64,000 nt of DNA, from contig NHZP01000088.1 in the NCBI GenBank assembly GCA_003313425.1, positions 52,670 to 116,669 on the forward strand, written 5' to 3'. Origin of the DNA: Pseudopyrenochaeta lycopersici (Eukaryota; Ascomycota; Dothideomycetes; Pleosporales; Pseudopyrenochaetaceae). Positions 1-64,000 of this stretch are shown piece after piece (the stretch's first letter is position 1; each line of letters opens with the position of its first letter). The notes beneath the pieces were generated by a model. The model was not told the origin of the DNA and ran no database searches. It saw only the letters and a program-made list of their open reading frames with translations. A program made the translations under genes and the position numbers.

Positions 1-368
1 AGCTTGATGTAACTGATTAATCAGCGTACAAACTTTGTCGCCTTTCTTGAACTGCGTAACCTTTTTACCAACAGCCTCTACAATACCTGCCGCATCAGAG
101 GCCGGAACTTTTGGCAGAGATATCGGGAATGGATACAGTCCCTGTGAGGATCAGAAAACTGTAAATTCGCCGTAAACATTGTACGTAGATATACCTTTGT
201 AATAAGGAGGTCACGATAGTTTAGCGAGACCGCTTCAATTTGCACAAGACACTCGTTATCCCCCAATGTCTGGATTGGGACATTTGCCTTGAGCTTAAGA
301 ACATCCTCAAACGGGCTTTGGCCCATGCTCTCGATGTACCAGGTATCAGATTTTGCTGGAGTCGACAT
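1..368 (-). CDS. Medium-chain (MDR) alcohol dehydrogenase / quinone oxidoreductase, 5' part
   Basis: The gene reads leftward from an ATG at 366-368 and leaves the window at base 1. Exon 1 (195-368) has exactly 58 codons. A 53-bp intron (142-194, GTATAT...CACAG) is in phase 0, and exon 2 fills 1-141. The product begins with the GroES-like fold of NAD(P)-dependent MDR enzymes: SLNYRDLLI near residue 50, then PASDAAGIVEAVGKKV and KGDKVCTL after the intron. The NYRD form and the lack of the early zinc-site cysteine in the visible part favour the zinc-independent quinone-oxidoreductase-like branch over classical alcohol dehydrogenases. The reaction would be reversible NAD(P)H-linked reduction of a carbonyl or quinone in the cytosol; the substrate cannot be told. 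The Rossmann half lies outside the window. The visible part looks intact. Confidence 0.85.
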
Positions 369-1097
369 TGTATGAGGGAAGGTTTGAGTGAAGTTTGAAT
401 AAAACAGGAGGGAATGGCAGACAAAGTTTTCTTTTCACGGTTTTAAGATGCTCTTTGGTGGTGTAGTGGGTGGTGGGCTGACAGACGATAGGTATCTAAT
501 ATTTAACAATTGATAATTAACAATGCAAGCGATCCCCAGTCATTTCTACTTTAGGAGTTTGCCGAGACTCGGAACGTCGTGCTAGCTTGACTACCTATGA
601 CGCGTATAAGCATGTTCCCTGCAACAGTGTCAAGGATAAGGAAGCGATGCTTTTCTCAAGTGCATATCAACTAGACCTAAGAAAAGGGGTGAAGAGGATT
701 ATATTCGTCAACCCTATATTTCAGTGAAACAACATTTAAGGTTTGCTAGAATGCGGACCATGGCTCTTTGGATGCAGAACTTTGAGAGTGCAACTCTTTG
801 GCGAGTTTAGGGTGGTTAGATCAGCCGGCCAGACGTAGCGAGGATCTATCACGCTAAGTGTTCGCATTTGCAACCATCACTGTGTTCGTCCAGCGGACGA
901 AAGGGGACGGAGCATATTGCAGCCAAGCATATCATAGTAGATTATCAATCAGGTGAAAGCTTTTAACGTAGAGGATAAGCGAGCGGAACAGACAAGTGAG
1001 CGCAACACCGTCCTGACTTCCCCAGCGCGTGTCCCTCCCACTCAACCATTTTAGTAAAAATGTTGTAATGTTTTAATACATAGAGTAACTAGAGTAG
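369..1097. other. Intergenic, upstream of the MDR gene
   Basis: No coding region or repeat is recognised here. The first part must hold the promoter of the leftward MDR gene. I see no clear TATA box. Confidence 0.5.
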
Positions 1098-1872
1098 CTA
1101 TACTGCCGTTCTACATGTACGAGAGTTGTGCCTCCTAATCCTACTGCTAACTAACGCTGGTTGAGCCTCTAGCTCGCGCGCGTTGCTTGGTGTTTTGGCC
1201 TCCCACTGGGTAGCTTCAGGGAGGGCTGGCGTGGGCGCGCGTAGCTTCACGTCAAATTTTGACAGTACTGCCTCTGGGTTGTATAGGACTACTCCTGCCC
1301 CTCGGAAGCTTGGGCGTATGCTACTCTCTGTAACAGATTGCTCAAGAGCCTTCCTAAAGGCCGGCAGGAAGGTGATCTTGTTGATGTGATTGCGTGCTAA
1401 GCTAGAGATCTCATTACTGTACGCGCGCTTTAACAGCGAGAAACACCCCATATTAAGTGGCTGGAGGAGGTGTGACGAAGGCAGGGGCATGTAGAGAGTG
1501 GTAATCTTGCTCTCCTTGCAAAGGCCCTGGAAGGCGAGAGAGTTGTGGCTCTTATGGCTGTCAATAATGAGTAGTTGGTAGGCGCCTACAGTGCAGCTCT
1601 GCGTGTACGCGTTAAAATGCTCTAGTTAACGTACTCCTGGATTACTGTGGCCCACTCGCGATTGCCTGGCTGAATGCCCTTTGGCTGATATCGTCTTTCT
1701 GAGCCTGCAACGACCGGCTGAGCCGAAATTGTACCTATCATGAAGCTAGTCTCGTCAAAATTGTATGTATCTTCATCAAGGATGCTGCATTTCTCCCTTG
1801 TGCACTGCACTAGCTCGAACCGAGGGTTAATAACTCTAGGATCCTCGCACAGGACTCTCTGGCGATCTTACT
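1098..1872 (-). pseudogene. Pogo/Fot1-type transposase relic (Pogo-0)
   Basis: The minus strand carries pieces of a DDE_1 transposase. The right part reads CEDPRVINPRF, then YNFDETSFMIG (first catalytic Asp), then GNREWATVIQ. After an in-frame stop at about 1623 the left part resumes with AYQLLIIDSHKSHNS (second Asp) and runs through LLQPLNMGCF to the C-terminus. The stretch normally lying between GNRE and the second Asp, including the GWTTNE region, is missing, so there is an internal deletion as well as the stop. The third acidic residue, normally PLDV, is Asn here (PLNM). The DNA-binding N-terminus is absent. It is an old dead copy of a different subfamily from the three pogo genes further right. 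Confidence 0.75.
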
Positions 1873-3329
1873 GACGGCTTAATCGAACTCTGAGCTCTGG
1901 CCGACGCCTGACGAAGTTATTTCACAGTATGGAAGTAACTATATTTCAGAAACCCGCTGTGCCGGGTCACGCTCAAAATAGTAGGCCGATCCGTGTGACC
2001 GAATAAGTTTCCGAGAATCGAAGCCCAGGCACGCCTAGAAGAAAGAAAGATTGATAATCTGTGATCGCCGGGAAGATTCTTGTATCGTAGCTGCAGCCGT
2101 AACTAGCTGAAGACCAGGCTTTCTTTCATCTGAACCTATTCGGCGGCAAAGGTTGGTGTATCGCTGCTAGTAGGCAACTACCTGTGCATCCCGTGAAAGG
2201 CTGGGGGTTAGAGACTTTGTGACTAGGCGTAAAGGAGCCAAGTTTGGTCGTCGCGCTGAGAACAATGCTGTTGACCCACGGGTACTGACTGCAAGCAAAT
2301 GGAAGCTATGCACAGCAGAATCTAGGTGTCTAGGAGTGCGTTCAGATCAATTCCATGGCATCGCATAAGAGGTTTTGCGGGGAAAAAAAGAACAATTAGT
2401 ACAGATGTTGGTAGAAATCGGCTGTGGAGGGCAACCCGCTTCTTTGTGTTGATTGATTTTTTCCTTCTTTCTGGCAATCATGTCGTCAGAAGCGGCTCGA
2501 GCATTGTTTGAGCCATGAGCTTGCTGGTTGGTCTTGTCACCGCCGTCTATGATCACTAACTTGTCCGGCCCCTTTACTGTTCGGGCAGGTCAAATTTCTG
2601 CTGCTAAACTGTGTTGCTCGCGATTCGCACTGCATAAGCAAAAGGCAGGTGGTCTGGCCCAAGAGACTGAACCATCAGCTTCTCTTCCAGAGAGAAGAGA
2701 TCTACATTTCTGCGCTCATGGATACTCAATGCCTATTTCCGGCTCGGGGAACTCAGTAACTCTCTGACCGCTAGCTTTTGGCGCCGGTAACACCGTGTGG
2801 CCGTGGCGTCGTTATCCACAGACATGCAGTTCCACAGCGAGGAGTTCTCGAGAAATCCGTAGGAGTTGCGTATTGAGCTAGCTCCAAGGCGAACACCCAA
2901 AGGACGTATTGTGGAAGTCGTGCTTGCCGCTATTCCGATGTGATCGAGCACCCTGCATGTATGTACATAGGCATCGGGACGTGGACGAACAGGCAGATTG
3001 AGTGTCGATACAACACCATTATCTCAGTCACCTCCGTAGATCAGGCCTCTCTCGCGAGTGTTTTCACTCCTAGTTTGAAACACTCGACTCGGCTCCGCAG
3101 CCCCCGACAGTTCGCCGGATGGATGCGGAGGGTCGCCGACTCCCGCGGACAGAACCTGCTCGGACGACGGGCCACGATCGGGCAATGCTGCGGGAAGTAC
3201 CGCAACTCTGACGTGCACGGCCAAGCACGCTGAGCCACGCTGTCTAAGGAGCTTCACCAACCAAAGCCAGGCACTCGCGAGCCGGCCAATGAAACAGCAC
3301 GCCTGGCGAGCCCGCCAACCCCATACCTA
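1873..3329. other. Intergenic, nothing recognised
   Basis: Only short overlapping open frames on both strands and no familiar motif. The right end lies upstream of the Zn2Cys6 relic and is GC-rich. The stretch is probably decayed sequence. Confidence 0.4.
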
Positions 3330-4840
3330 ATGACCGCCCTCGTCCGTTGCTTGAGCTCGCCCGAGCACCAAGCAGGCGAGCACGACGAGCGAAGAAGGCT
3401 AGAGATGAGAGTGAACACGCGCTGTGGGACATGCAGGTAAGGACTCGCCCTTTGCCTGCCATCTATGGACAATGATTCGAGAGCAGGAAGAGTCCGCAGA
3501 GTTAAATGAGATGGTGGTCGCCCCGCCTGCGAGCGTTGCGTCTCTACAGGCCGAGTCTGTGAAGGCTATGGTGTCTGGGGAGGAGGAAACAACCCATTTA
3601 ACCGTCAGCCGCCGATAGCTAGAGGCCGAGTCTCTATCTCACGATCCATCAATCCCATCGTTTCCGGATCCTTGACTTTAGATGAGCAGAAGTACGTGGA
3701 GTGGTTTGTGCATAGCACAGCGGCACGGATTTCTGGGACGTTCGCCTCCACATTCTGGCAGGGACTGGTTCTGCAAGCCAGTTCCCACGAGCCGGCCGTG
3801 CTTCATGCGACATTAGCCCTGGCTGCGATTGACAAGAGATGGTTCCTCGTTTCTCATCCTTTTCCGCAGTCGAGGCAGAGCCTGAATGATGAAGAGCGCT
3901 TGATCCTTGGCCAGTACAACAAAGCCATCAGATGCGTCTATCCCTTTTTTCCCAAGAGAGATAAAGCGTCTGTGCGTGTACTCCTCATTGCTTGTATGGT
4001 TTTCGTCTGCTTGGAGTTCCTTCTTGGCCGACCTAAGGCGGGTTACGCGCATCTGTCTAATGGACTAAGACTGCTCGATGGGATGGCCACTCAGGATGGC
4101 GGCTGCGAAGACCGCTGGCTGTACGAGGCATTCTTCACCTTGAACACTCACAGCGCCTTGCTCCAGCATTCTGTCCCGTACCATTTCGTTCAGCGCCCCC
4201 CCCCCCCCCCCCTATCACTCAGTTCCCCTCCGCCAATCCCATGCGAGTCCATCTCCCAAACACGGCAGCACCTAGACCGCCTGCTGAGCGCTACCCATCA
4301 CCTTACCGCGCAGCATCTCCACGATGCAGATACTCGTCCGGACATTCGCCCTGACACTCGCCCAGTCGCCGACCTGCTGCTCTGCCAGCGACGCATCTGC
4401 GAAGAATTGCGCGTCTGGAAAGCTGGCTATGACGTGCTCAGGGCCCGGCTGTTCGGAGCCTTTGCACAGGTTGAACAGCGCGACAAAAAGTCTCTGCGCA
4501 TCCTCTCCGTGCATCATACTCTTGCGAGCATCCTGTCGGCAACATGCCTCCGCGGCGATGACGAATCCGCGTTTGACCACTACACGCACTGCTTTGGAAC
4601 GCTCATTCGGCAAGTCGTCGGGTTCGTCGAACTTGTGTCCCCGCAGAAAGTCAGCCAGACCCCGGCGTACATTGGCTGTAGCCGCTACTACTTCAGTGCC
4701 GACATGGGGTTCATCCCACCGCTGTTCTACACGGCCCTCAAATGCCGCGTGTTGCGCACAAGGATGCAGGCTGTGCACCTGCTCAGGCTTCTGGGCCATC
4801 AGGAAGGCATTTGGGATGCGGCGTTGGCGGCAACAGTAGC
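3330..4840 (+). pseudogene. Zn2Cys6 fungal transcription factor, broken (TF1)
   Basis: Proposed exon 1 is 3330-3436 (ATG ACC GCC..., ending at CGTC), the intron is 3437-3490 (GTAAGG...GAAG), and exon 2 starts at 3491. The binuclear cluster reads C-G-T-C-RVRRVK-stop-DGGRPA-C-ER-C-VSTGRV-C. The codon at 3507-3509 is TGA exactly where the third zinc-binding cysteine belongs. After the stop the frame is open to 4840 with a fungal_trans_2-like regulatory region (YVEWFVHSTAARISGTF, EPAVLHATLALAAI, MGFIPPLFYTALKCR). A run of about 16 C lies at 4197-4212. The gene ends at the hAT-A terminus at 4841, losing about 75 C-terminal residues judged from its intact paralogue at 29185-30882. It is dead by two independent lesions. 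Confidence 0.85.
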
Positions 4841-7800
4841 CAGTGTTCGAAACGGATGGAGGTAAATCCACCTCCATGGACCTCCATCCATTTCCAGAGA
4901 GCCATGGAGGTTTGGAAGGACCTCTTGGCGTATGAGAGACGTTTCAGCTATCCTTTTGGGGAATACTGAAGCTATAGTCGCCGCAGTGAAGTGGATAGTT
5001 GGCCTGTGCTCAGCGGTGATTCTTACGTTGTCTCATCCATCTCATCAGCGATTCTCTCCATTCCCTCACTCACTGACCTCTATTTCGCCCAGTACCTAAT
5101 CAAATGCCGCCAGAGGGGTCGCAATCGTCTTATCAGGCTGCTATCCAGTCGAGAAAGCGAACTCGATCATCCCTTGACGCTCCTTCGCCCTCTGCACAAC
5201 CGCCATCTGATGGAGCTGACTTGACCTCGGATGAAGAGTCACTCACAGAGCTGGAGTCTGAGAACGTTCTGGTTCCTACTAGGCTGCAGCGCACCAATAA
5301 GGATAGTAGACCTGTTTTTCAATCGCCTTTCGACTACTCCTGGGTGGATTTTGATGATCCGGCGCTTGACGGCCTCACTCTGCCATCAAAGGCTATCAAG
5401 ACTCGCGCATGGTGGTGGAAGTACGGAGTGCCTCTCGAGGCTCGAGTGGATCAAGGCAATGGCCGGAGGGCTATTCTAACCTATTTCTTATGCCATACGT
5501 GTTATACGATTGGCCGGAGGTCAACCTGCAAGCTTAATATCACCAAAGGCCGCTGCAGTGCCCGAGATCACTTTAGAAACCTCCATCATACGACCTTCGA
5601 GATAGAGAAAGACCTTCCTCACGACGCCCAATTTGACGACGAAACTCTCCTAGATAGGCTAGATAGAAACGACCCTGTGCAGCGCCGGATCCTGAACGAG
5701 CTCACCCAGTTATTTAATCAAGATATCTCTAACAAGGACCTCCTAAGATGGGTGGTTTTCGACAACATCCCCTTCTATAAGCTTCAGAGCCCCTATTTTC
5801 GAACACTACTCTCTCGCCTAACGCCCTTTTCGAATCGATCAAGATTGCCAACTGATCGCACAGTCCAGAGGTGGGTTATGCAAGAGTTTAAGCAGCATAA
5901 GGCGGATATTAGGAAGCTTCTTACAAGCTCTTGCAGCCAAATCCACCTGTCCTTTGACGTCTGGACTTCCCGAAGGATAAAGGCTCTTAATGGTGTTGTC
6001 GCTCACTGGGTTGACAAAGATGGCAAGTGCCAATCAGCTCTTTTAGCTCTTACAGAGTTAGCTGATACTCATGGTGGAAAAGAGCTCTGCACTGACGTTC
6101 TAAGAGTTATCAACGACTACGGGATTCAAGAGAGGATTGGTTACTTTGTACTAGATAACGCCACAAATAACGATAAGGCAGTAGAGCTTATTTGCAAGGA
6201 GCTCTGCTTGAATCCTCGCTGGCGCCGCCTCCGTTGTTCTGGCCATATAATTAATATTGTCGCCAAAGAGGTCCTCTGGGGAGCAGACTACGAGATGTTT
6301 GAGAACGTTGTCGCCAATATTAATAACCTAAAATATGAGGTTACCGCATGGCGAAAGAAGGGCCCAATTGGCCATCTCGCGACTATTGTTCGATGGATTC
6401 GAAGGTCTCCAGGACGACTTCAACGGTTCAATAACGCCCAAAAGACTATATGGGAAGAGAGTCACCCAAATGCTTCTGGCGATCCCCAGATTCTTAGCCT
6501 TATTATGAATAACTCGACTCGATGGAATTCAACCTACGACATGATAGTACGCGCCCTAAGGCTCCGTAGAGCAATTGAGCACTTCCTAGACCTTGAGACA
6601 CTCCGTCTTAAATATCTGGTAAAAGAGCGGGTCGAAAAACCCCTCTCTGAGCGGCCTGAGGACTCAGTGACGAGGATCATTCTCCAGAATCGTATGAAGC
6701 CTGACGACTGGGCGATTATTGCAGAGATTGCAGAGCTACTCGAGCCCTTTAAAGACGGAACTAAGAAGCTTGAAAGTAGGCCAAACGAGGCCTCTGCAAG
6801 TGGATTCGCAGACGTTGTACCTGTCCTGAAGATCCTCCTTGAGAATCTCGAGAAACTGAAGCTCCATTACGCTGAATATCCCCCTGATCAGCCAGTCTGG
6901 GTGGCAATTGAGCAGGCTTGGCAGAAAGCAAGTTACTACTATAGAATCACCGACCGCACGCCCGCCTACACAGCGGCGATCCTCCTTAATCCTCGCCTTA
7001 AGCGGCAATATTTGGAGCGAGAATGGGGCCTTGAAGACGCTCAGAGCGGTGTTGCTCTCGTCAAAGAGCTATACCAAAAGGAGTATGAGGAACTACTAAT
7101 CTCTGGGCCATTAATCTCATCCCAGGAGGCTCTCTCAGAGATATCCGGCAACCGACGACGACGCAAGAAACCAAAGTTTCGTCAAATTGATGAAGCTCTT
7201 GAGGAGACTCGAAAGATCTCCCTTGCACCTATGATTGAGAGTGAGCTCGATAGCTATCTTGCTGATCGCCTCGAGCACAACTCTACCTTAGCGCCCTTTG
7301 AATTCTGGATGAGGCCTTCCATCAAAGCTCAGTACCCGCGCCTCTCGCGGATGGCGATTGATATCCTCTCTATCCCGGCCATGAGCAGTGAGGCAGAGAG
7401 GATCTTCAGCTTGGCCGGCAACATGATCTCCCCGCGTAGAGCTCGCCTAAGAGAGGACTCAGTAGAAGCCTCTATTTGCCTCGCTAACTGGGGGAGAAAT
7501 GGGTTGGTAGAGATAGGAGAGCACACTCAGGAGCTTCGTGGCAGTCAGATGGCCAATATCTTTAATAACAGCGGTGACGATCTCCCATTTCAACTAGAGC
7601 TGGATCCTCGCGATGAGATAGTCCTCTTTAAAGAGTCTCTCTACTCCGACAATAGCAGCCAGGTTAGCAATTAGATAGCCATTCAAAATCCATCATATCT
7701 AGCTTAACCAAACGAGTTCATGTGACCTTAGCTCTTTACTTGATATTCACTGTTTATTTAAGGTTTTCATTATGTAGATTGTAAACATTGGGCGTGTCAT

Positions 7801-7895
7801 ATGGGTGGACCCAATGAGCTTGGCAATCCATCCAAACCTCCATGGATTTATGGATATGGAGGTGGAGGATCCTCCTCCATCCATTTCGAACACTG
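4841..7895 (+). mobile_element. hAT-A transposon with terminal inverted repeats
   Basis: The left end starts CAGTGTTCGAAACGGATGG at 4841. The right end (7895) on the other strand reads CAGTGTTCGAAATGGATGG. Both ends carry GGATGGAGG and CCTCCAT subterminal repeats. The element is 3055 bp and encodes one transposase. The flanks do not match as an 8-bp duplication: ACAGTAGC on the left and GGTGCGCC on the right. The left flank is TF1 and the right flank is a pogo transposase, so the two junctions come from different insertion sites (see findings). Confidence 0.85.
5104..7674 (+). CDS. hAT transposase (hAT-A), 856 aa
   Basis: This is a single uninterrupted frame of 856 codons inside hAT-A. An N-terminal low-complexity leader is followed by a BED-like zinc motif (CHTC near residue 133 and HFRNLHH about 30 residues later). 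Next come the RNase-H-like core (IHLSFDVWTSRRIKALNGVV near 280, YFVLDNATNNDKAVELI near 350, RRLRCSGHIINIV near 375) and the C-terminal dimerisation domain (RLSRMAIDILSIPAMSSEAE near 750). Length and domain order are those of fungal Restless/Tol-like hAT transposases that cut and paste by hairpin formation. No stop or shift is visible, so the protein may be functional although its element sits at a rearranged junction. Confidence 0.9.
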   Translation: MPPEGSQSSYQAAIQSRKRTRSSLDAPSPSAQPPSDGADLTSDEESLTELESENVLVPTRLQRTNKDSRPVFQSPFDYSWVDFDDPALDGLTLPSKAIKTRAWWWKYGVPLEARVDQGNGRRAILTYFLCHTCYTIGRRSTCKLNITKGRCSARDHFRNLHHTTFEIEKDLPHDAQFDDETLLDRLDRNDPVQRRILNELTQLFNQDISNKDLLRWVVFDNIPFYKLQSPYFRTLLSRLTPFSNRSRLPTDRTVQRWVMQEFKQHKADIRKLLTSSCSQIHLSFDVWTSRRIKALNGVVAHWVDKDGKCQSALLALTELADTHGGKELCTDVLRVINDYGIQERIGYFVLDNATNNDKAVELICKELCLNPRWRRLRCSGHIINIVAKEVLWGADYEMFENVVANINNLKYEVTAWRKKGPIGHLATIVRWIRRSPGRLQRFNNAQKTIWEESHPNASGDPQILSLIMNNSTRWNSTYDMIVRALRLRRAIEHFLDLETLRLKYLVKERVEKPLSERPEDSVTRIILQNRMKPDDWAIIAEIAELLEPFKDGTKKLESRPNEASASGFADVVPVLKILLENLEKLKLHYAEYPPDQPVWVAIEQAWQKASYYYRITDRTPAYTAAILLNPRLKRQYLEREWGLEDAQSGVALVKELYQKEYEELLISGPLISSQEALSEISGNRRRRKKPKFRQIDEALEETRKISLAPMIESELDSYLADRLEHNSTLAPFEFWMRPSIKAQYPRLSRMAIDILSIPAMSSEAERIFSLAGNMISPRRARLREDSVEASICLANWGRNGLVEIGEHTQELRGSQMANIFNNSGDDLPFQLELDPRDEIVLFKESLYSDNSSQVSN

Positions 7896-9724
7896 GGTGC
7901 GCCTGGTGGAGCTCCAAACAGCTCCTCGCCACCATGAGGCCTCACAACCTCTCTTTTTCTAGAAATAGACCTTGCAGCAGTTTTGAGACTACTCTTCTTT
8001 TCTTTTTGGGACAATCTGAGAGTTTGTTGGAGTCGTTTTGCAGCCCTGCGAGCAGCCTGCCTGGCAGCTTGATCAGCGGCTTGAGCAGCTCTCTGCTTCT
8101 CCCTTGATAACCTGGCCTCAGCCCTGGCTGCACGCCTCGATGCGAGCTCAGTAGCCTTGATTTGCCTTCGCTGTTCACGATCTTTTTTGGCCTCAAGCTT
8201 TTGGTGTTGACGTTGCTCCTCCTCGAGCGTTCTAGCTGCCTGGCGATCACGTGCCTCCTTGACTTTCCTAGGTGACCAGAATACAGCACCACCATGATAG
8301 TCCTCATCTCGCTGCAATGGGAGGGCCTTGCCCTGCTTCCTGCGCTCTCTCTCATGAATGAGAGCGCCTCTTATAGCTATTACTTCATGCTCAAGGATAG
8401 ACTTTTTAGTGCAGATGTGGTGAAAGATCCTGCTAAGCTTTCTAGCTCTTTTATCCTCGCGATTCGTGACGACCTGGCGCACTAGAGCCTCTAGTTCTCT
8501 CCAATTCTCAGCACTCAGATCAGAGGACTCACTATCGCTCATAGTATCCTGGATAGCTTGCTTGGTGTTGAACCTTTTAAGAATAACCTCAGGATTGAAT
8601 GGTGATAGACCAGTTGCCTTAAAAGCCTTGAGGATAGTCTCCTTTTTAAACGAGGCCCTCTAGGCTGCCTTAAAAAAGGGGTAGAAGTCTCTTTTGCTGA
8701 TAGAAACTAACCCCTGGCTCCTCTCTATAAAATGTGAGATCTCCTGAGAGTACGCAGTTGAGAGTGGCTTAAACATGCCCACGTTAAGAGGCTGTAAGCT
8801 ATGAGTTGAATGAGGAGGATAGATAGCTAGGAGGATCTTGTTTTGGTTACAGTAATCAATAAAATCCATAGTAATGTGAGATCTATGGCCATCAAGGATG
8901 AGTAATTGATAGGAGGATCGAGCTTTCGCCTTGGTGTTGCGATCAAACACCTGTTTGAGCCATGCTAGGCCTATATCGTTGTTGGTCCATCCTGAGGTTG
9001 ATGAGGTAAAGTGAGCTATATGCTCCTCAGGATTGAAGCCTTGCAGCCAGGTGTCCTGATGCGAGGATGAGTCTGACTGATAGATCAAGGCAGGATCTAG
9101 AGATGATCCATCTGCGCATATGCAGGCTATCAACGTCATCCACTCTCTGTTACCATCCTGGATAGTAGCCTTATATTTCCCCTCATAGTATAGCCACTTG
9201 CTGAACACTCTTTTTGACCTGCTTACTACCCCTAAAAAGAACCCTTTTTCATCCATATTGTAGGTATGTCGAGGCTTAACGTTATTTTGCTTTATCTTAT
9301 TACCTATAAGGTCAAAATAGAGGCTATACTTGGTGAAGGAATTAGCTTTATGGCGGTTGTTATCTATACTAGCTGCAAATTGAGAGATGAGATGGATACT
9401 ATGCCGCCTAACAAAGCGATCAACCCAGTGAATACCAATGGCTTTCTTGGCTATCTGTGATGCAAAATTTCGTATTAGAGCCCTAGTTGGTGGTAGGCCT
9501 CGCTGATTAAGCTGGATTATATATCGTACAAGCTCCTTTTCTTGTTGTGGATGGAGATTTTGTTGATTTTGAGATTTGGTGTTCCAAGTGTTGCATACAC
9601 CTCGGTGCCTCCGAGACAGCGTTGAGCGCCCAACGCCATAGGTAGCCGCAATCTTACTGTAATTAATTGGTTCTCCTGGCCCTAAGGCGTCGATAGCTGC
9701 AAGCGCATCCTTAATTGAGCCCAT
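7896..9724 (-). pseudogene. Pogo/Fot1-type transposase, stop and 3' truncation (Pogo-1)
   Basis: The gene reads leftward from the ATG at 9722-9724 (MGSIKDALAAIDAL). An HTH_psq/CENP-B-like start (YSKIAATYGVGRSTLSRRH) is followed by the DDE core: YNMDEKGFFLG, LLILDGHRSHIT, and LQPLNVGMF where the third catalytic Asp is replaced by Asn (codon 8782-8784). An in-frame TAG at 8660-8662, where a Trp is likely, splits the frame. Beyond it the frame continues with a Lys/Glu/Arg-rich coiled-coil tail containing YHGGAVFWSP. The tail ends at 7895 where it runs into the hAT-A terminus. The copy is catalytically dead three times over. Confidence 0.85.
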
Positions 9725-9803
9725 ATTGGTTGAGATATGTGGGGTTGAAAAATTTGCGTTGATGTTCGGGACCGTGCATAACGCCGTCCTGTGCACAACG
9801 GGG
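7896..9803 (-). mobile_element. Truncated pogo element (Pogo-1) with one surviving end
   Basis: The 5' end is preserved on the right. Read on the minus strand it starts TA-CCCCGTTGTGCACAGG, with the TA at 9804-9805 as the expected pogo target duplication. The other end has been removed at the hAT-A junction. Confidence 0.6.
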
Positions 9804-9982
9804 TAAACTACGGTATAGGAGAAAGCGGGGGACAGAACACGAACAAGAGAATTATCATTTTTGACACTTCATCTCGATTATCAATTTCTGCTAAGCGCAT
9901 TTCAGCATTCTATCTGACACTCCGTCCTGAACATTCCACATGTTCGTGTATCTCTCAAGATCGATATCGAATAACCCTTATT

Positions 9983-12223
9983 ATGGACTCGGAGTCTAGC
10001 ACGTCTCAATTATCGTCATCGCAGCCAGGATACCCGCCTTCTACTTCGAACGCAGCGACTGCACGACTCGAGAAATTCGAAACCGTTTTTAGGAGGACAT
10101 ATCCGGACCCATCCGCACATGCCGTATATCGCCCTGCATACACAAACGCCGAACTCAGACTGCGCAGAACAAGCGGGGCCGTGCTCTATGTCTGTCTATC
10201 TCCAGGCTGCAAATGGAGCAACGGTGGTAGGGGCAACTGCGTCAAACATGCTAGACTTCATGGCACCACCATCGTGAACCCGAAACGGCTTCCATCACGC
10301 AGAATCGCATCCACGGCCTCATCCACAGCCTCAACACCCAACATTCTTGGATATATGGTGCCTCGGGGCGAAGAAGTCACTCTCAGAAGGGCGTTTAATC
10401 ATCAACGCTATATCGAGGCGCTAATATCGCTCTTTACGGTTCATCGATTACCTTTTTCAGCGATTGAATATGGTGCCATTAAGGAGTTTGCCCTCGCATG
10501 TAATCCGAACATCGAAGACATGCTGCTTAGCAATCGCCCTATGCTTATGCGGCATCTGAAAGCTAATTATTCGCTCTATAGTGATCAATTGAAGGAGTCC
10601 CTGCAAACAACAATGTCTATGATTCATTTTAGCACTGACCTCTGGACGTCGCCACACAAACATTCAATGCTCGCTATTTGCGTACAATGGCTTGATGCTG
10701 ACTACAACCTTCGAAAAGCTCTTCTCGGACTCGCGGAGTGCCGGTATTCTCATAGTGGTTCTACGCAGGCTGCAATCATCATGGAATACTTCGAGATGTA
10801 CAGAATTACCCATCGCCTCGGCTACCATACTGCGGACAATGCCACTTCGAACGACACCTGTTTACGGGCAGTATCTGCAACACTAAGGGACGAACATAAT
10901 GTCACATTTGACGCCGTACATCGCCGAGTCCGCTGCATAGGACATATTATCAACCTGTCCCTTCAAGCCTTCCTTCTCGCACGTTCAAAAGAAGCTCTTG
11001 CGGCAGCCATCGCAGCTGCCGAGTCCGTCGCCGATAACAAGGATATTGAGAGACTGTCGGCACAATTAACAGCGCCGTCGACGTCCTCTCAAAGAGGTGA
11101 CACTAGATCACAGCGAACTACCACGGACACAGCCAGCGCCGATAAATGCAGCGGGTGGGGAGGTATTGCGCCGCTCAGAAAGCTTCACACCATTGCTGTA
11201 TGGCTGGATCTCTCCTCACTTCATTCTGATATGTGGAGAGATGCCGTGGGTCTTGAACTTGGCACGGATAATACCACACGCTGGTCGTCGTGGTACAAAG
11301 TCATAAACAACGCCATCAAGAAGAAGGCACAGATCAACCGCTTCTTTACTCAATATGACCACGACCTTGGCGAAAATATGCTAGATACCTCGGATTGGGT
11401 GTTATTGGAGAGAACCCAGATATTTCTTCAAGTCTTTGACGAAGCCACTCGGGATGCCGAAAGGGACCATGCATCTGTTGCAGATGTGCTTCAGCTAATG
11501 GATGCGATCCTGCAGCACTACGAAGACACAAAGTTGAAACACTCACCAGATGGCCCCGAGCCTGACCCTTGTATGCTACATGCCATTGACATGGGCTGGT
11601 TTGTTCTTGATAAATACTATGCCTTAACGGACGAAGCACCTGTATATACTGCCGCCCTTCTCCTCGATCCCTCGAGGCGACTGGCCTACCTCGAAGAGAA
11701 CTGGCCAACTGAGTGGCACGCCGCTGCAATCGGCAGAGCACAGCAGGTATGGGAGAGTGAGTACAAGGACTTCGTTCTTCCGGAGGAGGTCTCTATTCCT
11801 GCCGCTCCTGCTGTTGTACAGTCCGCGGTGACACCACTTGAGTGGTTAAAGCAACGCACACAGCCGAAAACCACCGTATCCACGGATAGAGATACATTCG
11901 ATGCTTTTATTAGAGAGGATCCAGTCGACCTTCATGGCAGTACAGCACTAGAATGGTGGTGTCAACCGGAGCGAAGACGGCGATATCCACGACTTCACCG
12001 CATGGCTGTGGACATACTTTCGATTCCACCGGAATCCGCAGAGCCAGAGCGTACGTTCTCAGGTGCTCGACGAACCACACGATGGGATAGATCGAGACTG
12101 ACTTGTGATAACATTGAGCTCATTGAATGCATCGGCAACTGGCTGCGCAACCGCCATATCAGGACTGGGGGTGTGGTTTTGCATGAGGACGCAGTTGATA
12201 ACATGGATATCGATGTAGCATAG
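9983..12223 (+). CDS. hAT transposase (hAT-B)
   Basis: An open frame with the probable start MDSESSTSQ at 9983; the frame is open further upstream but that part does not look conserved. A BED-like zinc region (CLSPGCKWSNGG...CVKHARLH) is followed by the hAT core (IHFSTDLWTSPHKHSM, TADNATSNDTCL, RVRCIGHIINL) and the C-terminal dimerisation domain (LHRMAVDILSIPPESAEPER, then FSGARRT). The length of about 746 residues is usual for the family. It is related to hAT-E at 34780-37160 (shared SGARRT and GHIINL-type motifs) more than to hAT-A. No lesion is seen. The left end of the element was not identified and Pogo-1 abuts it directly. Confidence 0.88.
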   Translation: MDSESSTSQLSSSQPGYPPSTSNAATARLEKFETVFRRTYPDPSAHAVYRPAYTNAELRLRRTSGAVLYVCLSPGCKWSNGGRGNCVKHARLHGTTIVNPKRLPSRRIASTASSTASTPNILGYMVPRGEEVTLRRAFNHQRYIEALISLFTVHRLPFSAIEYGAIKEFALACNPNIEDMLLSNRPMLMRHLKANYSLYSDQLKESLQTTMSMIHFSTDLWTSPHKHSMLAICVQWLDADYNLRKALLGLAECRYSHSGSTQAAIIMEYFEMYRITHRLGYHTADNATSNDTCLRAVSATLRDEHNVTFDAVHRRVRCIGHIINLSLQAFLLARSKEALAAAIAAAESVADNKDIERLSAQLTAPSTSSQRGDTRSQRTTTDTASADKCSGWGGIAPLRKLHTIAVWLDLSSLHSDMWRDAVGLELGTDNTTRWSSWYKVINNAIKKKAQINRFFTQYDHDLGENMLDTSDWVLLERTQIFLQVFDEATRDAERDHASVADVLQLMDAILQHYEDTKLKHSPDGPEPDPCMLHAIDMGWFVLDKYYALTDEAPVYTAALLLDPSRRLAYLEENWPTEWHAAAIGRAQQVWESEYKDFVLPEEVSIPAAPAVVQSAVTPLEWLKQRTQPKTTVSTDRDTFDAFIREDPVDLHGSTALEWWCQPERRRRYPRLHRMAVDILSIPPESAEPERTFSGARRTTRWDRSRLTCDNIELIECIGNWLRNRHIRTGGVVLHEDAVDNMDIDVA

Positions 12224-12402
12224 TGGAGAGGTTAATCGATTTAATCGCGATTTGTACGGCGATTTGTCTCCTGTAGCTGGACACTAGAAAATGCCAAGGA
12301 TATCAGGATATCAGAAATGATATACTAGTATACTAGTATAAGGATTTCGGTAATACTAGTATATCAGGATAAGCATTTTGGAACTGATATACTAGTATTA
12401 CC
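12224..12402. repeat. 3' flank of hAT-B with palindromic TACTAGTA repeats
   Basis: GCGATTTGT-like direct repeats lie near 12246-12267. From 12305 several copies of ATACTAGTAT follow. Two of them form a perfect 19-bp inverted repeat: GGTAATACTAGTATATCAG at 12349-12367 and its complement at 12384-12402, with a 16-bp loop. They may be subterminal repeats or the end of a small element. The hairpin stops one base before the first ATG of the gluconokinase relic. Confidence 0.6.
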
Positions 12403-13083
12403 ATGTCTGGCTATTTCTACGCCCGATTCACCCTGTAACGCTTCCTCATTCAACGCCGCAAAGCCTTCTACCGCCATTTCCATTCCAACCAATCACCATG
12501 TTCTGATTGTCACCGGCCCGGCTGGGTGTGTAAAGAGCACTGTTGCCAACTTCCTGGCCGAACGCTATGGCTTCGTCTACATCGAAGGCGATGACGTAAG
12601 TCAAATCCAAATGTCATTTCGAATCTCTTCTCACGTATTCACAGTTCCATCCTCTGGCGAATATTGCGAAAATGGCCCACAGTGTTCCCCTGGACGATGC
12701 TGATCGGTGGAACTGGCTGGTTCTGTTGCGAGACGAAGCGCTGGTCGCGTTGAAGAAGGAAGCTAAGAGTGTCGTCATTACTTGCAGCGCCCTCAAGAAG
12801 AAGTATCGAGACGTCATTCGTACTGCTCGACTGTACACCAAAATTTCATACGTCAATGTCCACTTTGTTTATCTCCGTGCCAGCAGGGAAACGCGTTGGC
12901 GCTAGGAAGGGCCACTACATGAAAGATTTGATGGTCGTTAGCCAACTCGCTGCGCTCGAGGAACCAGACGAGGACGAGACCAAGAGACTGAAGGATGTAG
13001 AGATTATTGATGTGAAAGGGAGTCAAGTGGAGGTCGAGAAGCTTGTAACCGTTGCTGTTGACAAGATCCTGAAGACTGAATAA
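12403..13083 (+). pseudogene. Gluconokinase, frameshifted
   Basis: The protein matches thermoresistant gluconokinase (ATP + D-gluconate to 6-phosphogluconate). Exon 1 contains HHVLIVTGPAGCVKSTVANF and GFVYIEGDD. The intron is 12596-12644 (GTAAGT...TTCACAG). Exon 2 continues FHPLANIAKMAHSVPLDDAD, then VVITCSALKKKYRDVI. Two lesions are visible. The P-loop, GxxGxGKST in the family, is GPAGCVKST, so the last P-loop glycine is Val. Near 12890 the frame meets a TAG in ETRWR-stop while ARKGHYMK continues in another frame, consistent with a small deletion before the substrate-binding motif. The C-terminus (VVSQLAALEEP) ends at TAA 13081-13083. The usual start codon cannot be placed: the ATG at 12403 is in another frame. 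Confidence 0.82.
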
Positions 13084-13990
13084 TGACAATTGTTCGAAGA
13101 AGTCAGCCGGTACTGAGGTTTCTTCTCCTTCCTCGATTTTTGCTGGGACATTTTCCTAGCTTTCAGCGCCGTAGGCGCCGGTATTTTGGATGTGACTTTG
13201 AAGATGGCGCAAATAATATAGTGTATCTTTGTGACAGGGAATACTGGATGGGGCATGGCATTTCACATTTTTGTTGGGCGAAGTGCCGAACTCTTCGACA
13301 GATGCTAATATATTTGAATTGGATATTTCGAGACCTACTGCATGCTGCAAACCATGTGGTTCGATCTTGTGCATGTATCCGTATTGGCTGTACAACTTGA
13401 GCTACACCTCAAGGCTTTGACGTTGAAAGAGGCATTGAAGACCCAGGCTGTCCCGGAGAAAGGTCAAGTCATGATATGCCCATCTGCATGTTGATAGGCG
13501 GTGGCTGGGGCCGCCCAGATTTGCCGTTTGGCCAGCCACTCCGCACCTGCGGATAAGGCTGCTTTTTCTTCATCCCCTAGAGCACAACAAGCGAGGAGCA
13601 TCACGGAGTGAAAGATCGAGGAAGTGAAAGCATTTATTGGAGGAGACCCTGCCCTGGTGTGGCACACTGTCGATCGAGAATCCTTAAGGGCCCCGCTTCC
13701 CAAGATACTCCGCATGATTGCGGGAATCGACAGCTGAGAGCGAGCAGAGGACGGGATGGCTAATGTCCATGATACTTCATGCAGGATGCCCTCAGCGAAG
13801 CGGAGAGGTCCTCCAGTCCATCGCCATACCACCTTCTCAGTCTTTCACCGGTTGCCTCCTGCATCTGCTTTGCCTACGTCCTGCGTTCAGGGCTCGCCTT
13901 CTGTTGGTTTGCTCGCTTTCACTGAACCTCGACTCTCCGACGTCGGACCATCCATGCTATCGAGGCTAGAAGGACTCTAGCGGTACCTCA
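13084..13990. other. Intergenic with one unassigned 122-codon frame
   Basis: A minus-strand open frame at 13464-13832 shows no recognisable domain and its ends fit no intron model I can defend. It may be a decayed gene. Nothing else is recognised. Confidence 0.35.
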
Positions 13991-14163
13991 GTGTCCAGAC
14001 TTGAGAAAAAACAACGCATTTCCTATGTCCTCAATACTACCACTGCATTTGGTGGAACAGCAACTGGATCCTTCGGAAATGCCGTCCCCGGTACAAACGC
14101 AGCACTCGCAAAGTCTTCCCTCCATCACACACAAGAAGAAAGGAAGTCCTTTCGTCTTATCGA
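13991..14163 (+). pseudogene. bZIP gene, 5' fragment before the hAT insertion
   Basis: An open frame from 13991 reaches the first copy of the 8-bp duplication (14156-14163). Removing the nested hAT pair joins this frame in phase with the one that enters the bZIP-coding part at 20213. It is Ser/Thr/Gln-rich without a domain. A second overlapping frame from 14001 looks similarly natural, so the exact N-terminus is uncertain. Confidence 0.45.
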
Positions 14164-14392
14164 CAGAGTTGCTAACAAGCCGGCCAGGCCGGCCAATGCT
14201 TTCGGCCTGGCCGGCCTGGTTTTACGCCAACCAACGGCCTGGCCTGGCCGGCCTGAGTAGTAGAAAGAGCCTGGCCTGGCCGGCCTGGCCTGGGAAAAGC
14301 CTGAAATGCCTGAATTGGTATTACTAATCTAATTTCTTGAACGCTGATTGGCCCATTTCTTCATCTAGCCATTCGTCTTCCTCTGGCCATTC

Positions 14393-14849
14393 TCAAAGCT
14401 TGTATAATTTATCGACAGCGTCGCCACTGAGGGAGGAGGCATTTAAGTTTTTTTTATCTAAGTAGATCAGCAATACGCCCCATATTAAGGGTATTAACTT
14501 ACCTGCAAAGCCTTTGCTGATCCAACAAACGCACGGCAACGCAGCTGTAAGCTGGCCGGATAGCTTCCTCCGTTTTGGTTCTAACATATCTCCAACTTTT
14601 GAAAATAGGCGCTCACAATCAGCAGAAGCAGCAGGAATTGAGAGTATATCAAGGGCCATCCGAGATAGATTCGGGTATTCTGTAGATAGAGAGAGCCAAT
14701 AAGCAATCGGATCAATTGCGTGGGGGTGATCTCTTGGAAGGTTATCCACTCTCTTCCACCGTATAAACTCATCTCCCACGTCGTCTCCTGGCGTCTTAAC
14801 GGGCCCAGTATATTGATCGATATCGTCGTCAATCTCAGCGTCGTACCTT
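14393..14849 (-). pseudogene. hAT-C transposase, C-terminal piece
   Basis: This is the 3' part of the outer transposase, cut off by hAT-D at 14849/14850. It contains the dimerisation domain (LSRMALDILSIPAASADCER, then LFSKVGDMLEPKRRKL). A 45-bp segment beginning GTAAGT and ending CTTAG lies between the GFAG and DKKNLNAS coding parts and is probably an intron; it is a multiple of three, so the frame is open either way. The frame ends at TGA just after DKLYKL. Confidence 0.85.
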
Positions 14850-17800
14850 CAGACTCCGCAACAAGCAATCCAGATTGGTTCGATTGATTGACTTGATTGG
14901 TTAACTCAATCCAATCAATCCAATCTGCTTTTATACAAATTTGGTGTCAATTCAATCTAAGAGGTGAAAATTGATTGGATTGATTGTCTTGATTGATAGT
15001 TTAGTAAGATTTTTGAGGCTTTTAGAGTTGCTAAGTTACTTCTCTCGCGATAGTTTCATGGTGTTGTGGTTAGCGCAGGGGTGTTATCCTAACTTGTACT
15101 AGACTTGTTAGCGCGCTCTAACCTCATCTATCTAGCACTACTCTCTGTACACTGTTTTGAAGCTCTTAACGTCGCCTCTGCCGCCTATAGAGACGCGTTT
15201 TCTGGTGCTTCGATTGCCCAATATGGCTAAACGCTCACGAGCTCTACCTCTAGCACTGCGCCTACTAAACGTCTGCGCTCATCGGAGCCATCATCTCAAC
15301 GTCTATTCCAACACTCACTATCGCCCCGTCAAGCCCTAGCTGCCGCAAGCCAGGCCACAACGTTTGAGTCGCAATTATTAGAGTCGCAGCTAGAGGCAGA
15401 GATCGTGGCGCCTACTGAGGGCAGCCAGGCTGGTACGGCGGCTACAACTGAAGCTGGAGGTGGCGGTGGTGATGGCGATGATGATGGAGATGGTGATAAC
15501 TTTAACGGTATTGACTGGCAGCGTTTAAGAGACTTTATGAAGCCTCTTACAACCCAGCGGCGCGTCAAAAGCTGGATATTTCGACATGGCTATCGCGTTG
15601 TTGAGCGTAGTAACCCAAGTAAAGTGTGGTTTGTATGCAAGTACTGCCATACTCACAAGGTTATTGACGCTGGAGGTAGTGGTATATTTGACGTCTCAAG
15701 AGCTACATCAGCTGCAGCGTCTCATCTTGGCCAGCAAAAACGAGGCCACATGCACTCTAAAGACGGCGTAAAACAGCGCCAACAGACTAGTGGGCAGCTC
15801 TCTCTACGGCAGGCATTTGAGGATGGTGTTGAGGTCTCTCAGCGCGCTGCTAACGCGATGGGCAACTTTAATATACAGCGTTTTCGACAAGCTGCAGTCC
15901 TCTGCCTGCTTGATAACAACTTGCCAATGGAGCTACTCTTACGCCCGTCGTTTAGAGAGATGATTAACTTTGCCAATCCAGACGCAGAGGCAGCATTATG
16001 GGTGAGTCCTCGGAGTGTTGCTACCTACGCGATGCGCCTGTTCCGCCGTATACAGCCCCAGGTTGTCCAAGCCTTGTCAGAGGCTGCAAGTAAAATACAT
16101 ATAAGCTTTGACGGCTGGACGACAAAGGGTGGCAAGCGTGGGTTCTTTGGGGTTGTTGCTCACTTTGCTGACGTCTCTGGAGTAATACGAGACTTGCGTA
16201 TTGACCTACCACAACTCGCTGGCGCTCATACTGGCGAGGCTATCTCATCTGCGATTATTAAAACGCTCCAAGTATATGGTGTTACTCGCGATAAGTTGGG
16301 TTACTTCGTACTCGATAACGCTACCAACAACGACACCGCGATCGCTGCGCTCAGCTGCGTATACGACTTTGATGCCACCCATCGACGCCTCCGCTGTAGT
16401 CCTCATACGCTCAACCTTATTGGCCAGGCCATTATATTTGGCGTAGACAAAGACACGTACGACAATGCTGCTGACCAGCTTAATACAGAGGAGTTATACA
16501 TGCAGGAGTGGCGGAAACAAGGACCGTTGGGCGTGCTGATTGACGTTATCAACTACATTAAAACACCGCAACAGTACGAGCTTTTTCGAGACTTTCAGCG
16601 CGCTGCTAATGCTGAGTTGCCTGCTGGTGAGCGTCTCAAAGTACTTGAACCGGTTAAGCCTGTTGTCACCCGCTGGCACTCGTATTACGCTGCTTTCCGA
16701 CGCGCTACTCAACTCCAAGCTGCCTATAACTTATACGCAGAGCATCACATCAGCCGAGTCGCTCTTGACGATAGGCGCGCAGCGCAGTATAACAACAAGC
16801 GGCCTGATGCTCCAAATTGGATGAGATCAACAGGTCTTACAGCTGCTGATTGGGCAGTAATAACTGAGTACCAGGACTGCTTAGAGCCGCTTAAGCTTGC
16901 TACTGAGCGGCTAGAAGGACGCGGTAAAGCAGGCAACTTTGGTGCTATATATGAGGTTATACCTGTCATTGAGTACGTACTCAGTGCGCTCGAAGCCCGC
17001 ACGCGCCCATACGAGCGTGTCGATTTCAACTACACTGACGCACCTGAGGACCACCTCCACATCAACTTACGCGCTGCCTGGAGTAAGGCAAACAATTACT
17101 ACAACAAGCTTGACAACTCACCAGCTTACTACGCTGCTGTCTGCCTCCACCCATACTACAAATACTACTGCGATAACAGCTGGGTTGACAAGCCAGAGTG
17201 GCTTACTACTGCTAAAGCTGGGTTCCAACGGCTCTGGCAAACGTACAAACTTCAGCGCCAGCGTCCTATCTTAGCTCATACAAGTACAACAACAATTATG
17301 AGTGGTATAGATGACGTAATTGGCGCGTTTATACGCCGGAACAACAACACAGAGGAGGTTGATAAGGACGAGTACGAGCGCTGGAAAGCTCAAGAACCTG
17401 AGTGGAGTAGAGAGCAGTACTTAGGCGATGGTCACCCAGTCGTGTATTGGATACAAATGCGCTCAAAATACCCATGTTTAAGCCAGTTTTCGATTGATAT
17501 ACTGGCTATCCCAGCATCAAGTTGCGACTGTGAGCGGCTCTTCAGCGAGTTTGGCGATCTACTCGAACCTAAACGACGCGCTATTGGTAGTGAGCTACTT
17601 GCTGCTCTTCAGTTAGTAAGAGCGTGGGAAAGAGCTGGCTTTATAACTCAGCCTAATAGTGGCGCTGAGGGCGGCGATGAGGAGGATCTATCAGATGAAG
17701 ATCTTGTACGCGACTACAATATACAAGAGTGGATTACCTAGCTGCTATATTTGTATACAACTTCGATCTCTTAGCGTCCAATCTAATCAATCTACCAATC

Positions 17801-17923
17801 AATCCGCAATCAATCTGCCTAAAAACATCAACAATCAATCCACAATCAATCAGCGGCGACGCCGCCAACAATCAATTCAATCGACGACTCCAAGATTGAT
17901 TAGATTGATTGTTGCGGAGTGTG
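14850..17923 (+). mobile_element. Inner hAT transposon (hAT-D) inserted in the hAT-C transposase
   Basis: The ends are CAGACTCCGCAACAAGC at 14850 and, inverted, CACACTCCGCAACAATC ending at 17923. The exact 8-bp duplication CGTACCTT occupies 14842-14849 and 17924-17931. Both subterminal regions carry many GATTGATT/AATCAATC copies (about 14870-15000 and 17775-17912). The element is 3074 bp. The ends differ at one position in the first 15. Confidence 0.93.
15405..17741 (+). CDS. hAT transposase (hAT-D), about 778 aa
   Basis: A long frame with an N-terminal Gly/Asp-rich segment and a BED zinc finger (VCKYCHTHK with a later HLGQQKRGH). The core reads IHISFDGWTTKGGKRGFFGV, YFVLDNATNNDTAI and HRRLRCSPHTLNLIGQ. 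The C-terminal dimerisation domain reads LSQFSIDILAIPASSCDCER. The frame is open back to about 15233 but has no ATG before about 15537. The nearest upstream ATG (15223, MAKRSRA) is in another frame, so a one-base shift or a small intron near 15245 is likely at the N-terminus. It is a close relative of the outer hAT-C transposase, with the same domain order and similar motifs. Confidence 0.82.
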   Translation: MAPTEGSQAGTAATTEAGGGGGDGDDDGDGDNFNGIDWQRLRDFMKPLTTQRRVKSWIFRHGYRVVERSNPSKVWFVCKYCHTHKVIDAGGSGIFDVSRATSAAASHLGQQKRGHMHSKDGVKQRQQTSGQLSLRQAFEDGVEVSQRAANAMGNFNIQRFRQAAVLCLLDNNLPMELLLRPSFREMINFANPDAEAALWVSPRSVATYAMRLFRRIQPQVVQALSEAASKIHISFDGWTTKGGKRGFFGVVAHFADVSGVIRDLRIDLPQLAGAHTGEAISSAIIKTLQVYGVTRDKLGYFVLDNATNNDTAIAALSCVYDFDATHRRLRCSPHTLNLIGQAIIFGVDKDTYDNAADQLNTEELYMQEWRKQGPLGVLIDVINYIKTPQQYELFRDFQRAANAELPAGERLKVLEPVKPVVTRWHSYYAAFRRATQLQAAYNLYAEHHISRVALDDRRAAQYNNKRPDAPNWMRSTGLTAADWAVITEYQDCLEPLKLATERLEGRGKAGNFGAIYEVIPVIEYVLSALEARTRPYERVDFNYTDAPEDHLHINLRAAWSKANNYYNKLDNSPAYYAAVCLHPYYKYYCDNSWVDKPEWLTTAKAGFQRLWQTYKLQRQRPILAHTSTTTIMSGIDDVIGAFIRRNNNTEEVDKDEYERWKAQEPEWSREQYLGDGHPVVYWIQMRSKYPCLSQFSIDILAIPASSCDCERLFSEFGDLLEPKRRAIGSELLAALQLVRAWERAGFITQPNSGAEGGDEEDLSDEDLVRDYNIQEWIT

Positions 17924-17931
17924 CGTACCTT

Positions 17932-19928
17932 ACGCGTTTTGGCCGTGGCGGGGTCTCTGAACAGTTACCGGATTCACCCTTGTACGACTGCCAGATAGCT
18001 TGAAACTGCGCGTTGTTATAGTTAAGCCAGTGAGGGGTATCCAGCCAAGAGTTTTCGCAATAGAATTTGTACTGGGGATGGAGGATTGTGGCCGTGTAAT
18101 ACGCTGGAGAGTCGTCGAGCTTGACGTAGTATTTGCGAAGCTTCTTCCAAGCAGCGCGAATGTTGTAAAGCTCATGATCTTCGGGAGCGTCCGCCTCGTT
18201 ATAGTCAACATCTTTTAAGAAGTCAAACTGGCTCTCGTACTTGCGGAGGAGATATTCAAAAGTTGGAATAACCTCGTAAAGAGCACCAAAACGCCCACAT
18301 TTTCCTCGTCCTTCGAGTCTCTTTGAAGCAACCTTGAGTGGCTGTAATATCCGAATATAGTCTATAATAACATGCCAATCCTGGGCCGTCAAACCTTCGG
18401 TCCTCATCCAATCAGGTACGTCAACCAGCGCGGCGTTTGGGTTGCGGGCGACCCGAGTAGCCATTTCCATCCGATACTGTCCAATATGGTATTGCATGTA
18501 CGCGTCAAGGGGTTGTTGTAGCTCAACAGCGCGCTCAAAAGCGTCGTGATATGAATTCCAGCGGGTAGTGCTAGGTTTCTTGATTTCTTTGACTCGAAAC
18601 TTTGGATCCGGTAGCTGCTCGTTGGCCTTGATCTGAAAATCGCGTAAGAGGTCGTGTTGCTGCGGAGTTGAGATGTACGCTATTACGTCTCGGAGCATGC
18701 CTAACGGCCCGTCTTTTCTCCACTCTTGCAGATATCTTGCCTCTAATTTGGCTTCTTCAGCGCTCTCCCTAGTATTTGCTTCAAGTGCTTTCTTATCAAT
18801 GCCGAAGATTACGGTTTGGCCAACAAGGTTAAGCGTGTGAGGGCCGCAGCGTAGTCTCCGGTGGGTACCGTTGAAGTAGTGGTGTTTTGCGAGGATGTCG
18901 ACAGCAACGTTATTGGAGCCAATATTGTCGAGTACGAAATAGCCAACCTGGCTAGACTCGATCCCGAACTTCTGGATTACGTCATTGACAACCTCACCAA
19001 GCCTCTCGCCCGTGTGAGCACCGGCTAGCTGTGGTAACGCAATGGGATATTCGTGTTTATTGCCATCGTCATCAAGATAGTGTATATGGACGCCAAGAAA
19101 CGCTTTCTTGCCACCCTTTGCCGTCCAGCCGTCAAAGGTAAAGTGTATTAGTGAGCGCGCTGATGAGAGATGCCGGCGTACGGTAGAGAGGAGTAGATCG
19201 TATTGTGTTATTACAAAATGCGTAACTGACTGGTGGTTCTTCCAAACCGCTGTTGCGGCTTCAGGGTTAGCAGCAGCAATCATCTCTTTAAACGCAGAAG
19301 TCTCGAATTCGCGTAACGGATGGTTATTTTGAAGGAGCCAGATGACGGCTTTCATCCGAAAAGACTGTACGTCAAAGTGGCCAATCTCATTGGCTATCTC
19401 CTGAGAGACCTCAAACCCGCCTTCAATAAGGCCCCGTAAGGTTTGTTGACTGGACTCCATCTGGACAGTAACTTTTCCGTCCTTACACAATCTATGGCCA
19501 GGTCTGTTCATCCCTAGATGGCGTGCGGCAGCTGAAACAGATGATGTAACATCAAAGATATGATTATGAGTGGACTTCTTAAGATGGCAATGTCTACAGA
19601 CGAAAAATGTCCGTTTTGGGTTCTTCAGCGAAGCCACACGGTATCCGTACTTGTAGATCCAGCTCGGTTGCCTCTTCTGCGTTCGGAGAGGCTTAATGTA
19701 TTGCTTAATCGCTTCCCACTGAATCCCATCGTAATTATCCGTATATCGCTCATCATAAGAGGAGATATCGCTATCGTTAGGGGGGAGGGCTTCGGCGGCA
19801 GTTGCGGCAGCGGTCTCGGTTGGCGCGTCAAGGAGAGCGCTACGGAGCTCCTCCTCGAAGGTTTGAATATTTTCCTGAGTAGCCTGTGTATCACGGGTGC
19901 GCATTTTCGATCGGACTTGACATGGCAT
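17932..19928 (-). pseudogene. hAT-C transposase, N-terminal piece
   Basis: Reads leftward from MPCQVRSKM (19928) for about 665 residues, then runs into the inner element. A BED finger (VCRHCHLKK...HLGMNRPGH) is followed by the core IHFTFDGWTAKGGKKAFLGV, YFVLDNIGSNNVAVDIL and HRRLRCGPHTLNLVGQ. No lesion is seen other than the insertion. At the junction the codon phase is the same on both sides once the inner element and one duplication copy are removed, so hAT-C was coding-intact when hAT-D landed. Confidence 0.88.
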
Positions 19929-20212
19929 GGTAGAGGTCTTTAACGGAGGAGTTAGGCTCGAGGAAAGTTCCAGTATTAAAGGGTTTAAGCCAATCACAAT
20001 CTCCCAGGTAGCACTTGGAAAATTATGATTAGCTCGTGTTGCTTAAACCCTGTCGGTGAGCCTTGGCAAAATTTTGGCGGCTAGTTCATCCGATCTCAAC
20101 TCAACTGAACTTTGATTTGTACGGCTTCATATACATACCTACCAGGCCGAAACCAGGCTACCAGGCCGTGACCTTCGGCCTGGCTTGGCCGGCCGGCTTG
20201 TTAGCAACTCTG

Positions 20213-20780
20213 CTTATCGAACCCCCGCATTCGGCGCGGCCATTAGGTCCAGAATCGCCACAGTGCCTCGGAATTCTCAACCTCCCAACGAGCACCGAAA
20301 ATGCACATCAGTTGCACTACTTGGCCGCGAGCACCCGTCCAGCTGGCCCAGTGACCTCAAAGTCGGGTATATCTACGCTTTCCCCAGGAGGCCGGGCTGC
20401 ATATTTTCCCACAGCCCCACCCGCGCCAACACTTATGCCTAATATGATCCGAACAGACTTTCGTCGGTCAAGCATCAACTTCCCAAGCGCACCGAGCCGC
20501 CATAGAAGCATGCAGATCATGACCACCAGAAGCGAACTAAGACCTCCTGTCCAGATGCCAGTTGACGTTCGATCAGGTTCTAAAGTTGCTGATGAGAAGA
20601 GAAGACGAGTTGCAGGCGCGGCAGCTCGATTTCGCGCTCGAAGGGAGGCGAAGGAAAGAGAAGGAACGCGAAATATGTAGGAAAATATCTGAATTGGAGG
20701 AACAACTCCGTAACGCGCACGAAGATGTCGAATACTATCGGAGCGAAAGAGACTTCTTCGAATCTATCGTACTCCAATAA
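20213..20780 (+). pseudogene. bZIP transcription factor, 3' part with frameshift
   Basis: Immediately after the right target duplication a frame runs through Pro/Ser-rich sequence to the basic region KRRRVAGAAARFRARREAKE. The frame then shifts, and the zipper (ISELEEQLRNAHEDVEYYRS, then ERDFFESIV) reads from another frame, ending at TAA 20778-20780. The crossover is about 20638-20655. The basic region has the fungal GA-x-ARFRxRR pattern. With the hAT insertion upstream the gene has at least two lesions. The regulatory target cannot be inferred. Confidence 0.8.
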
Positions 20781-21073
20781 CTGCATGCAAGAAGACTCTG
20801 CATAAGGCCCCCATCGCCCCGTTTAATGCGATGATCAGCTGCGGTCTCCAATGTGCCGTTAGAAACTAGTGATAGCTCTGGAGTTTCTCGTTTCCGTGTT
20901 TGTCGGCATGAATAACCATTACCGTGTCCGTGCGCGCAACGCCCGGAGTCGCGCAACGCCCGCGAACCACCCCAACAGGTCACCCAAAAATGAGGCTGTA
21001 GAGCCACACACAATAGCTATTATCACGAGATTTTGTGGTGGAGTAGTATAGTGATGCTTGCGATCAATTTAGC

Positions 21074-22954
21074 CTATTCAAATCTTTCTGGAAGGTTGAC
21101 TCTGCGGCCGAGGCGCGTGGTGACAGCTAGGGCGGGAGGAACAGCCTCTGTAGCTGCGCCGCCACCCACAGCATCAACCACACGTTTCTGACGCCTGTTC
21201 TTCTGTATGGGTGGCCATGAAGCCTTCCTCTTACCCTTTTGGGATAATTGTAGAGCTTCTTCAGCGGTGCGCGCTGCTCGCTGACGTGCGCGTTCAGCTG
21301 CTTGTTCAGCCTTCTCAGCCTTCGCCTTCTCCCTCTCTATCTTGAGTGCCTCTCGCGCAATACGCTTCTCCTGTTCAAGCTTCTCTTTGTACAGCTTATT
21401 GGACTGCTTCAACTCCTTCATCTCAGCTTTTGTGAGTTGTTTCTCCTTCTCCTCACGCTCCATCACTCTCTGACGAAACTCAGCCTCACGCCTCTTACTT
21501 AGTGACCAGAAAACAGCTCCACCATGGTACTCCTCGCGCTGTTGGAGAGGCAAGACCTGTTGCTTCTTCTTATGCTTCTTCTTAGTAGTTAGCGCCTCCT
21601 TGAGGCCCTTCATCTCATGGTGGAGTAGCTCATTTTGAACTGAGAGATGGTGGAGTGAGCGGCCAAGCTTCCGTGACTCCTTACTGCGCTCATCCTTCAC
21701 TGCAGAGCAAATGAGCGACTGCACTTTAAGCCAATCCTCTCCGCTCTAGCACGAAGTAGAGGACTCTTGTGACATTGAGGCCTCTGAGGCGTCGTCAGTG
21801 AATCTATTAAGGATTTTGTTAGGGTTAATAGGTGCTATACCCGTAACTTCGAAGGACCTGATTACAGTCGCTACAGTGAAGCTGCTCACCCAGGCCTTCC
21901 AGAATAGAGGGAAGAAGTCGCCTTTTTTGACGGGGAGCCATCCCATGCTTCGGTGAGTGTGTTGAGTCAGCTCATTTGTGTAGTTTGATGAAAGAGGCTT
22001 AAAGCAGACTACATCTAGCGGCTGAAGCGTGTGGGTTGAATGTGGAGGAAAGATAGCCAATAGTATCTTGTTATCGTCGCAGTACCTAATGAAATCCATC
22101 GTCAGGTGAGATCCATGGCCATCAACGATTAATAGCGGGTACTTTCTTCGAGCTTTCTTCTTGGTGTAGCGATCAAACACCTGTTCAAGCCAAGCCAGGC
22201 CTACGTCATCGTTCGTCCAGCCAGAGGGGGACGTAGTGAAGTGTACTGAGTGCTTTCTTGGGTCTATACTCTGTACCCAGCTCGATTGTACAGCCTTGCC
22301 GGCAGCCTGATAGATAAGGCCTGGCGGCAACGCAGATCCATCGGCACACACACATGCCAGGAGTGTAATCCACTCACGATTGCCATCTTGGAGTGATGCC
22401 CCGACCTCCTTCTTCTCCCATCTCCTCTTACTAAAGATCCTCTTTGACCTGCCAACGACTCCAATCATGAAGCCCTTTTCATCCATATTATACGTGTGCT
22501 CAGCGTCAACGTCATACTCTGTTATTTTGTGCTGCAGTAGATCAAAGTACAGCTTGTACTTATCACCAGAATCAGCGGCGTGGCGAACAGAGTCCATGGC
22601 CGTCGTCCATTGTGGTGTGAGGCGATCTTTGCGCCTGTTCATGAAGCGCGTAACCCAGCTATCAGAGACTGCCTCTCGCGCAATTGTCGAGGCGAAATTT
22701 CGTATCATGTCTCTTGTAGGTGGCAGGCGACGCGCTGTAAGTCCTTCTATATACTTCACAAGCTCCTCCTCTTGTTGTAGGTTGAGCTTCTGTTGGTTGG
22801 TGTCCTTAATTGCGCGTGGTGCCTGAATCTGCTTGTGCCTCCGCGACAACGTTGACCGATCAACACCATGGTTAGTAGCTATTTTTTGATAGCAAAGTTT
22901 TTCGCCGGACTTTAGAGCATTAATCTCTGCAAGCGCATTATCAATTGCAGTCAT
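21074..22954 (-). pseudogene. Pogo/Fot1-type transposase with one internal stop (Pogo-2)
   Basis: Reads leftward from MTAIDNALAEINAL (22954). The HTH region is CYQKIATNHGVDRSTLSRRH; the DDE core is YNMDEKGFMIG, LLIVDGHGSHLT and LQPLDVVCF, so all three acidic residues are present. A single TAG at 21746-21748 interrupts the frame after MSQESSTSC; the same frame continues with GEDWLKVQSL and a Lys/Glu-rich coiled-coil tail carrying REEYHGGAVFWS and ALQLSQKGKRK. Apart from this stop it is complete. The DDE part alone would still be made. Confidence 0.88.
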
Positions 22955-23173
22955 CGTTGTTGTGTTGTTACGCGTCAGAGTATGGGGTACTTTTTTGTTG
23001 ATCGGGCGTTGCGCGACTCCGGGCGTTGCGCGCACGGGGCAGCGTGATGCACGCGAACACCAAATATTGAGCCACAAAAAATGAGGCTGTAGAGCCACAT
23101 ACAATAGATAAAATCACAGGATTTCTTGGTGGAGTAATCTATAGGCCTATGAGACAATATTCCTCTATAGAAA

Positions 23174-25063
23174 TTAATTATATAAAGTGGCGGTGCGGCC
23201 GCTACGCGTTGTGTGAGTGCGAGCTGGCGGCGGCGGCGTCGCAGGCTTTGCGCAACTACGAGCAGCCACAACACGACGCGTAGGCTTCTGTTTGCGTGTA
23301 GAGGCTTGTGAGGTTGTGCGCTTGCCTCTTTGGGACAATTGTAGAGCTTTTTGAGCGTCGCCGGCTCGTTTTGCCTCTGATCTTGCAGCCTTCCGAGCCT
23401 CTATTGCTCTGCGCTCCTCTGCCTTGACCTCCGCGCGCGCTTCCTTCTCCCTCACACGCTGCACGCGCTTCTCTTCTTTGATCTTCTCGTTGTATAGCTT
23501 ATTGGCAGCTTTCAACTCCTTCATCTCTGCCTTTTTAAGCTCTTCTGCCCGCTGATTTTGCTTATAGATGCGCTCTCTGCGGCGTGCCTCACGGAAGGCA
23601 CGAGGAGACCAGAACTTCGCGCCACCCCATAGGTTCTGCTCATGTTTCTGCAGATCTAGTGCGTGACTCTTCTTCTTCTGCTTCTTCCTTATCTTAAGAG
23701 CACCTTTAAGGCCTTCTTTTTCATAGTGTAGTAGCTCATTTTCGGTGGAGATGTGGTGGATCACGTGCCGTAGGTTGGCTGCTTCTTCCGACGTGTTATC
23801 CTTCACTAACGCGTCAAACTGCCGTACTATTTGACGCCAATCTTGGCCCTTTGGATGAATCGGAGCTGTTGCCAACGAGCTTACTGCCTCTAGGTCCTCT
23901 GTGGCGAAGCGCTTAAGTACAACGTTAGGTTCGAACGGGTGAATACCCGTGGTAGCAAAGGCTTGATAGATGTTAGTTGCTGTGAAGGAGGAGGTCCATG
24001 CGTCCCAAAACAGTGAGAAGAAGTCACCTTTCTTCACTGGCAATAAGCCCTTACTTTTGCTGGCGCGTTGAGTGAGGTTATTGGAGTACTTCGTCGCCAG
24101 AGGCTTGAACAACACTACATCCAACGGCTGCAACATGTGGGTACTGTGAGGTGGAAATATTGCCACAAGTATCTTGTGTTGATGGCAATAAGTAAGAAAG
24201 CGCTTCGTTACGTGGCTGCCGTGGCCGTGGCCGTCAATTACTAGCAATCTCCAATTGCCTCGAGCAAGGGCTTTTGTGTTGACATTAAACACCTGTCGCA
24301 ACCAAGCAAGGCCAACCTCGTCGTTACTCCAGCCTGAGGGAGTTGCTGCAATATATAGGTGGTGTTTCCTAGCGTCCACATCGCTCACCCAGCTTGATTG
24401 CACCTTCGTTGAGTCTGCTGGGTAGATGAGGGATGGAGGCAGTGCAACTCCGGAAGCTCCCACGCAGGCTATAAGCGTAACCCATTCACGATTGCCATCT
24501 TGGAGAGCCTGTCGAAACTGCCTATCCTTTAGTGAGCTCTTTGAGAACACCCTCTTGCCTCTAGTAATCACTCCAATCATAAAGCCCTTCTCATCCATAT
24601 TGTATGTGTGATCTGCCTCAACGCCATACTCGGCAATTTTGGCCTCCAGCATGTAGAAGTACAGCTTATAGTTATCCTCAGAATCAGCGGCATGGCGCTC
24701 AGCGCTCATATGGGTGGCCCAGCGAGAGGTGAGCTGGTCGCGGTGACGGTTGAGGAACAAGGAAACCCAGGCTTCGGGGACGGGGTTTCCAGCGATTGTA
24801 GAGGCGAAATTCTGGATCATATCACGGGTAGGAGGAAGGTACTGATCAGTAAGCTGTTTTATATAGTCTACAAGGTCAGACTCCTCCTCGGGGGTGAGGC
24901 GTTGTTGATTGGTGTTCTTGCTGGTCACAGAGCCAGAAACGCGTCGATGACGTCGCGACAACGTTGAACGCGACACACCATATTTAGTAGCAATCTTTTG
25001 GTAGCAAAGTTCACCAGCTGCTGCTGCTGCGTCTGCCTCTTCAAGCGCAGCTTCTATCGACAT
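23174..25063 (-). CDS. Pogo/Fot1-type transposase (Pogo-3), intact
   Basis: One open frame of about 629 codons from MSIEAALEEADAAAAAG. The frame is open further upstream, but the start at 25063 matches its paralogues. The HTH is CYQKIATKYGVSRSTLSRRH; the catalytic motifs are YNMDEKGFMIG, LLVIDGHGHGSHVT (with a HG duplication) and LQPLDVVLF. The C-terminal tail has the Trp/Phe motif WGGAKFWSP followed by about 120 Lys/Glu/Arg-rich residues predicted to form a coiled coil, then LQLSQRGKR. Pogo-family enzymes cut and paste at TA. This is the only one of the pogo genes here without a visible lesion. Confidence 0.88.
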   Translation of the reverse strand: MSIEAALEEADAAAAAGELCYQKIATKYGVSRSTLSRRHRRVSGSVTSKNTNQQRLTPEEESDLVDYIKQLTDQYLPPTRDMIQNFASTIAGNPVPEAWVSLFLNRHRDQLTSRWATHMSAERHAADSEDNYKLYFYMLEAKIAEYGVEADHTYNMDEKGFMIGVITRGKRVFSKSSLKDRQFRQALQDGNREWVTLIACVGASGVALPPSLIYPADSTKVQSSWVSDVDARKHHLYIAATPSGWSNDEVGLAWLRQVFNVNTKALARGNWRLLVIDGHGHGSHVTKRFLTYCHQHKILVAIFPPHSTHMLQPLDVVLFKPLATKYSNNLTQRASKSKGLLPVKKGDFFSLFWDAWTSSFTATNIYQAFATTGIHPFEPNVVLKRFATEDLEAVSSLATAPIHPKGQDWRQIVRQFDALVKDNTSEEAANLRHVIHHISTENELLHYEKEGLKGALKIRKKQKKKSHALDLQKHEQNLWGGAKFWSPRAFREARRRERIYKQNQRAEELKKAEMKELKAANKLYNEKIKEEKRVQRVREKEARAEVKAEERRAIEARKAARSEAKRAGDAQKALQLSQRGKRTTSQASTRKQKPTRRVVAARSCAKPATPPPPARTHTTRSGRTATLYN

Positions 25064-25156
25064 CGTGGCGTTGAGATATGGCGTTGAGGATTTTGGGGCG
25101 TTTTCGTGTTCGCGTGCATCACGCTGCCCCGTGCACCACGTGCACGGACATGGGTA

Positions 25157-25620
25157 GCAGGGGGAGACCCCACCCACGCTAAACTTAGATTGCGTCTAAT
25201 GCAACGTAATATGAGCAGCCTCACTGAAACTTCATCGCCCTCGATCTCGATGTTGACTCAAATACGTGCTATAACTATCTTTTGGCTTATAAACTTTGAG
25301 ATAGAGCTTTTGGTGTTGGTTTTTGGTGGGGTGGCTCGTGCGCTGAGGTTGCTGGCAGGTAGCAAGCTGCTGTTCTCATAAAAGAGCTCTCTATACCTAG
25401 CCAGTCTCCTATTAGGTGGACTACTCTATATAAAATAGACTCCTTCAGTAGTAACAACCTGCTGCCTCGAGCAATTGCAGGCTTCTCAAAGGAAACCAGC
25501 GCTAGGCCTAATTAAGTAAGGATAGAACTTTCAAGAAGGTCAACACCAAAAGATCTATCTAGCAACAACAACCTCATCTACCAAGCAACCCAGCAAACTC
25601 ACCCTCGCGCTTACGCTCCT
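25157..25620. other. Non-coding stretch between pogo and Tc5-like genes
   Basis: No open frame of note. TATATAAAA at about 25427 is TATA-like, but I cannot tie it to a gene. Possibly old transposon tail sequence. Confidence 0.35.
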
Positions 25621-27784
25621 CTATATCCTCCTCCCTTGCTTCCCTTGCGTGTTCAACGCTCCAGGAATACTGCCCTGCAATTCTAGTGCAGGGACTTCAT
25701 TTTCAAGCCCGTCAAGAAGGATTGGCCGGTCAACGGTTGCGCCAGCTGCGTCAGCTCGAAGAAGCGTCTCAATGAGCTCTACCTTATTGAGGCGGCTTGT
25801 CCTAGGTAGGCCTCGCCGCTGGCACAACAATCGCAAGTTGAGAACAGTTTCTAACTGATATAACGTACATGGCAAGCGAGCGGCGCATGCAAGCGAACGG
25901 CGCACCCCACCAAATTTGGACAATGCGTAAACTTCTATTAAGTATAGCACCATCTGTTTTAGCTTAACAATGTTCTTCTGAAGCTAAAGTTACTCTTATA
26001 ATCTTAGCTCTTAACCGCGATTAAATTTAGACTAAAACAAATGCAAAGTTGGTAGGGTGCGCCGTTCGCTTGCATGCGCCGCTCGCTTGCCATATACGTT
26101 AGGTGCTTTTGGCGACCTAAAAATTCGCCCTCATCGTCTGGCAATCCACAGCTAAAGCCATCGTCAGACTCTTCGATTTTGAGGTTTGCAGTAGCCTCGT
26201 CAACCTCCTCAGCTTGCTCCCAGCCAGTAAAATCGACCTGGCCAGCGAAGTCTTTGATAGAGATCATATAGTCGTCAGCGCCAGTTGGGCTAACTGCGAT
26301 GCCAGTGTGGACAAAAGATTGCACTACTACCTGCCGTTTCTTGTCACAAAGCTCATCCCAGGCATCTCCAACAGCCTTAGTGACTGCTATACGTCTCGCT
26401 GAGACTGCAGCTCGGCCGCTCACCTCACCGTTGACCTCAGCCTCAAGGATTTGCTCGAGATGGTTCCTCAACAATGCCTTGAAAGGTTTATTGATAGCAA
26501 CGTCTAGTGGTTGCAGCAGTCCTGTACATCCTGGCGGAATTACTGCAAGCGTTACTCGATTAGCCTTGAGTAGCTGCCGTACTTGCTCAGTTTTATGGAA
26601 GCTAGCAGAGTCCATGACTAGTAAGCTCTCGCGGCCGCCAAGCTCCTTAAATAGCTCTTTCTCTAACCACGTAATAAGCAGTTGTTCATTATTGTAGGCT
26701 GTCTCGGATAGCTCTACGGTAACGCGAGGGTCCCAAAACTGCTGCTCCTGCCGCCAAATCTGCCCGCCTGGAGCCCCGTGAAATATCAGCTTTGGCTTCA
26801 ATCGTGGTTCTCCATCTGCAAAGACGTACAGCACCAAAGTTGCCTGACGCTTTGGCCAACTGGTGTTGCTTACTGAGCCAGTTATAGTATGCTCACCTTT
26901 AAGGTGGTACGTTGCGCCGTCAAAGAACTCAAAGGGTATAGGCACCTCGTCTATATTCACAATCTCAGACAACCGGAAGCGCCAAAAGGTATAGAAACCA
27001 GTCTTAATAAGTGAATTACGGCGTATAAACCTAAGGAATCGATTCACTAGCTCAAGGTAGTGAGCAGGGAGCTGCTGCGAGGCGTGAGTAAGGCGCCTCC
27101 AGCTGATATCCCAACGGCAACAGAAGCCTCGAAACCAGCCATTTGAGAACTTGAAGCTATCCTGCCACTAAATGTAAGTAAATATATATAATTTACTAGT
27201 ATAAGCTTACATAAATAGGCTGGTCAGCTTCCTTGTTGTACAGTGTCTGGTATATTATCCTCGCCCTGCGTTGAAACCAAAATCTTGATACTTTCCGTCC
27301 CATCTGCCTCCAATCAATAAACTGTCGAAAAAGCTCAAGCTCAAGCTCAGGATGCCTCTCACGTCTTGCTCTTGATGAGTCCCGCCGGCAGCCTCGACTT
27401 TGCTGCACTACCTGGTACCTTTTGGACCATATATCTAGTACAGTACGGGCAGGTACCTTGAAGTGAATACCAGTCTCCTTAGTGGTTGGAGGCCTTAAAT
27501 AGCCATCCCAATCAAGACCCTGGAGGCATCGCTGCTTCTGCTTAGGGCCCTGGCGTACCTCAGGCTCCTCAATTCAGTGGTGGAGGAGAAAGAGGGATAA
27601 TCTGAAGCTTCTTCCTTGGCGATACAGTGTGCCAACTCCGTTTTAAAGGCGGAACAGGTTTGTATGAGGCCCTCATACTAATTTGATCCTTAAGCGATCG
27701 TTTCTTGCGTCCGGTTTTGATGTTAAAAGAACGTTGAGCGTTGAGGTTTTCGGGGGTTAGCTGGCTTAGAGGGACGCGAGGCAT
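25621..27784 (-). pseudogene. Tc5/CENP-B-type DDE transposase, frameshifted and interrupted by a MITE
   Basis: The start MPRVPLSQLTPENLNAQ is at 27784. Around 27570 the frame shifts (PPLN-stop versus EEPEVRQGPKQ). A helix-turn-helix segment (VPARTVLDIWSKRYQ) and a CENP-B/Tc5-type DNA-binding segment (FKFSNGWFRGFCCRWDIS) follow, separated by an intron at 27168-27210 in phase 0. The DDE core has VNIDEVPIPFEF, LLVMDSASFHK and LLQPLDVAINKPF. After FLGRQKHL a 237-bp MITE interrupts the frame at a TA. The gene resumes YQLETVLNLRLL, then CQRRGLPRTSRLNKVEL, a SAP-like segment, and ends at 25621. Apart from one frameshift and the MITE it is complete. Confidence 0.82.
25863..26099. mobile_element. 237-bp MITE with long terminal inverted repeats and TA duplication
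   Basis: The left end is ACGTACATGGCAAGCGAG and the right end, inverted, is ACGTATATGGCAAGCGAG. The inverted match extends about 47 bp with two or so mismatches. TA flanks both sides (25861-25862 and 26100-26101). It has no coding capacity. It sits inside the Tc5-like transposase. TA targeting suggests mobilisation by a Tc1/mariner or pogo-type enzyme, but its ends do not match the pogo ends in this window. Confidence 0.88.
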
Positions 27785-28273
27785 TGTGGGCAGTCAGTGA
27801 GGAAGAGCGCGGACACCTTGTGGCGGCGACACGAACCAGTTTGGTGCTCAGCGCTAACAAATTCAGGGTGGTCTGATATTGGTCCGGGCGCTTTCAGGGG
27901 CTGCTATTTGCCCGCTTTGTGCTACTCCACCACGAGTGGGGACCCCCGTGCTAGCGGTTGTCGAGTTTTTACGGGTACTTGCCTAATCACAGACAAGTCA
28001 TCTAACTTAATTGGGTATAGCATATAAGCTACAGCCAATCAGGAGCCATGCAACCGCTCTTCCGAATAAACGCGTGTGCACACTGTGTACACGAGACACG
28101 AACACGAACACACACGCGCGAACCCGAACACATACATCGGCCCAGCTATGCGTGCTACCCCTGAATGGATGATTGAGACATTCAGGACTATCTATAACCC
28201 TAGAAACGTCTTCGTAAAGCTGTCAGTAGCACAAAAGATTTGTTCTCATCAAGAAACACAAACTGACGCTTAG
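27785..28273. other. Intergenic / possible Tc5-like 5' region
   Basis: No gene recognised. An alternating GTGTGCACAC-like and ACACGAACAC run at 28070-28130 is a short simple repeat. A candidate splice acceptor (GCTTAG) ends at 28270, just before the dienelactone hydrolase coding part. Confidence 0.4.
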
Positions 28274-29000
28274 GCAGCTACCATATTCCAAAGGCAATCT
28301 ACGGCTTCCTACCATTTCTTATCTTCAATCGAGTTAACAAGACTTACCCCATCGTAAAGAACTTCTTTACGGAACTTCGAAAACACGAAGGCCAAAACCT
28401 CCCTGTGGGCGGCACAGGTTTTTGCTGGGGAGGTAAACACCTTGTCTTGCTGGCAGGCGATGAGGCGAAAGTTGACGGTAAACCTCTCATGGATGCCGGT
28501 TACACCGGCCATCCTAGCCTCGTGACAGTCCCAGAAGAGATTGAGAAAATGACGATCCCCGTTAGCTTTGCCGTAGGAGAAAAGGACCCTGTACTTCCCA
28601 TGGATCAATGTGAACGGATAAAAAAGATCGTAGATGCTAAGCCTGAAACACAAAGGGGTGTCAGATGTAAGGCCCGATAGGGTGTAAGATGTCACGTGTG
28701 GATCTCCAAGTTGCGAGATCCTAGATGGTAGCACAAACTCTCGGGTGTAACCACTTGGCAGAGGGACACACAAAAATGCAGAAAATAGAGAACACACAAT
28801 CAATCACGTTCATCATCAAAATTCATCAAAGATCAAGCCAAATAGTCCTTGAATCTGACAAGGGGAGACGTTATAACCTACCCAGATTGCGGGCACGGGT
28901 CGTCAGGGCGGATACGAAGTTTATCGAGGTTTCAAAGCAAGCTGCTAAGGCGGCAGATCAGTGCATCCAGTGGTTTGATAAACAATTCGGTACCGAGTAG
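28271..29000 (+). pseudogene. Dienelactone hydrolase family gene, split by a solo LTR and frameshifted
   Basis: Coding begins after a probable splice acceptor: SYHIPKAIYGFLPFLIF, then VGGTGFCWGGKH with the nucleophilic Cys codon at 28423-28425. It continues IPVSFAVGEKDPVLP (Asp region) to KPETQRG, where a 202-bp LTR is inserted. Beyond the LTR the frame resumes DVITYPDCGHG (catalytic His) and then needs one extra base near 28905 to read RADTKFIEVSKQAAKAAD to TAG 28998-29000. The N-terminal exon was not found. Family members hydrolyse dienelactones and related esters in the cytosol. It is inactive by insertion plus a one-base deletion. Confidence 0.82.
28659..28860 (+). mobile_element. Solo LTR of a Copia-type element
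   Basis: 202 bp with TGTCAGA...TCTGACA ends and an exact 5-bp duplication AGGGG (28654-28658 and 28861-28865). Part of its middle (CTCGGGTGTAACCACTTGGC) matches the Copia-2 LTR, and its 3' third matches the remnant at 32563-32641. Confidence 0.9.
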
Positions 29001-29184
29001 AAGGAGAATACTTGGATCGGCACGGGTAATTCGGGGCGTCTCTATAAGGAAACAAATATACGTACTCTATTCCAATCTTATTCGCCTATGCGGTCTTTCT
29101 AATGCTGCAATCGTACCAAAAAGCAAACTTCGGCTTTACAATCTCAATCTGTGACCTTGATGATCCAGCTAATTTTACAGACAC

Positions 29185-30882
29185 TTAGCTATTCTTATAT
29201 CCAACACCTGGAACGTACAAAAACTCTCTCTCCAAAATTTCCCAGCTACCATCATTCTGTCTTCGCCTGCATTCCAATAGTGCTTTTCCCATGGGGCTAT
29301 CCGGTAGCTTCACTTGAGCCTGCACCCTGTGAGACTCAGGTAGTACTAGAAGTGATAAATGTTGTTCCATGCAGACACTCTTGTAAAAATCTTGTTCTTC
29401 AATCTTAATCACTTCTTGTGCGATGGATGCTGCTAGTTTCCCGTCCCAGATTCCTTCTTGATGCGATGTGGCCACGAGCAATTGGACAGCCTGGGGCCTG
29501 ATCTGAGGGGCCCTGCATTTAAGGGCTGTAAAATAGAGTGGTGGAATCACACCCATTTCGACGGTAAAACTGAATTTTTTCGTGCGGTGTTCTGATATGT
29601 CGGCCTTGGTATTCGGTAAGGCAAGTTTTAATACTTCTTTTGTCTGTACTATTACGGAAGCAAAGTCGTGCGTATAGGAATCGAAGACTGACTCGTCTAG
29701 TGGCCGTGAGCAAGTATTCACCATGATGCGTGCCATGATGTAATAGATGTATAGCGTCTGATAGGCAATCCTATCTTGAAGAGACATCCGTGCCACCTCT
29801 ATATTGCTCTTAGACGCTTTGTAGGCTTGCAACCAAGATACTAGTTCCTTCTGGATGTCTCGCTGATAGTCCAGCAATCCGGGAGGATAAACTACATCCC
29901 GCGATATTGCCCTCCGACGGAACTGTACGGAGAGGTGAAGAATTCCATCTAGTAATCGATCTAGTTGTTGCCTTGCTTGACGAATGCACCGAAAAGTGAG
30001 GGAAGATCCCTCCAGCCCAGAATGCTGCCTGTAAATGTAGGAATAAGCAGAGCCATGTCGGAAGAGGGCGGTTTGCACATTCAGTCTGTCAAAGGCTTCA
30101 ACGATACAGTCATCAGCAGACTCATGGGGCGACTTCTGAGCGATAACCTTCCTGAGTATTTTAAGGCCGTTTTGGAGATGAGTGTAGCCTGTGTTGTAAT
30201 GCCCGCGGAGAAATTCTAAGCATGTGAATACCATGCAAGTAATGAGCACAAGGCGCATAGATGCTTTGGTATTCGCGGAGAGGTAAGACCGAATATAACT
30301 GATTGCCTGGTTGTATTGCCGCAAGGTGAAACGCTCCAGCTCGTTCTGCCCGCTTTCAGTCCTTCCTACATAGCTGCTGTCCATGATTTCCCTCTTGTGG
30401 GCTGAGCCCAAGGCAAGAGTGGCATGAAGCACGGCCGGTTCGTTTGAACTCGCCTGAATTATTAATGTGTCCCAGAAGGTTGAACAGAAGGTGCCCGGAA
30501 GTTTTTTGGCGGTCCGACGTACAAACCATTCGAAGTACGACCGCTCCTCTCCGCTCACACCACCGATGGAGGCTGTTACATCATACCGGGCAATAGCGTT
30601 GCGCTGAGCGGGACCCGAAGATTTACGGCCATAAGCGTTTCCTCCTCCGCCCCAAATGCCATAGCCATCGCATAGGCGACCTGTGCTTACACATCGATGG
30701 CAGGCTGGTCGGCCTTCATCACATTTGACCCGACGGATCCTGTCCAGAATATTAGCGAGAAATGCCGCGAAAGACTGGACGAATAACGGGAGAGCTCACT
30801 TGCAGGTGCGGCAGCCAGTCTTCACCCTGGTTTTGCTCCTCCGAATTTTGTCTCCAGGGCTGCCGAGTTGATGTCCATCCAT
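29185..30882 (-). CDS. Zn2Cys6 fungal transcription factor (TF2), intact
   Basis: Exon 1 is 30800-30882 (MDGHQLGSPG...), the intron is 30740-30799 (GTGAGC...GGACAG), and exon 2 runs from 30739 to the stop at 29185; 545 aa. The binuclear zinc cluster is complete: C24-x2-C27-x6-C34-x6-C41-x2-C44-x6-C51. A Gly-rich linker follows, then the fungal_trans_2-like domain (YFEWFVRRTAKKLPGTF, NEPAVLHATLALGSAHKR, MGVIPPLYFTALKCR). It would bind DNA in the nucleus as an activator or repressor; the targets are unknown. It is clearly paralogous to the broken TF1 at 3330-4840. No lesion is seen. The neighbours are a dead hydrolase gene and Copia debris, so no pathway can be assigned by context. Confidence 0.92.
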
Positions 30883-31236
30883 AAGCGGTATGTTTGTCCT
30901 GCACGTTAGATTCCAATGAGAATGGAGTAAAGTATTTAAGTCTGGCCTGACAATTCGCCCGCTCGCGAAATGGGCAACCGGATTGGCTAGTGTATCCCTG
31001 TCAGGTCCGATTGGCTTGCTCGGTTATGTCGTGCAATGATTGGTCGATCGTAAAAATGCACAACATTTTTTAGTTCTCGTTCTCCATTAGCTGCGGGGAA
31101 AGGTGCGGCTCCCCTCAACCAATCAGAGGCACAGAATTACGAGCGAACCAATGGAGAGGAGGATGGACACTCCGCCGACACAATGATCTACTTTCGCACT
31201 TAGGTGTGCTGATGATGATGCATCAGGAAGAATTCA
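30883..31236. other. Intergenic, promoter side of TF2
   Basis: Contains the 5' flank of the leftward TF2 gene. A pyrimidine/purine mixture with CAAT-like (CCAAT at 31018 region, both strands) sequences. No repeat identified. Confidence 0.4.
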
Positions 31237-31378
31237 TGATGAGCAGAGAAGTTGTATTGTGTGTGTGTGGTGTGCCTTGGTCTGGTGAACCTGACCCCGC
31301 ACGTCTTAGATTATATGGCAAGATTACTAATGCAGTTTCTACATCAGGCTCCCTGAGATGATACCTTGGCCTGCGACA
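31237..31378 (+). repeat. LTR-like 142-bp repeat, copy 1
   Basis: Starts TGATGAGCAGAG and ends CTGCGACA. It matches 50013-50154 along its whole length with scattered differences, including the core CCTGACCCCGCACGTCT. The TG...CA ends and constant length suggest a solo LTR. No target duplication is visible. Confidence 0.65.
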
Positions 31379-31565
31379 TCTACCTACCCATACCGCCGCT
31401 CTTTACAGTCGACAGCCCCCAGTCGCCCACCCTTGATTTCTACGCTTGCTCTCGGGGCCATGTTGACGTGTAGTTGCGCCGCTATGTATCGGTCCGTCCC
31501 TCCAGTCCAAGGTGCACTTGTTCACATGTCTCCCAACGACGAGAGCCCCAAAACGAATGACTGCC

Positions 31566-32090
31566 AGTCCTAATTGATTAAGAAAGTTCTCCCATTTGTT
31601 TGAGGGCAGCGCTTTGGTAAGTCCATCTGCTAGCATTTGCGAGGACTCTACGTATTTAACTTTAATTCGTCCAAGCAATACTTCTTGTCGTAGCCAGTGG
31701 TTGTGGATGTCTACATGTCGAAGTTTGGTTTGAAGTTTTGCAATCTCTTCCGTAACAAGTCGAATTGTCTGTGTATTGTCGCATTGAATTGTAATAGTCG
31801 ACTCCGGCAATGATACCTGGAGCTCCTTGAGAAGTCGCGAGGTAAAGATAGCTTCCTTTGCTACTTGGGAGAGCGCGAGCAGTTCTGCTTCTGCTTCGGT
31901 CGTTGAGGTAGTAAACGTGTCCTGTTTACTTGCTCTCCAGGTAATAAGACCACCGAATAGCTTAATCACATAACCCTGAGAACTCTTTCTATCGACTGTA
32001 TTATCGGCAAATGATGCGTCGCTGACTACTTCAAGCTTGTCGTCTCATCCCAATTGGAGTGCTCTTGATTTTGTCGGTAGTCCAGCGGAT
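31566..32090 (-). pseudogene. Copia RNase H fragment (Copia-1 family)
   Basis: The minus strand encodes the last domain of Copia Pol: SDASFADNTVDRKSSQGYVI, ASKQDTFTTSTTEAEAELLA, CDNTQTIRLV, HVDIHNHWLRQEV and LADGLTKALPSNKW. It is almost identical to the corresponding part of Copia-1 (about 41850-42310), with a three-base insertion doubling EA. Everything upstream of RNase H and the LTR on this side is lacking. Confidence 0.88.
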
Positions 32091-32562
32091 TAAGACCACC
32101 TATAGCGTAGTCTTGCCCTTAGGTCGTGATTTGAGGGCAACAACTATAGCTCGAGTAGCAATATTGTAATTAGGCGCCATATAGACATGAGAATGGCCGG
32201 ATAGCTATTGAAAATTGAGCAAATGAAGAGGTAGAGGATCTCCACATTGTGTGACAAGATTGTAGCGTTTTTAAGCGTGGGCATGAACTTTTGAAAGGTA
32301 TCCTCCGTACATGAATCATATATGAAGACCGGATGGCCCGAAAACGTTTCCTGGTGCAGCGCAACATCCAGAACCGTGACGCTAAGAAGCTGGAAACGAG
32401 GGGAGCCGGTGCCATGCCGGCCAATACAGCTCTAGTGTTGTCAGATTACACAAGTGCTGTAAGGCCTGTTAGATAGATAAACTCAGAAGTACTGCACAAA
32501 ATAAAAAGGACCGATACGACGATCTTTGGAACCTCCGGAAGCACAGCAGCCATAGAAAGGAG
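32091..32562. other. Intergenic between Copia fragments
   Basis: Only short open frames. Possibly rearranged retroelement or host sequence; no motif recognised. Confidence 0.35.
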
Positions 32563-32641
32563 GGGAGACAACACACAATGATCAACACGTTCATCATCAA
32601 AAATTCATTAAAGATTAAGCCAAATAGTCCTTGAATCTGAC
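32563..32641 (+). repeat. 3' end of a Copia LTR
   Basis: About 79 bp ending CCTTGAATCTGACA, matching the last part of the solo LTR at 28659-28860. Truncated on its left. Confidence 0.75.
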
Positions 32642-33539
32642 AGCATCTCTCTTATCTATAGTCGTGCACCAGGCTTTCTTACATTCGTAGCCTGCGCATA
32701 GTGTTAGACAAGGGGTGAGCTCGCCTCGTGCAAGACATGATTGGTGATAAGCAGACCCTGAACGGTGATTCCAACAGACGTGCAACTATCCTGTGGATAG
32801 CTATTGCCGTCGCCTAACTCTCCTCACCTATGGATACAACATATGCTAACATTTATGCCGCCATTGTTCCGGCCACCGCACTGTCAGGGTACATCGGGTT
32901 AGTGCAGCCTGCTCGTTTCGACCACAAGGACAGGGAGCATTAAATAGCAGGCACGGCGCGCCGAAGAAGCAACGACGCAGCATTCACAGATGTTTCAAAA
33001 ACCCATCAAGTGATGTGTGTCCTGCAAGGACAATGGAACTCCTATTTCTGAGCACTAGACGCTGGGCCAAACTTAGTTGCAGCCCCAGTGCTCAGAAGAT
33101 ACGAGCTCCCTCGTCGCAAACAATGGTATGCTCTGGGATGCTCCTTTCTCGCCCCCTTCAGGACGCTCTGCTCGGAGCTTCTTCTTGCACTTCACTATTC
33201 CTTTAACTTTTAGCTTTTCCGTCTCGGTCCATCGGCAGTAATTGCGGAGACACCTTTAATTAACAGACCTAGTTGAGGCGAAGGCGCCACGTCATAGCCA
33301 CATAGCTCAACCTAAATGTTATCCAAATACTCCGAAGAAATAGTCCGCACAGCTTCATGACTAGAAATTGGCGGCTGACACATCTTGGTATTGCATCCGT
33401 TGTATTCAGTAAACCGTCATGTACACTGCAAAGGCGACTCAAAACTATTCGTATCTCTGACAATAGGCATACGCAGGTCAGGGCGTAATAGGACCGCCCA
33501 AGATCAAAGGAAAACTGCAATAAGGCCTGAATAGGTTCA

Positions 33540-33970
33540 CGACCTAAGACCAACTCCCGAGACTTCTGACCGGTGTTGTCACAATCTTTAGGCGGTGCAC
33601 ACTATCAAGGCTACTCAAGATTATCTAGGTAATCATGTTTATAAAACTAGTTCTAGCCAGGTCACGCCAGGCTAAGACAGGCTTGCATTAATAGCGAACT
33701 AAATTAGTCAAATTTAAGACCGTAAAGTAACTTCTAAAGCTTCCAACGGTCTGTGTTGTCACATTCTTTAGGCGGTGTACACTAATACAACTACTCAAGG
33801 CTAATCGAATGCATAACAATCATTCTAGACAGGCCAGGCCAGGACAGGCCAGGACAGGCTAACATCAGTAGAAAACTACATCTAGGATCAGCAGAAACAG
33901 GACCGAAGACTAGCTTCCGAGACTGCCGACAGTCCTCATTATCAAATTCCTTGGCTGGCTCAAATTGTAT
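33540..33970 (+). repeat. Three diverged 180-bp tandem repeats in a promoter
   Basis: The motif TGTTGTCACAATCTTTAGGC at 33574 recurs as TGTTGTCACATTCTTTAGGC at 33754 and in degenerate form near 33934, exactly 180 bp apart each time. Each unit is preceded by a GACCGAA/CTTCCGAGACT-like segment and the first two are followed by CTACTCAAG and GCCAGG-rich sequence. The third unit leads into the core promoter of the secreted-protein gene. Confidence 0.75.
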
Positions 33971-33973
33971 AAA
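33968..33973 (+). promoter_or_regulatory. TATA box
   Basis: TATAAA lies 105 bp before the ATG at 34078 and about 40 bp before a CATCCACTACAGCATC-type pyrimidine-rich leader. Confidence 0.55.
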
Positions 33974-34077
33974 GAGTAAGTAGTTTCCTCCTCAACAAAG
34001 AACATCATCCACTACAGCATCTCTTCCACTACAACATCCACTCTCGAGGCTCAATCTCTTCAAACATACTATTCAAA

Positions 34078-34489
34078 ATGTTCACCAAGGCTATCATCGT
34101 TGCTGCCATTGCTCTTACGCAGGCCATCGTCGTTCAAGCTCAGGCTCGGGTCTGCTTCGATGCCAACCTCGGCGGTCGATGCGAAGACATTCAAGGCAAC
34201 AACCAGTGCGGTAGGATTATTCCTGTTCCATAGGAAAGCAAAAGGGACTAACAATACAATGTGCAGTGAACATCAGGGCCGATGGAGCTTCCTCCTACGA
34301 TACCAGGGGCCTCACCTGCACCTTCTTCGAGTACATTCCACTCAGCTAACTCACAGCAAACCTTTCTAACGTAGTCTTAGTGACAACAACTGCTTCCGGG
34401 CTATTATTGGCCCCACCAATGGCCGAGAAGGCAACCTTCGCAACACTGAGTTTAATGACCAAATTAACTCTGTCCAATGCAGAGCCTAG
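34078..34489 (+). CDS. Small secreted cysteine-rich protein, 101 aa, crystallin-like
   Basis: Three exons: 34078-34210, 34267-34330 and 34381-34489. The introns are 56 bp (with CTAAC branch site) and 50 bp (CTAAC). Residues 1-23 are a signal peptide (MFTKAIIVAAIALTQAIVVQ, cut after AQA). The mature part has six cysteines (26, 35, 44, 62, 70, 99), enough for three disulphides. Two repeats of the type xCFDANLGGRC and TCTFFDDNNC plus the closing FNDQINSVQC resemble the two Greek-key motifs of beta/gamma-crystallin-like secreted fungal proteins (inference). It is probably released into the apoplast or medium. The function is unknown; a role in host interaction or as an antimicrobial is possible. 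The reading frame is intact. Confidence 0.82.
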
Positions 34490-34779
34490 GTCTAGAGAAT
34501 TTTAGAAGGTTTACCTCTACTTTTAGCAAAAAAAAAGTCGGTTTCCTTCAACGTCAACCAACATAGAACCACCTAGCTTGTGGACCCTTATCAAGCATGT
34601 AAATGTCACTCATACAGGAGAGGCCTATCTAGTCACTCGTTTACCTTCAGATAGTCAAAATCAACTATTTTCTACTATAACCTTATGTAAGCCTTGGAGG
34701 GTGCACAAAGAATTGTTTATAGAAGTGCATATCGTGTTGATTGTCTGTTTAAGATGGAGGGTGGCCTGCAGCTATATGT
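34490..34779. other. 3' flank of the secreted protein gene and left edge of hAT-E
   Basis: Contains the 3' UTR and presumably the 3' end of the leftward hAT-E; no inverted repeat end could be fixed. Confidence 0.35.
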
Positions 34780-37160
34780 TCATGAGAGATTACTAATTCT
34801 CGAATCATGTGTCCAATACCGGCTTACAATTTCTAGATCTCCTTGCTCATGGAGGACCTGCTCTGCCAGCTCATTATTAATCACCTCACCGTCCTTAATA
34901 GCAAGTTGAATCCAGCTCTTTAGACACTCGCTCTGCTCTACTACCTCCGCACTAAGCTTATGTCGCTCCCCAATTATTGTACGACGCGCGCCAGAGAAGA
35001 CTCGCTCACTTTCTGCTGACATTGCTGGGATTGATAAAATATCGATAGCCATACGAGAGAGGCCGGGGAAGTTGTGTCGCTGAGTAGAATTGAGCCACCA
35101 ATCTAAAGCAGAGCCTGCTATTTTTGGTAGCCAAGTACTCTATTCATAAACTATGTTAGCTTCAACAGTATACCGTGTAGTAACCATAAACTTACATCAA
35201 TAAATCGGTCGAATTCGTCAGTAATGGACGACGGGCTAGCTGCCTCTCATAGCGGTGTCTCTCCAGCGAGTTGGTGATAGTGTCTGGATCAATTAGCTGC
35301 TGCGATTCACCTAGAATAGCCATATATTTATATTCTTTTTGCCAGAGCCTACGAGCTGCGTCGACAGCTCGATCTACTGTACCGGGATAGACCTGCTCAA
35401 CAGCATTCCATTCATCGTCAAGATACTCCCTGCGAAAACAAGGATTGAGGAGTAATGCTGCTGCGTACGCTGGCGTTCGATCGGTAAGCTTGTAATACTT
35501 ATCAAAAGCAAACCACATTGTAAGAAGCGACGCTGATAGGTTTGTATCGCCCTTATGATCAATCTGCATCCTTTTGACGTGGCCAATTAGAAAATCCATT
35601 GATTCCAGCACCTGATCAAGCGTTGTATTGTCGCGTTCGAGAACCAGCGTCGTATCGCGGAAAGGCTTGAGGACATCTCTCGTTTCAATTAATGTATCCC
35701 ACTCATCACGATCAATATTGTTTTGACCCATGTCATCCCAATTTTTATCAATAAACACCCGAATATAGCTCTCCAGCTCAATTGCGGCCTCCAGCATTGT
35801 TAGCCAGGAGTTCCAGCGTGTATCGTTGTCGCGAGGGATAATTCTATTGGCAAGTGCAATAAATTGTTGGTAGCGAGCCGGCGACCGACGAAGCCATACG
35901 GCGATATTGTGGATCTTCCCCAGTGCGCCAATCTCCCTCCACTTCGCCTGTGTAGTTTCGTCTTGATCATATTCACCTTCTGAATGAATTCCAAGGCGCT
36001 CCTCCTCCTCATGAAGCTCCTCTGCAGCCTTAATAGCTAGTTCTACCGCATCTTTGTCCTTGGTAAATAAGAAGGCTTGGCAAGCTAAGTTGAGGATATG
36101 CCCCATACATCGGATCCGGTGATGCTGGGCACTCCAGCTTTGAAAGCGGTGACTAAGCAGTCGACAGAGCTTATCATTCGAACCGTGGTTGTCCCCTGCA
36201 TGTAATAAATCAGCTAGTAAATCAGACTTAGAAGATTTTAGTGTACCAACCTGTAATGTAGCCCATCTTCTCCTCGCCAATATCATACTCATTGAGCGCC
36301 TGGAGAAACACCTCTGTCTGCTCCTCAGCACCGTGGCTATCTTTGTGCTCTCTCATCGCCAACGTACCTTTCTGCAATCGCCCGAGTTTGTCAACAAAAT
36401 GAGCCGTGAGGGCTTGATAGTATGTTTTGTTGGGAGAAGTCCAGACGTCGGTTGTAAAGTGGATTTTTGATAGAGACTCCGCGAGCTTCTGCTTAATTGC
36501 TTCCTTATGAACTTTATAAGTCTTACCTATCAGCTCGCGTACTGAAAATCGCGAGTTCTTCATAGGCCCACCGCGTTCGACAAGTGTGTAGTTCGAGATT
36601 TTCATGAGCAGGTGAAATTCGGGCCATTCGACAATCGTGTGAGGGAGATTATGGTTGACAATCATGAGAACTAGTACGTTTAACCAATCGGCGTGATTGG
36701 CGGCGTCGCGAAGGATCTTTGAGGTGTATGATTGAGCTAAGTCCTGAGCGCGTTCTTGCTGAATTTTGAAGCCAGCTGCTAGCTTGCTAACCTGTTCCTC
36801 CACTTTTGGTTTGCTACTCTCGGTATTGACGCTATGTCGATGAGACAGGTGTCGTCGAAAAGCCGTCGCGCTCGTACAGTCCTTCCTGCACCTCTTGCAG
36901 TAAAATATCTCCTGGTTCGAATTACCACGTGCTGGCCTACCCTCTGGGGGCTCGTCAAGTGCATATGCCCACAACTGCTCATCCTCTCGAGCTCTCCGAC
37001 GCCTTTTCTTTGGTATACCAGCTTGGTGATACGGGTCGTCGCGTGCAATCGTCACATCGTCAAAATCACGCGAATTAAAGTCAGTAAGAGTAGAAACGTC
37101 ATCGGCAATCTCTTCATGGGCGCGTTTAAGGCCTTTTGTAGGTCGTTGATTGTCTTCCAT
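34780..37160 (-). pseudogene. hAT transposase with introns (hAT-E), frameshifted
   Basis: Exon 1 runs from the ATG at 37160 to 36251, with a BED-like finger (YCKRCRKDC...HLSHRHS) and IHFTTDVWTSPNKTYYQAL. The intron is 36196-36250. Exon 2 continues GDNHGSNDKL and RIRCMGHILNLACQAFLF. A second intron (about GTAAGT at 35199 to an acceptor near 35145) precedes exon 3 with LSRMAIDILSIPAMSAESER and FSGARRT, ending at 34780. Near 35240-35255 the frame ends LARRPLLT, while the family-like TDEFDRFID that leads to the splice donor reads in another frame, so one base has been lost or two gained. Related to hAT-B. Confidence 0.8.
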
Positions 37161-37358
37161 AATGATAAAAAGTCAGTGTTGATAAGATTTTGATGAGATG
37201 TTTGATGAGATATGCTATTGATGTTGACGCGTTGAAACACCAGGTGCTTAATTAATCTATTGGCTAGAAGGTGCGCACAGACAATTTTTGTATGTGATTC
37301 GGGAGCGTTTCTACCCTAGGTAGCATATCCGATGCATAGGCTTTCATTAAGGTCAACT
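37161..37358. other. 5' flank of hAT-E up to the Copia-1 LTR
   Basis: Leader of hAT-E with TGATGAGAT repeats. No coding sequence. Confidence 0.4.
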
Positions 37359-37534
37359 TGTCAGATAAGAGGCATAAAAACTGAAGTATACGAATACTGC
37401 ATCGTGGACGGTATCACCTATGTATCATCGATGTATCAGGTCTGTGTTTAAAAAGGAGAGAAAACAGAACCAACGAAAAATACAATCAATTCGGATCCAC
37501 GATCATGACCAAAAAGATTCATTAAATTCTGACA
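37359..37534 (+). repeat. Copia-1 5' LTR
   Basis: 176 bp, TGTCAGATAAG...TTCTGACA. Short LTRs of this size are usual for fungal Copia elements. Confidence 0.92.
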
Positions 37535-37550
37535 ATTAAGAGTCTCACTG
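37535..37550 (+). promoter_or_regulatory. Copia-1 primer-binding site
   Basis: ATTAAGAGTCTCACTG directly follows the LTR. The same 16 bases follow the 5' LTR of Copia-2. The sequence is complementary to an anticodon arm containing GACUCUUAAUC, the pattern of tRNA-Lys(CUU), not to a tRNA 3' end. This suggests priming by a tRNA half, as known for Drosophila copia and yeast Ty5 (with initiator Met tRNA). Confidence 0.65.
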
Positions 37551-37571
37551 ACCCTATAACGAGCGAGGACC

Positions 37572-38897
37572 ATGTCTCACGCAAATATTACCGGCGTACG
37601 CGACGCTACGATCATCCTCACCGACTACACGAACTACACGCCATGGTTACTACAACTCAAAGCAAAAGCAGAGTTCCACGACGTATGGGCAATCGCAGAC
37701 CCTGATGGAACTAGAGAACCTTTGCTGGAACCGATCCCCCCAGTCCTACCACGATTAGCTGACTACGTACCGGCTGTAGTCCAACGACCGGCACCCAGCG
37801 CGTCGTCAAACTCTCGGGGTAACCGGGTTGGATCATCAAGCCAGCCAACAAGATCAAACCCGTCCCGAACCGATGCAACTCCAGCTACACCGACGAAACT
37901 ATCGGACTTATCACCTGAAAGCCAGGAAACATACAAGGCCGATCGAGACGACTACAAGGTACAGCTCGAAGCCTACAAGATCGACGAGAAGAAATACGAC
38001 AGAGAACGGGCTAACTATCGGTTACTTGCAACGCACATTCAGAGCACAGTATCAGCGCACATTCAGCGCAACTGCTGCCTCCCTGGTACCACGATTCGCC
38101 GATGGATTATTGATATCCGAAGGACAGTAGGAATCAACCCACTCGAAGAACGCCAACGAGCACGAACAAGATATCACAATGCATTGAAGCCAATGAGGAC
38201 CCCAGTAAACTGGGATATCTGGCTTGCCGAATACGATCGAGCAGCAACTGACGCTGAGACCGAAGGAGTCGCGGAGGTACAACATAATGACGACATTATA
38301 GAAGATTTCTTGTCGGCAGTGGAAAAGGTAGCACCTATGTGGGTGACTGCCTTCTCTAGCCAGGTGGCCAGAGGTGACCCAGACCATGACAGAAAAGAAA
38401 TGATGAAACTCTTCCGGGAGCATATGAGCCGCTCCTACCCACAAAAGGGCAAGCAGAAGAGCGCTTTCGCTGCTGGAGACGCTGCATACCCCGCTGGCGG
38501 TGAATCCGACCAGGGCGCACAGAGGGACGCCTCCGGTGTAGCTGAAGAAGCATCATCAGCCTTACGGGGCAAGAACCGTGGTAGAACACGGGGAAAACGC
38601 AAATTTGGGCAAAGCAGCACCAGATCCAAGCATTCCTCTCTGGAGGATACGGCGGCAGTCGAAGGCACAACATGCCATGCTTGTGAACAGCGCCACAATC
38701 TTTTCGATTGTTTCTATCTAAACGAAGATAGGGCACCTGCGTGGTTTACACCAGATTCAAGAATAGCCAAACTCGTTGAGTACAAAAGAAAGTATGACCC
38801 AGAGCTAATCAAATTATTAGACTCAAAGCGCCAACGATCAAAGACGCCGCTGATTAAGAATTCGCAAACACCAACACCCGAAGTCTTAAAAGATTGA
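37572..38897 (+). CDS. gag: Copia-1 Gag, 441 aa
   Basis: The ATG at 37572 follows the primer site by about 20 bases. The capsid-like region (YTPWLLQLKAKAEFHDVWAI; DIWLAEYDRAATDAETEGV) belongs to the UBN2/retrotrans_gag type. A zinc knuckle-like C-x2-C-x3-H-x4-C (CHACEQRHNLFDC) lies near residue 367. It ends at TGA 38895-38897, directly followed by CTA. Gag forms the virus-like particle in the cytoplasm. Confidence 0.9.
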   Translation: MSHANITGVRDATIILTDYTNYTPWLLQLKAKAEFHDVWAIADPDGTREPLLEPIPPVLPRLADYVPAVVQRPAPSASSNSRGNRVGSSSQPTRSNPSRTDATPATPTKLSDLSPESQETYKADRDDYKVQLEAYKIDEKKYDRERANYRLLATHIQSTVSAHIQRNCCLPGTTIRRWIIDIRRTVGINPLEERQRARTRYHNALKPMRTPVNWDIWLAEYDRAATDAETEGVAEVQHNDDIIEDFLSAVEKVAPMWVTAFSSQVARGDPDHDRKEMMKLFREHMSRSYPQKGKQKSAFAAGDAAYPAGGESDQGAQRDASGVAEEASSALRGKNRGRTRGKRKFGQSSTRSKHSSLEDTAAVEGTTCHACEQRHNLFDCFYLNEDRAPAWFTPDSRIAKLVEYKRKYDPELIKLLDSKRQRSKTPLIKNSQTPTPEVLKD

Positions 38898-41800
38898 CTA
38901 GAAGGAAGAGTTATATCAACAATCGAAGCCGCGTATACCGCGTCAGTGTTCTCAATGAAGAACCAACCGTATCCGCTAAAGAATGCATTCATCCTCGATT
39001 CGGGCGCGACAATACACATCTGCAACATGGCGCAACGCCTAACCCACCTCCGTCCACCTATCCCCGGTGACTGCGTGTGGACAGGCGACGCACGAATATG
39101 GATTAAAGGGTATGGCACCGTACATATCAAAGTCAAGTCACCATATGGCACAGAGATACTCCGATTAGAGAACGTTGCCTTCTGTCCGGAGATTCTATGC
39201 AACCTCGTCTCATTTAGACTACTCAGACGGCAAGGAATTTGGTGGGATAATAAGAATGAACCTACGTCGTTAAAGAGATGGGACAACTCCATCATCGCAT
39301 ACCTGACGGAAGCACACAACCAATGGGTACTCGAGCAATCAGATGCAAACGACAGTGCTTTTCACACCCGATTCAACTCTCGAACCAAGCGGTCGCCACA
39401 AAGAGCAAGTGCGATACTATGGCACAAGCGCCTAGGGCATCCAGGGCCCGCAGTGATCGAACACCTCGTCCAACAATCTGAGGGGGTGCGCATCAAAGGC
39501 GTCACTACAGTCGAGTGCGACGCATGTGGGAGAGCCAAATCAAAGCGCAGGATCCGCAGAGAACCTCGACTGAGCGAAGAAGGACCGGGAGAACGAATCG
39601 CGATCGACTTTCACGACTACGAAGTGGGGAGCTACTCAAAGGAAAAGAGCCAAATGCTTATCACTGACCGATTCTCGGCATATAACTGGGATTTCTACTT
39701 TACCGACAACAGACCAGCACGATCTATTATTCGGTTACTAGATAATTTCACTTGCTTCCTCTATACGCAGTTTAATATTTCTGTAAAAGTGATTGAGACG
39801 GACAACGAGATAGTGACCGTCAAGCCAGAAGTTAAGAGATGGTGCACGTCCAAAGGCATAAAGGTCGAGCCTTCTGCTCCTGATACCCAATCACAGAATG
39901 GCGGAGGAGAACGCTCAGGGGGTGTGATAAAAGAAAAGGCACGCACGATACGACTGGATGCTAATCTTCCCTGGGAACTATGGCCAGAAATCACAAGAGC
40001 GGCAGTATACCTGTACAATAGAACGCCGAACTACTCAAACCGCTGGAAAAGCCCATACGAGGTATTCTTCACAAGGGTCGCTGCTATGAATGGTATCGTC
40101 ACTGGACCACGGAAACCAAACCAAGCTCATCTTAAAGCATATGGCTGCAAGGCATTTGCAATGACCGACGATACCCACCGAGGAAAGTCGCGACTGCAAC
40201 GCTTGGATCCAAAGGCCTGGATTGGCTATCTTATTGGCTATCAATCTACAAACATCTACCGCGTTTGGATCCCGTCACTAGCTAAAGTTATCAGCACAAG
40301 AGACGTAGTCTTCGACGAAAGCGTAGTGTTTAGCGGCAAAACGGAAGACCTCATGGACAACCTTATGCACAACACCCTGCAGGAGATTGCAATGTGGGTG
40401 AAAACGATTGAACTGCCTACACCACCGCGACAGGAACAGCCTGAGACTGGGTCGTTCTACGAAGACGATACAATAATGGGAGAGAGTTCAAGTCCACAAG
40501 GTCAAAAGTCAAAAGGTTGCCGAAGTAGAAAAGCGATGGACTCATACCCAACGCCGCCAGACACTCCGCCACCTGTAGCTCTCCTTAGCCAGGCGTGGAC
40601 CGACGAACTTGAAGCTAATAGCATGACGACACAGGGCTCGTCAAAAACAGAACCATGGGCAGCAGCATTTATGGCCGGCACTCAAGCAGGGCACGTAGGG
40701 GAACACGAAGGCAAGCTCATTGACAAGGCACAGCTGAAGAGAATGCTGGCAAAGGGGGTGAAGCCTCACCGAAACCAATTGCCACCTCTGCCGACGACTT
40801 ACTCAAAGCTTGAAGATCATCCTCTGTACGAAATGTTCAAGGAAGCAGAACGAGAACACCTAAGGAGCCATGAACAAATGAAGTCCTGGGCTGAAGTGCC
40901 AATCACTCCCATCAAACGGAAAGGTCACCAAATATTAGACTGCAAGTGGGTGTATACCTACAAATTGGACAAACACCATCGCCTTATTAAATGCAAAGCA
41001 CGACTAGTCGTTCGCGGCGATCAGCAACGAAACATCACGTCACAAGACACATACGCAGCCACTTTAGCCAGCAGGTCTTTTCGAATGCTCATGGCAATCG
41101 CTGCCAAGTTCAACCTTGAACTCAAACAGTACGACGTTACTAACGCATTCGTGCATGCAACCATAGATAGAGAAATCTACATGAGAATGCCACGAGGATA
41201 CCAGAAGCCCGGAACGATCCTTAAGCTTGAAAAGGCACTTTACGGTCTTCGAATTTCACCGCTCCTATGGCAGAAAGAATTCGTCTCAACCCTCACCAAC
41301 TTAGGCTTCAAACAAGTGCCACATGAGGCCTGCTGCATGATTAAGGATGGCATTATCATCTTCTTTTACGTCGATGACATTATCTTAGCCTACCACCAGA
41401 AGAAGGAGGTAGAAGCTCAACAAGCTATCAAGGCTCTTCAAGAAAGATACACCTTCACAGGTGGAGAAGACCTGCAATGGTTCCTTGGCGTTGAAGTTAT
41501 CAGAGACCGAGAACAACGATTAATTCAACTCTCCCAGTTAGCCTATGCCGACAAAATCAGCAGACTTGCAGATAGGAAAGATGTCCGACATGATACCCCA
41601 ATGGCAAGCGTTGAACTCCAGCCACGCGAGGGATTAGCATCACCATCAGAAGTCAACAAATACCAGCGTAAGATTGGTTCCCTACTATTTGCCGCCGTTA
41701 CAACACGTCCTGATATCGCCTTCGCAACATCGCGCCTTGCACGCTTCCTCGTCAACCCTGGCACGGAGCATCAGGAGGCTGCTGACAGAGTCCTGCTCTA

Positions 41801-42395
41801 CCTTGCAGCGACAAAATCAAGGGCACTCCAACTGGGAGGAGGCGACAAGCTTGAAGTAGCTAGCGACGCATCATTTGGCGATAATACAGTCGATAGAAAG
41901 AGTTCGCAAGGTTATGTGATTAAGCTATTCGGTGGTCTTATTACCTGGAGAGCAAGTAAACAGGACACGGTTACTACCTCAACGACTGAAGCAGAACTGC
42001 TCGCACTCTCCCAAGTAGCAAAGGAAGCTATCTTTACCTCGCGACTTCTCAAGGAGCTCCAGATATCATTGCCGGAGTCGACCATTACAATTCAATGCGA
42101 CAATACACAGACAATTCGACTTGTTACGGAAGAGATTACCAAACTTCAAACCAAACTTCGACATGTAGACATCCACAACCATTGGCTACGACAGGAAGTA
42201 TTGCTTGGACGAATTCAAGTTAAATACGTAGAATCCTCGCAAATGCTAGCAGATGGACTTACCAAAGCGCTGCCCTCAAACAAATGGGAGAACTTTCTTA
42301 ATCAATTAGGACTGGTAAACAAGAAACCGGCCTTAGCAAAAGAGTTAAAACTCGAAGACATACAGACTCAAATAGAGGATCTGACAATCGCATAA
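38898..42395 (+). CDS. pol: Copia-1 Pol, read in the gag frame after a UGA
   Basis: The frame after the gag stop is open with no ATG for 16 codons and then runs to 42395. Order: aspartic protease (FILDSGATIHI), integrase with H-x4-H...CxxC (LWHKRLGHPG; CDACGRAKSK) and DDE core (IAIDFH; IETDNEI; NGGGERSGGVI), reverse transcriptase (QYDVTNAFVHA; FFYVDDIILA), RNase H (SDASFGDNTVDRKSSQGY; STTEAELLALSQ; CDNTQTIRL). This is Copia order, with integrase before reverse transcriptase. No internal lesion. Translation most likely requires readthrough of the UGA at 38895. Confidence 0.93.
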   Translation, partial: LEGRVISTIEAAYTASVFSMKNQPYPLKNAFILDSGATIHICNMAQRLTHLRPPIPGDCVWTGDARIWIKGYGTVHIKVKSPYGTEILRLENVAFCPEILCNLVSFRLLRRQGIWWDNKNEPTSLKRWDNSIIAYLTEAHNQWVLEQSDANDSAFHTRFNSRTKRSPQRASAILWHKRLGHPGPAVIEHLVQQSEGVRIKGVTTVECDACGRAKSKRRIRREPRLSEEGPGERIAIDFHDYEVGSYSKEKSQMLITDRFSAYNWDFYFTDNRPARSIIRLLDNFTCFLYTQFNISVKVIETDNEIVTVKPEVKRWCTSKGIKVEPSAPDTQSQNGGGERSGGVIKEKARTIRLDANLPWELWPEITRAAVYLYNRTPNYSNRWKSPYEVFFTRVAAMNGIVTGPRKPNQAHLKAYGCKAFAMTDDTHRGKSRLQRLDPKAWIGYLIGYQSTNIYRVWIPSLAKVISTRDVVFDESVVFSGKTEDLMDNLMHNTLQEIAMWVKTIELPTPPRQEQPETGSFYEDDTIMGESSSPQGQKSKGCRSRKAMDSYPTPPDTPPPVALLSQAWTDELEANSMTTQGSSKTEPWAAAFMAGTQAGHVGEHEGKLIDKAQLKRMLAKGVKPHRNQLPPLPTTYSKLEDHPLYEMFKEAEREHLRSHEQMKSWAEVPITPIKRKGHQILDCKWVYTYKLDKHHRLIKCKARLVVRGDQQRNITSQDTYAATLASRSFRMLMAIAAKFNLELKQYDVTNAFVHATIDREIYMRMPRGYQKPGTILKLEKALYGLRISPLLWQKEFVSTLTNLGFKQVPHEACCMIKDGIIIFFYVDDIILAYHQKKEVEAQQAIKALQERYTFTGGEDLQWFLGVEVIRDREQRLIQLSQLAYADKISRLADRKDVRHDTPMASVELQPREGLASPSEVNKYQRKIGSLLFAAVTTRPDIAFATSRLARFLVNPGTEHQEAADRVLLYLAATKSRALQLGGGDKLEVASDASFGDNTVDRKSSQGYVIKLFGGLITWRASKQDTVTTSTTEAELLALSQVAKEAIFTSRLLKELQISLPESTITIQCDNTQTIRLVTEEITKLQTKLRHVDIHNHWLRQEVLLGRIQVKYVESSQMLADGLTKALPSNKWENFLNQLGLVNKKPALAKELKLEDIQTQIEDLTIA

Positions 42396-42443
42396 GATAT
42401 AGGTTTGTGGCAGCTTAGAAGATCACTCTAAGCTGAGGGGGTG

Positions 42444-42618
42444 TGTCAGATAAGAGGCATAAAAACTGAAGTATACGAATACTGCATCGTGGACGGTATC
42501 ACCTATGTATCATCGATGTATCAGGTCTGTGTTTAAAAAGGAGAGAAAACAGAACCAACAAAATACAATAAATTCTGATCCACGATCATGACCAAAAAGA
42601 TTCATTAAAATTCAGACA
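42444..42618 (+). repeat. Copia-1 3' LTR
   Basis: 175 bp, same start as the 5' LTR. Differences cluster in the last 70 bases (about three substitutions and short indels). Confidence 0.92.
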
Positions 42619-42838
42619 ACTAGAAGCAAGTTAAGTTACTAGTAGTAAACTCTAACATACTATTAATAGACTGTACATACCGTACTAATAAGTATAGACT
42701 CCTACTATTATATATACTTAGCTGTACTAACCTACAGACCTTCTTCTCTGCAGGCTTCTGCTTCCTTAGTAATAAGACATAAGCAGACTACTATTAAGTA
42801 ATTGTAAACTTCCTACTTAAGATAAGGATATAATAACT
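42619..42838. other. AT-rich relic between the two Copia elements
   Basis: TA-rich sequence (TACTAGTAGTAAAC, ATAGACTGTACATA) with no open frame. It is the left part of the relic into which Copia-2 was inserted; the right part begins at 48082. Confidence 0.6.
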
Positions 42839-43012
42839 TGTCAGATAGAATGCTCAAATGCGATGAGGTATGTTGATAGGTTTTTCATTGTATTCATCAT
42901 TAAGTTCTTTGCTATTTTTTTCCTTTTTATGTAGTGTGTGTGTGCCAAGTGGTTACACCCGAGCTTTGTGCTACAATGCTGTATCGCGTACGATCGCTGC
43001 TTGTATCTGACA
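42839..43012 (-). repeat. Copia-2 3' LTR
   Basis: 174 bp, identical to the partner LTR. Preceded on the element's strand by AAGCTGAGGGGGTG (43013-43026), the polypurine tract. Confidence 0.95.
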
Positions 43013-43115
43013 CACCCCCTCAGCTTGGAAACCATTTCAAGCTGGACAAGAACCACTTCCGTTGTCTTCTAGTGAATCTCGAGGTCGTGTACAAGGAGCA
43101 TTGATCGCCGTCTAG

Positions 43116-46100
43116 CTACGCCTGTTCGATCTCTAGCTTCTCAATTTGGCTTTGGATCTCTTCAAGGCGTGCTGCTGTTATTTCTCTGCTTCCTGTGAGT
43201 TCTACCAGGCCCATTTGGCTTAGAAACTGTGTCCATTTGTTGGCTGGCAACGCCTTTGTAAAGCCATCAGCTAGCATGTCAGCCGATTGGACATGGATGA
43301 CCCGAATACTTCTTCTTGACACCTCCTGTCTCAGCCAATGATTGTGAATGTCCACATGCCGGAGCTTGGTTTGCAGCCGTGAGACTTCATTATTGATTAG
43401 CCGGATGGTTTGAGTGTTATCGCATTGTATCGTGATTGTGTCCTCAGGCAGATTGATTTGCAGTTCCTTAAGTAGTCGTGATATGAATATAGCTTCTTTT
43501 GCCACTTGTGATAGCGCAAGAAGCTCAGCTTCTGTAGTCGATGTTGTGACTGTATCTTGCTTACTTGCTTTCCAAGCAATCAAACCGCCGAATAACTTGA
43601 TTGTGTATCCCTGCGAGCTCTTTCTATCGATTGTGTTGTCTGCAAACGAGGCATCGCTCGCTACTTCAAGACAGTCATCTCCACCAAGCTCAAGGGCTCT
43701 TGATTTGGTGCTTTGGAGGTAAAGGAGAACTCGGTCAGCTGCTGTATGGTGCTCAGTGCCAGGGTTCATAAGGAATCGGGCCAGTCTTGATGTTGCAAAG
43801 GCGATGTCCGGTCGGGTTGTAACAGCTGCATATAGCAGAGATCCAATCTTGCGTTGGTACTTGTTGATTTCTGATGGAGTAGCTAGGCCGTCTCGGGGCT
43901 TTAGTTCAATGGCTGCCATTGGAGTGTCATGTCGGATGTCTTTTCTGCCGACTAAGCGGCTGATCTTGTCCGCGTATGCTGCTTGTGATAGCTGGATCTT
44001 GCGCTGCTCTCGGTTCCTAATGACTTCAACTCCAAGAAACCATTGAAGATCATCTCCACCTGTGATAGAGTACTTGTCTCTAAGATGTTGAATCGCTTGC
44101 TGGGCTTCAGTCTCCTTCTGCTTGCTGTATGCAAGAATGATATCGTCGACATAGAAGAATATGATAATTCCGTCTTTAATTAGGCAGCATGGCTCGTGAG
44201 GGACGTTCTGAAAGCCAAGTTTCTTGAGGGTTGATGTGAATTCCTTTTGCCAGAGGAGAGGGGAGATCCGGAGACCGTATAAAGCCTTGTTTACCTGGAG
44301 TATCGTTCCGGGCTTTCGGTAGCCGTGGGGCATTCTCATGTATACTTCTTGATCCATGGTTGCGTGGACAAAGGCGTTCGTGACATCGTATTGCTTGAGC
44401 TCCAGATTGTAGTGAGCTGCTATTGCCATCAGCATTCGGAATGAACGGCTGGCGAGAGTAGCTGCGTAAGTGTCTTGTGAGGTAATATTCCTTTGTTGGT
44501 CACCTCGGACGACGAGTCGCGCCTTACACTTCAGCAAGTGATGGTTCTTGTCTAGTTTGTAGGTATACACCCACATACAATCGAGGATCTGTTGTCTTGT
44601 CAGTTTGATCTTCTTTATTGGCACTTCGGACCATGATTTCATCTTGTGATGGCTTTTAAGGTGCTCTTTCTCAGCTTCCTTGAACCATTCGCAGAGAGGA
44701 TGTTTCTCAATTCCTGTGTGAGAAGTTGGCAGCGGCGGTAACTCGCTTTGATGTGGCTTTAATCCTTGGGCCAACATTCGCTTCATCTGGGCCTTGTCGA
44801 TTATCTTCCCATTGTGGGTTCCAACGTGCCCTGCTTGGGTGCCCGCTATAAAGGCCGCTTCCCAAGGAATCGTTTTTGATGAGCCAGATGTTGTTTGGCT
44901 ATCTCCTTGATGCTCGCCAGATAAAAGTTGCGTAAGCAGAGCTACTGGCGGCGGAGTAGTTGGCGGAGAGGGGTAGGTGTAGTTGATCCTCCTCCCTTGA
45001 TAGTAACCCGGTTGGTTACCTTGCTGGGTCGTTTCAGAGTCTTGAATGGTGTCGTCTTCATAAAACGTTTGGGTCTCTGGTTCCTCATGGGTTGGTTCTG
45101 GCAGTTCAACTGTCCTCATCCATGCAGCTATCTCGTTTAGCGTGCTGTGCATAAGGTTGTCCATAAGGTCTTCCGTCTTCCCGTCAAATATTAATTCTTC
45201 ATCAAACACTACATCTCGAGTGCTGATTACTTTGGCCATGGATGGAATCCAGATTCTGTAGATATTGGAGGATCGGTATCCAACGAGGTATCCTATCCAT
45301 GCTCTGGGGTCGAGACGTTGGAGTCGCGATTTGCCTCGAAGTGTATCGTCGGTAAGGGCGAATGCCTTACAACCGTATGCCTTAAGATGGGCTTGATTCG
45401 GTTTCCGCGGGGAGGTAATTATGCCATCGTACAGGGCTGCCGTAGTGAAGAAAACTTCGTAGGGTGATTTCCAGGCGTTTGAGTAGTTTGGCGTTCGATT
45501 GTATAGGTACACTGCTGCTCGTACGATCTCTGGCCACAGTTCCCATGGTAGGTTTGCGTCTAATCGTATCGTGCGCGATTTGTCTTTTACCACACCCCCT
45601 GAGCGTTCAGCTCCACCGTTCTGGGATTGAGTGTCTGGGGCGGAAGGCTCCAATCGAATTGAGCGCGCGGTACACCATCTTGAAACTTCGGGTTTAGTAG
45701 TCGCGATCTCTCCGTCGCATTCGATGACCTTGACTGTAATGTTGTACTGCTTCTTCAGGAAGCGGACGATGATATCCAGGAACCCGATAATGGACTTTCC
45801 GAGTCGATTGTCCTTGAAGTAGAAATCCCACATGAAACCAGAGTACCGATCAGTAACTAGCATCTGACTCTTCTCTTTTGTTGAACTTCCTTCCTCGTAC
45901 GTGTGGAAGTCAATAGCGAGTCTTTCCCCAGGCCCTTGGTCGTGTACTCGGGGTGTGCGTCTTATCTGGCGTTTAGTCTTGGCTCTTCCACATGCGTTGC
46001 ATTGTACAGTGGTGATTCCTTTGATGCGCACCCCCTCAGATTGTTGGACTAAGTGCTCGATTGCTGCTGGTCCTGGGTGTCCCATTCGCCTATGCCACCG

Positions 46101-46622
46101 CATGGCGTCGGCCTTCTGTGCTGATCGCTTGGTGCGGGAGTTGATTGCTTTCGTGAAGAAGGCGGCTTCGCCCTTGTCCTGGTGTTCGAGTATCCATTGG
46201 CCATGTGCCTCCTTCAGGTGTGTGATTGTAGTGTTATCCCGTCTCTTCAGAGCAGTAGGGTCACTCTGGTTGTCCCACCACATCCCTTGCTGTCTGAGTA
46301 GTCTAAAAGAGACCAAATTACACAGGATGTCTGGACACCAGGCTACGTTGCGCAGTTCGAGTTTAGTCGGCCCGTTCGGTCCGATGAGGTCGAGTAGGAC
46401 TGATCCGTATCCTTGTATCCAGATCCGTGTATTTCCGGCCCAAATACAGTCTGCAGCCGTAGGCGGACTGAGGTCTCGGACTCGGTTACGATCGTTCGTG
46501 ATGTGTATCGTGGATCCTGAGTCCAAAATAAACGAGTGCCTCAGTGGATAGTCTGAAGCTTCTGCTCGAAATGATGCAGCAGTTAAGGCAGCATTAATCG
46601 TTGAAATCTTCCGTCCCTCTAG
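43116..46622 (-). CDS. pol: Copia-2 Pol, read in the gag frame after a UGA
   Basis: Begins at the codon after the gag UGA (46623-46625) with LEGRKISTINAALTAASFRA and no ATG before the protease. Protease FILDSGSTIHI; integrase zinc site WHRRMGHPGPA...CNACGRAK; integrase core LAIDFH, IECDGEI, NGGAERSGGVV; reverse transcriptase QYDVTNAFVHA and FFYVDDIILA; RNase H SDASFADNTIDRKSSQGY, STTEAELLALSQ, CDNTQTIRL. Ends at 43116. It has the same architecture as Copia-1 and is clearly diverged from it at the protein level, so the shared stop context is not just recent copying. All catalytic motifs are intact. Confidence 0.93.
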   Translation of the reverse strand, partial: LEGRKISTINAALTAASFRAEASDYPLRHSFILDSGSTIHITNDRNRVRDLSPPTAADCIWAGNTRIWIQGYGSVLLDLIGPNGPTKLELRNVAWCPDILCNLVSFRLLRQQGMWWDNQSDPTALKRRDNTTITHLKEAHGQWILEHQDKGEAAFFTKAINSRTKRSAQKADAMRWHRRMGHPGPAAIEHLVQQSEGVRIKGITTVQCNACGRAKTKRQIRRTPRVHDQGPGERLAIDFHTYEEGSSTKEKSQMLVTDRYSGFMWDFYFKDNRLGKSIIGFLDIIVRFLKKQYNITVKVIECDGEIATTKPEVSRWCTARSIRLEPSAPDTQSQNGGAERSGGVVKDKSRTIRLDANLPWELWPEIVRAAVYLYNRTPNYSNAWKSPYEVFFTTAALYDGIITSPRKPNQAHLKAYGCKAFALTDDTLRGKSRLQRLDPRAWIGYLVGYRSSNIYRIWIPSMAKVISTRDVVFDEELIFDGKTEDLMDNLMHSTLNEIAAWMRTVELPEPTHEEPETQTFYEDDTIQDSETTQQGNQPGYYQGRRINYTYPSPPTTPPPVALLTQLLSGEHQGDSQTTSGSSKTIPWEAAFIAGTQAGHVGTHNGKIIDKAQMKRMLAQGLKPHQSELPPLPTSHTGIEKHPLCEWFKEAEKEHLKSHHKMKSWSEVPIKKIKLTRQQILDCMWVYTYKLDKNHHLLKCKARLVVRGDQQRNITSQDTYAATLASRSFRMLMAIAAHYNLELKQYDVTNAFVHATMDQEVYMRMPHGYRKPGTILQVNKALYGLRISPLLWQKEFTSTLKKLGFQNVPHEPCCLIKDGIIIFFYVDDIILAYSKQKETEAQQAIQHLRDKYSITGGDDLQWFLGVEVIRNREQRKIQLSQAAYADKISRLVGRKDIRHDTPMAAIELKPRDGLATPSEINKYQRKIGSLLYAAVTTRPDIAFATSRLARFLMNPGTEHHTAADRVLLYLQSTKSRALELGGDDCLEVASDASFADNTIDRKSSQGYTIKLFGGLIAWKASKQDTVTTSTTEAELLALSQVAKEAIFISRLLKELQINLPEDTITIQCDNTQTIRLINNEVSRLQTKLRHVDIHNHWLRQEVSRRSIRVIHVQSADMLADGFTKALPANKWTQFLSQMGLVELTGSREITAARLEEIQSQIEKLEIEQA

Positions 46623-47870
46623 TCACTCCGTAGACATTTCGGGTGTCTGAGACGTTGACGTTTTGATGGTTGGTGTTTTTGTGCGAGCTCTTTTCCCGCT
46701 CCTAAGCTGTTCTTGCAGGTCAGCGTCATGTTCCAGTCGGTGCCTTACCATCGCTGCGATTCCTGAGCGAGGTGTGAACCACTCTGGTGCTTTATTTGTG
46801 TGGACATAGTAACAATTCTCTAGTCCATGGCGTTGTTCACAAGCAGGGCATTTTACTCCTTCAGCTGCCGCTGTATCCCCTGTTGAGGACTGCTTGGATA
46901 TGGTATTTTGACCAAAAGTTCGTTTTTGACGAGGTCTTCCCCGACTCCCCTGTGTGGTTGGAGTGGATGGTGCGCTATCGGCAACGTGAGAGGCGTCCCT
47001 GTCAGTGCCCGGGGTGGATTCACCACCAGCAGCGAGAAATGAGGTGTTCCCTACAGTAAAGGCGCCCCTCTGCTGCTTCCCCTTTAAAGGGTGGTACTTG
47101 CTCATGTGTTCTCGGAAGCGTTTCATCATTTCTTTGCGAGTCATATTTTGTTCTCGCCGACCATAGTCCTGGAATGTCGTTGCCCAGGTTGGTGCTATCT
47201 TCATGACTGAGTCAAGAAAGTCTTGTACGATATCTTGTATATTCTGTATTTCAGCGACCCCTTCGGTCTCCGCGTTCGTTGCGGCGTGGTCGTATTCCGA
47301 GAGCCAGGTGTCCCAACTCCCGGGCTGTCTCATTGGTTTGAGGGCGGCTAGGTATCGGTGACGTGCTCGCAACCGTTCTTCTTCGGCGTCTATTCCGACG
47401 GTTTGTTTCAGGCTGATGAGCCACGTTCGAATTGGTTCACCTGGCTTACAGCAGTTCTTCATGAGGTGGGGTGATACTGATTGTTGGATATATACCACCA
47501 CTTTGTCCATATTCGCCCGTTCTTCGCGATAGTCTCTGTCTGCTATCTTGTATGACTCAAGGCGGAGTTTGTAGAAGTCGGTGTCCTCCTTCCACGCCTT
47601 GAGGCCGTTTGTTGAGAGCTCGGACGGGGCCTCTGGTCGCAGAGGTGCTCCATTGTCGTCGATACCAAGCGTCGTCTTTCTCTCGTACTTCGTGATGTCT
47701 GGCTCGGTTGGGATTCTTGGTTTCGTTTTCAGAGGAGTATTTTGAGTAGGATCTATCTGTTCCCACACGTCAAGGGAGACGCATCGCGTTTCTAGCTGTT
47801 GCAGCCATGGCGTGTACGTCGTGTAGTCCATTAGGAGTACGGTTGGTTCTCGCATTGTCGACAGCGACAT
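46623..47870 (-). CDS. gag: Copia-2 Gag, 415 aa
   Basis: Starts at ATG 47870 just after the primer site and ends at the single UGA 46623-46625. It has the retrotrans_gag-like fold (YTPWLQQLETRCVSLDVWEQ; SWDTWLSEYDHAATNAETEG) and a zinc knuckle-like CPACEQRHGLENC near residue 346. Ends ...QTPEMSTE. Same frame as pol. Confidence 0.92.
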   Translation of the reverse strand: MSLSTMREPTVLLMDYTTYTPWLQQLETRCVSLDVWEQIDPTQNTPLKTKPRIPTEPDITKYERKTTLGIDDNGAPLRPEAPSELSTNGLKAWKEDTDFYKLRLESYKIADRDYREERANMDKVVVYIQQSVSPHLMKNCCKPGEPIRTWLISLKQTVGIDAEEERLRARHRYLAALKPMRQPGSWDTWLSEYDHAATNAETEGVAEIQNIQDIVQDFLDSVMKIAPTWATTFQDYGRREQNMTRKEMMKRFREHMSKYHPLKGKQQRGAFTVGNTSFLAAGGESTPGTDRDASHVADSAPSTPTTQGSRGRPRQKRTFGQNTISKQSSTGDTAAAEGVKCPACEQRHGLENCYYVHTNKAPEWFTPRSGIAAMVRHRLEHDADLQEQLRSGKRARTKTPTIKTSTSQTPEMSTE

Positions 47871-47891
47871 TGTTTCAGAGTGTAATTGAGA

Positions 47892-47907
47892 CAGTGAGAC
47901 TCTTAAT
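47892..47907 (-). promoter_or_regulatory. Copia-2 primer-binding site
   Basis: ATTAAGAGTCTCACTG on the minus strand, directly after the 5' LTR; identical to that of Copia-1. Confidence 0.65.
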
Positions 47908-48081
47908 TGTCAGATAGAATGCTCAAATGCGATGAGGTATGTTGATAGGTTTTTCATTGTATTCATCATTAAGTTCTTTGCTATTTTTTTCCTTTTTATG
48001 TAGTGTGTGTGTGCCAAGTGGTTACACCCGAGCTTTGTGCTACAATGCTGTATCGCGTACGATCGCTGCTTGTATCTGACA
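47908..48081 (-). repeat. Copia-2 5' LTR
   Basis: 174 bp, TGTCAGATACAAGC...TCTGACA on the element's strand. Contains the promoter and R/U5 of the element. Identical to 42839-43012. Confidence 0.95.
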
Positions 48082-49851
48082 TAACTACAGGTATTTATTA
48101 GTAATTAGGAAGAGGCGTTAAAGATAGCAGCTCGCTCGCTACTTCTAGGAGTCCCTTAGCTTCTATGCGTGTAGCATATTAATAAGAACGTCTAGATAAA
48201 GGCTTAGCAGACCTAGTAAGACGCTAATAGCGCAATAAAAGAGGAGAAGTAGAGGATTATTAAACACAGGGCTGCGTTTATAAAGCGTTAGACTTAGGTA
48301 TACCCTATGCTAATCGCCTAAGAGACTTTAAAGAAGCCGTCCTCTAAAAAAGTTGCTTACAGAACTAACTAGGGCAGCTCGTCTACGCAAAGAGACTACT
48401 AGAGTTCTAGCTAAAGTAGAATAATCTGCTTAAAGACTACAGCTACTAGTAGGAACTCTGCAGATACCTGTAAGACAACTAATACCTTACACGCACTAAG
48501 TAGGCAGCTGCTTAAACTTCTTACTACTAACACTATAATACTATTATAAGTTCGCCTGTTAAAGGAATGCATAAGGTCCTAAAGGACTACCTTATAACTT
48601 TAAGAGGCGACTTACTACGCGTTGTAGGGAGGATTAAGCAAATAGTCAGGAGTTAATACAATAAGTACAGAAAGGAACTTACTTCCTCTAAACATAGCGT
48701 TAAGTTCAGGCATAAGCTAGAGGTAATACTATTCCTGCCTCCTAGCATCTATAACGTGCTGACGCTACTAGCGATTAAGCGCATTATGCAACAGGATCTG
48801 CTGCTCTAGAAGGAGCAGAGAGAGCGTTGCAGCAGACATCCTTATTTAGGCCTATTTAAGAAAACAAATAGCCTTCTGTGTCGCTATACGCTGCAAGACG
48901 TAAGGAGATCTAGTTTAACGCTATGACTGAATTACCTCTACGATAACTACTAGCGGTATTAACGTAAATAAGGGCTATTAATCTGCCTGTCTCTAAGGCT
49001 ATATTAGTCTGTCCTTAAGCCTCTCACCGCTTAAATAAGAGGTAGGCTGAGGAGGAACGAGTTATTAACTTGACGAGATCTATCAGCTTTCGAACGACGC
49101 GTGCCCCCTTCTATTCCTTACTTCCAACCTTACCTTTAACCTTAGGGTTAAACACTCGCTAAAGCCCTGCGATAAGTAAACACCTCTGTTACTATGTCGA
49201 TTCCTACATCTATGCTAAATGTAAATCCTATAACTACCTGTGTATCTGTATCGACCCCTGCACCTGCTCCTATACCTCCTCCCCTATTCCTCTGTTCGTC
49301 TCCGCCTGTAGTAGTTACTGTGTCTGTTACTATAGGTCTACCTCCTGCTTAGCAACTACTGTTATTAGAAGAGTTCCTAGCTGACATTAAACGTTGACAG
49401 TGTTAGCCTATTCTATATAAGTGTAATAATATAATCTTAGCGATTAACTTCCTAGCAGAGACAGGGCAGGAAGATAATCCTGCAGAGTTAGTTAAAGCAC
49501 AGAATATAGCGCTCGCTATATAAGGGCTGTTTACTTCCTGTACCCCTATAATAGTATAGAACTATTACTTTAGAGATATAGAAGCTTTCTACGCAGAGAG
49601 ATTCGCGTAAGTAGATGCGTAAAATTCTCTGCTTAAGCTTCAGGATATACTAAGACAGCGTCCTAAGCGTGCTGCAGCAGCGACAGCTTCTAAAGCTTAG
49701 AAAGATCTTAGCCCGCGCAAGAGAAAACGACGTTAATAGTAGATAGATTTAATAAGACAAAGTTAATAGTTTAAGCCACTAAAGACGTCGAAGTGTCGTT
49801 ACATAGCGTTTTGTAATTTATTTTTTTGCGCTAGTAGAGTTATGGCTAGCA
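48082..49851. other. Heavily decayed transposon relic, RIP-like
   Basis: About 1.75 kb without any open frame of 60 codons on either strand, dense in TA, TAG and TAA. Short stretches still look coding-derived (for example around 48840-48930), so it is probably an ancient element destroyed by C-to-T mutation. I could not identify the family. Confidence 0.6.
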
Positions 49852-49906
49852 TTGGGGACAAATCTCATTTTGGGGACAAATCTCAAAACCTTGGGGACAA
49901 ATCTCA
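49852..49906 (+). repeat. Three tandem copies of TTGGGGACAAATCTCA
   Basis: Copies at 49852-49867, 49870-49885 and 49891-49906 separated by 2-5 bases. They resemble the subterminal repeats of a DNA transposon; no element was found around them. Confidence 0.8.
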
Positions 49907-50012
49907 CTTGCCTTTTGCCAATCGTCAACGACGATAAATTACGGGCGTCCCGCGAGCAGGCGTTGAGTCTTGTCGCACTGGACGTGCTGAAATGATGAGA
50001 AGTCAAAATAAT

Positions 50013-50154
50013 TGATAATGAGCAGAAAAGTTGTATTGTGTGTGTATTGTGTCTTGGTCTTATAAACCTGACCCCGCACGTCTGAGATTATATGGCAAGA
50101 TTACTAATGCAGTTCTTCCTCAGGTTCCCTGAGATGATGCCTTGGCCTGCGACA
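50013..50154 (+). repeat. LTR-like 142-bp repeat, copy 2
   Basis: Same length and ends as 31237-31378, TGATAATGAGCAG...CTGCGACA. Probable solo LTR of an element not otherwise present. Flanks ATAAT and AGTCT do not match. Confidence 0.65.
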
Positions 50155-51409
50155 AGTCTTCACTCGAATGGTTCAGTATAAGCCCTGTGATCCCGACTGG
50201 AAAAGATAAGCGAAGGTGTGGAGGTTGCGCCCGCTCGGTCCAACGTGGCGGCGGGGACGGCAGGGATGGCCTGCACGCTTAACCGTGCCGCAGAGAAGAA
50301 GCGAACACTCGCTTTTTCATTTAACTTGTCATCACTGGCGCCCCCCACCGCTCGATTCCATTCTTGCGCCACAACAGCGCGCTCGCTGGTTAGCCGTCGG
50401 TGTCTTGCAATGGAGCACGCATAACACCACAACATCGCGAACATTTGTAGCTTCAGGTTCCCAATCGATACTCGACCACAGCGGTGCAGATCTCGAGTTC
50501 AAGCCCTTGGTCAAAATACCATTGTAGCATACGACGCTTGACTTTGACTGATTCAATCTCCGCTCCTACTATTATAATCGCCAAAGACGCCTACTGCATG
50601 GTGGGGCCACAGGGCAAGGCAGCTCGCGACACAACATTCCGCAAAGCTCACATTCCACAAGCTCCGACTACAGTCAGGTAGACGGACCATAGGACAAAGG
50701 TCGCTCGACATATCGCCCGTGTTACAAACGCCATCGATCAGCTCTGTTCCACATCGACTGCGTGAAGGGAAAGCGGAGTTCTGTGGCTCCGCCCACCTCG
50801 GTCCATGATCGGAACCATCTGAGCCCGTACATTGAGACATCACAAGCCAGCGGAACTTGTAGCAGCAACATCGGAAGTAGCCAATACATGAGGCTCTGCG
50901 TTCCGATTGCTCGAGTACAGGCACCCGTCTCCCGTCCATTTGTATATCCCCTTGCTGTACCAAGTGGGTACAAGCCTCATAAGAGTCCGCAAAGAGGAGA
51001 CGCTTGGAATTGACGGAAGAGGATTATGTTTGACGCCACCTAGTCGCGAACGCCTTGTATGATTCCATGCCAAGCTGCGGGTGGGAACGGAATATTCAGC
51101 ATGGAGAACAGTCAGCATCGGACTCTACCTTGTCAAGTTGGTTTAGAGGCTGAGGGTCAACGGACCACTGAACCTCCCCAGGTGCCTCAGAGTATAGGCC
51201 AAGAATTACTACGTCGTGAACAGGGCTCCATTGAATTGGCCACGTATCGGTATTACCCTTGTCTATGGGTGCTACGAGCAATTCAGGTTGCCTCGAAAAA
51301 GCAATCGCATCCCAGGTGATCCGAGTGGGCGTGCCAGCGATACTGAAGAATAAGGAAAGGGTACGTCTTTGGCAGCCTATTTCGTGGACCAGATTAACCT
51401 CGAATAGCA
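50155..51409. other. No gene recognised
   Basis: Overlapping short frames on both strands with no motif. Its composition resembles coding-derived sequence more than the relic to the left, so it may contain decayed exons of the adjacent Zn2Cys6 relic or another gene. Confidence 0.35.
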
Positions 51410-52938
51410 ATACGCACCTCGAAGCAGGACTGGTTGTTTCACATGCGGAAGGCGAAAGAAGAAGTGCGATGAAGCAAAACCTGGCTGTAGGTTTGGACAT
51501 CCTCTAATCAGTGTTCTACCCTGTTGATGTTTAACGTGTGAATAGGTAACAATTGTGTACGAGGTGGGTTCGTTTGTACGGGTTATGCAAACAAGTTACT
51601 CTGGTGCGGCAAGGGTATCACCTTCGATTCAAGCAAAGGAGCGAACAACAGCGGGGTTAGCGCCAGTCGATAGCCGACGTTTGATTTGCACTTCGAGACA
51701 TACACCGCTGTGCAAGACTTCGCACGCAACTACAGCTCAGAACGGTCAAAGGGCGCTCGCGAACAGCTCAATACCATTTCGTTAGCCCCTAGTCGTTGTG
51801 GTGACAATGGTCGGCATGAGCAAGAGCGACCCCCCCATTGGCGGTCTTGCATCTTCATGGACATACTACACAGCATGTCCACTCTGACAATTCGACCCAT
51901 AAGCCGCAGGTAGCGCCACTTCACCACATATCTCTCTTTGAAGAGCTACAGTACGTTGTAAGCAGCAAAATCCGGGTATTCACTACCACACGCCACAGAG
52001 CACGAGCCAGGTATTCGCCAACGCACCAGCGCCACTTGTGTAAGTCAATCTCAAGCGACTAGAGGTGTCCTGCTTGGTTCGAACTCTCTGTGGTCATGCC
52101 GTGTATGGCACATGTTCCCAGTCATCTTTGCAATTGCCACCCATCTCACGACCCTCCAGAGCATCCCAAGAGACAGCTCAATGTTCAAGGTCTTTATAGC
52201 GCTCTAAGCAGCAGCTACCGCAACCGCCGTCACTACAACGACATCCACCTCCACCATCAACAGCTCCTAACACCATTGTACCTCCTACAAGATCACCGAT
52301 CCAACATGCACCGCCGCCAGCGTTTCGCGATTCCGAAAAAGAGAAAATGCTGACTGGCCAATCGATTTTTACCGTTCGATAAGCAGTTGGTAGATGAACG
52401 TACACAATGCTCGAGTGCGGTATATCAGTTTAACAACACGGCGAACACCGATGTGAGCATCGCAGTGAACGAATTCGCACGTTGTTTCATGGCTACCATT
52501 GATCGTCTTGGCGAAAACGTGCACGTAGCCGCGCCTTTTTATTGCGCCTACGGATATCTTCTCTCCATCGCTGCCAACGTCGTCATCGGACCCCGTTGCA
52601 TATTCCATGAATCTGCCACAATCTTCATCGGAAAGAACACTGAGATTGGCGCTCGTGCCACGATTACAACCCTCAAGACTCCAAGTGACAATAAGCTCTG
52701 AAAGGAGCCGACGGCAGGAGAATTGCCCAAGAAGTCTGCATCGGCCAGAACGCGTATATCGGCCCAAATTGCGTTATTGAAACGGGTGTCAGGGTTGGTG
52801 ATGACGCAATCGTACGCGCTGGGTCTGTTGTGGTTCAAGTAAGTGTGTCTAGCACAATTTCTTGAGTTAAATAAAGGTAACATTTCATAGGACATTTCGC
52901 ACGACTGCATCGCCCACGATAATCCTGCGTTTGGCTGA
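51410..52938 (+). pseudogene. Relic of a Zn2Cys6 regulator / maltose-acetyltransferase-like fusion
   Basis: The 5' part encodes a binuclear cluster, G-C-FT-C-GRRKKK-C-DEAKPG-C (51435-51488). A probable intron then separates it from NNCVRGGFVCTGY, though that junction is no longer clean. After about 800 bp of decayed sequence comes a Mac-type start (DSEKEKMLTGQSIF), a frameshift near 52372, then FDKQLVDERTQCSSAVYQFN and the left-handed beta-helix hexapeptides (ANVVIGPRCIFHESATIFIG; NAYIGPNCVIETGVRVGDDA). A second frameshift lies near 52698, an intron at 52839-52890, and the end IAHDNPAFG at TGA 52936-52938. Fungi have genes in which these two domains are fused, which is why I join them; two separate relics remain possible. 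Confidence 0.6.
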
Positions 52939-53167
52939 TCAAGTAATTGGCAGCTAAGAAGGTCTGAAAATGGTTGCAATTGTCTCTCGTGCTGGTGTCA
53001 TCCCAGCCATTCCTTATCTATCCAGCTAACAAATACGATAACTGTCGGCCTGTTTTGCCCCGGATTCAGTACACAACACCTCCCCCATGCAAAGATGAAG
53101 AACGCCTTACAAAACATGGTCGTACCAATTCAAACTGGATGGCCGTGGGAAAGGAGCGAAAGAGCTA

Positions 53168-53572
53168 TCATACAAATGGTGTAGTGTTGGATTGTGATTG
53201 CCACCATTTGTAGAGACGCTGCATTTCTTTTGATTGCACGTCGCTGAGTTGAATAGAATGTTCATGGCAGGCAGGCGCTCCAGCGCCACCCCATACATAC
53301 CATGCACTGCTACCTATGCTTTCAATGTAAGGAATTTTCTTGCCGTCAAAACAGACAGCAAAGCTCTTTAACAGTATGCAATCCCCCACACGAGCTTCTG
53401 GCAGCGCTGCGACATGGGATCTATAGATGACAGCTGCGACAGAGGGCGCTTCGATCCTGCTTTCGTCCTTGAGGAAAATCCTGACACTGCTTTCGTCCTC
53501 ATCTCCGTTGACACAAACTGCCACAACCGCCACAATATCTACCAACTCGTGTCGGAGGGCGCAACTGTGCAA
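53168..53572 (-). pseudogene. OB-fold (POT1/Cdc13-like) telomere protein fragment
   Basis: The frame contains VRIFLKDESRIEAPSVAAVI, then RVGDCILLKSFAVCFDGKKI and IESIGSSAWYVW, then MQRLYKWWQSQ. This resembles the telomeric single-strand DNA-binding POT1/Cdc13 OB-fold of ascomycetes (GDxxLLRxFxV...S.SSAWxVW). No start with adjoining exons is convincing and the flanking frames are disordered, so it is called a fragment. The assignment is from memory of the family pattern and is moderate only. Confidence 0.45.
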
Positions 53573-55286
53573 GGAGATAAGGCTTACGCGGGTCGAATCA
53601 CGGGATCGTGGGTGGTATTCTAGATTGCGTGTCCAACCTGCTACTCAGTCTTAGCATAATCGGGCTACGTGACAAAGTCAAATCTGGTACCTTCTTCCCC
53701 GTCACGCCCGTTCTCAGCGATTCTGAACCTATAGTGCGAGTGTGGTGGTCCTTCAAAGTTGCTTCTGCTATCAGGATGCCTTATCTTCGTCGTATGTTCG
53801 TTTGAGGTGTGCTGATCCGCCAAGGAGCCGGAATCGTTGGGCTCATGCACTGCAAGGTGACTTTGAGTGGATGGACTACACCAACGCCGCTCTGGATCGC
53901 CGAATTCACGCGTGGTGCTTGGAGACAGGCAAGAGTTGCTACCAAAACGTAGGTCCCACTTTCCAACGACGGCTTTCTCTGCGGTTTGCCTACCTGGGAT
54001 CGTGGTCGTAGCAAATGGCAGGCGATCTGCGATGTCGTCTGCAATTACCAGCTGAGCCGAGGGACTGAAGTCTTCATGCCCACAGCGAAGTTTCACGCCA
54101 GGTAGACCTAGCTGCGGACAGCCCTCCTGCGTAGTCCGCCGTGGCCGTGCAAGTAGAGCGTTTTTCCATTTTAGCCTTCGCCTCCTGCGCCCGTGTCTCG
54201 TCTGCCGATTCTTTCCTTGCTTTCTTGCGAATTGGTACTCTCCCTTTACTATCCGCAGCGATAGCGAGGTGTTAGTCGTGATGAAACTTTTCTCCCATGA
54301 ACGTTGCGAGTTGTTCACGTTGTCTCGAAGGCAACAACGGGCAGAGGCTGGAAAGAATCTGCACTCATCCAGCCGGGATCTGGGCGCACATGCGCAGAAT
54401 TTTGATCGACTGGCAAAGTCATCCAGTTGAGGACATTTGCTTAGGGTCAGCATTGGCACCCAGAACAGAACGGCAGCGTGTGACTACTGACAGCTGCTTA
54501 CAGGATGTAAGATAAGTAATGTCTGGCTAGCAATGAACACTCTGCACGCCTTTACGTAGTCCACATGCATCGATAAGATTCACGTCTAGCGCGGAAGAAT
54601 TGTCGCTTAAAGCTTTTTTGGTTGACGCTGGCCTAGGTTTTCGGCTTCGAGAACCAGTCCCTGGCTGCAGCATCTCGCTCAACGCTTCGGCTGACCAGGT
54701 TGCCCGTCGACTGGCAATTGGATGGGTTATTGGTTTGGATTGCTCTTGAACAAATCCATGACATCCGGGCACGTTGGGACGTAATTATGATGGAGATCAT
54801 GTTTGGCAGATGGAAGTGCTCATAAATATTGTCTTAGGAAGTGAATGATTGATTGGTCCTAATCTGGTAAAGAACAAGCACAAGCAAAAGCGAACGCTAC
54901 AGTTGGGAACCCAACGCCATGACCCCCACCACGGAGGATTGCTTACTCTTCTGCTCATTTTTCGTTGCCCTTTCTTATCCTTGCTCTACGGCTTATTGTG
55001 GGGTTGTGCACTGGTATTCCACAACGTTGCTTTTCCACAATGGTGGATTTCCAATCAACTCTCACTAGGAAATAGTGAAGATGTACAAGCATTTCAGTAA
55101 GTAACAAGGAACTATATTTAGGCCCTAGTCTAGCTACCGCCCAAGCATGAGGCTCACTGTATTAGAGTAAATAACCTAGAAGAACGAGGAGCTCACATTC
55201 ATCTATATCTAATTCTTCGATCTCATCTACCTATTGCCTACGAACCCCTAACGTTGCTTCTAGCCATGATGTCAACTCTTCTCTAT
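53573..55286. other. Region with unassigned minus-strand frames
   Basis: A 264-codon minus-strand frame (53665-54459, Arg-rich, low complexity) and an 81-codon frame (54527-54772) show no domain. They could be decayed upstream exons of the OB-fold relic. 54773-55286 has nothing recognised. Confidence 0.35.
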
Positions 55287-55717
55287 CTAGCATTCTCCCC
55301 AATTAGGATCGACACTATTACGTTAGGGTTAGAAAACCGTCTGAAGGTTCTGCTAAGTGTGACAAGGGGCAAGAGTGCTTACCGGAAGTACCAGTCAGCT
55401 ACAACATTTTCACCACCAAGAGCACACCCATTCATTTCGTTCTTAAGACGCATCTTGCAGTCCTTACTATTCAGTGTTAGGCCGCCACGGCCCTTCCAAC
55501 CAACCCAGAGTTCGACCTTGTTCTTGGGCAGCTGAAAACAACGGTATTTGGTCTGGCCTTCGGTGAAGTAGCCAGCTAAGTCATAGTCACAGAGCTTGTC
55601 GACCACTGCGTCTGCGCCATCCATGTTCTGACCATACATGCCGGTCGTCAATTTGTAACATGCGGCTTGGACTATGGTAATCACTGGGGCGATGACGGCG
55701 AGGTTGTATAGGCGCAT
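55287..55717 (-). CDS. Small secreted cysteine-rich protein, 120 aa
   Basis: Exon 1 is 55383-55717 and exon 2 is 55287-55314; the 68-bp intron (55315-55382) has GTAAGC, a CTAAC branch site and AATAG. The ATG at 55717 is chosen because it starts a signal peptide (MRLYNLAVIAPVITIVQA); the open frame upstream lacks one. The mature protein starts near ACYKLTTG and has six cysteines. Motifs YFTEGQTKYRCFQLP, VELWVGWKGRGGLTLN and GGENVVADWYFR, with the closing VDPNWGEC contributed by the tiny last exon, fit a family of Dothideomycete secreted proteins of unknown function. Without the splice the last cysteine would be lost. Probably extracellular; a candidate effector, no function known. Confidence 0.85.
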
Positions 55718-58700
55718 AATGGGTGTTGCGAAGCGCTCTGAAAGACGAAGGACGACGCGATCTTTCAAGGAGCTGTATGTACTAGCTTACTTGTTTAAGC
55801 AGAGAAGTCAGCAACCAAATCAAATTTGCTTCTGTGACTGTTGGCGCTAAACAGACCAAGTAAGAATCAAGCTAAGACAGGAAAGAAACCAGGCAGAATA
55901 GGCCATCTTTTAGATCAAAATCACTTCTTTGGGCCCAGCTTATTTTATTGCTGACAGCTCAAGGTTTTAGACCCGAATTCCTAGTCTTTACTGTAAGCAC
56001 TTCGACTAAGAATACTAAGTAGAGAGCAGCGTACTTACAATTAGCATGTGTTTATTCACTAGTGCAAGGCGTTAACACCTGACTCTCTAAGAATCTTTGG
56101 GACATGGGTATATACTGTATGGCAAAATATATTGACAGTGAACGTGACTTCCGTATTTTGCTAGTTTGATTGCACTGTCCTGCATTATGCTATAAACATC
56201 ACTCATTGTCACGACGAGCAATTTGAGCAAGTATATACACTGAGATGCAGTTGCAGTTTCCGGGTTTCTTGCTTCGCAGATGACTTTGCTTCATTGGTTT
56301 TATGGTAGCCCAAGGTTCCATTGGCGAATCGGTTTGGCGATAGGCTTTGCTGCTTGGCACTAGATATATACTAGGTAAAGCCCATATCAGCATGACCGGG
56401 GGCTTTCAAAGCGAGAAACATGTATCTTTGCCGTATGCCAGTGCAAATCAGTGTACGCTGTTAACCGCCGTAAGGAATAGGAGGAATGCTCCGCCGCCAT
56501 AGTCCCTCGCGCCTCTGTGCGTAGCCCAATCGCGCGCTTAGCTAAGTAGCTCTTCCTCAGCATGCATACTGAATGAATGCGTAGTGCAGGGCCACAATGG
56601 AGGGCAGATTTGTAGAATTGACAACGGTGGCCGGCCGATCGCGCCGTTGAGAACAACACGACGTCATCGATAAGATGCAACTTCTCCGCACAAAGCATCA
56701 CATAAGTAAGCAGCCAGAAATGCTAATATTATTGGTCTCACGAAGCTGCTATTTGCAGAGTTGTCAACCAGACAATCGACAAACGCTGAAAAAAGTGGCT
56801 ACTCCTCAGCGCTTACATAGCGAAGGGAGTCGTTGCCGCTGAGTCCGGCGTATGTGCGGAATAAAGAAAGGATATCCGCTGACGCGTACGTCTTACTCGA
56901 GATACTTATAAATGTGCACGAGCCCGAACCCTAGTAAACACGCAAGCCTACACAAACGTTCGATTCTTCGAAGGGACTGAACGGAGAAGCGACTGCATAC
57001 AGTTATGCCGCTATTATCGAACCTGAGAAGACCAAGGCAAGGCGTCAAGTGTAAAGCCTGCGAACCCATCGCCCCAAGATGCGCTCCACGAAGACTAATG
57101 TAGAACAGCATCGGCATCGAAGGACACTGCACTCGGTTCGTCAAGCGATACACGAGCACGCAATCCGCAAGGGCGTCTGCCGCGTACTTGCGCAAAGACG
57201 GTGTTGTGTAGGGCTGCACTCGCGTGGAGAGCCTCAGGGCATATCAAAGCCTCTCCACTCCAGATACTCCATCTCAAGTGCACGCAGGCTGTGAGTCTTC
57301 GCTTCACGATCATCCTATTGCCCTAACAGCTAGTGAAGATGTGCAGAGTCTACAAAAGAAGCCCGTACGTACCTGATCTATTCTTGCCTTTGGAATCGCT
57401 CGCTGAAATTGAAAGGATACACCAAGCCAAGATTTCGTCAACAAAAGTAGCTTCTATGACATGACGGCATTGCGATTTGCGGCGTTCTGAGCGCATTAGG
57501 TATTTGAAAATGCGATAGAAATTAGGTATATGAGGAAGCACTTCAGTATTTATCACCTGGAATTTCACTCTGTGGGGCCGCAGAGTACCTATTCGAAGAA
57601 CACCGAATGCAATCTTTAACATGGGGGTTTATGATTAAGTGCGACCGAACCAGGTTGGCCCATGGTTCGCTGCAGGGTGCAGGGCAGGATCGTAACAGCT
57701 CTTCGGCTTAGATAAGACCTTTTATAACTATTGTAGGGATATAAGAGCTTAATAGTGGAGCCGTAGTAAGGGATACTGTTTTACTACAAATGTAGGCTCC
57801 GAGCGAACCATTCCTGGGCAACTCGTTATAATAATAACTGGTTAAGCCGTATATGAACTATCCTAACTCGTACTAGACTAGCTCTGCTCAAGGCCCTAGA
57901 CTGCTACCTTAATCAGTCCCTTCAATCATTCCAGTCCAGTCTGATTACCCATTGGTAACACTGGATCCCTGTTATGATCTCTGTAGACCTTGCTGTCCCG
58001 CTATAAAGTCGCTACTTTTCATCCGTGCGTACACTTTTTTACTAAATTTCCCCCTCTACAGACAAATCTTCAACCGTCCCAGCAGGGCCAGCACTACTCG
58101 CATAGACTTTATCCACTAGCCTATTCACTGGCACTTACAGATTTCCGCGTAAACTGTGTATGGGCGCTGTATTAGCTGTATTCACGCTGCGCTTCTGTCA
58201 GCCGCGATACCGTAGAAATCACCACCGCTAATTGTTATATCAACTTTGCTTTGCTGGCCTAATCACTGGCACTTGGATTAACATTAAGTTAAGAATTTAT
58301 CTTAATACCTACTCTAATACTGCCCTAGGATGGAATGTTTCGTGGTAAGAGGAGCAGCATGACGCGCCACTTGCAAATATATGTTCCGGCCTCCTGCCTC
58401 AGAACATTGACGATTCAACATCGATGTCGTGTCGATCTACCCATTCGACATTCATATAGTATCGATTCTATTCTTTCTAGGTCTATCACACAGGTCACCC
58501 TGAAAAGAGCCTTTGATTACGCTGTTGGGAGACAGAAAGGAAGCATGATCATGTGCGTCAGCCGTGTGTAAGCGTTCTGAGCGCTTCAAGCATTAGGGCG
58601 GGGCCTGCTCAGGGGGAAGCTACATTCACTGGCGCCCTAGAGTGAATTTCGGCACTACCCCAAGTAATGCTGGGTGAAAGCATAATGCATTCTCGTAGCA

Positions 58701-58912
58701 GTCGTGTTCACGCGAATCAGCGATTCGTTCCTCAACTTTGTATGTATAAATTTTCAGTTTAGTCTGTTGTTGTGCGTTGGTCGGCGCGTTGCTTGAGATC
58801 CTACCACAGCCAGTCTCGTATGCTACAATACCCTCGAAAGACAAAAACATAAGGAAAATCCCTGACGGAATCGACCCCAATCCTAGAGGCCGATCCGACG
58901 ACTTTTTCCAAG
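55718..58912. other. Long gene-poor stretch
   Basis: No domain-bearing frame. Small frames (for example 56387-56701 and 56893-57219 minus, 58335-58571 plus) lack homology that I can recognise. 57650-58330 is AT-rich with TTATAA-like and CTAGACT-type repeats and may be decayed transposon sequence. Confidence 0.4.
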
Positions 58913-59200
58913 ATGGCAATCGAGCTCGAACCCGGCACTGTGCCCCAAATTGTTATTGACGAAGCGGAAGACGAATGTTCTCCCTCCTCACCTCCGGTTT
59001 TGCAGTACCACCAGGATAGGAAGCCACCTCTCCTTGGGCCTGCCCCATCCCTCGATGCTGAGTCTACGAGTTTCAAGTCCGCCAGGCGTCTGAGACGGGT
59101 CACCCGTCTGCTGAAATGCATATATGTGCTCGGACGTATCATCAAGAGAGATTTGCGTTCAGCCAGCGATATGGGATCTACAGCTGGTCGGCCGACATGA
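58913..59200 (+). CDS. Hypothetical small protein, 95 aa
   Basis: The frame MAIELEPGTVPQIVIDEAED...STAGRPT is acidic at the start and basic near the end (ARRLRRVTRLLK). No domain is recognised. The acidic N-terminus and codon usage look gene-like, but there is no homologue or intron to confirm it; it may be an exon of a larger or decayed gene. Confidence 0.3.
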   Translation: MAIELEPGTVPQIVIDEAEDECSPSSPPVLQYHQDRKPPLLGPAPSLDAESTSFKSARRLRRVTRLLKCIYVLGRIIKRDLRSASDMGSTAGRPT

Positions 59201-59815
59201 GCAAGGGCCAAATGCTCATTCATCTCCACGCGGCCGATGTAGTTTCTACTGCTCGATAACACGATACCTTGTTATTGTCCGCCATACTGCTGACCTGACA
59301 CCGTCTTGGCTGATGATAGCAACTTGCAGCAAAATTGGTGGGAAAAATATACCAATATAATTTATCCATTTCCCTCACATGATAATGAACACGGGGTCGG
59401 GCGAGCCGCCAGCTTGAAATACTTGCTAATTTACTAGAGAACAATGTGATACCAGAACCAGAAGAACTGCACTAACGTTAGCCCAACCTGTTTAAGCTAC
59501 GAGAGTGGGCGGGCATGGGTACTAGAGTCAGCCAAGACGTGATTATCTCTCAAACTTCAGCAAGCTAGTACGTTACCCATCAAAAGTCTGAATTCAGGAG
59601 GAGAGCCTTGTCATCGCTGACAAGATTATGAGCTAGATAGACTCCGCCATGTGGAAGCCTTTCTTTGTGCTCCTGCTTGCGACAACACAAGGATAGCAAA
59701 TTTAGCTATAGCTATAGAAGCTAGCATAGGCTCAAGCTCACAATGCTTCCAGCAGCAGGATCCAAGAAGCTCTACTTGAGAAGGAGCGTGAAAGTGCGAA
59801 GACCTATTGGACTTG
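59201..59815. other. Intergenic
   Basis: Nothing recognised. Contains the 3' side of the leftward LPMO gene. Confidence 0.4.
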
Positions 59816-60961
59816 CTACTCGGCTGGCGAGCCATGATGAGGTAGCAGTCGCGCACCACGTCTGAAAATTCGTCCGTCCAAGCAAACAGTCCCAGAAGCC
59901 AGAGGTTGAGAGAGTGCACAGCCTAGATTACAGAGCCCATAATGGCTTTGATCGATGCAGACAATGTCATCCTTGGGGTCGCAAGGAATGCAAGGACCAG
60001 AAGTAGCTACTGGTAGAGTCGAGGTCGGCATTGCCATCTCAGGTGCCAACATCGATGTGGCCTGCGCGACAAGGATCTGAGACTCGATAGTGGACGTCTT
60101 TCCGAACAAGAAGACTTCCTCGGCATCTATCATGGACTGGGCCCCTGTTGGCATTCCAGACGTCGCTGTCTGCGGATACAAAGTCGTCTTCACGCCGCTT
60201 CGGTTGGGCAAGCTATGTGCAGAGCCCTTAACAGAGTGGGTGGCTCTAGAACCGGCACCTAGTGTAGTCATAGAAGCACACCCAGGTCCAACAAGCGTCG
60301 TGGCGATCTTGGCCTGGCTGCCAGTGACTACTGAGTCTCCCGGTTCGGGGAATGCAAGATCGAAGTCTTCTAGGGTAGAGCAAGCTGTGCTCGGCAAATT
60401 GGCGACAAACATGTTGGGCAAAGACTCGAAGAAGGCAGTGTCGTTGCCACCGCCGCTGACGGAAATTGGGGCGCAGTTCATGTACATCTCACGGTTTCCT
60501 TGTCTGTTGAACCAGGTCCAAGCAAACGTATATCTACCACTCGGCATGCCTTTCGGCATCACGACGTCGAATGTGGCCGCCCCGTGGCTGGTGGGACCTC
60601 CAGGAAGATTACCGCCCACACTTGCGGGACATCCCCCGATCACACTATGAACTACCTTCCACCGGCTGGCTTTTGTAGGGTGCAGATCCTTTGTCACAGA
60701 GAACTGGCAAGACCCTCCACCGTGGACCGCAGACCCTAGAAAGCGGATGGTTTGCGCCTCACCAGCTGTCCAGTTGTTCATTTGAGTCAGATCGTACACG
60801 CCTTCTCGCAGTTTGCAGGGGAAGTCCAACCCAGCACCGTCCAAAGGAGAGTTGTTCAGCGTAGGTTTGCCGAATGGTATGGGATTTTCAAGCATCAAAT
60901 GCGCCACAGAGTTCGAAAGTATGGCGAACGCCAACGCGAGTGGAGCAATTCGAGTCAGCAT
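59816..60961 (-). CDS. AA11-like lytic polysaccharide monooxygenase with C-terminal Cys-rich module
   Basis: The start at 60961 is chosen because it gives a 20-residue signal peptide (MLTRIAPLALAFAILSNSVA) whose cleavage exposes His21; an earlier in-frame ATG (61009) would bury it. His21 and His80 (SAVHGGGSCQ) form the copper histidine brace of LPMOs. SPLDGAGLDFPCKLREGVYD, AGEAQTIRF and WTWFNRQGNREMYMNC follow the AA11-like fungal pattern. After a Ser/Thr/Ala-rich linker (about 260-325) comes a small disulphide module (CIPCDPKDDIVCIDQSHYGL, then CNLGC) similar to the X278-type domain often attached to chitin-active AA11 enzymes. It is expected to be extracellular and oxidatively cleave chitin; the exact substrate is inferred. 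381 aa, no intron, no lesion. Confidence 0.85.
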   Translation of the reverse strand: MLTRIAPLALAFAILSNSVAHLMLENPIPFGKPTLNNSPLDGAGLDFPCKLREGVYDLTQMNNWTAGEAQTIRFLGSAVHGGGSCQFSVTKDLHPTKASRWKVVHSVIGGCPASVGGNLPGGPTSHGAATFDVVMPKGMPSGRYTFAWTWFNRQGNREMYMNCAPISVSGGGNDTAFFESLPNMFVANLPSTACSTLEDFDLAFPEPGDSVVTGSQAKIATTLVGPGCASMTTLGAGSRATHSVKGSAHSLPNRSGVKTTLYPQTATSGMPTGAQSMIDAEEVFLFGKTSTIESQILVAQATSMLAPEMAMPTSTLPVATSGPCIPCDPKDDIVCIDQSHYGLCNLGCALSQPLASGTVCLDGRIFRRGARLLPHHGSPAE

Positions 60962-61368
60962 CGTACTGAAGCTGAACCTTGGCAGATTATTGGGAGTCTC
61001 TACATACATGGAGGATTTATACGTCGTGTCTTATACTCGACATGCGAGCTAATGGGCCCATGATGGATGACGGTTAAGCAATGATCTAACAGATTTACGT
61101 TGCCTTGCTTGCAATGCAACAGCACGCTTACAAGAGAGAACATGAGAAGATGATGGGCGGAATGATGTCTTGCTGCGTCCCTCCGTCATACGGATTTTTA
61201 TGCTCAACAGTCATGCATCATTCAACTGCGGCGAGAGCAGTGAAGTGGCATCGTGCACCGCTAGGCATATCAAGATGAACAAGATGCCGAGTGAAGCATG
61301 TATATATAGTAAGATTATACTTCCTTTCTGCCCCAAAACTTAGTACGACTATCGGACTCACTGCTGGA
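60962..61368. other. Divergent promoter region
   Basis: Lies between the leftward LPMO gene and the rightward hypothetical gene and serves both. TATATATAG at about 61300 is a TATA-like sequence for the right gene. Confidence 0.45.
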
Positions 61369-61857
61369 ATGAAGGCCACAAAAGGGAAATCTGCGGAAAA
61401 CGTGAAAGGAAGGGAAAGTGCCCTGGAAAGTCCGTGTCCAGCTCCACCGACCTCGGTCAAGCTAGATACACCTACAAAGCTGGAAAAGTCCCAGGCCAAG
61501 AAAGACAAGCAACGTCGAAATGAAGGGGGAAAATCTAGGGATGGTGACAGCGGGTCATCTCAAGTGCTAGTGACCAAGGACACTCGACGTGGTTCGGCCA
61601 ATCCGAAAAATAATACCGGCCAGATTGTCGTGGGCGCTCCAGACCAAAGCGGAACTTCATTGACGAAGGATAGCAAGCTTTTGCCCTTGCACGATTCGAC
61701 GAACGCTGCTGCATTGAAACAGATGTTGGAAGAGTGTTATTCGAGTCTCGAAAACCTCACCAATGTATTAGCGGTCATTGATGAAACCTGGCAGAAACAA
61801 CATAGCAACACCACAACCGCCATTGAAAAATTCATGAGCCACATTGCAAAGGGATGA
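61369..61857 (+). CDS. Hypothetical Lys/Ser-rich protein, about 162 aa
   Basis: One frame to TGA at 61855-61857. The ATG at 61369 (MKATKGKSAENVKG) is preferred; a further in-frame ATG at 61291 would add 26 residues overlapping the TATA-like region. The first 100 residues are charged and disordered (EKSQAKKDKQRRNEGGKSRD). The last 50 are helical (AAALKQMLEECYSSLENLTN, IDETWQKQHSN), a probable coiled coil. No signal peptide or known domain. The function is unknown. Confidence 0.5.
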   Translation: MKATKGKSAENVKGRESALESPCPAPPTSVKLDTPTKLEKSQAKKDKQRRNEGGKSRDGDSGSSQVLVTKDTRRGSANPKNNTGQIVVGAPDQSGTSLTKDSKLLPLHDSTNAAALKQMLEECYSSLENLTNVLAVIDETWQKQHSNTTTAIEKFMSHIAKG

Positions 61858-63179
61858 GTCTCATATACTCGGAAGGCGACATAAATCATAGCGAGCAGCA
61901 ACTTGGCGACGATATTGGCTTAAGACGTTCCGCACATTGTGCTTCCAACCGCGAGTAGGCTATACGTTGAGCAGGTCAGGCAAGGTCTTCAATCACCACC
62001 AGATCACTTCAAAGAAGTCTTTACGTGCTAGACTCAAATGGTATAGATGCAGTCTGAATGATATGTAACCAGGATTTGCCTGGATTGGCTCAGCAATGTA
62101 GAGTGGAAGATATAAAATGTTGTATATGAAAAACCAGAATCACACACCTTACATCATCTGTGAAGCGCATTTTGGAGTGCATCAAGCTTTTGAGTTGTTA
62201 GGTGAACTTTACAGCGCACGATGGTGTAGACCGCCGAGTGGAGCGGACTAATCGAGTCGAATTCGAAGCGCAGCAAAGTCGTCAGAAGCGCGCACTACCT
62301 CCAGTGCCTTGCTGCTTTCCGTTATCATTAGAGAAAAATGAAGAATGAATTACAATGCGCAAGATGAGAGAGCCAAGCTCACCACTAAGTACTGATCGAA
62401 TGTTGCATTGTAACTTATAAGACCCTGGTATGAAGCAACATAACCTCGACGCATCATGTTGCGGTCTGAAGTCCTACCCAGCACATTCACCTCTAAGAAT
62501 CAGCGGAGAACCATTTTTCCCTCCAGGATGTAGACGTCACGGGTACATAGACGACTCAGGGCGCTACCTGTCGTGATGCCTGTGGCTCAGTTGACTACCT
62601 GCTGAGACGCTCTTCATCTTAGGCACTAGCAGTCCATACGTAAAATCTAAATGCCCGAAGGCGCGACTGTCGCACTGACCCACTATGTCAGGTGTTTTGG
62701 TATGAGTGTAAGGATGGCATGTGCTGATCCAGCTTGTTCGTGCCAGTCTGGCTCGCTCAGCATGTCAAGCAACGCAATCTTTTTGGGTTTGAAAAGGTTG
62801 AGAAACAAGATAGAATGTCCTGGTGGCAGTCGATGGCTATCCTGCATAAGAGTTCTTATCAATGGCCGCTTAGGACAATAACATGGCCTTTCAATGTTTA
62901 GACATTCCGTTGCATAACAGACACAAAGCTTGGTTATAAATGTGCTGCAGAGTCACACTTAAACATTCTTTAGTATCCCACCTGAACGATGCGAGGGGTA
63001 AACTTCTTTCCACATGCTCGAGCATATCGAAAGCTACGCATCAGGATGAATGAGAGACAAGCCAAAAGACGGTCTCGCCAAAGTCAAGCCACTGACACTC
63101 ATGCTTTCTTTCAGCGGTCAAAGCAAGGCCAACTTGCTGCCACTGAGGACGAGTTGTTTGTCAACCCAATTCCGCTCAT
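61858..63179. other. Intergenic, nothing firm
   Basis: Short frames only. 62989-63198 (plus) encodes a basic segment ending NPIPLILVPPI that could be decayed upstream sequence of the lipase relic. Confidence 0.35.
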
Positions 63180-64000
63180 ATTAGTTCCGCCCATCTGATA
63201 CATCATCCAGATCATCTGCCGCTTGGCCTCTGATACATCTGGCAGCGACCTGCTCGGAAGAAGCTTACAGTGACGTTGTAGCCTCTACCACGCAGCCGTG
63301 CGCTGCACCTGAGAGAATCAAAATCAGCCAGCGGAATGCGGGCCCGCATGGGCAAGTCACTGTTGTGGCTGTGTCTGGTACACGAGGCCTCAAAGACTGG
63401 ATGGTGAATCTGAAGAATAGTGCAGCTGAGCCTGAGGATATTCTGGTTCGTAGTCATATCAACGGCAGTTTCGCTCGAGTGCTGATCAGGGGCAGGGCGA
63501 GAAGCGGAACCTATGCCACTCTGGATTCTTAGAGACCGTCAGATTGCTGATCGATCCGCTGGCGCTCTCCTTGAGTGCTGTCGAGAACGGAGTGACGCTG
63601 TTGTTCACAGGCCATTCAGCAGGAGCTGCCATCGCAAGCCTTCTGTATGCACACGTCAGAACAACAAAAGTCTCGTCGCTAGCCCAAGTGGTAGCAAGAT
63701 TCGAGTCTGTTCACTGGCATCGTATTCGGGGCGCCGCCTATATCGATTGCTCCGCTTCAAGAGCATGATCGTGAAGGCTCCAGCTCTAGGCGCTCGTTGT
63801 TTCTGTCTCTGATCAACGATGGTGATCCCATCACCAAGGCTGATGCACAATATGTAGCAAAGAAGTGCGGATGGCTGAGTCACAGTCGGCCTCGTTCGTA
63901 TCCCACGCGAGAGTCATGGTGTGATTGCGAGGTCGAGCCAGTCCCAGGCGTCATAGCTAAGCTGGCGAACAGGCTATTTGTAAATTCGGGCACCATTTTT
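63180..64000 (+). pseudogene. Class 3 lipase-like alpha/beta hydrolase, frameshifted, runs off the window
   Basis: Three reading frames carry consecutive family pieces. The first has VTVVAVSGTRGLKDWMVNLK (63350-63430). The second has NLCHSGFLETVRLLIDPLAL and the nucleophile elbow TGHSAGAAIASLLYAH (Ser codon 63616-63618). The third has FTGIVFGAPPISIAPL and LINDGDPITKADAQYVAKK to the edge. Frame changes near 63500 and 63708 cannot be introns by position or signals. Lipases of this class hydrolyse acylglycerols; this copy is broken unless the changes are sequencing errors. The 5' start and the rest are not visible. Confidence 0.7.

Follow-up and report, generated by a model that had tools for sequence, protein, structure and literature searches.

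How is Pol made from a retrotransposon whose gag closes with a stop codon and whose pol continues in the same frame without a start codon? The question is raised by Copia-1, an element within a 64,000-nt stretch of a Pseudopyrenochaeta lycopersici contig (this whole stretch is called the window). As the original prediction had described, its gag ends with TGA and pol runs in the same frame from the next codon, open as far as its own stop; the TGA is followed by CTA GAA GGA (AGA next), also as first read. From comparison of sequences we favour, with a probability of about 0.88, programmed readthrough of the gag UGA as the means by which the ratio of Gag to Gag-Pol would be set in these FunCo1-like Ty1/Copia elements.

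Two elements with an in-frame stop between gag and pol

The features of Copia-1 and of a second element, Copia-2, are collected in Table 1. The two LTRs of Copia-1 differ, in local alignment, by a few substitutions and small indels, and no target duplication was seen. A CX2CX3HX4C knuckle lies close to the C-terminus of its Gag, for which a Pfam search returned no match, and its pol product matches Pol_BBD, gag_pre-integrs, rve, SH3_retrovirus and RVT_2; the rve match is under the cut-off (24.3 vs 32.6), and rve is not listed for Copia-2. The order gag_pre-integrs, rve, SH3_retrovirus, RVT_2 places integrase before reverse transcriptase, the Ty1/Copia arrangement. The early observation that no ATG occurs in the first 16 codons of pol holds, the first in-frame ATG being codon 20 (38955), 14 codons before the protease DSG.

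Copia-2 (minus strand, 48081-42839) lies tail to tail with Copia-1. It has the TG...CA LTRs and short target duplication of a Ty1/Copia element, the latter being the 5-base AGTTA at 48082-48086 and 42834-42838, and since its LTRs are identical and the duplication is present, it is a recent insertion, and one that carries the in-frame stop. Both elements have a single in-frame stop between gag and pol, and a pol that shares the gag frame without a start of its own; there is no in-frame ATG in the first 113 codons of Copia-2 pol. Between the two (families A and C below), gag is 48.7% identical, with an NG86 dS of 2.7, and pol is 72.4% identical, with dS beyond computation, synonymous sites being near or beyond saturation. 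That so divergent an element, which the original prediction does not mention, has TGA CTA GAG GGA at its own junction is a first indication that the stop in Copia-1 is no accident.

The primer binding site of both elements (read from 47907 to 47897 in Copia-2) is ATTAAGAGTCT, which PMC5445492 gives as that of FunCo1, complementary to an internal part of tRNA-Lys. This match suggests that Copia-1 and Copia-2 are FunCo1-like, and they resemble FunCo1, as portrayed there, in high copy number and in belonging with a Pezizomycotina clade, three named gag relatives being Pleosporales.

Table 1. Positions in the window of Copia-1, Copia-2 and their parts.
Feature	Position	Strand	Basis or remark
Copia-1, whole element	37359-42618	+	LTR, primer site, gag, pol, LTR
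Copia-1, 5' LTR (TGTCAG...CTGACA)	37359-37534	+	local alignment with 3' LTR
Copia-1, primer binding site ATTAAGAGTCT	37535-37545	+	directly adjoins LTR; read from sequence
Copia-1, gag ORF, 441 aa + TGA	37572-38897	+	ORF
Copia-1, gag stop TGA, proposed leaky stop	38895-38897	+	frame and junction survey
Copia-1, CTAG, 3' context of proposed leaky stop	38898-38901	+	sequence; CTA/CTT then G in clean copies of five families
Copia-1, pol ORF (1165 codons), 5' end lacking a start codon	38898-42395	+	ORF; stop at 42393-42395
Copia-1, protease DSG, codons 34-36 past stop	38997-39005	+	junction comparison
Copia-1, 3' LTR	42444-42618	+	local alignment with 5' LTR
Copia-2, 5' LTR	47908-48081	-	identical to its 3' LTR
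Copia-2, primer binding site ATTAAGAGTCT	47897-47907	-	sequence
Copia-2, gag ORF, 415 aa + TGA	46623-47870	-	ORF
Copia-2, junction TGA CTA GAG GGA	46614-46625	-	sequence
Copia-2, pol ORF, 1168 codons	43116-46622	-	ORF
Copia-2, 3' LTR	42839-43012	-	alignment

Junctions across the assembly

Gag-pol junctions were surveyed in the 62.7 Mb assembly (188 contigs). DNA searches with the two junctions supplied 40 matches each (40 scored out of 81 candidates, and 40 out of 53), and the start of pol, used as a protein query, supplied 120 (120 scored out of 298). The junction was read in every one of these 80 DNA matches, and also at 20 places of protein matches chosen for open frame or distance; with the 5'-truncated L093 and three duplicate entries left out, the count covers 99 distinct places, and many weaker matches lie outside this sample. 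All junctions seen as DNA come from this one genome, their families and copies sharing ancestry, and other species enter at the protein level only: collections of viral contigs and of genome contigs, neither built with fungi in mind, yielded no relative to the gag or pol alignments, nor did the viral one to a pol fragment or a DNA pattern.

The 99 places fall into five families, A (Copia-1), B, C (Copia-2), D and E, with B-E showing 59–85% protein identity to Copia-1 over 334 residues. The junction reads TGA CTA GAA GGA in A and E, TGA CTA GAA GGT in B, TGA CTA GAG GGA in C and TGA CTT GAA GGT in D, so that the alignment of related junctions proposed at the outset gives, within this genome, TGA CTA in four families and TGA CTT in one. 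Overall, the stop codon is TGA at 67 places and TAA at 32; relatives with a sense codon, which would have spoken against readthrough, were found at none of the 99. Junctions free of any further in-frame stop in the 270 nt before and the 270 nt after (referred to as clean) all have TGA (53/53: 25 A, 3 B, 16 C, 7 D and 2 E), followed by CTAG in 46 and CTTG in 7; they are far from independent, since they comprise only 20 distinct 403-nt haplotypes. What is constant in clean copies is TGA, CT and the following G, with A or T as the third base (UGA CUUG in family D, UGA CUAG in the others), and the codon before the stop is GAT in 30, GAG in 16 and GAC in 7. Stop and context are kept among the intact relatives of all five families in this genome, which lends support to the programmed readthrough first suggested.

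The same counts bear on the idea that the stop arose by nonsense mutation in a copy that is dead or hitch-hiking, and that such elements as a rule have one fused ORF, as do other fungal Copia families such as Copia-1_CH and Copia-2_CH (PMC4112212). With a stop at every clean junction of five families, a sense codon nowhere in the sample, and the recently inserted Copia-2 itself carrying the stop, this is hardly credible.

The 46 other junctions have TGA in 14 (11 CTAG, 2 CTTG, 1 CTTA) and TAA in 32 (31 CTAG, 1 CTTA); the G after the stop is lost (CTTA) in two decayed copies of family D. Fisher's exact test of TGA or TAA against clean or other status gives p about 2e-15, on copies that are far from independent. 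Among 20 further short stretches from weaker matches outside the 99 there are 2 TGA, 17 TAA and 1 AAA, the last in a degraded copy (L125); L127 and L128 were counted as TAA after their register was set by eye. The genome contains the 12-mer TGACTAGAAGGA 47 times and the same letters in reverse order 6 times, an excess beyond chance; 33 of the 47 are at Copia junctions and 14 at no listed junction, and none of the seven of these 14 that were examined by tblastn encodes gag or pol.

Copies with TAA carry RIP-like mutation. The median TpA/ApT ratio, a sign of RIP, is 0.76 in clean copies, 1.06 in other TGA copies and 1.78 in TAA copies, a pattern such as RIP would leave, and TGA contains TpG, the RIP target, in the favoured TpGpA context. 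The stop is changed in 12 of 16 cases in family A, against 37/93 at other TpGpA sites, and in 16 of 17 in family C, against 77/85; under another filter, the figures for family A are 12/17 at the stop and 105/367 at all other TpG sites. No special targeting of the stop by RIP is claimed, since the TpGpA context accounts for family C and for part of A, and copies may share descent.

Some of the context is owed to the protein. Each of the five family representatives has LEGR immediately past the stop, and DSG starts at codon 34 past the stop in all five families (12/13 representatives; the decayed L065 has DLG). Conservation of Leu-Glu in itself partly dictates the C, T and G of the context. Codon 1 past the stop is CTT in family D and CTA in the other four, and CTA makes up 17–18% of Leu codons (18/107 in Copia-1 pol, 19/106 in Copia-2 pol); at that rate the chance of CTA in at least 4 of 5 is about 0.004, a hand calculation that assumes independent families, although these are not. 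At the four other Leu positions that never vary, 2, 3, 3 and 4 different codons are used; codon 1, with 2, is therefore no less variable than one of them; the evidence from this single codon is accordingly modest, and the weight falls on TGA itself.

Splicing, internal starts and RNA structure

In other species, 43 homologous Gag proteins were found; those with a named source belong to the Pleosporales (within Pezizomycotina), in the genera Didymella, Paraphaeosphaeria and Periconia. An alignment of Copia-1 Gag with forty of them, excluding three that are short, has 41 sequences, which end 47–61 residues past one conserved position, with Asp or Glu last in 28; the Gag proteins of relatives thus show a stop at the same place, whichever stop codon that may be. 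Pol homologues number 494, and the best 120 of them were read. For 116 of these 120 the alignment falls within the first 300 residues; the other four (P0053, P0134, P0136 and P0159) have at least 160 residues upstream of the junction, running into pol; they are gene models of annotated Pyrenophora or Fusarium genomes and are known from protein alone. The Pyrenophora model P0053 is missing the gag end with the expected stop, a segment that was probably mistaken for an intron in annotation, and annotators should be cautious here.

Taken at face value, these four models join upstream sequence to pol as splicing would, if an intron containing the UGA were removed in frame from some transcripts to give Gag-Pol, with the 3' splice site (CTAG) held by TGACTAG. 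A YAG acceptor is present within CTAG in four of the five families, and families A (-103), C and E (both -123) and D (-81) have an upstream donor-like GT(A/G)NG, that of C and E being the same GTAAGG; splicing was also considered for Tca2 by Forbes et al. (PMC2194720). However, an intron avoiding the stop, looked for as a refutation of the original prediction, was found in none of seven representatives in a short in-frame scan (GT-AG paths of 39–300 nt with a CTRAY motif). Family B has no donor candidate in the ~290 nt examined, A, D and C/E each have their donor-like site at a different place, and family D has CTTG instead of CTAG. Splicing also gives no reason for the absence of TAA and TAG from all 53 clean junctions, and we consider it improbable.

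Translation of Pol from its own start codon, by re-initiation or from an internal promoter transcript, could make use of the in-frame ATG found upstream of DSG in Copia-1 (codon 20) and in family B (codon 13), and PMC2194720 reports a minor internal promoter at the Tca2 junction. No ATG ahead of the protease is conserved across families, however: the first in-frame ATG is codon 114 in family C and 151 in D, none occurs in the stretch examined for E, and L034, which is 96% like Copia-1 over 601 nt, lacks the one at codon 20. Nor would a start further down need the invariant LEGR directly after the stop. An internal start is therefore very improbable, and it is disfavoured along with splicing and the dead copy.

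In MuLV, readthrough depends on a downstream RNA structure. If a pseudoknot or long-range fold of this sort, such as has been proposed for Tca2, drove readthrough here in place of the short context, a shared structure might be expected near the stop; the letters there are CT and then the purine-rich AGAAGGA. Folding of the interval 5–150 nt gave z below -2 for three of eight representatives (B1 -3.0, C -2.2, E -2.5), but the other five lie between -0.7 and +1.6 (Copia-1 +1.6), and in four other intervals z is never below -1.9 for any of the eight. When seven sequences were folded to a consensus, 12 weak pairs resulted, and the one closest to the stop lies about 98 nt past it. No shared nested structure near the stop was found in the eight representatives over these five intervals or in the consensus of seven, and a structure-driven signal seems unlikely.

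Proposed readthrough and its known counterparts

Under programmed readthrough, most ribosomes would terminate when they reach the UGA of gag, and the product would be Gag, which forms the particle. With CU(A/U)G behind the UGA, termination would be weak, and a minority of ribosomes would let a near-cognate tRNA decode the stop and read on in frame through protease, integrase and reverse transcriptase to make a Gag-Pol fusion; a single mRNA could in this way supply more Gag than Gag-Pol. Probably nothing beyond the short 3' context is needed as the signal. We infer from the conserved junction that readthrough occurs, whatever its rate and the amino acid inserted, and that it would need no RNA structure. 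The genome of this one filamentous fungus offers a large natural set of UGA-CU(A/U)G junctions, of which many lie in young-looking copies, and the expression of Pol in Copia elements with an in-frame stop becomes testable by a short reporter.

In some fungi, the phosphoglycerate kinase gene uses such readthrough signals. The host gene for this enzyme has TAG as its stop codon, and a GTAAGT overlaps the last part of its frame; it gives no support for use of the motif by the host. Searches limited to open-licence PMC papers listed no account of readthrough for the FunCo1 clade; 'stop codon' is absent from the main text of the FunCo1 paper (PMC5445492), and passages of PMC3248453 hold nothing on readthrough.

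The conserved letters of the five families fit the rules reported from Ustilago and human cells, including the freer third base. In Ustilago, according to PMC4207609, CUA after UGA suffices for readthrough (UGA CU is also given as sufficient), UAA or UAG reduces it, and the first two nucleotides after the stop weigh most. In human cells, UGA-CUAG is described as an efficient readthrough motif, and with OPRL1 UAA was about sixfold and UAG threefold worse, UAA being the least leaky (PMC4132726). Genes of fungal metabolic enzymes (Ustilago Tpi1 and others) and the mammalian UGA-CUAG genes share with Copia-1 the stop, the same 3' letters, a weaker third base and then G; readthrough there adds a C-terminal extension, for example a peroxisomal tag, whereas in Copia-1 it would add the whole Pol polyprotein.

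Tca2 of Candida albicans, the precedent named in the original prediction, is likewise a Ty1/Copia element with gag and pol in one frame and TGA between them, and to that extent the comparison stands; but its junction gave no readthrough in S. cerevisiae, which makes it a weak precedent (PMC2194720). Tca2 is described there as having a purine-rich spacer and a proposed pseudoknot 3' of the TGA, whereas the families here have CT(A/T)G at that place and showed no shared structure when folded.

The fission-yeast Ty3/Gypsy elements Tosmo1-3, Tcry1 and Tj1 have an invariant GAA TGA CT(A/G) between gag and pol, interpreted as readthrough in PMC10085805 and PMC4600332; the latter also reports that Tj1 without the gag stop has virtually no activity and that the stop is needed for efficient integration. 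As in the Copia families, an in-frame TGA followed by CTA (or, there, CTG) is conserved between elements, and since the same signal is reported from them, the Copia signal would be of a known kind; for this Copia group we found no description of it. Tentatively, and at slightly less than even odds, UGA-CUN-G readthrough may be the general Gag-Pol switch of FunCo1, one of the two dominant Copia clades of Pezizomycotina, having arisen independently of fission-yeast Ty3/Gypsy: a structure-free weak spot of fungal termination that retroelements would have exploited repeatedly, and a switch that RIP would often close by readily turning this TGA into TAA, the least leaky stop in the human-cell assay. 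The fission-yeast elements differ in being Ty3/Gypsy, in a distant host lineage, whereas those described here are Ty1/Copia, and in having GAA fixed before the stop where the Copia families have GAT, GAG or GAC.

Codon at the stop position and annotated gene models

The sole sense codon met at the stop position among the gag/pol junctions read was AAA, carried by a degraded family-E Copia copy of the host genome (L125, G000:C91:41231-41351). Among homologous pol proteins from Pyrenophora or Fusarium genomes, the annotated gene models of P0053, P0134, P0136 and P0159 have upstream sequence joined to pol, and the P0053 model lacks the gag end, which was probably lost to a predicted intron that takes out the in-frame stop.

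Junction place in a more distant pol clade

Among pol homologues of this clade (P0138, P0143, P0145, P0147 and P0154), several have a predicted protein that starts with MR or VR at the junction place, and these starts, read at the protein level, hint at a conserved [A/G]TGAG there. The putative motif would perhaps represent a gag stop in another frame.

Surroundings of Copia-1

Features adjoining the plus-strand element Copia-1
Feature	Position	Strand	Basis
ORF group (n=3), overlapping or adjacent	34780-37160	minus	ORF reading
Short stretch between Copia-1 and Copia-2	42619-42833		inspection by eye

Copia-1 lies right next to the ORF group, which appears to resemble a broken hAT-type transposase. 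The stretch separating it from Copia-2 appears TA-rich by eye, a pattern expected from RIP.

Host phosphoglycerate kinase

The phosphoglycerate kinase frame of the host stops at TAG, and a GTAAGT overlaps the frame end (L129:70-90, G000:C7), so that its C-terminus could be alternatively spliced. Alternatively spliced C-termini of this kind are known for peroxisomal isoforms in other fungi.
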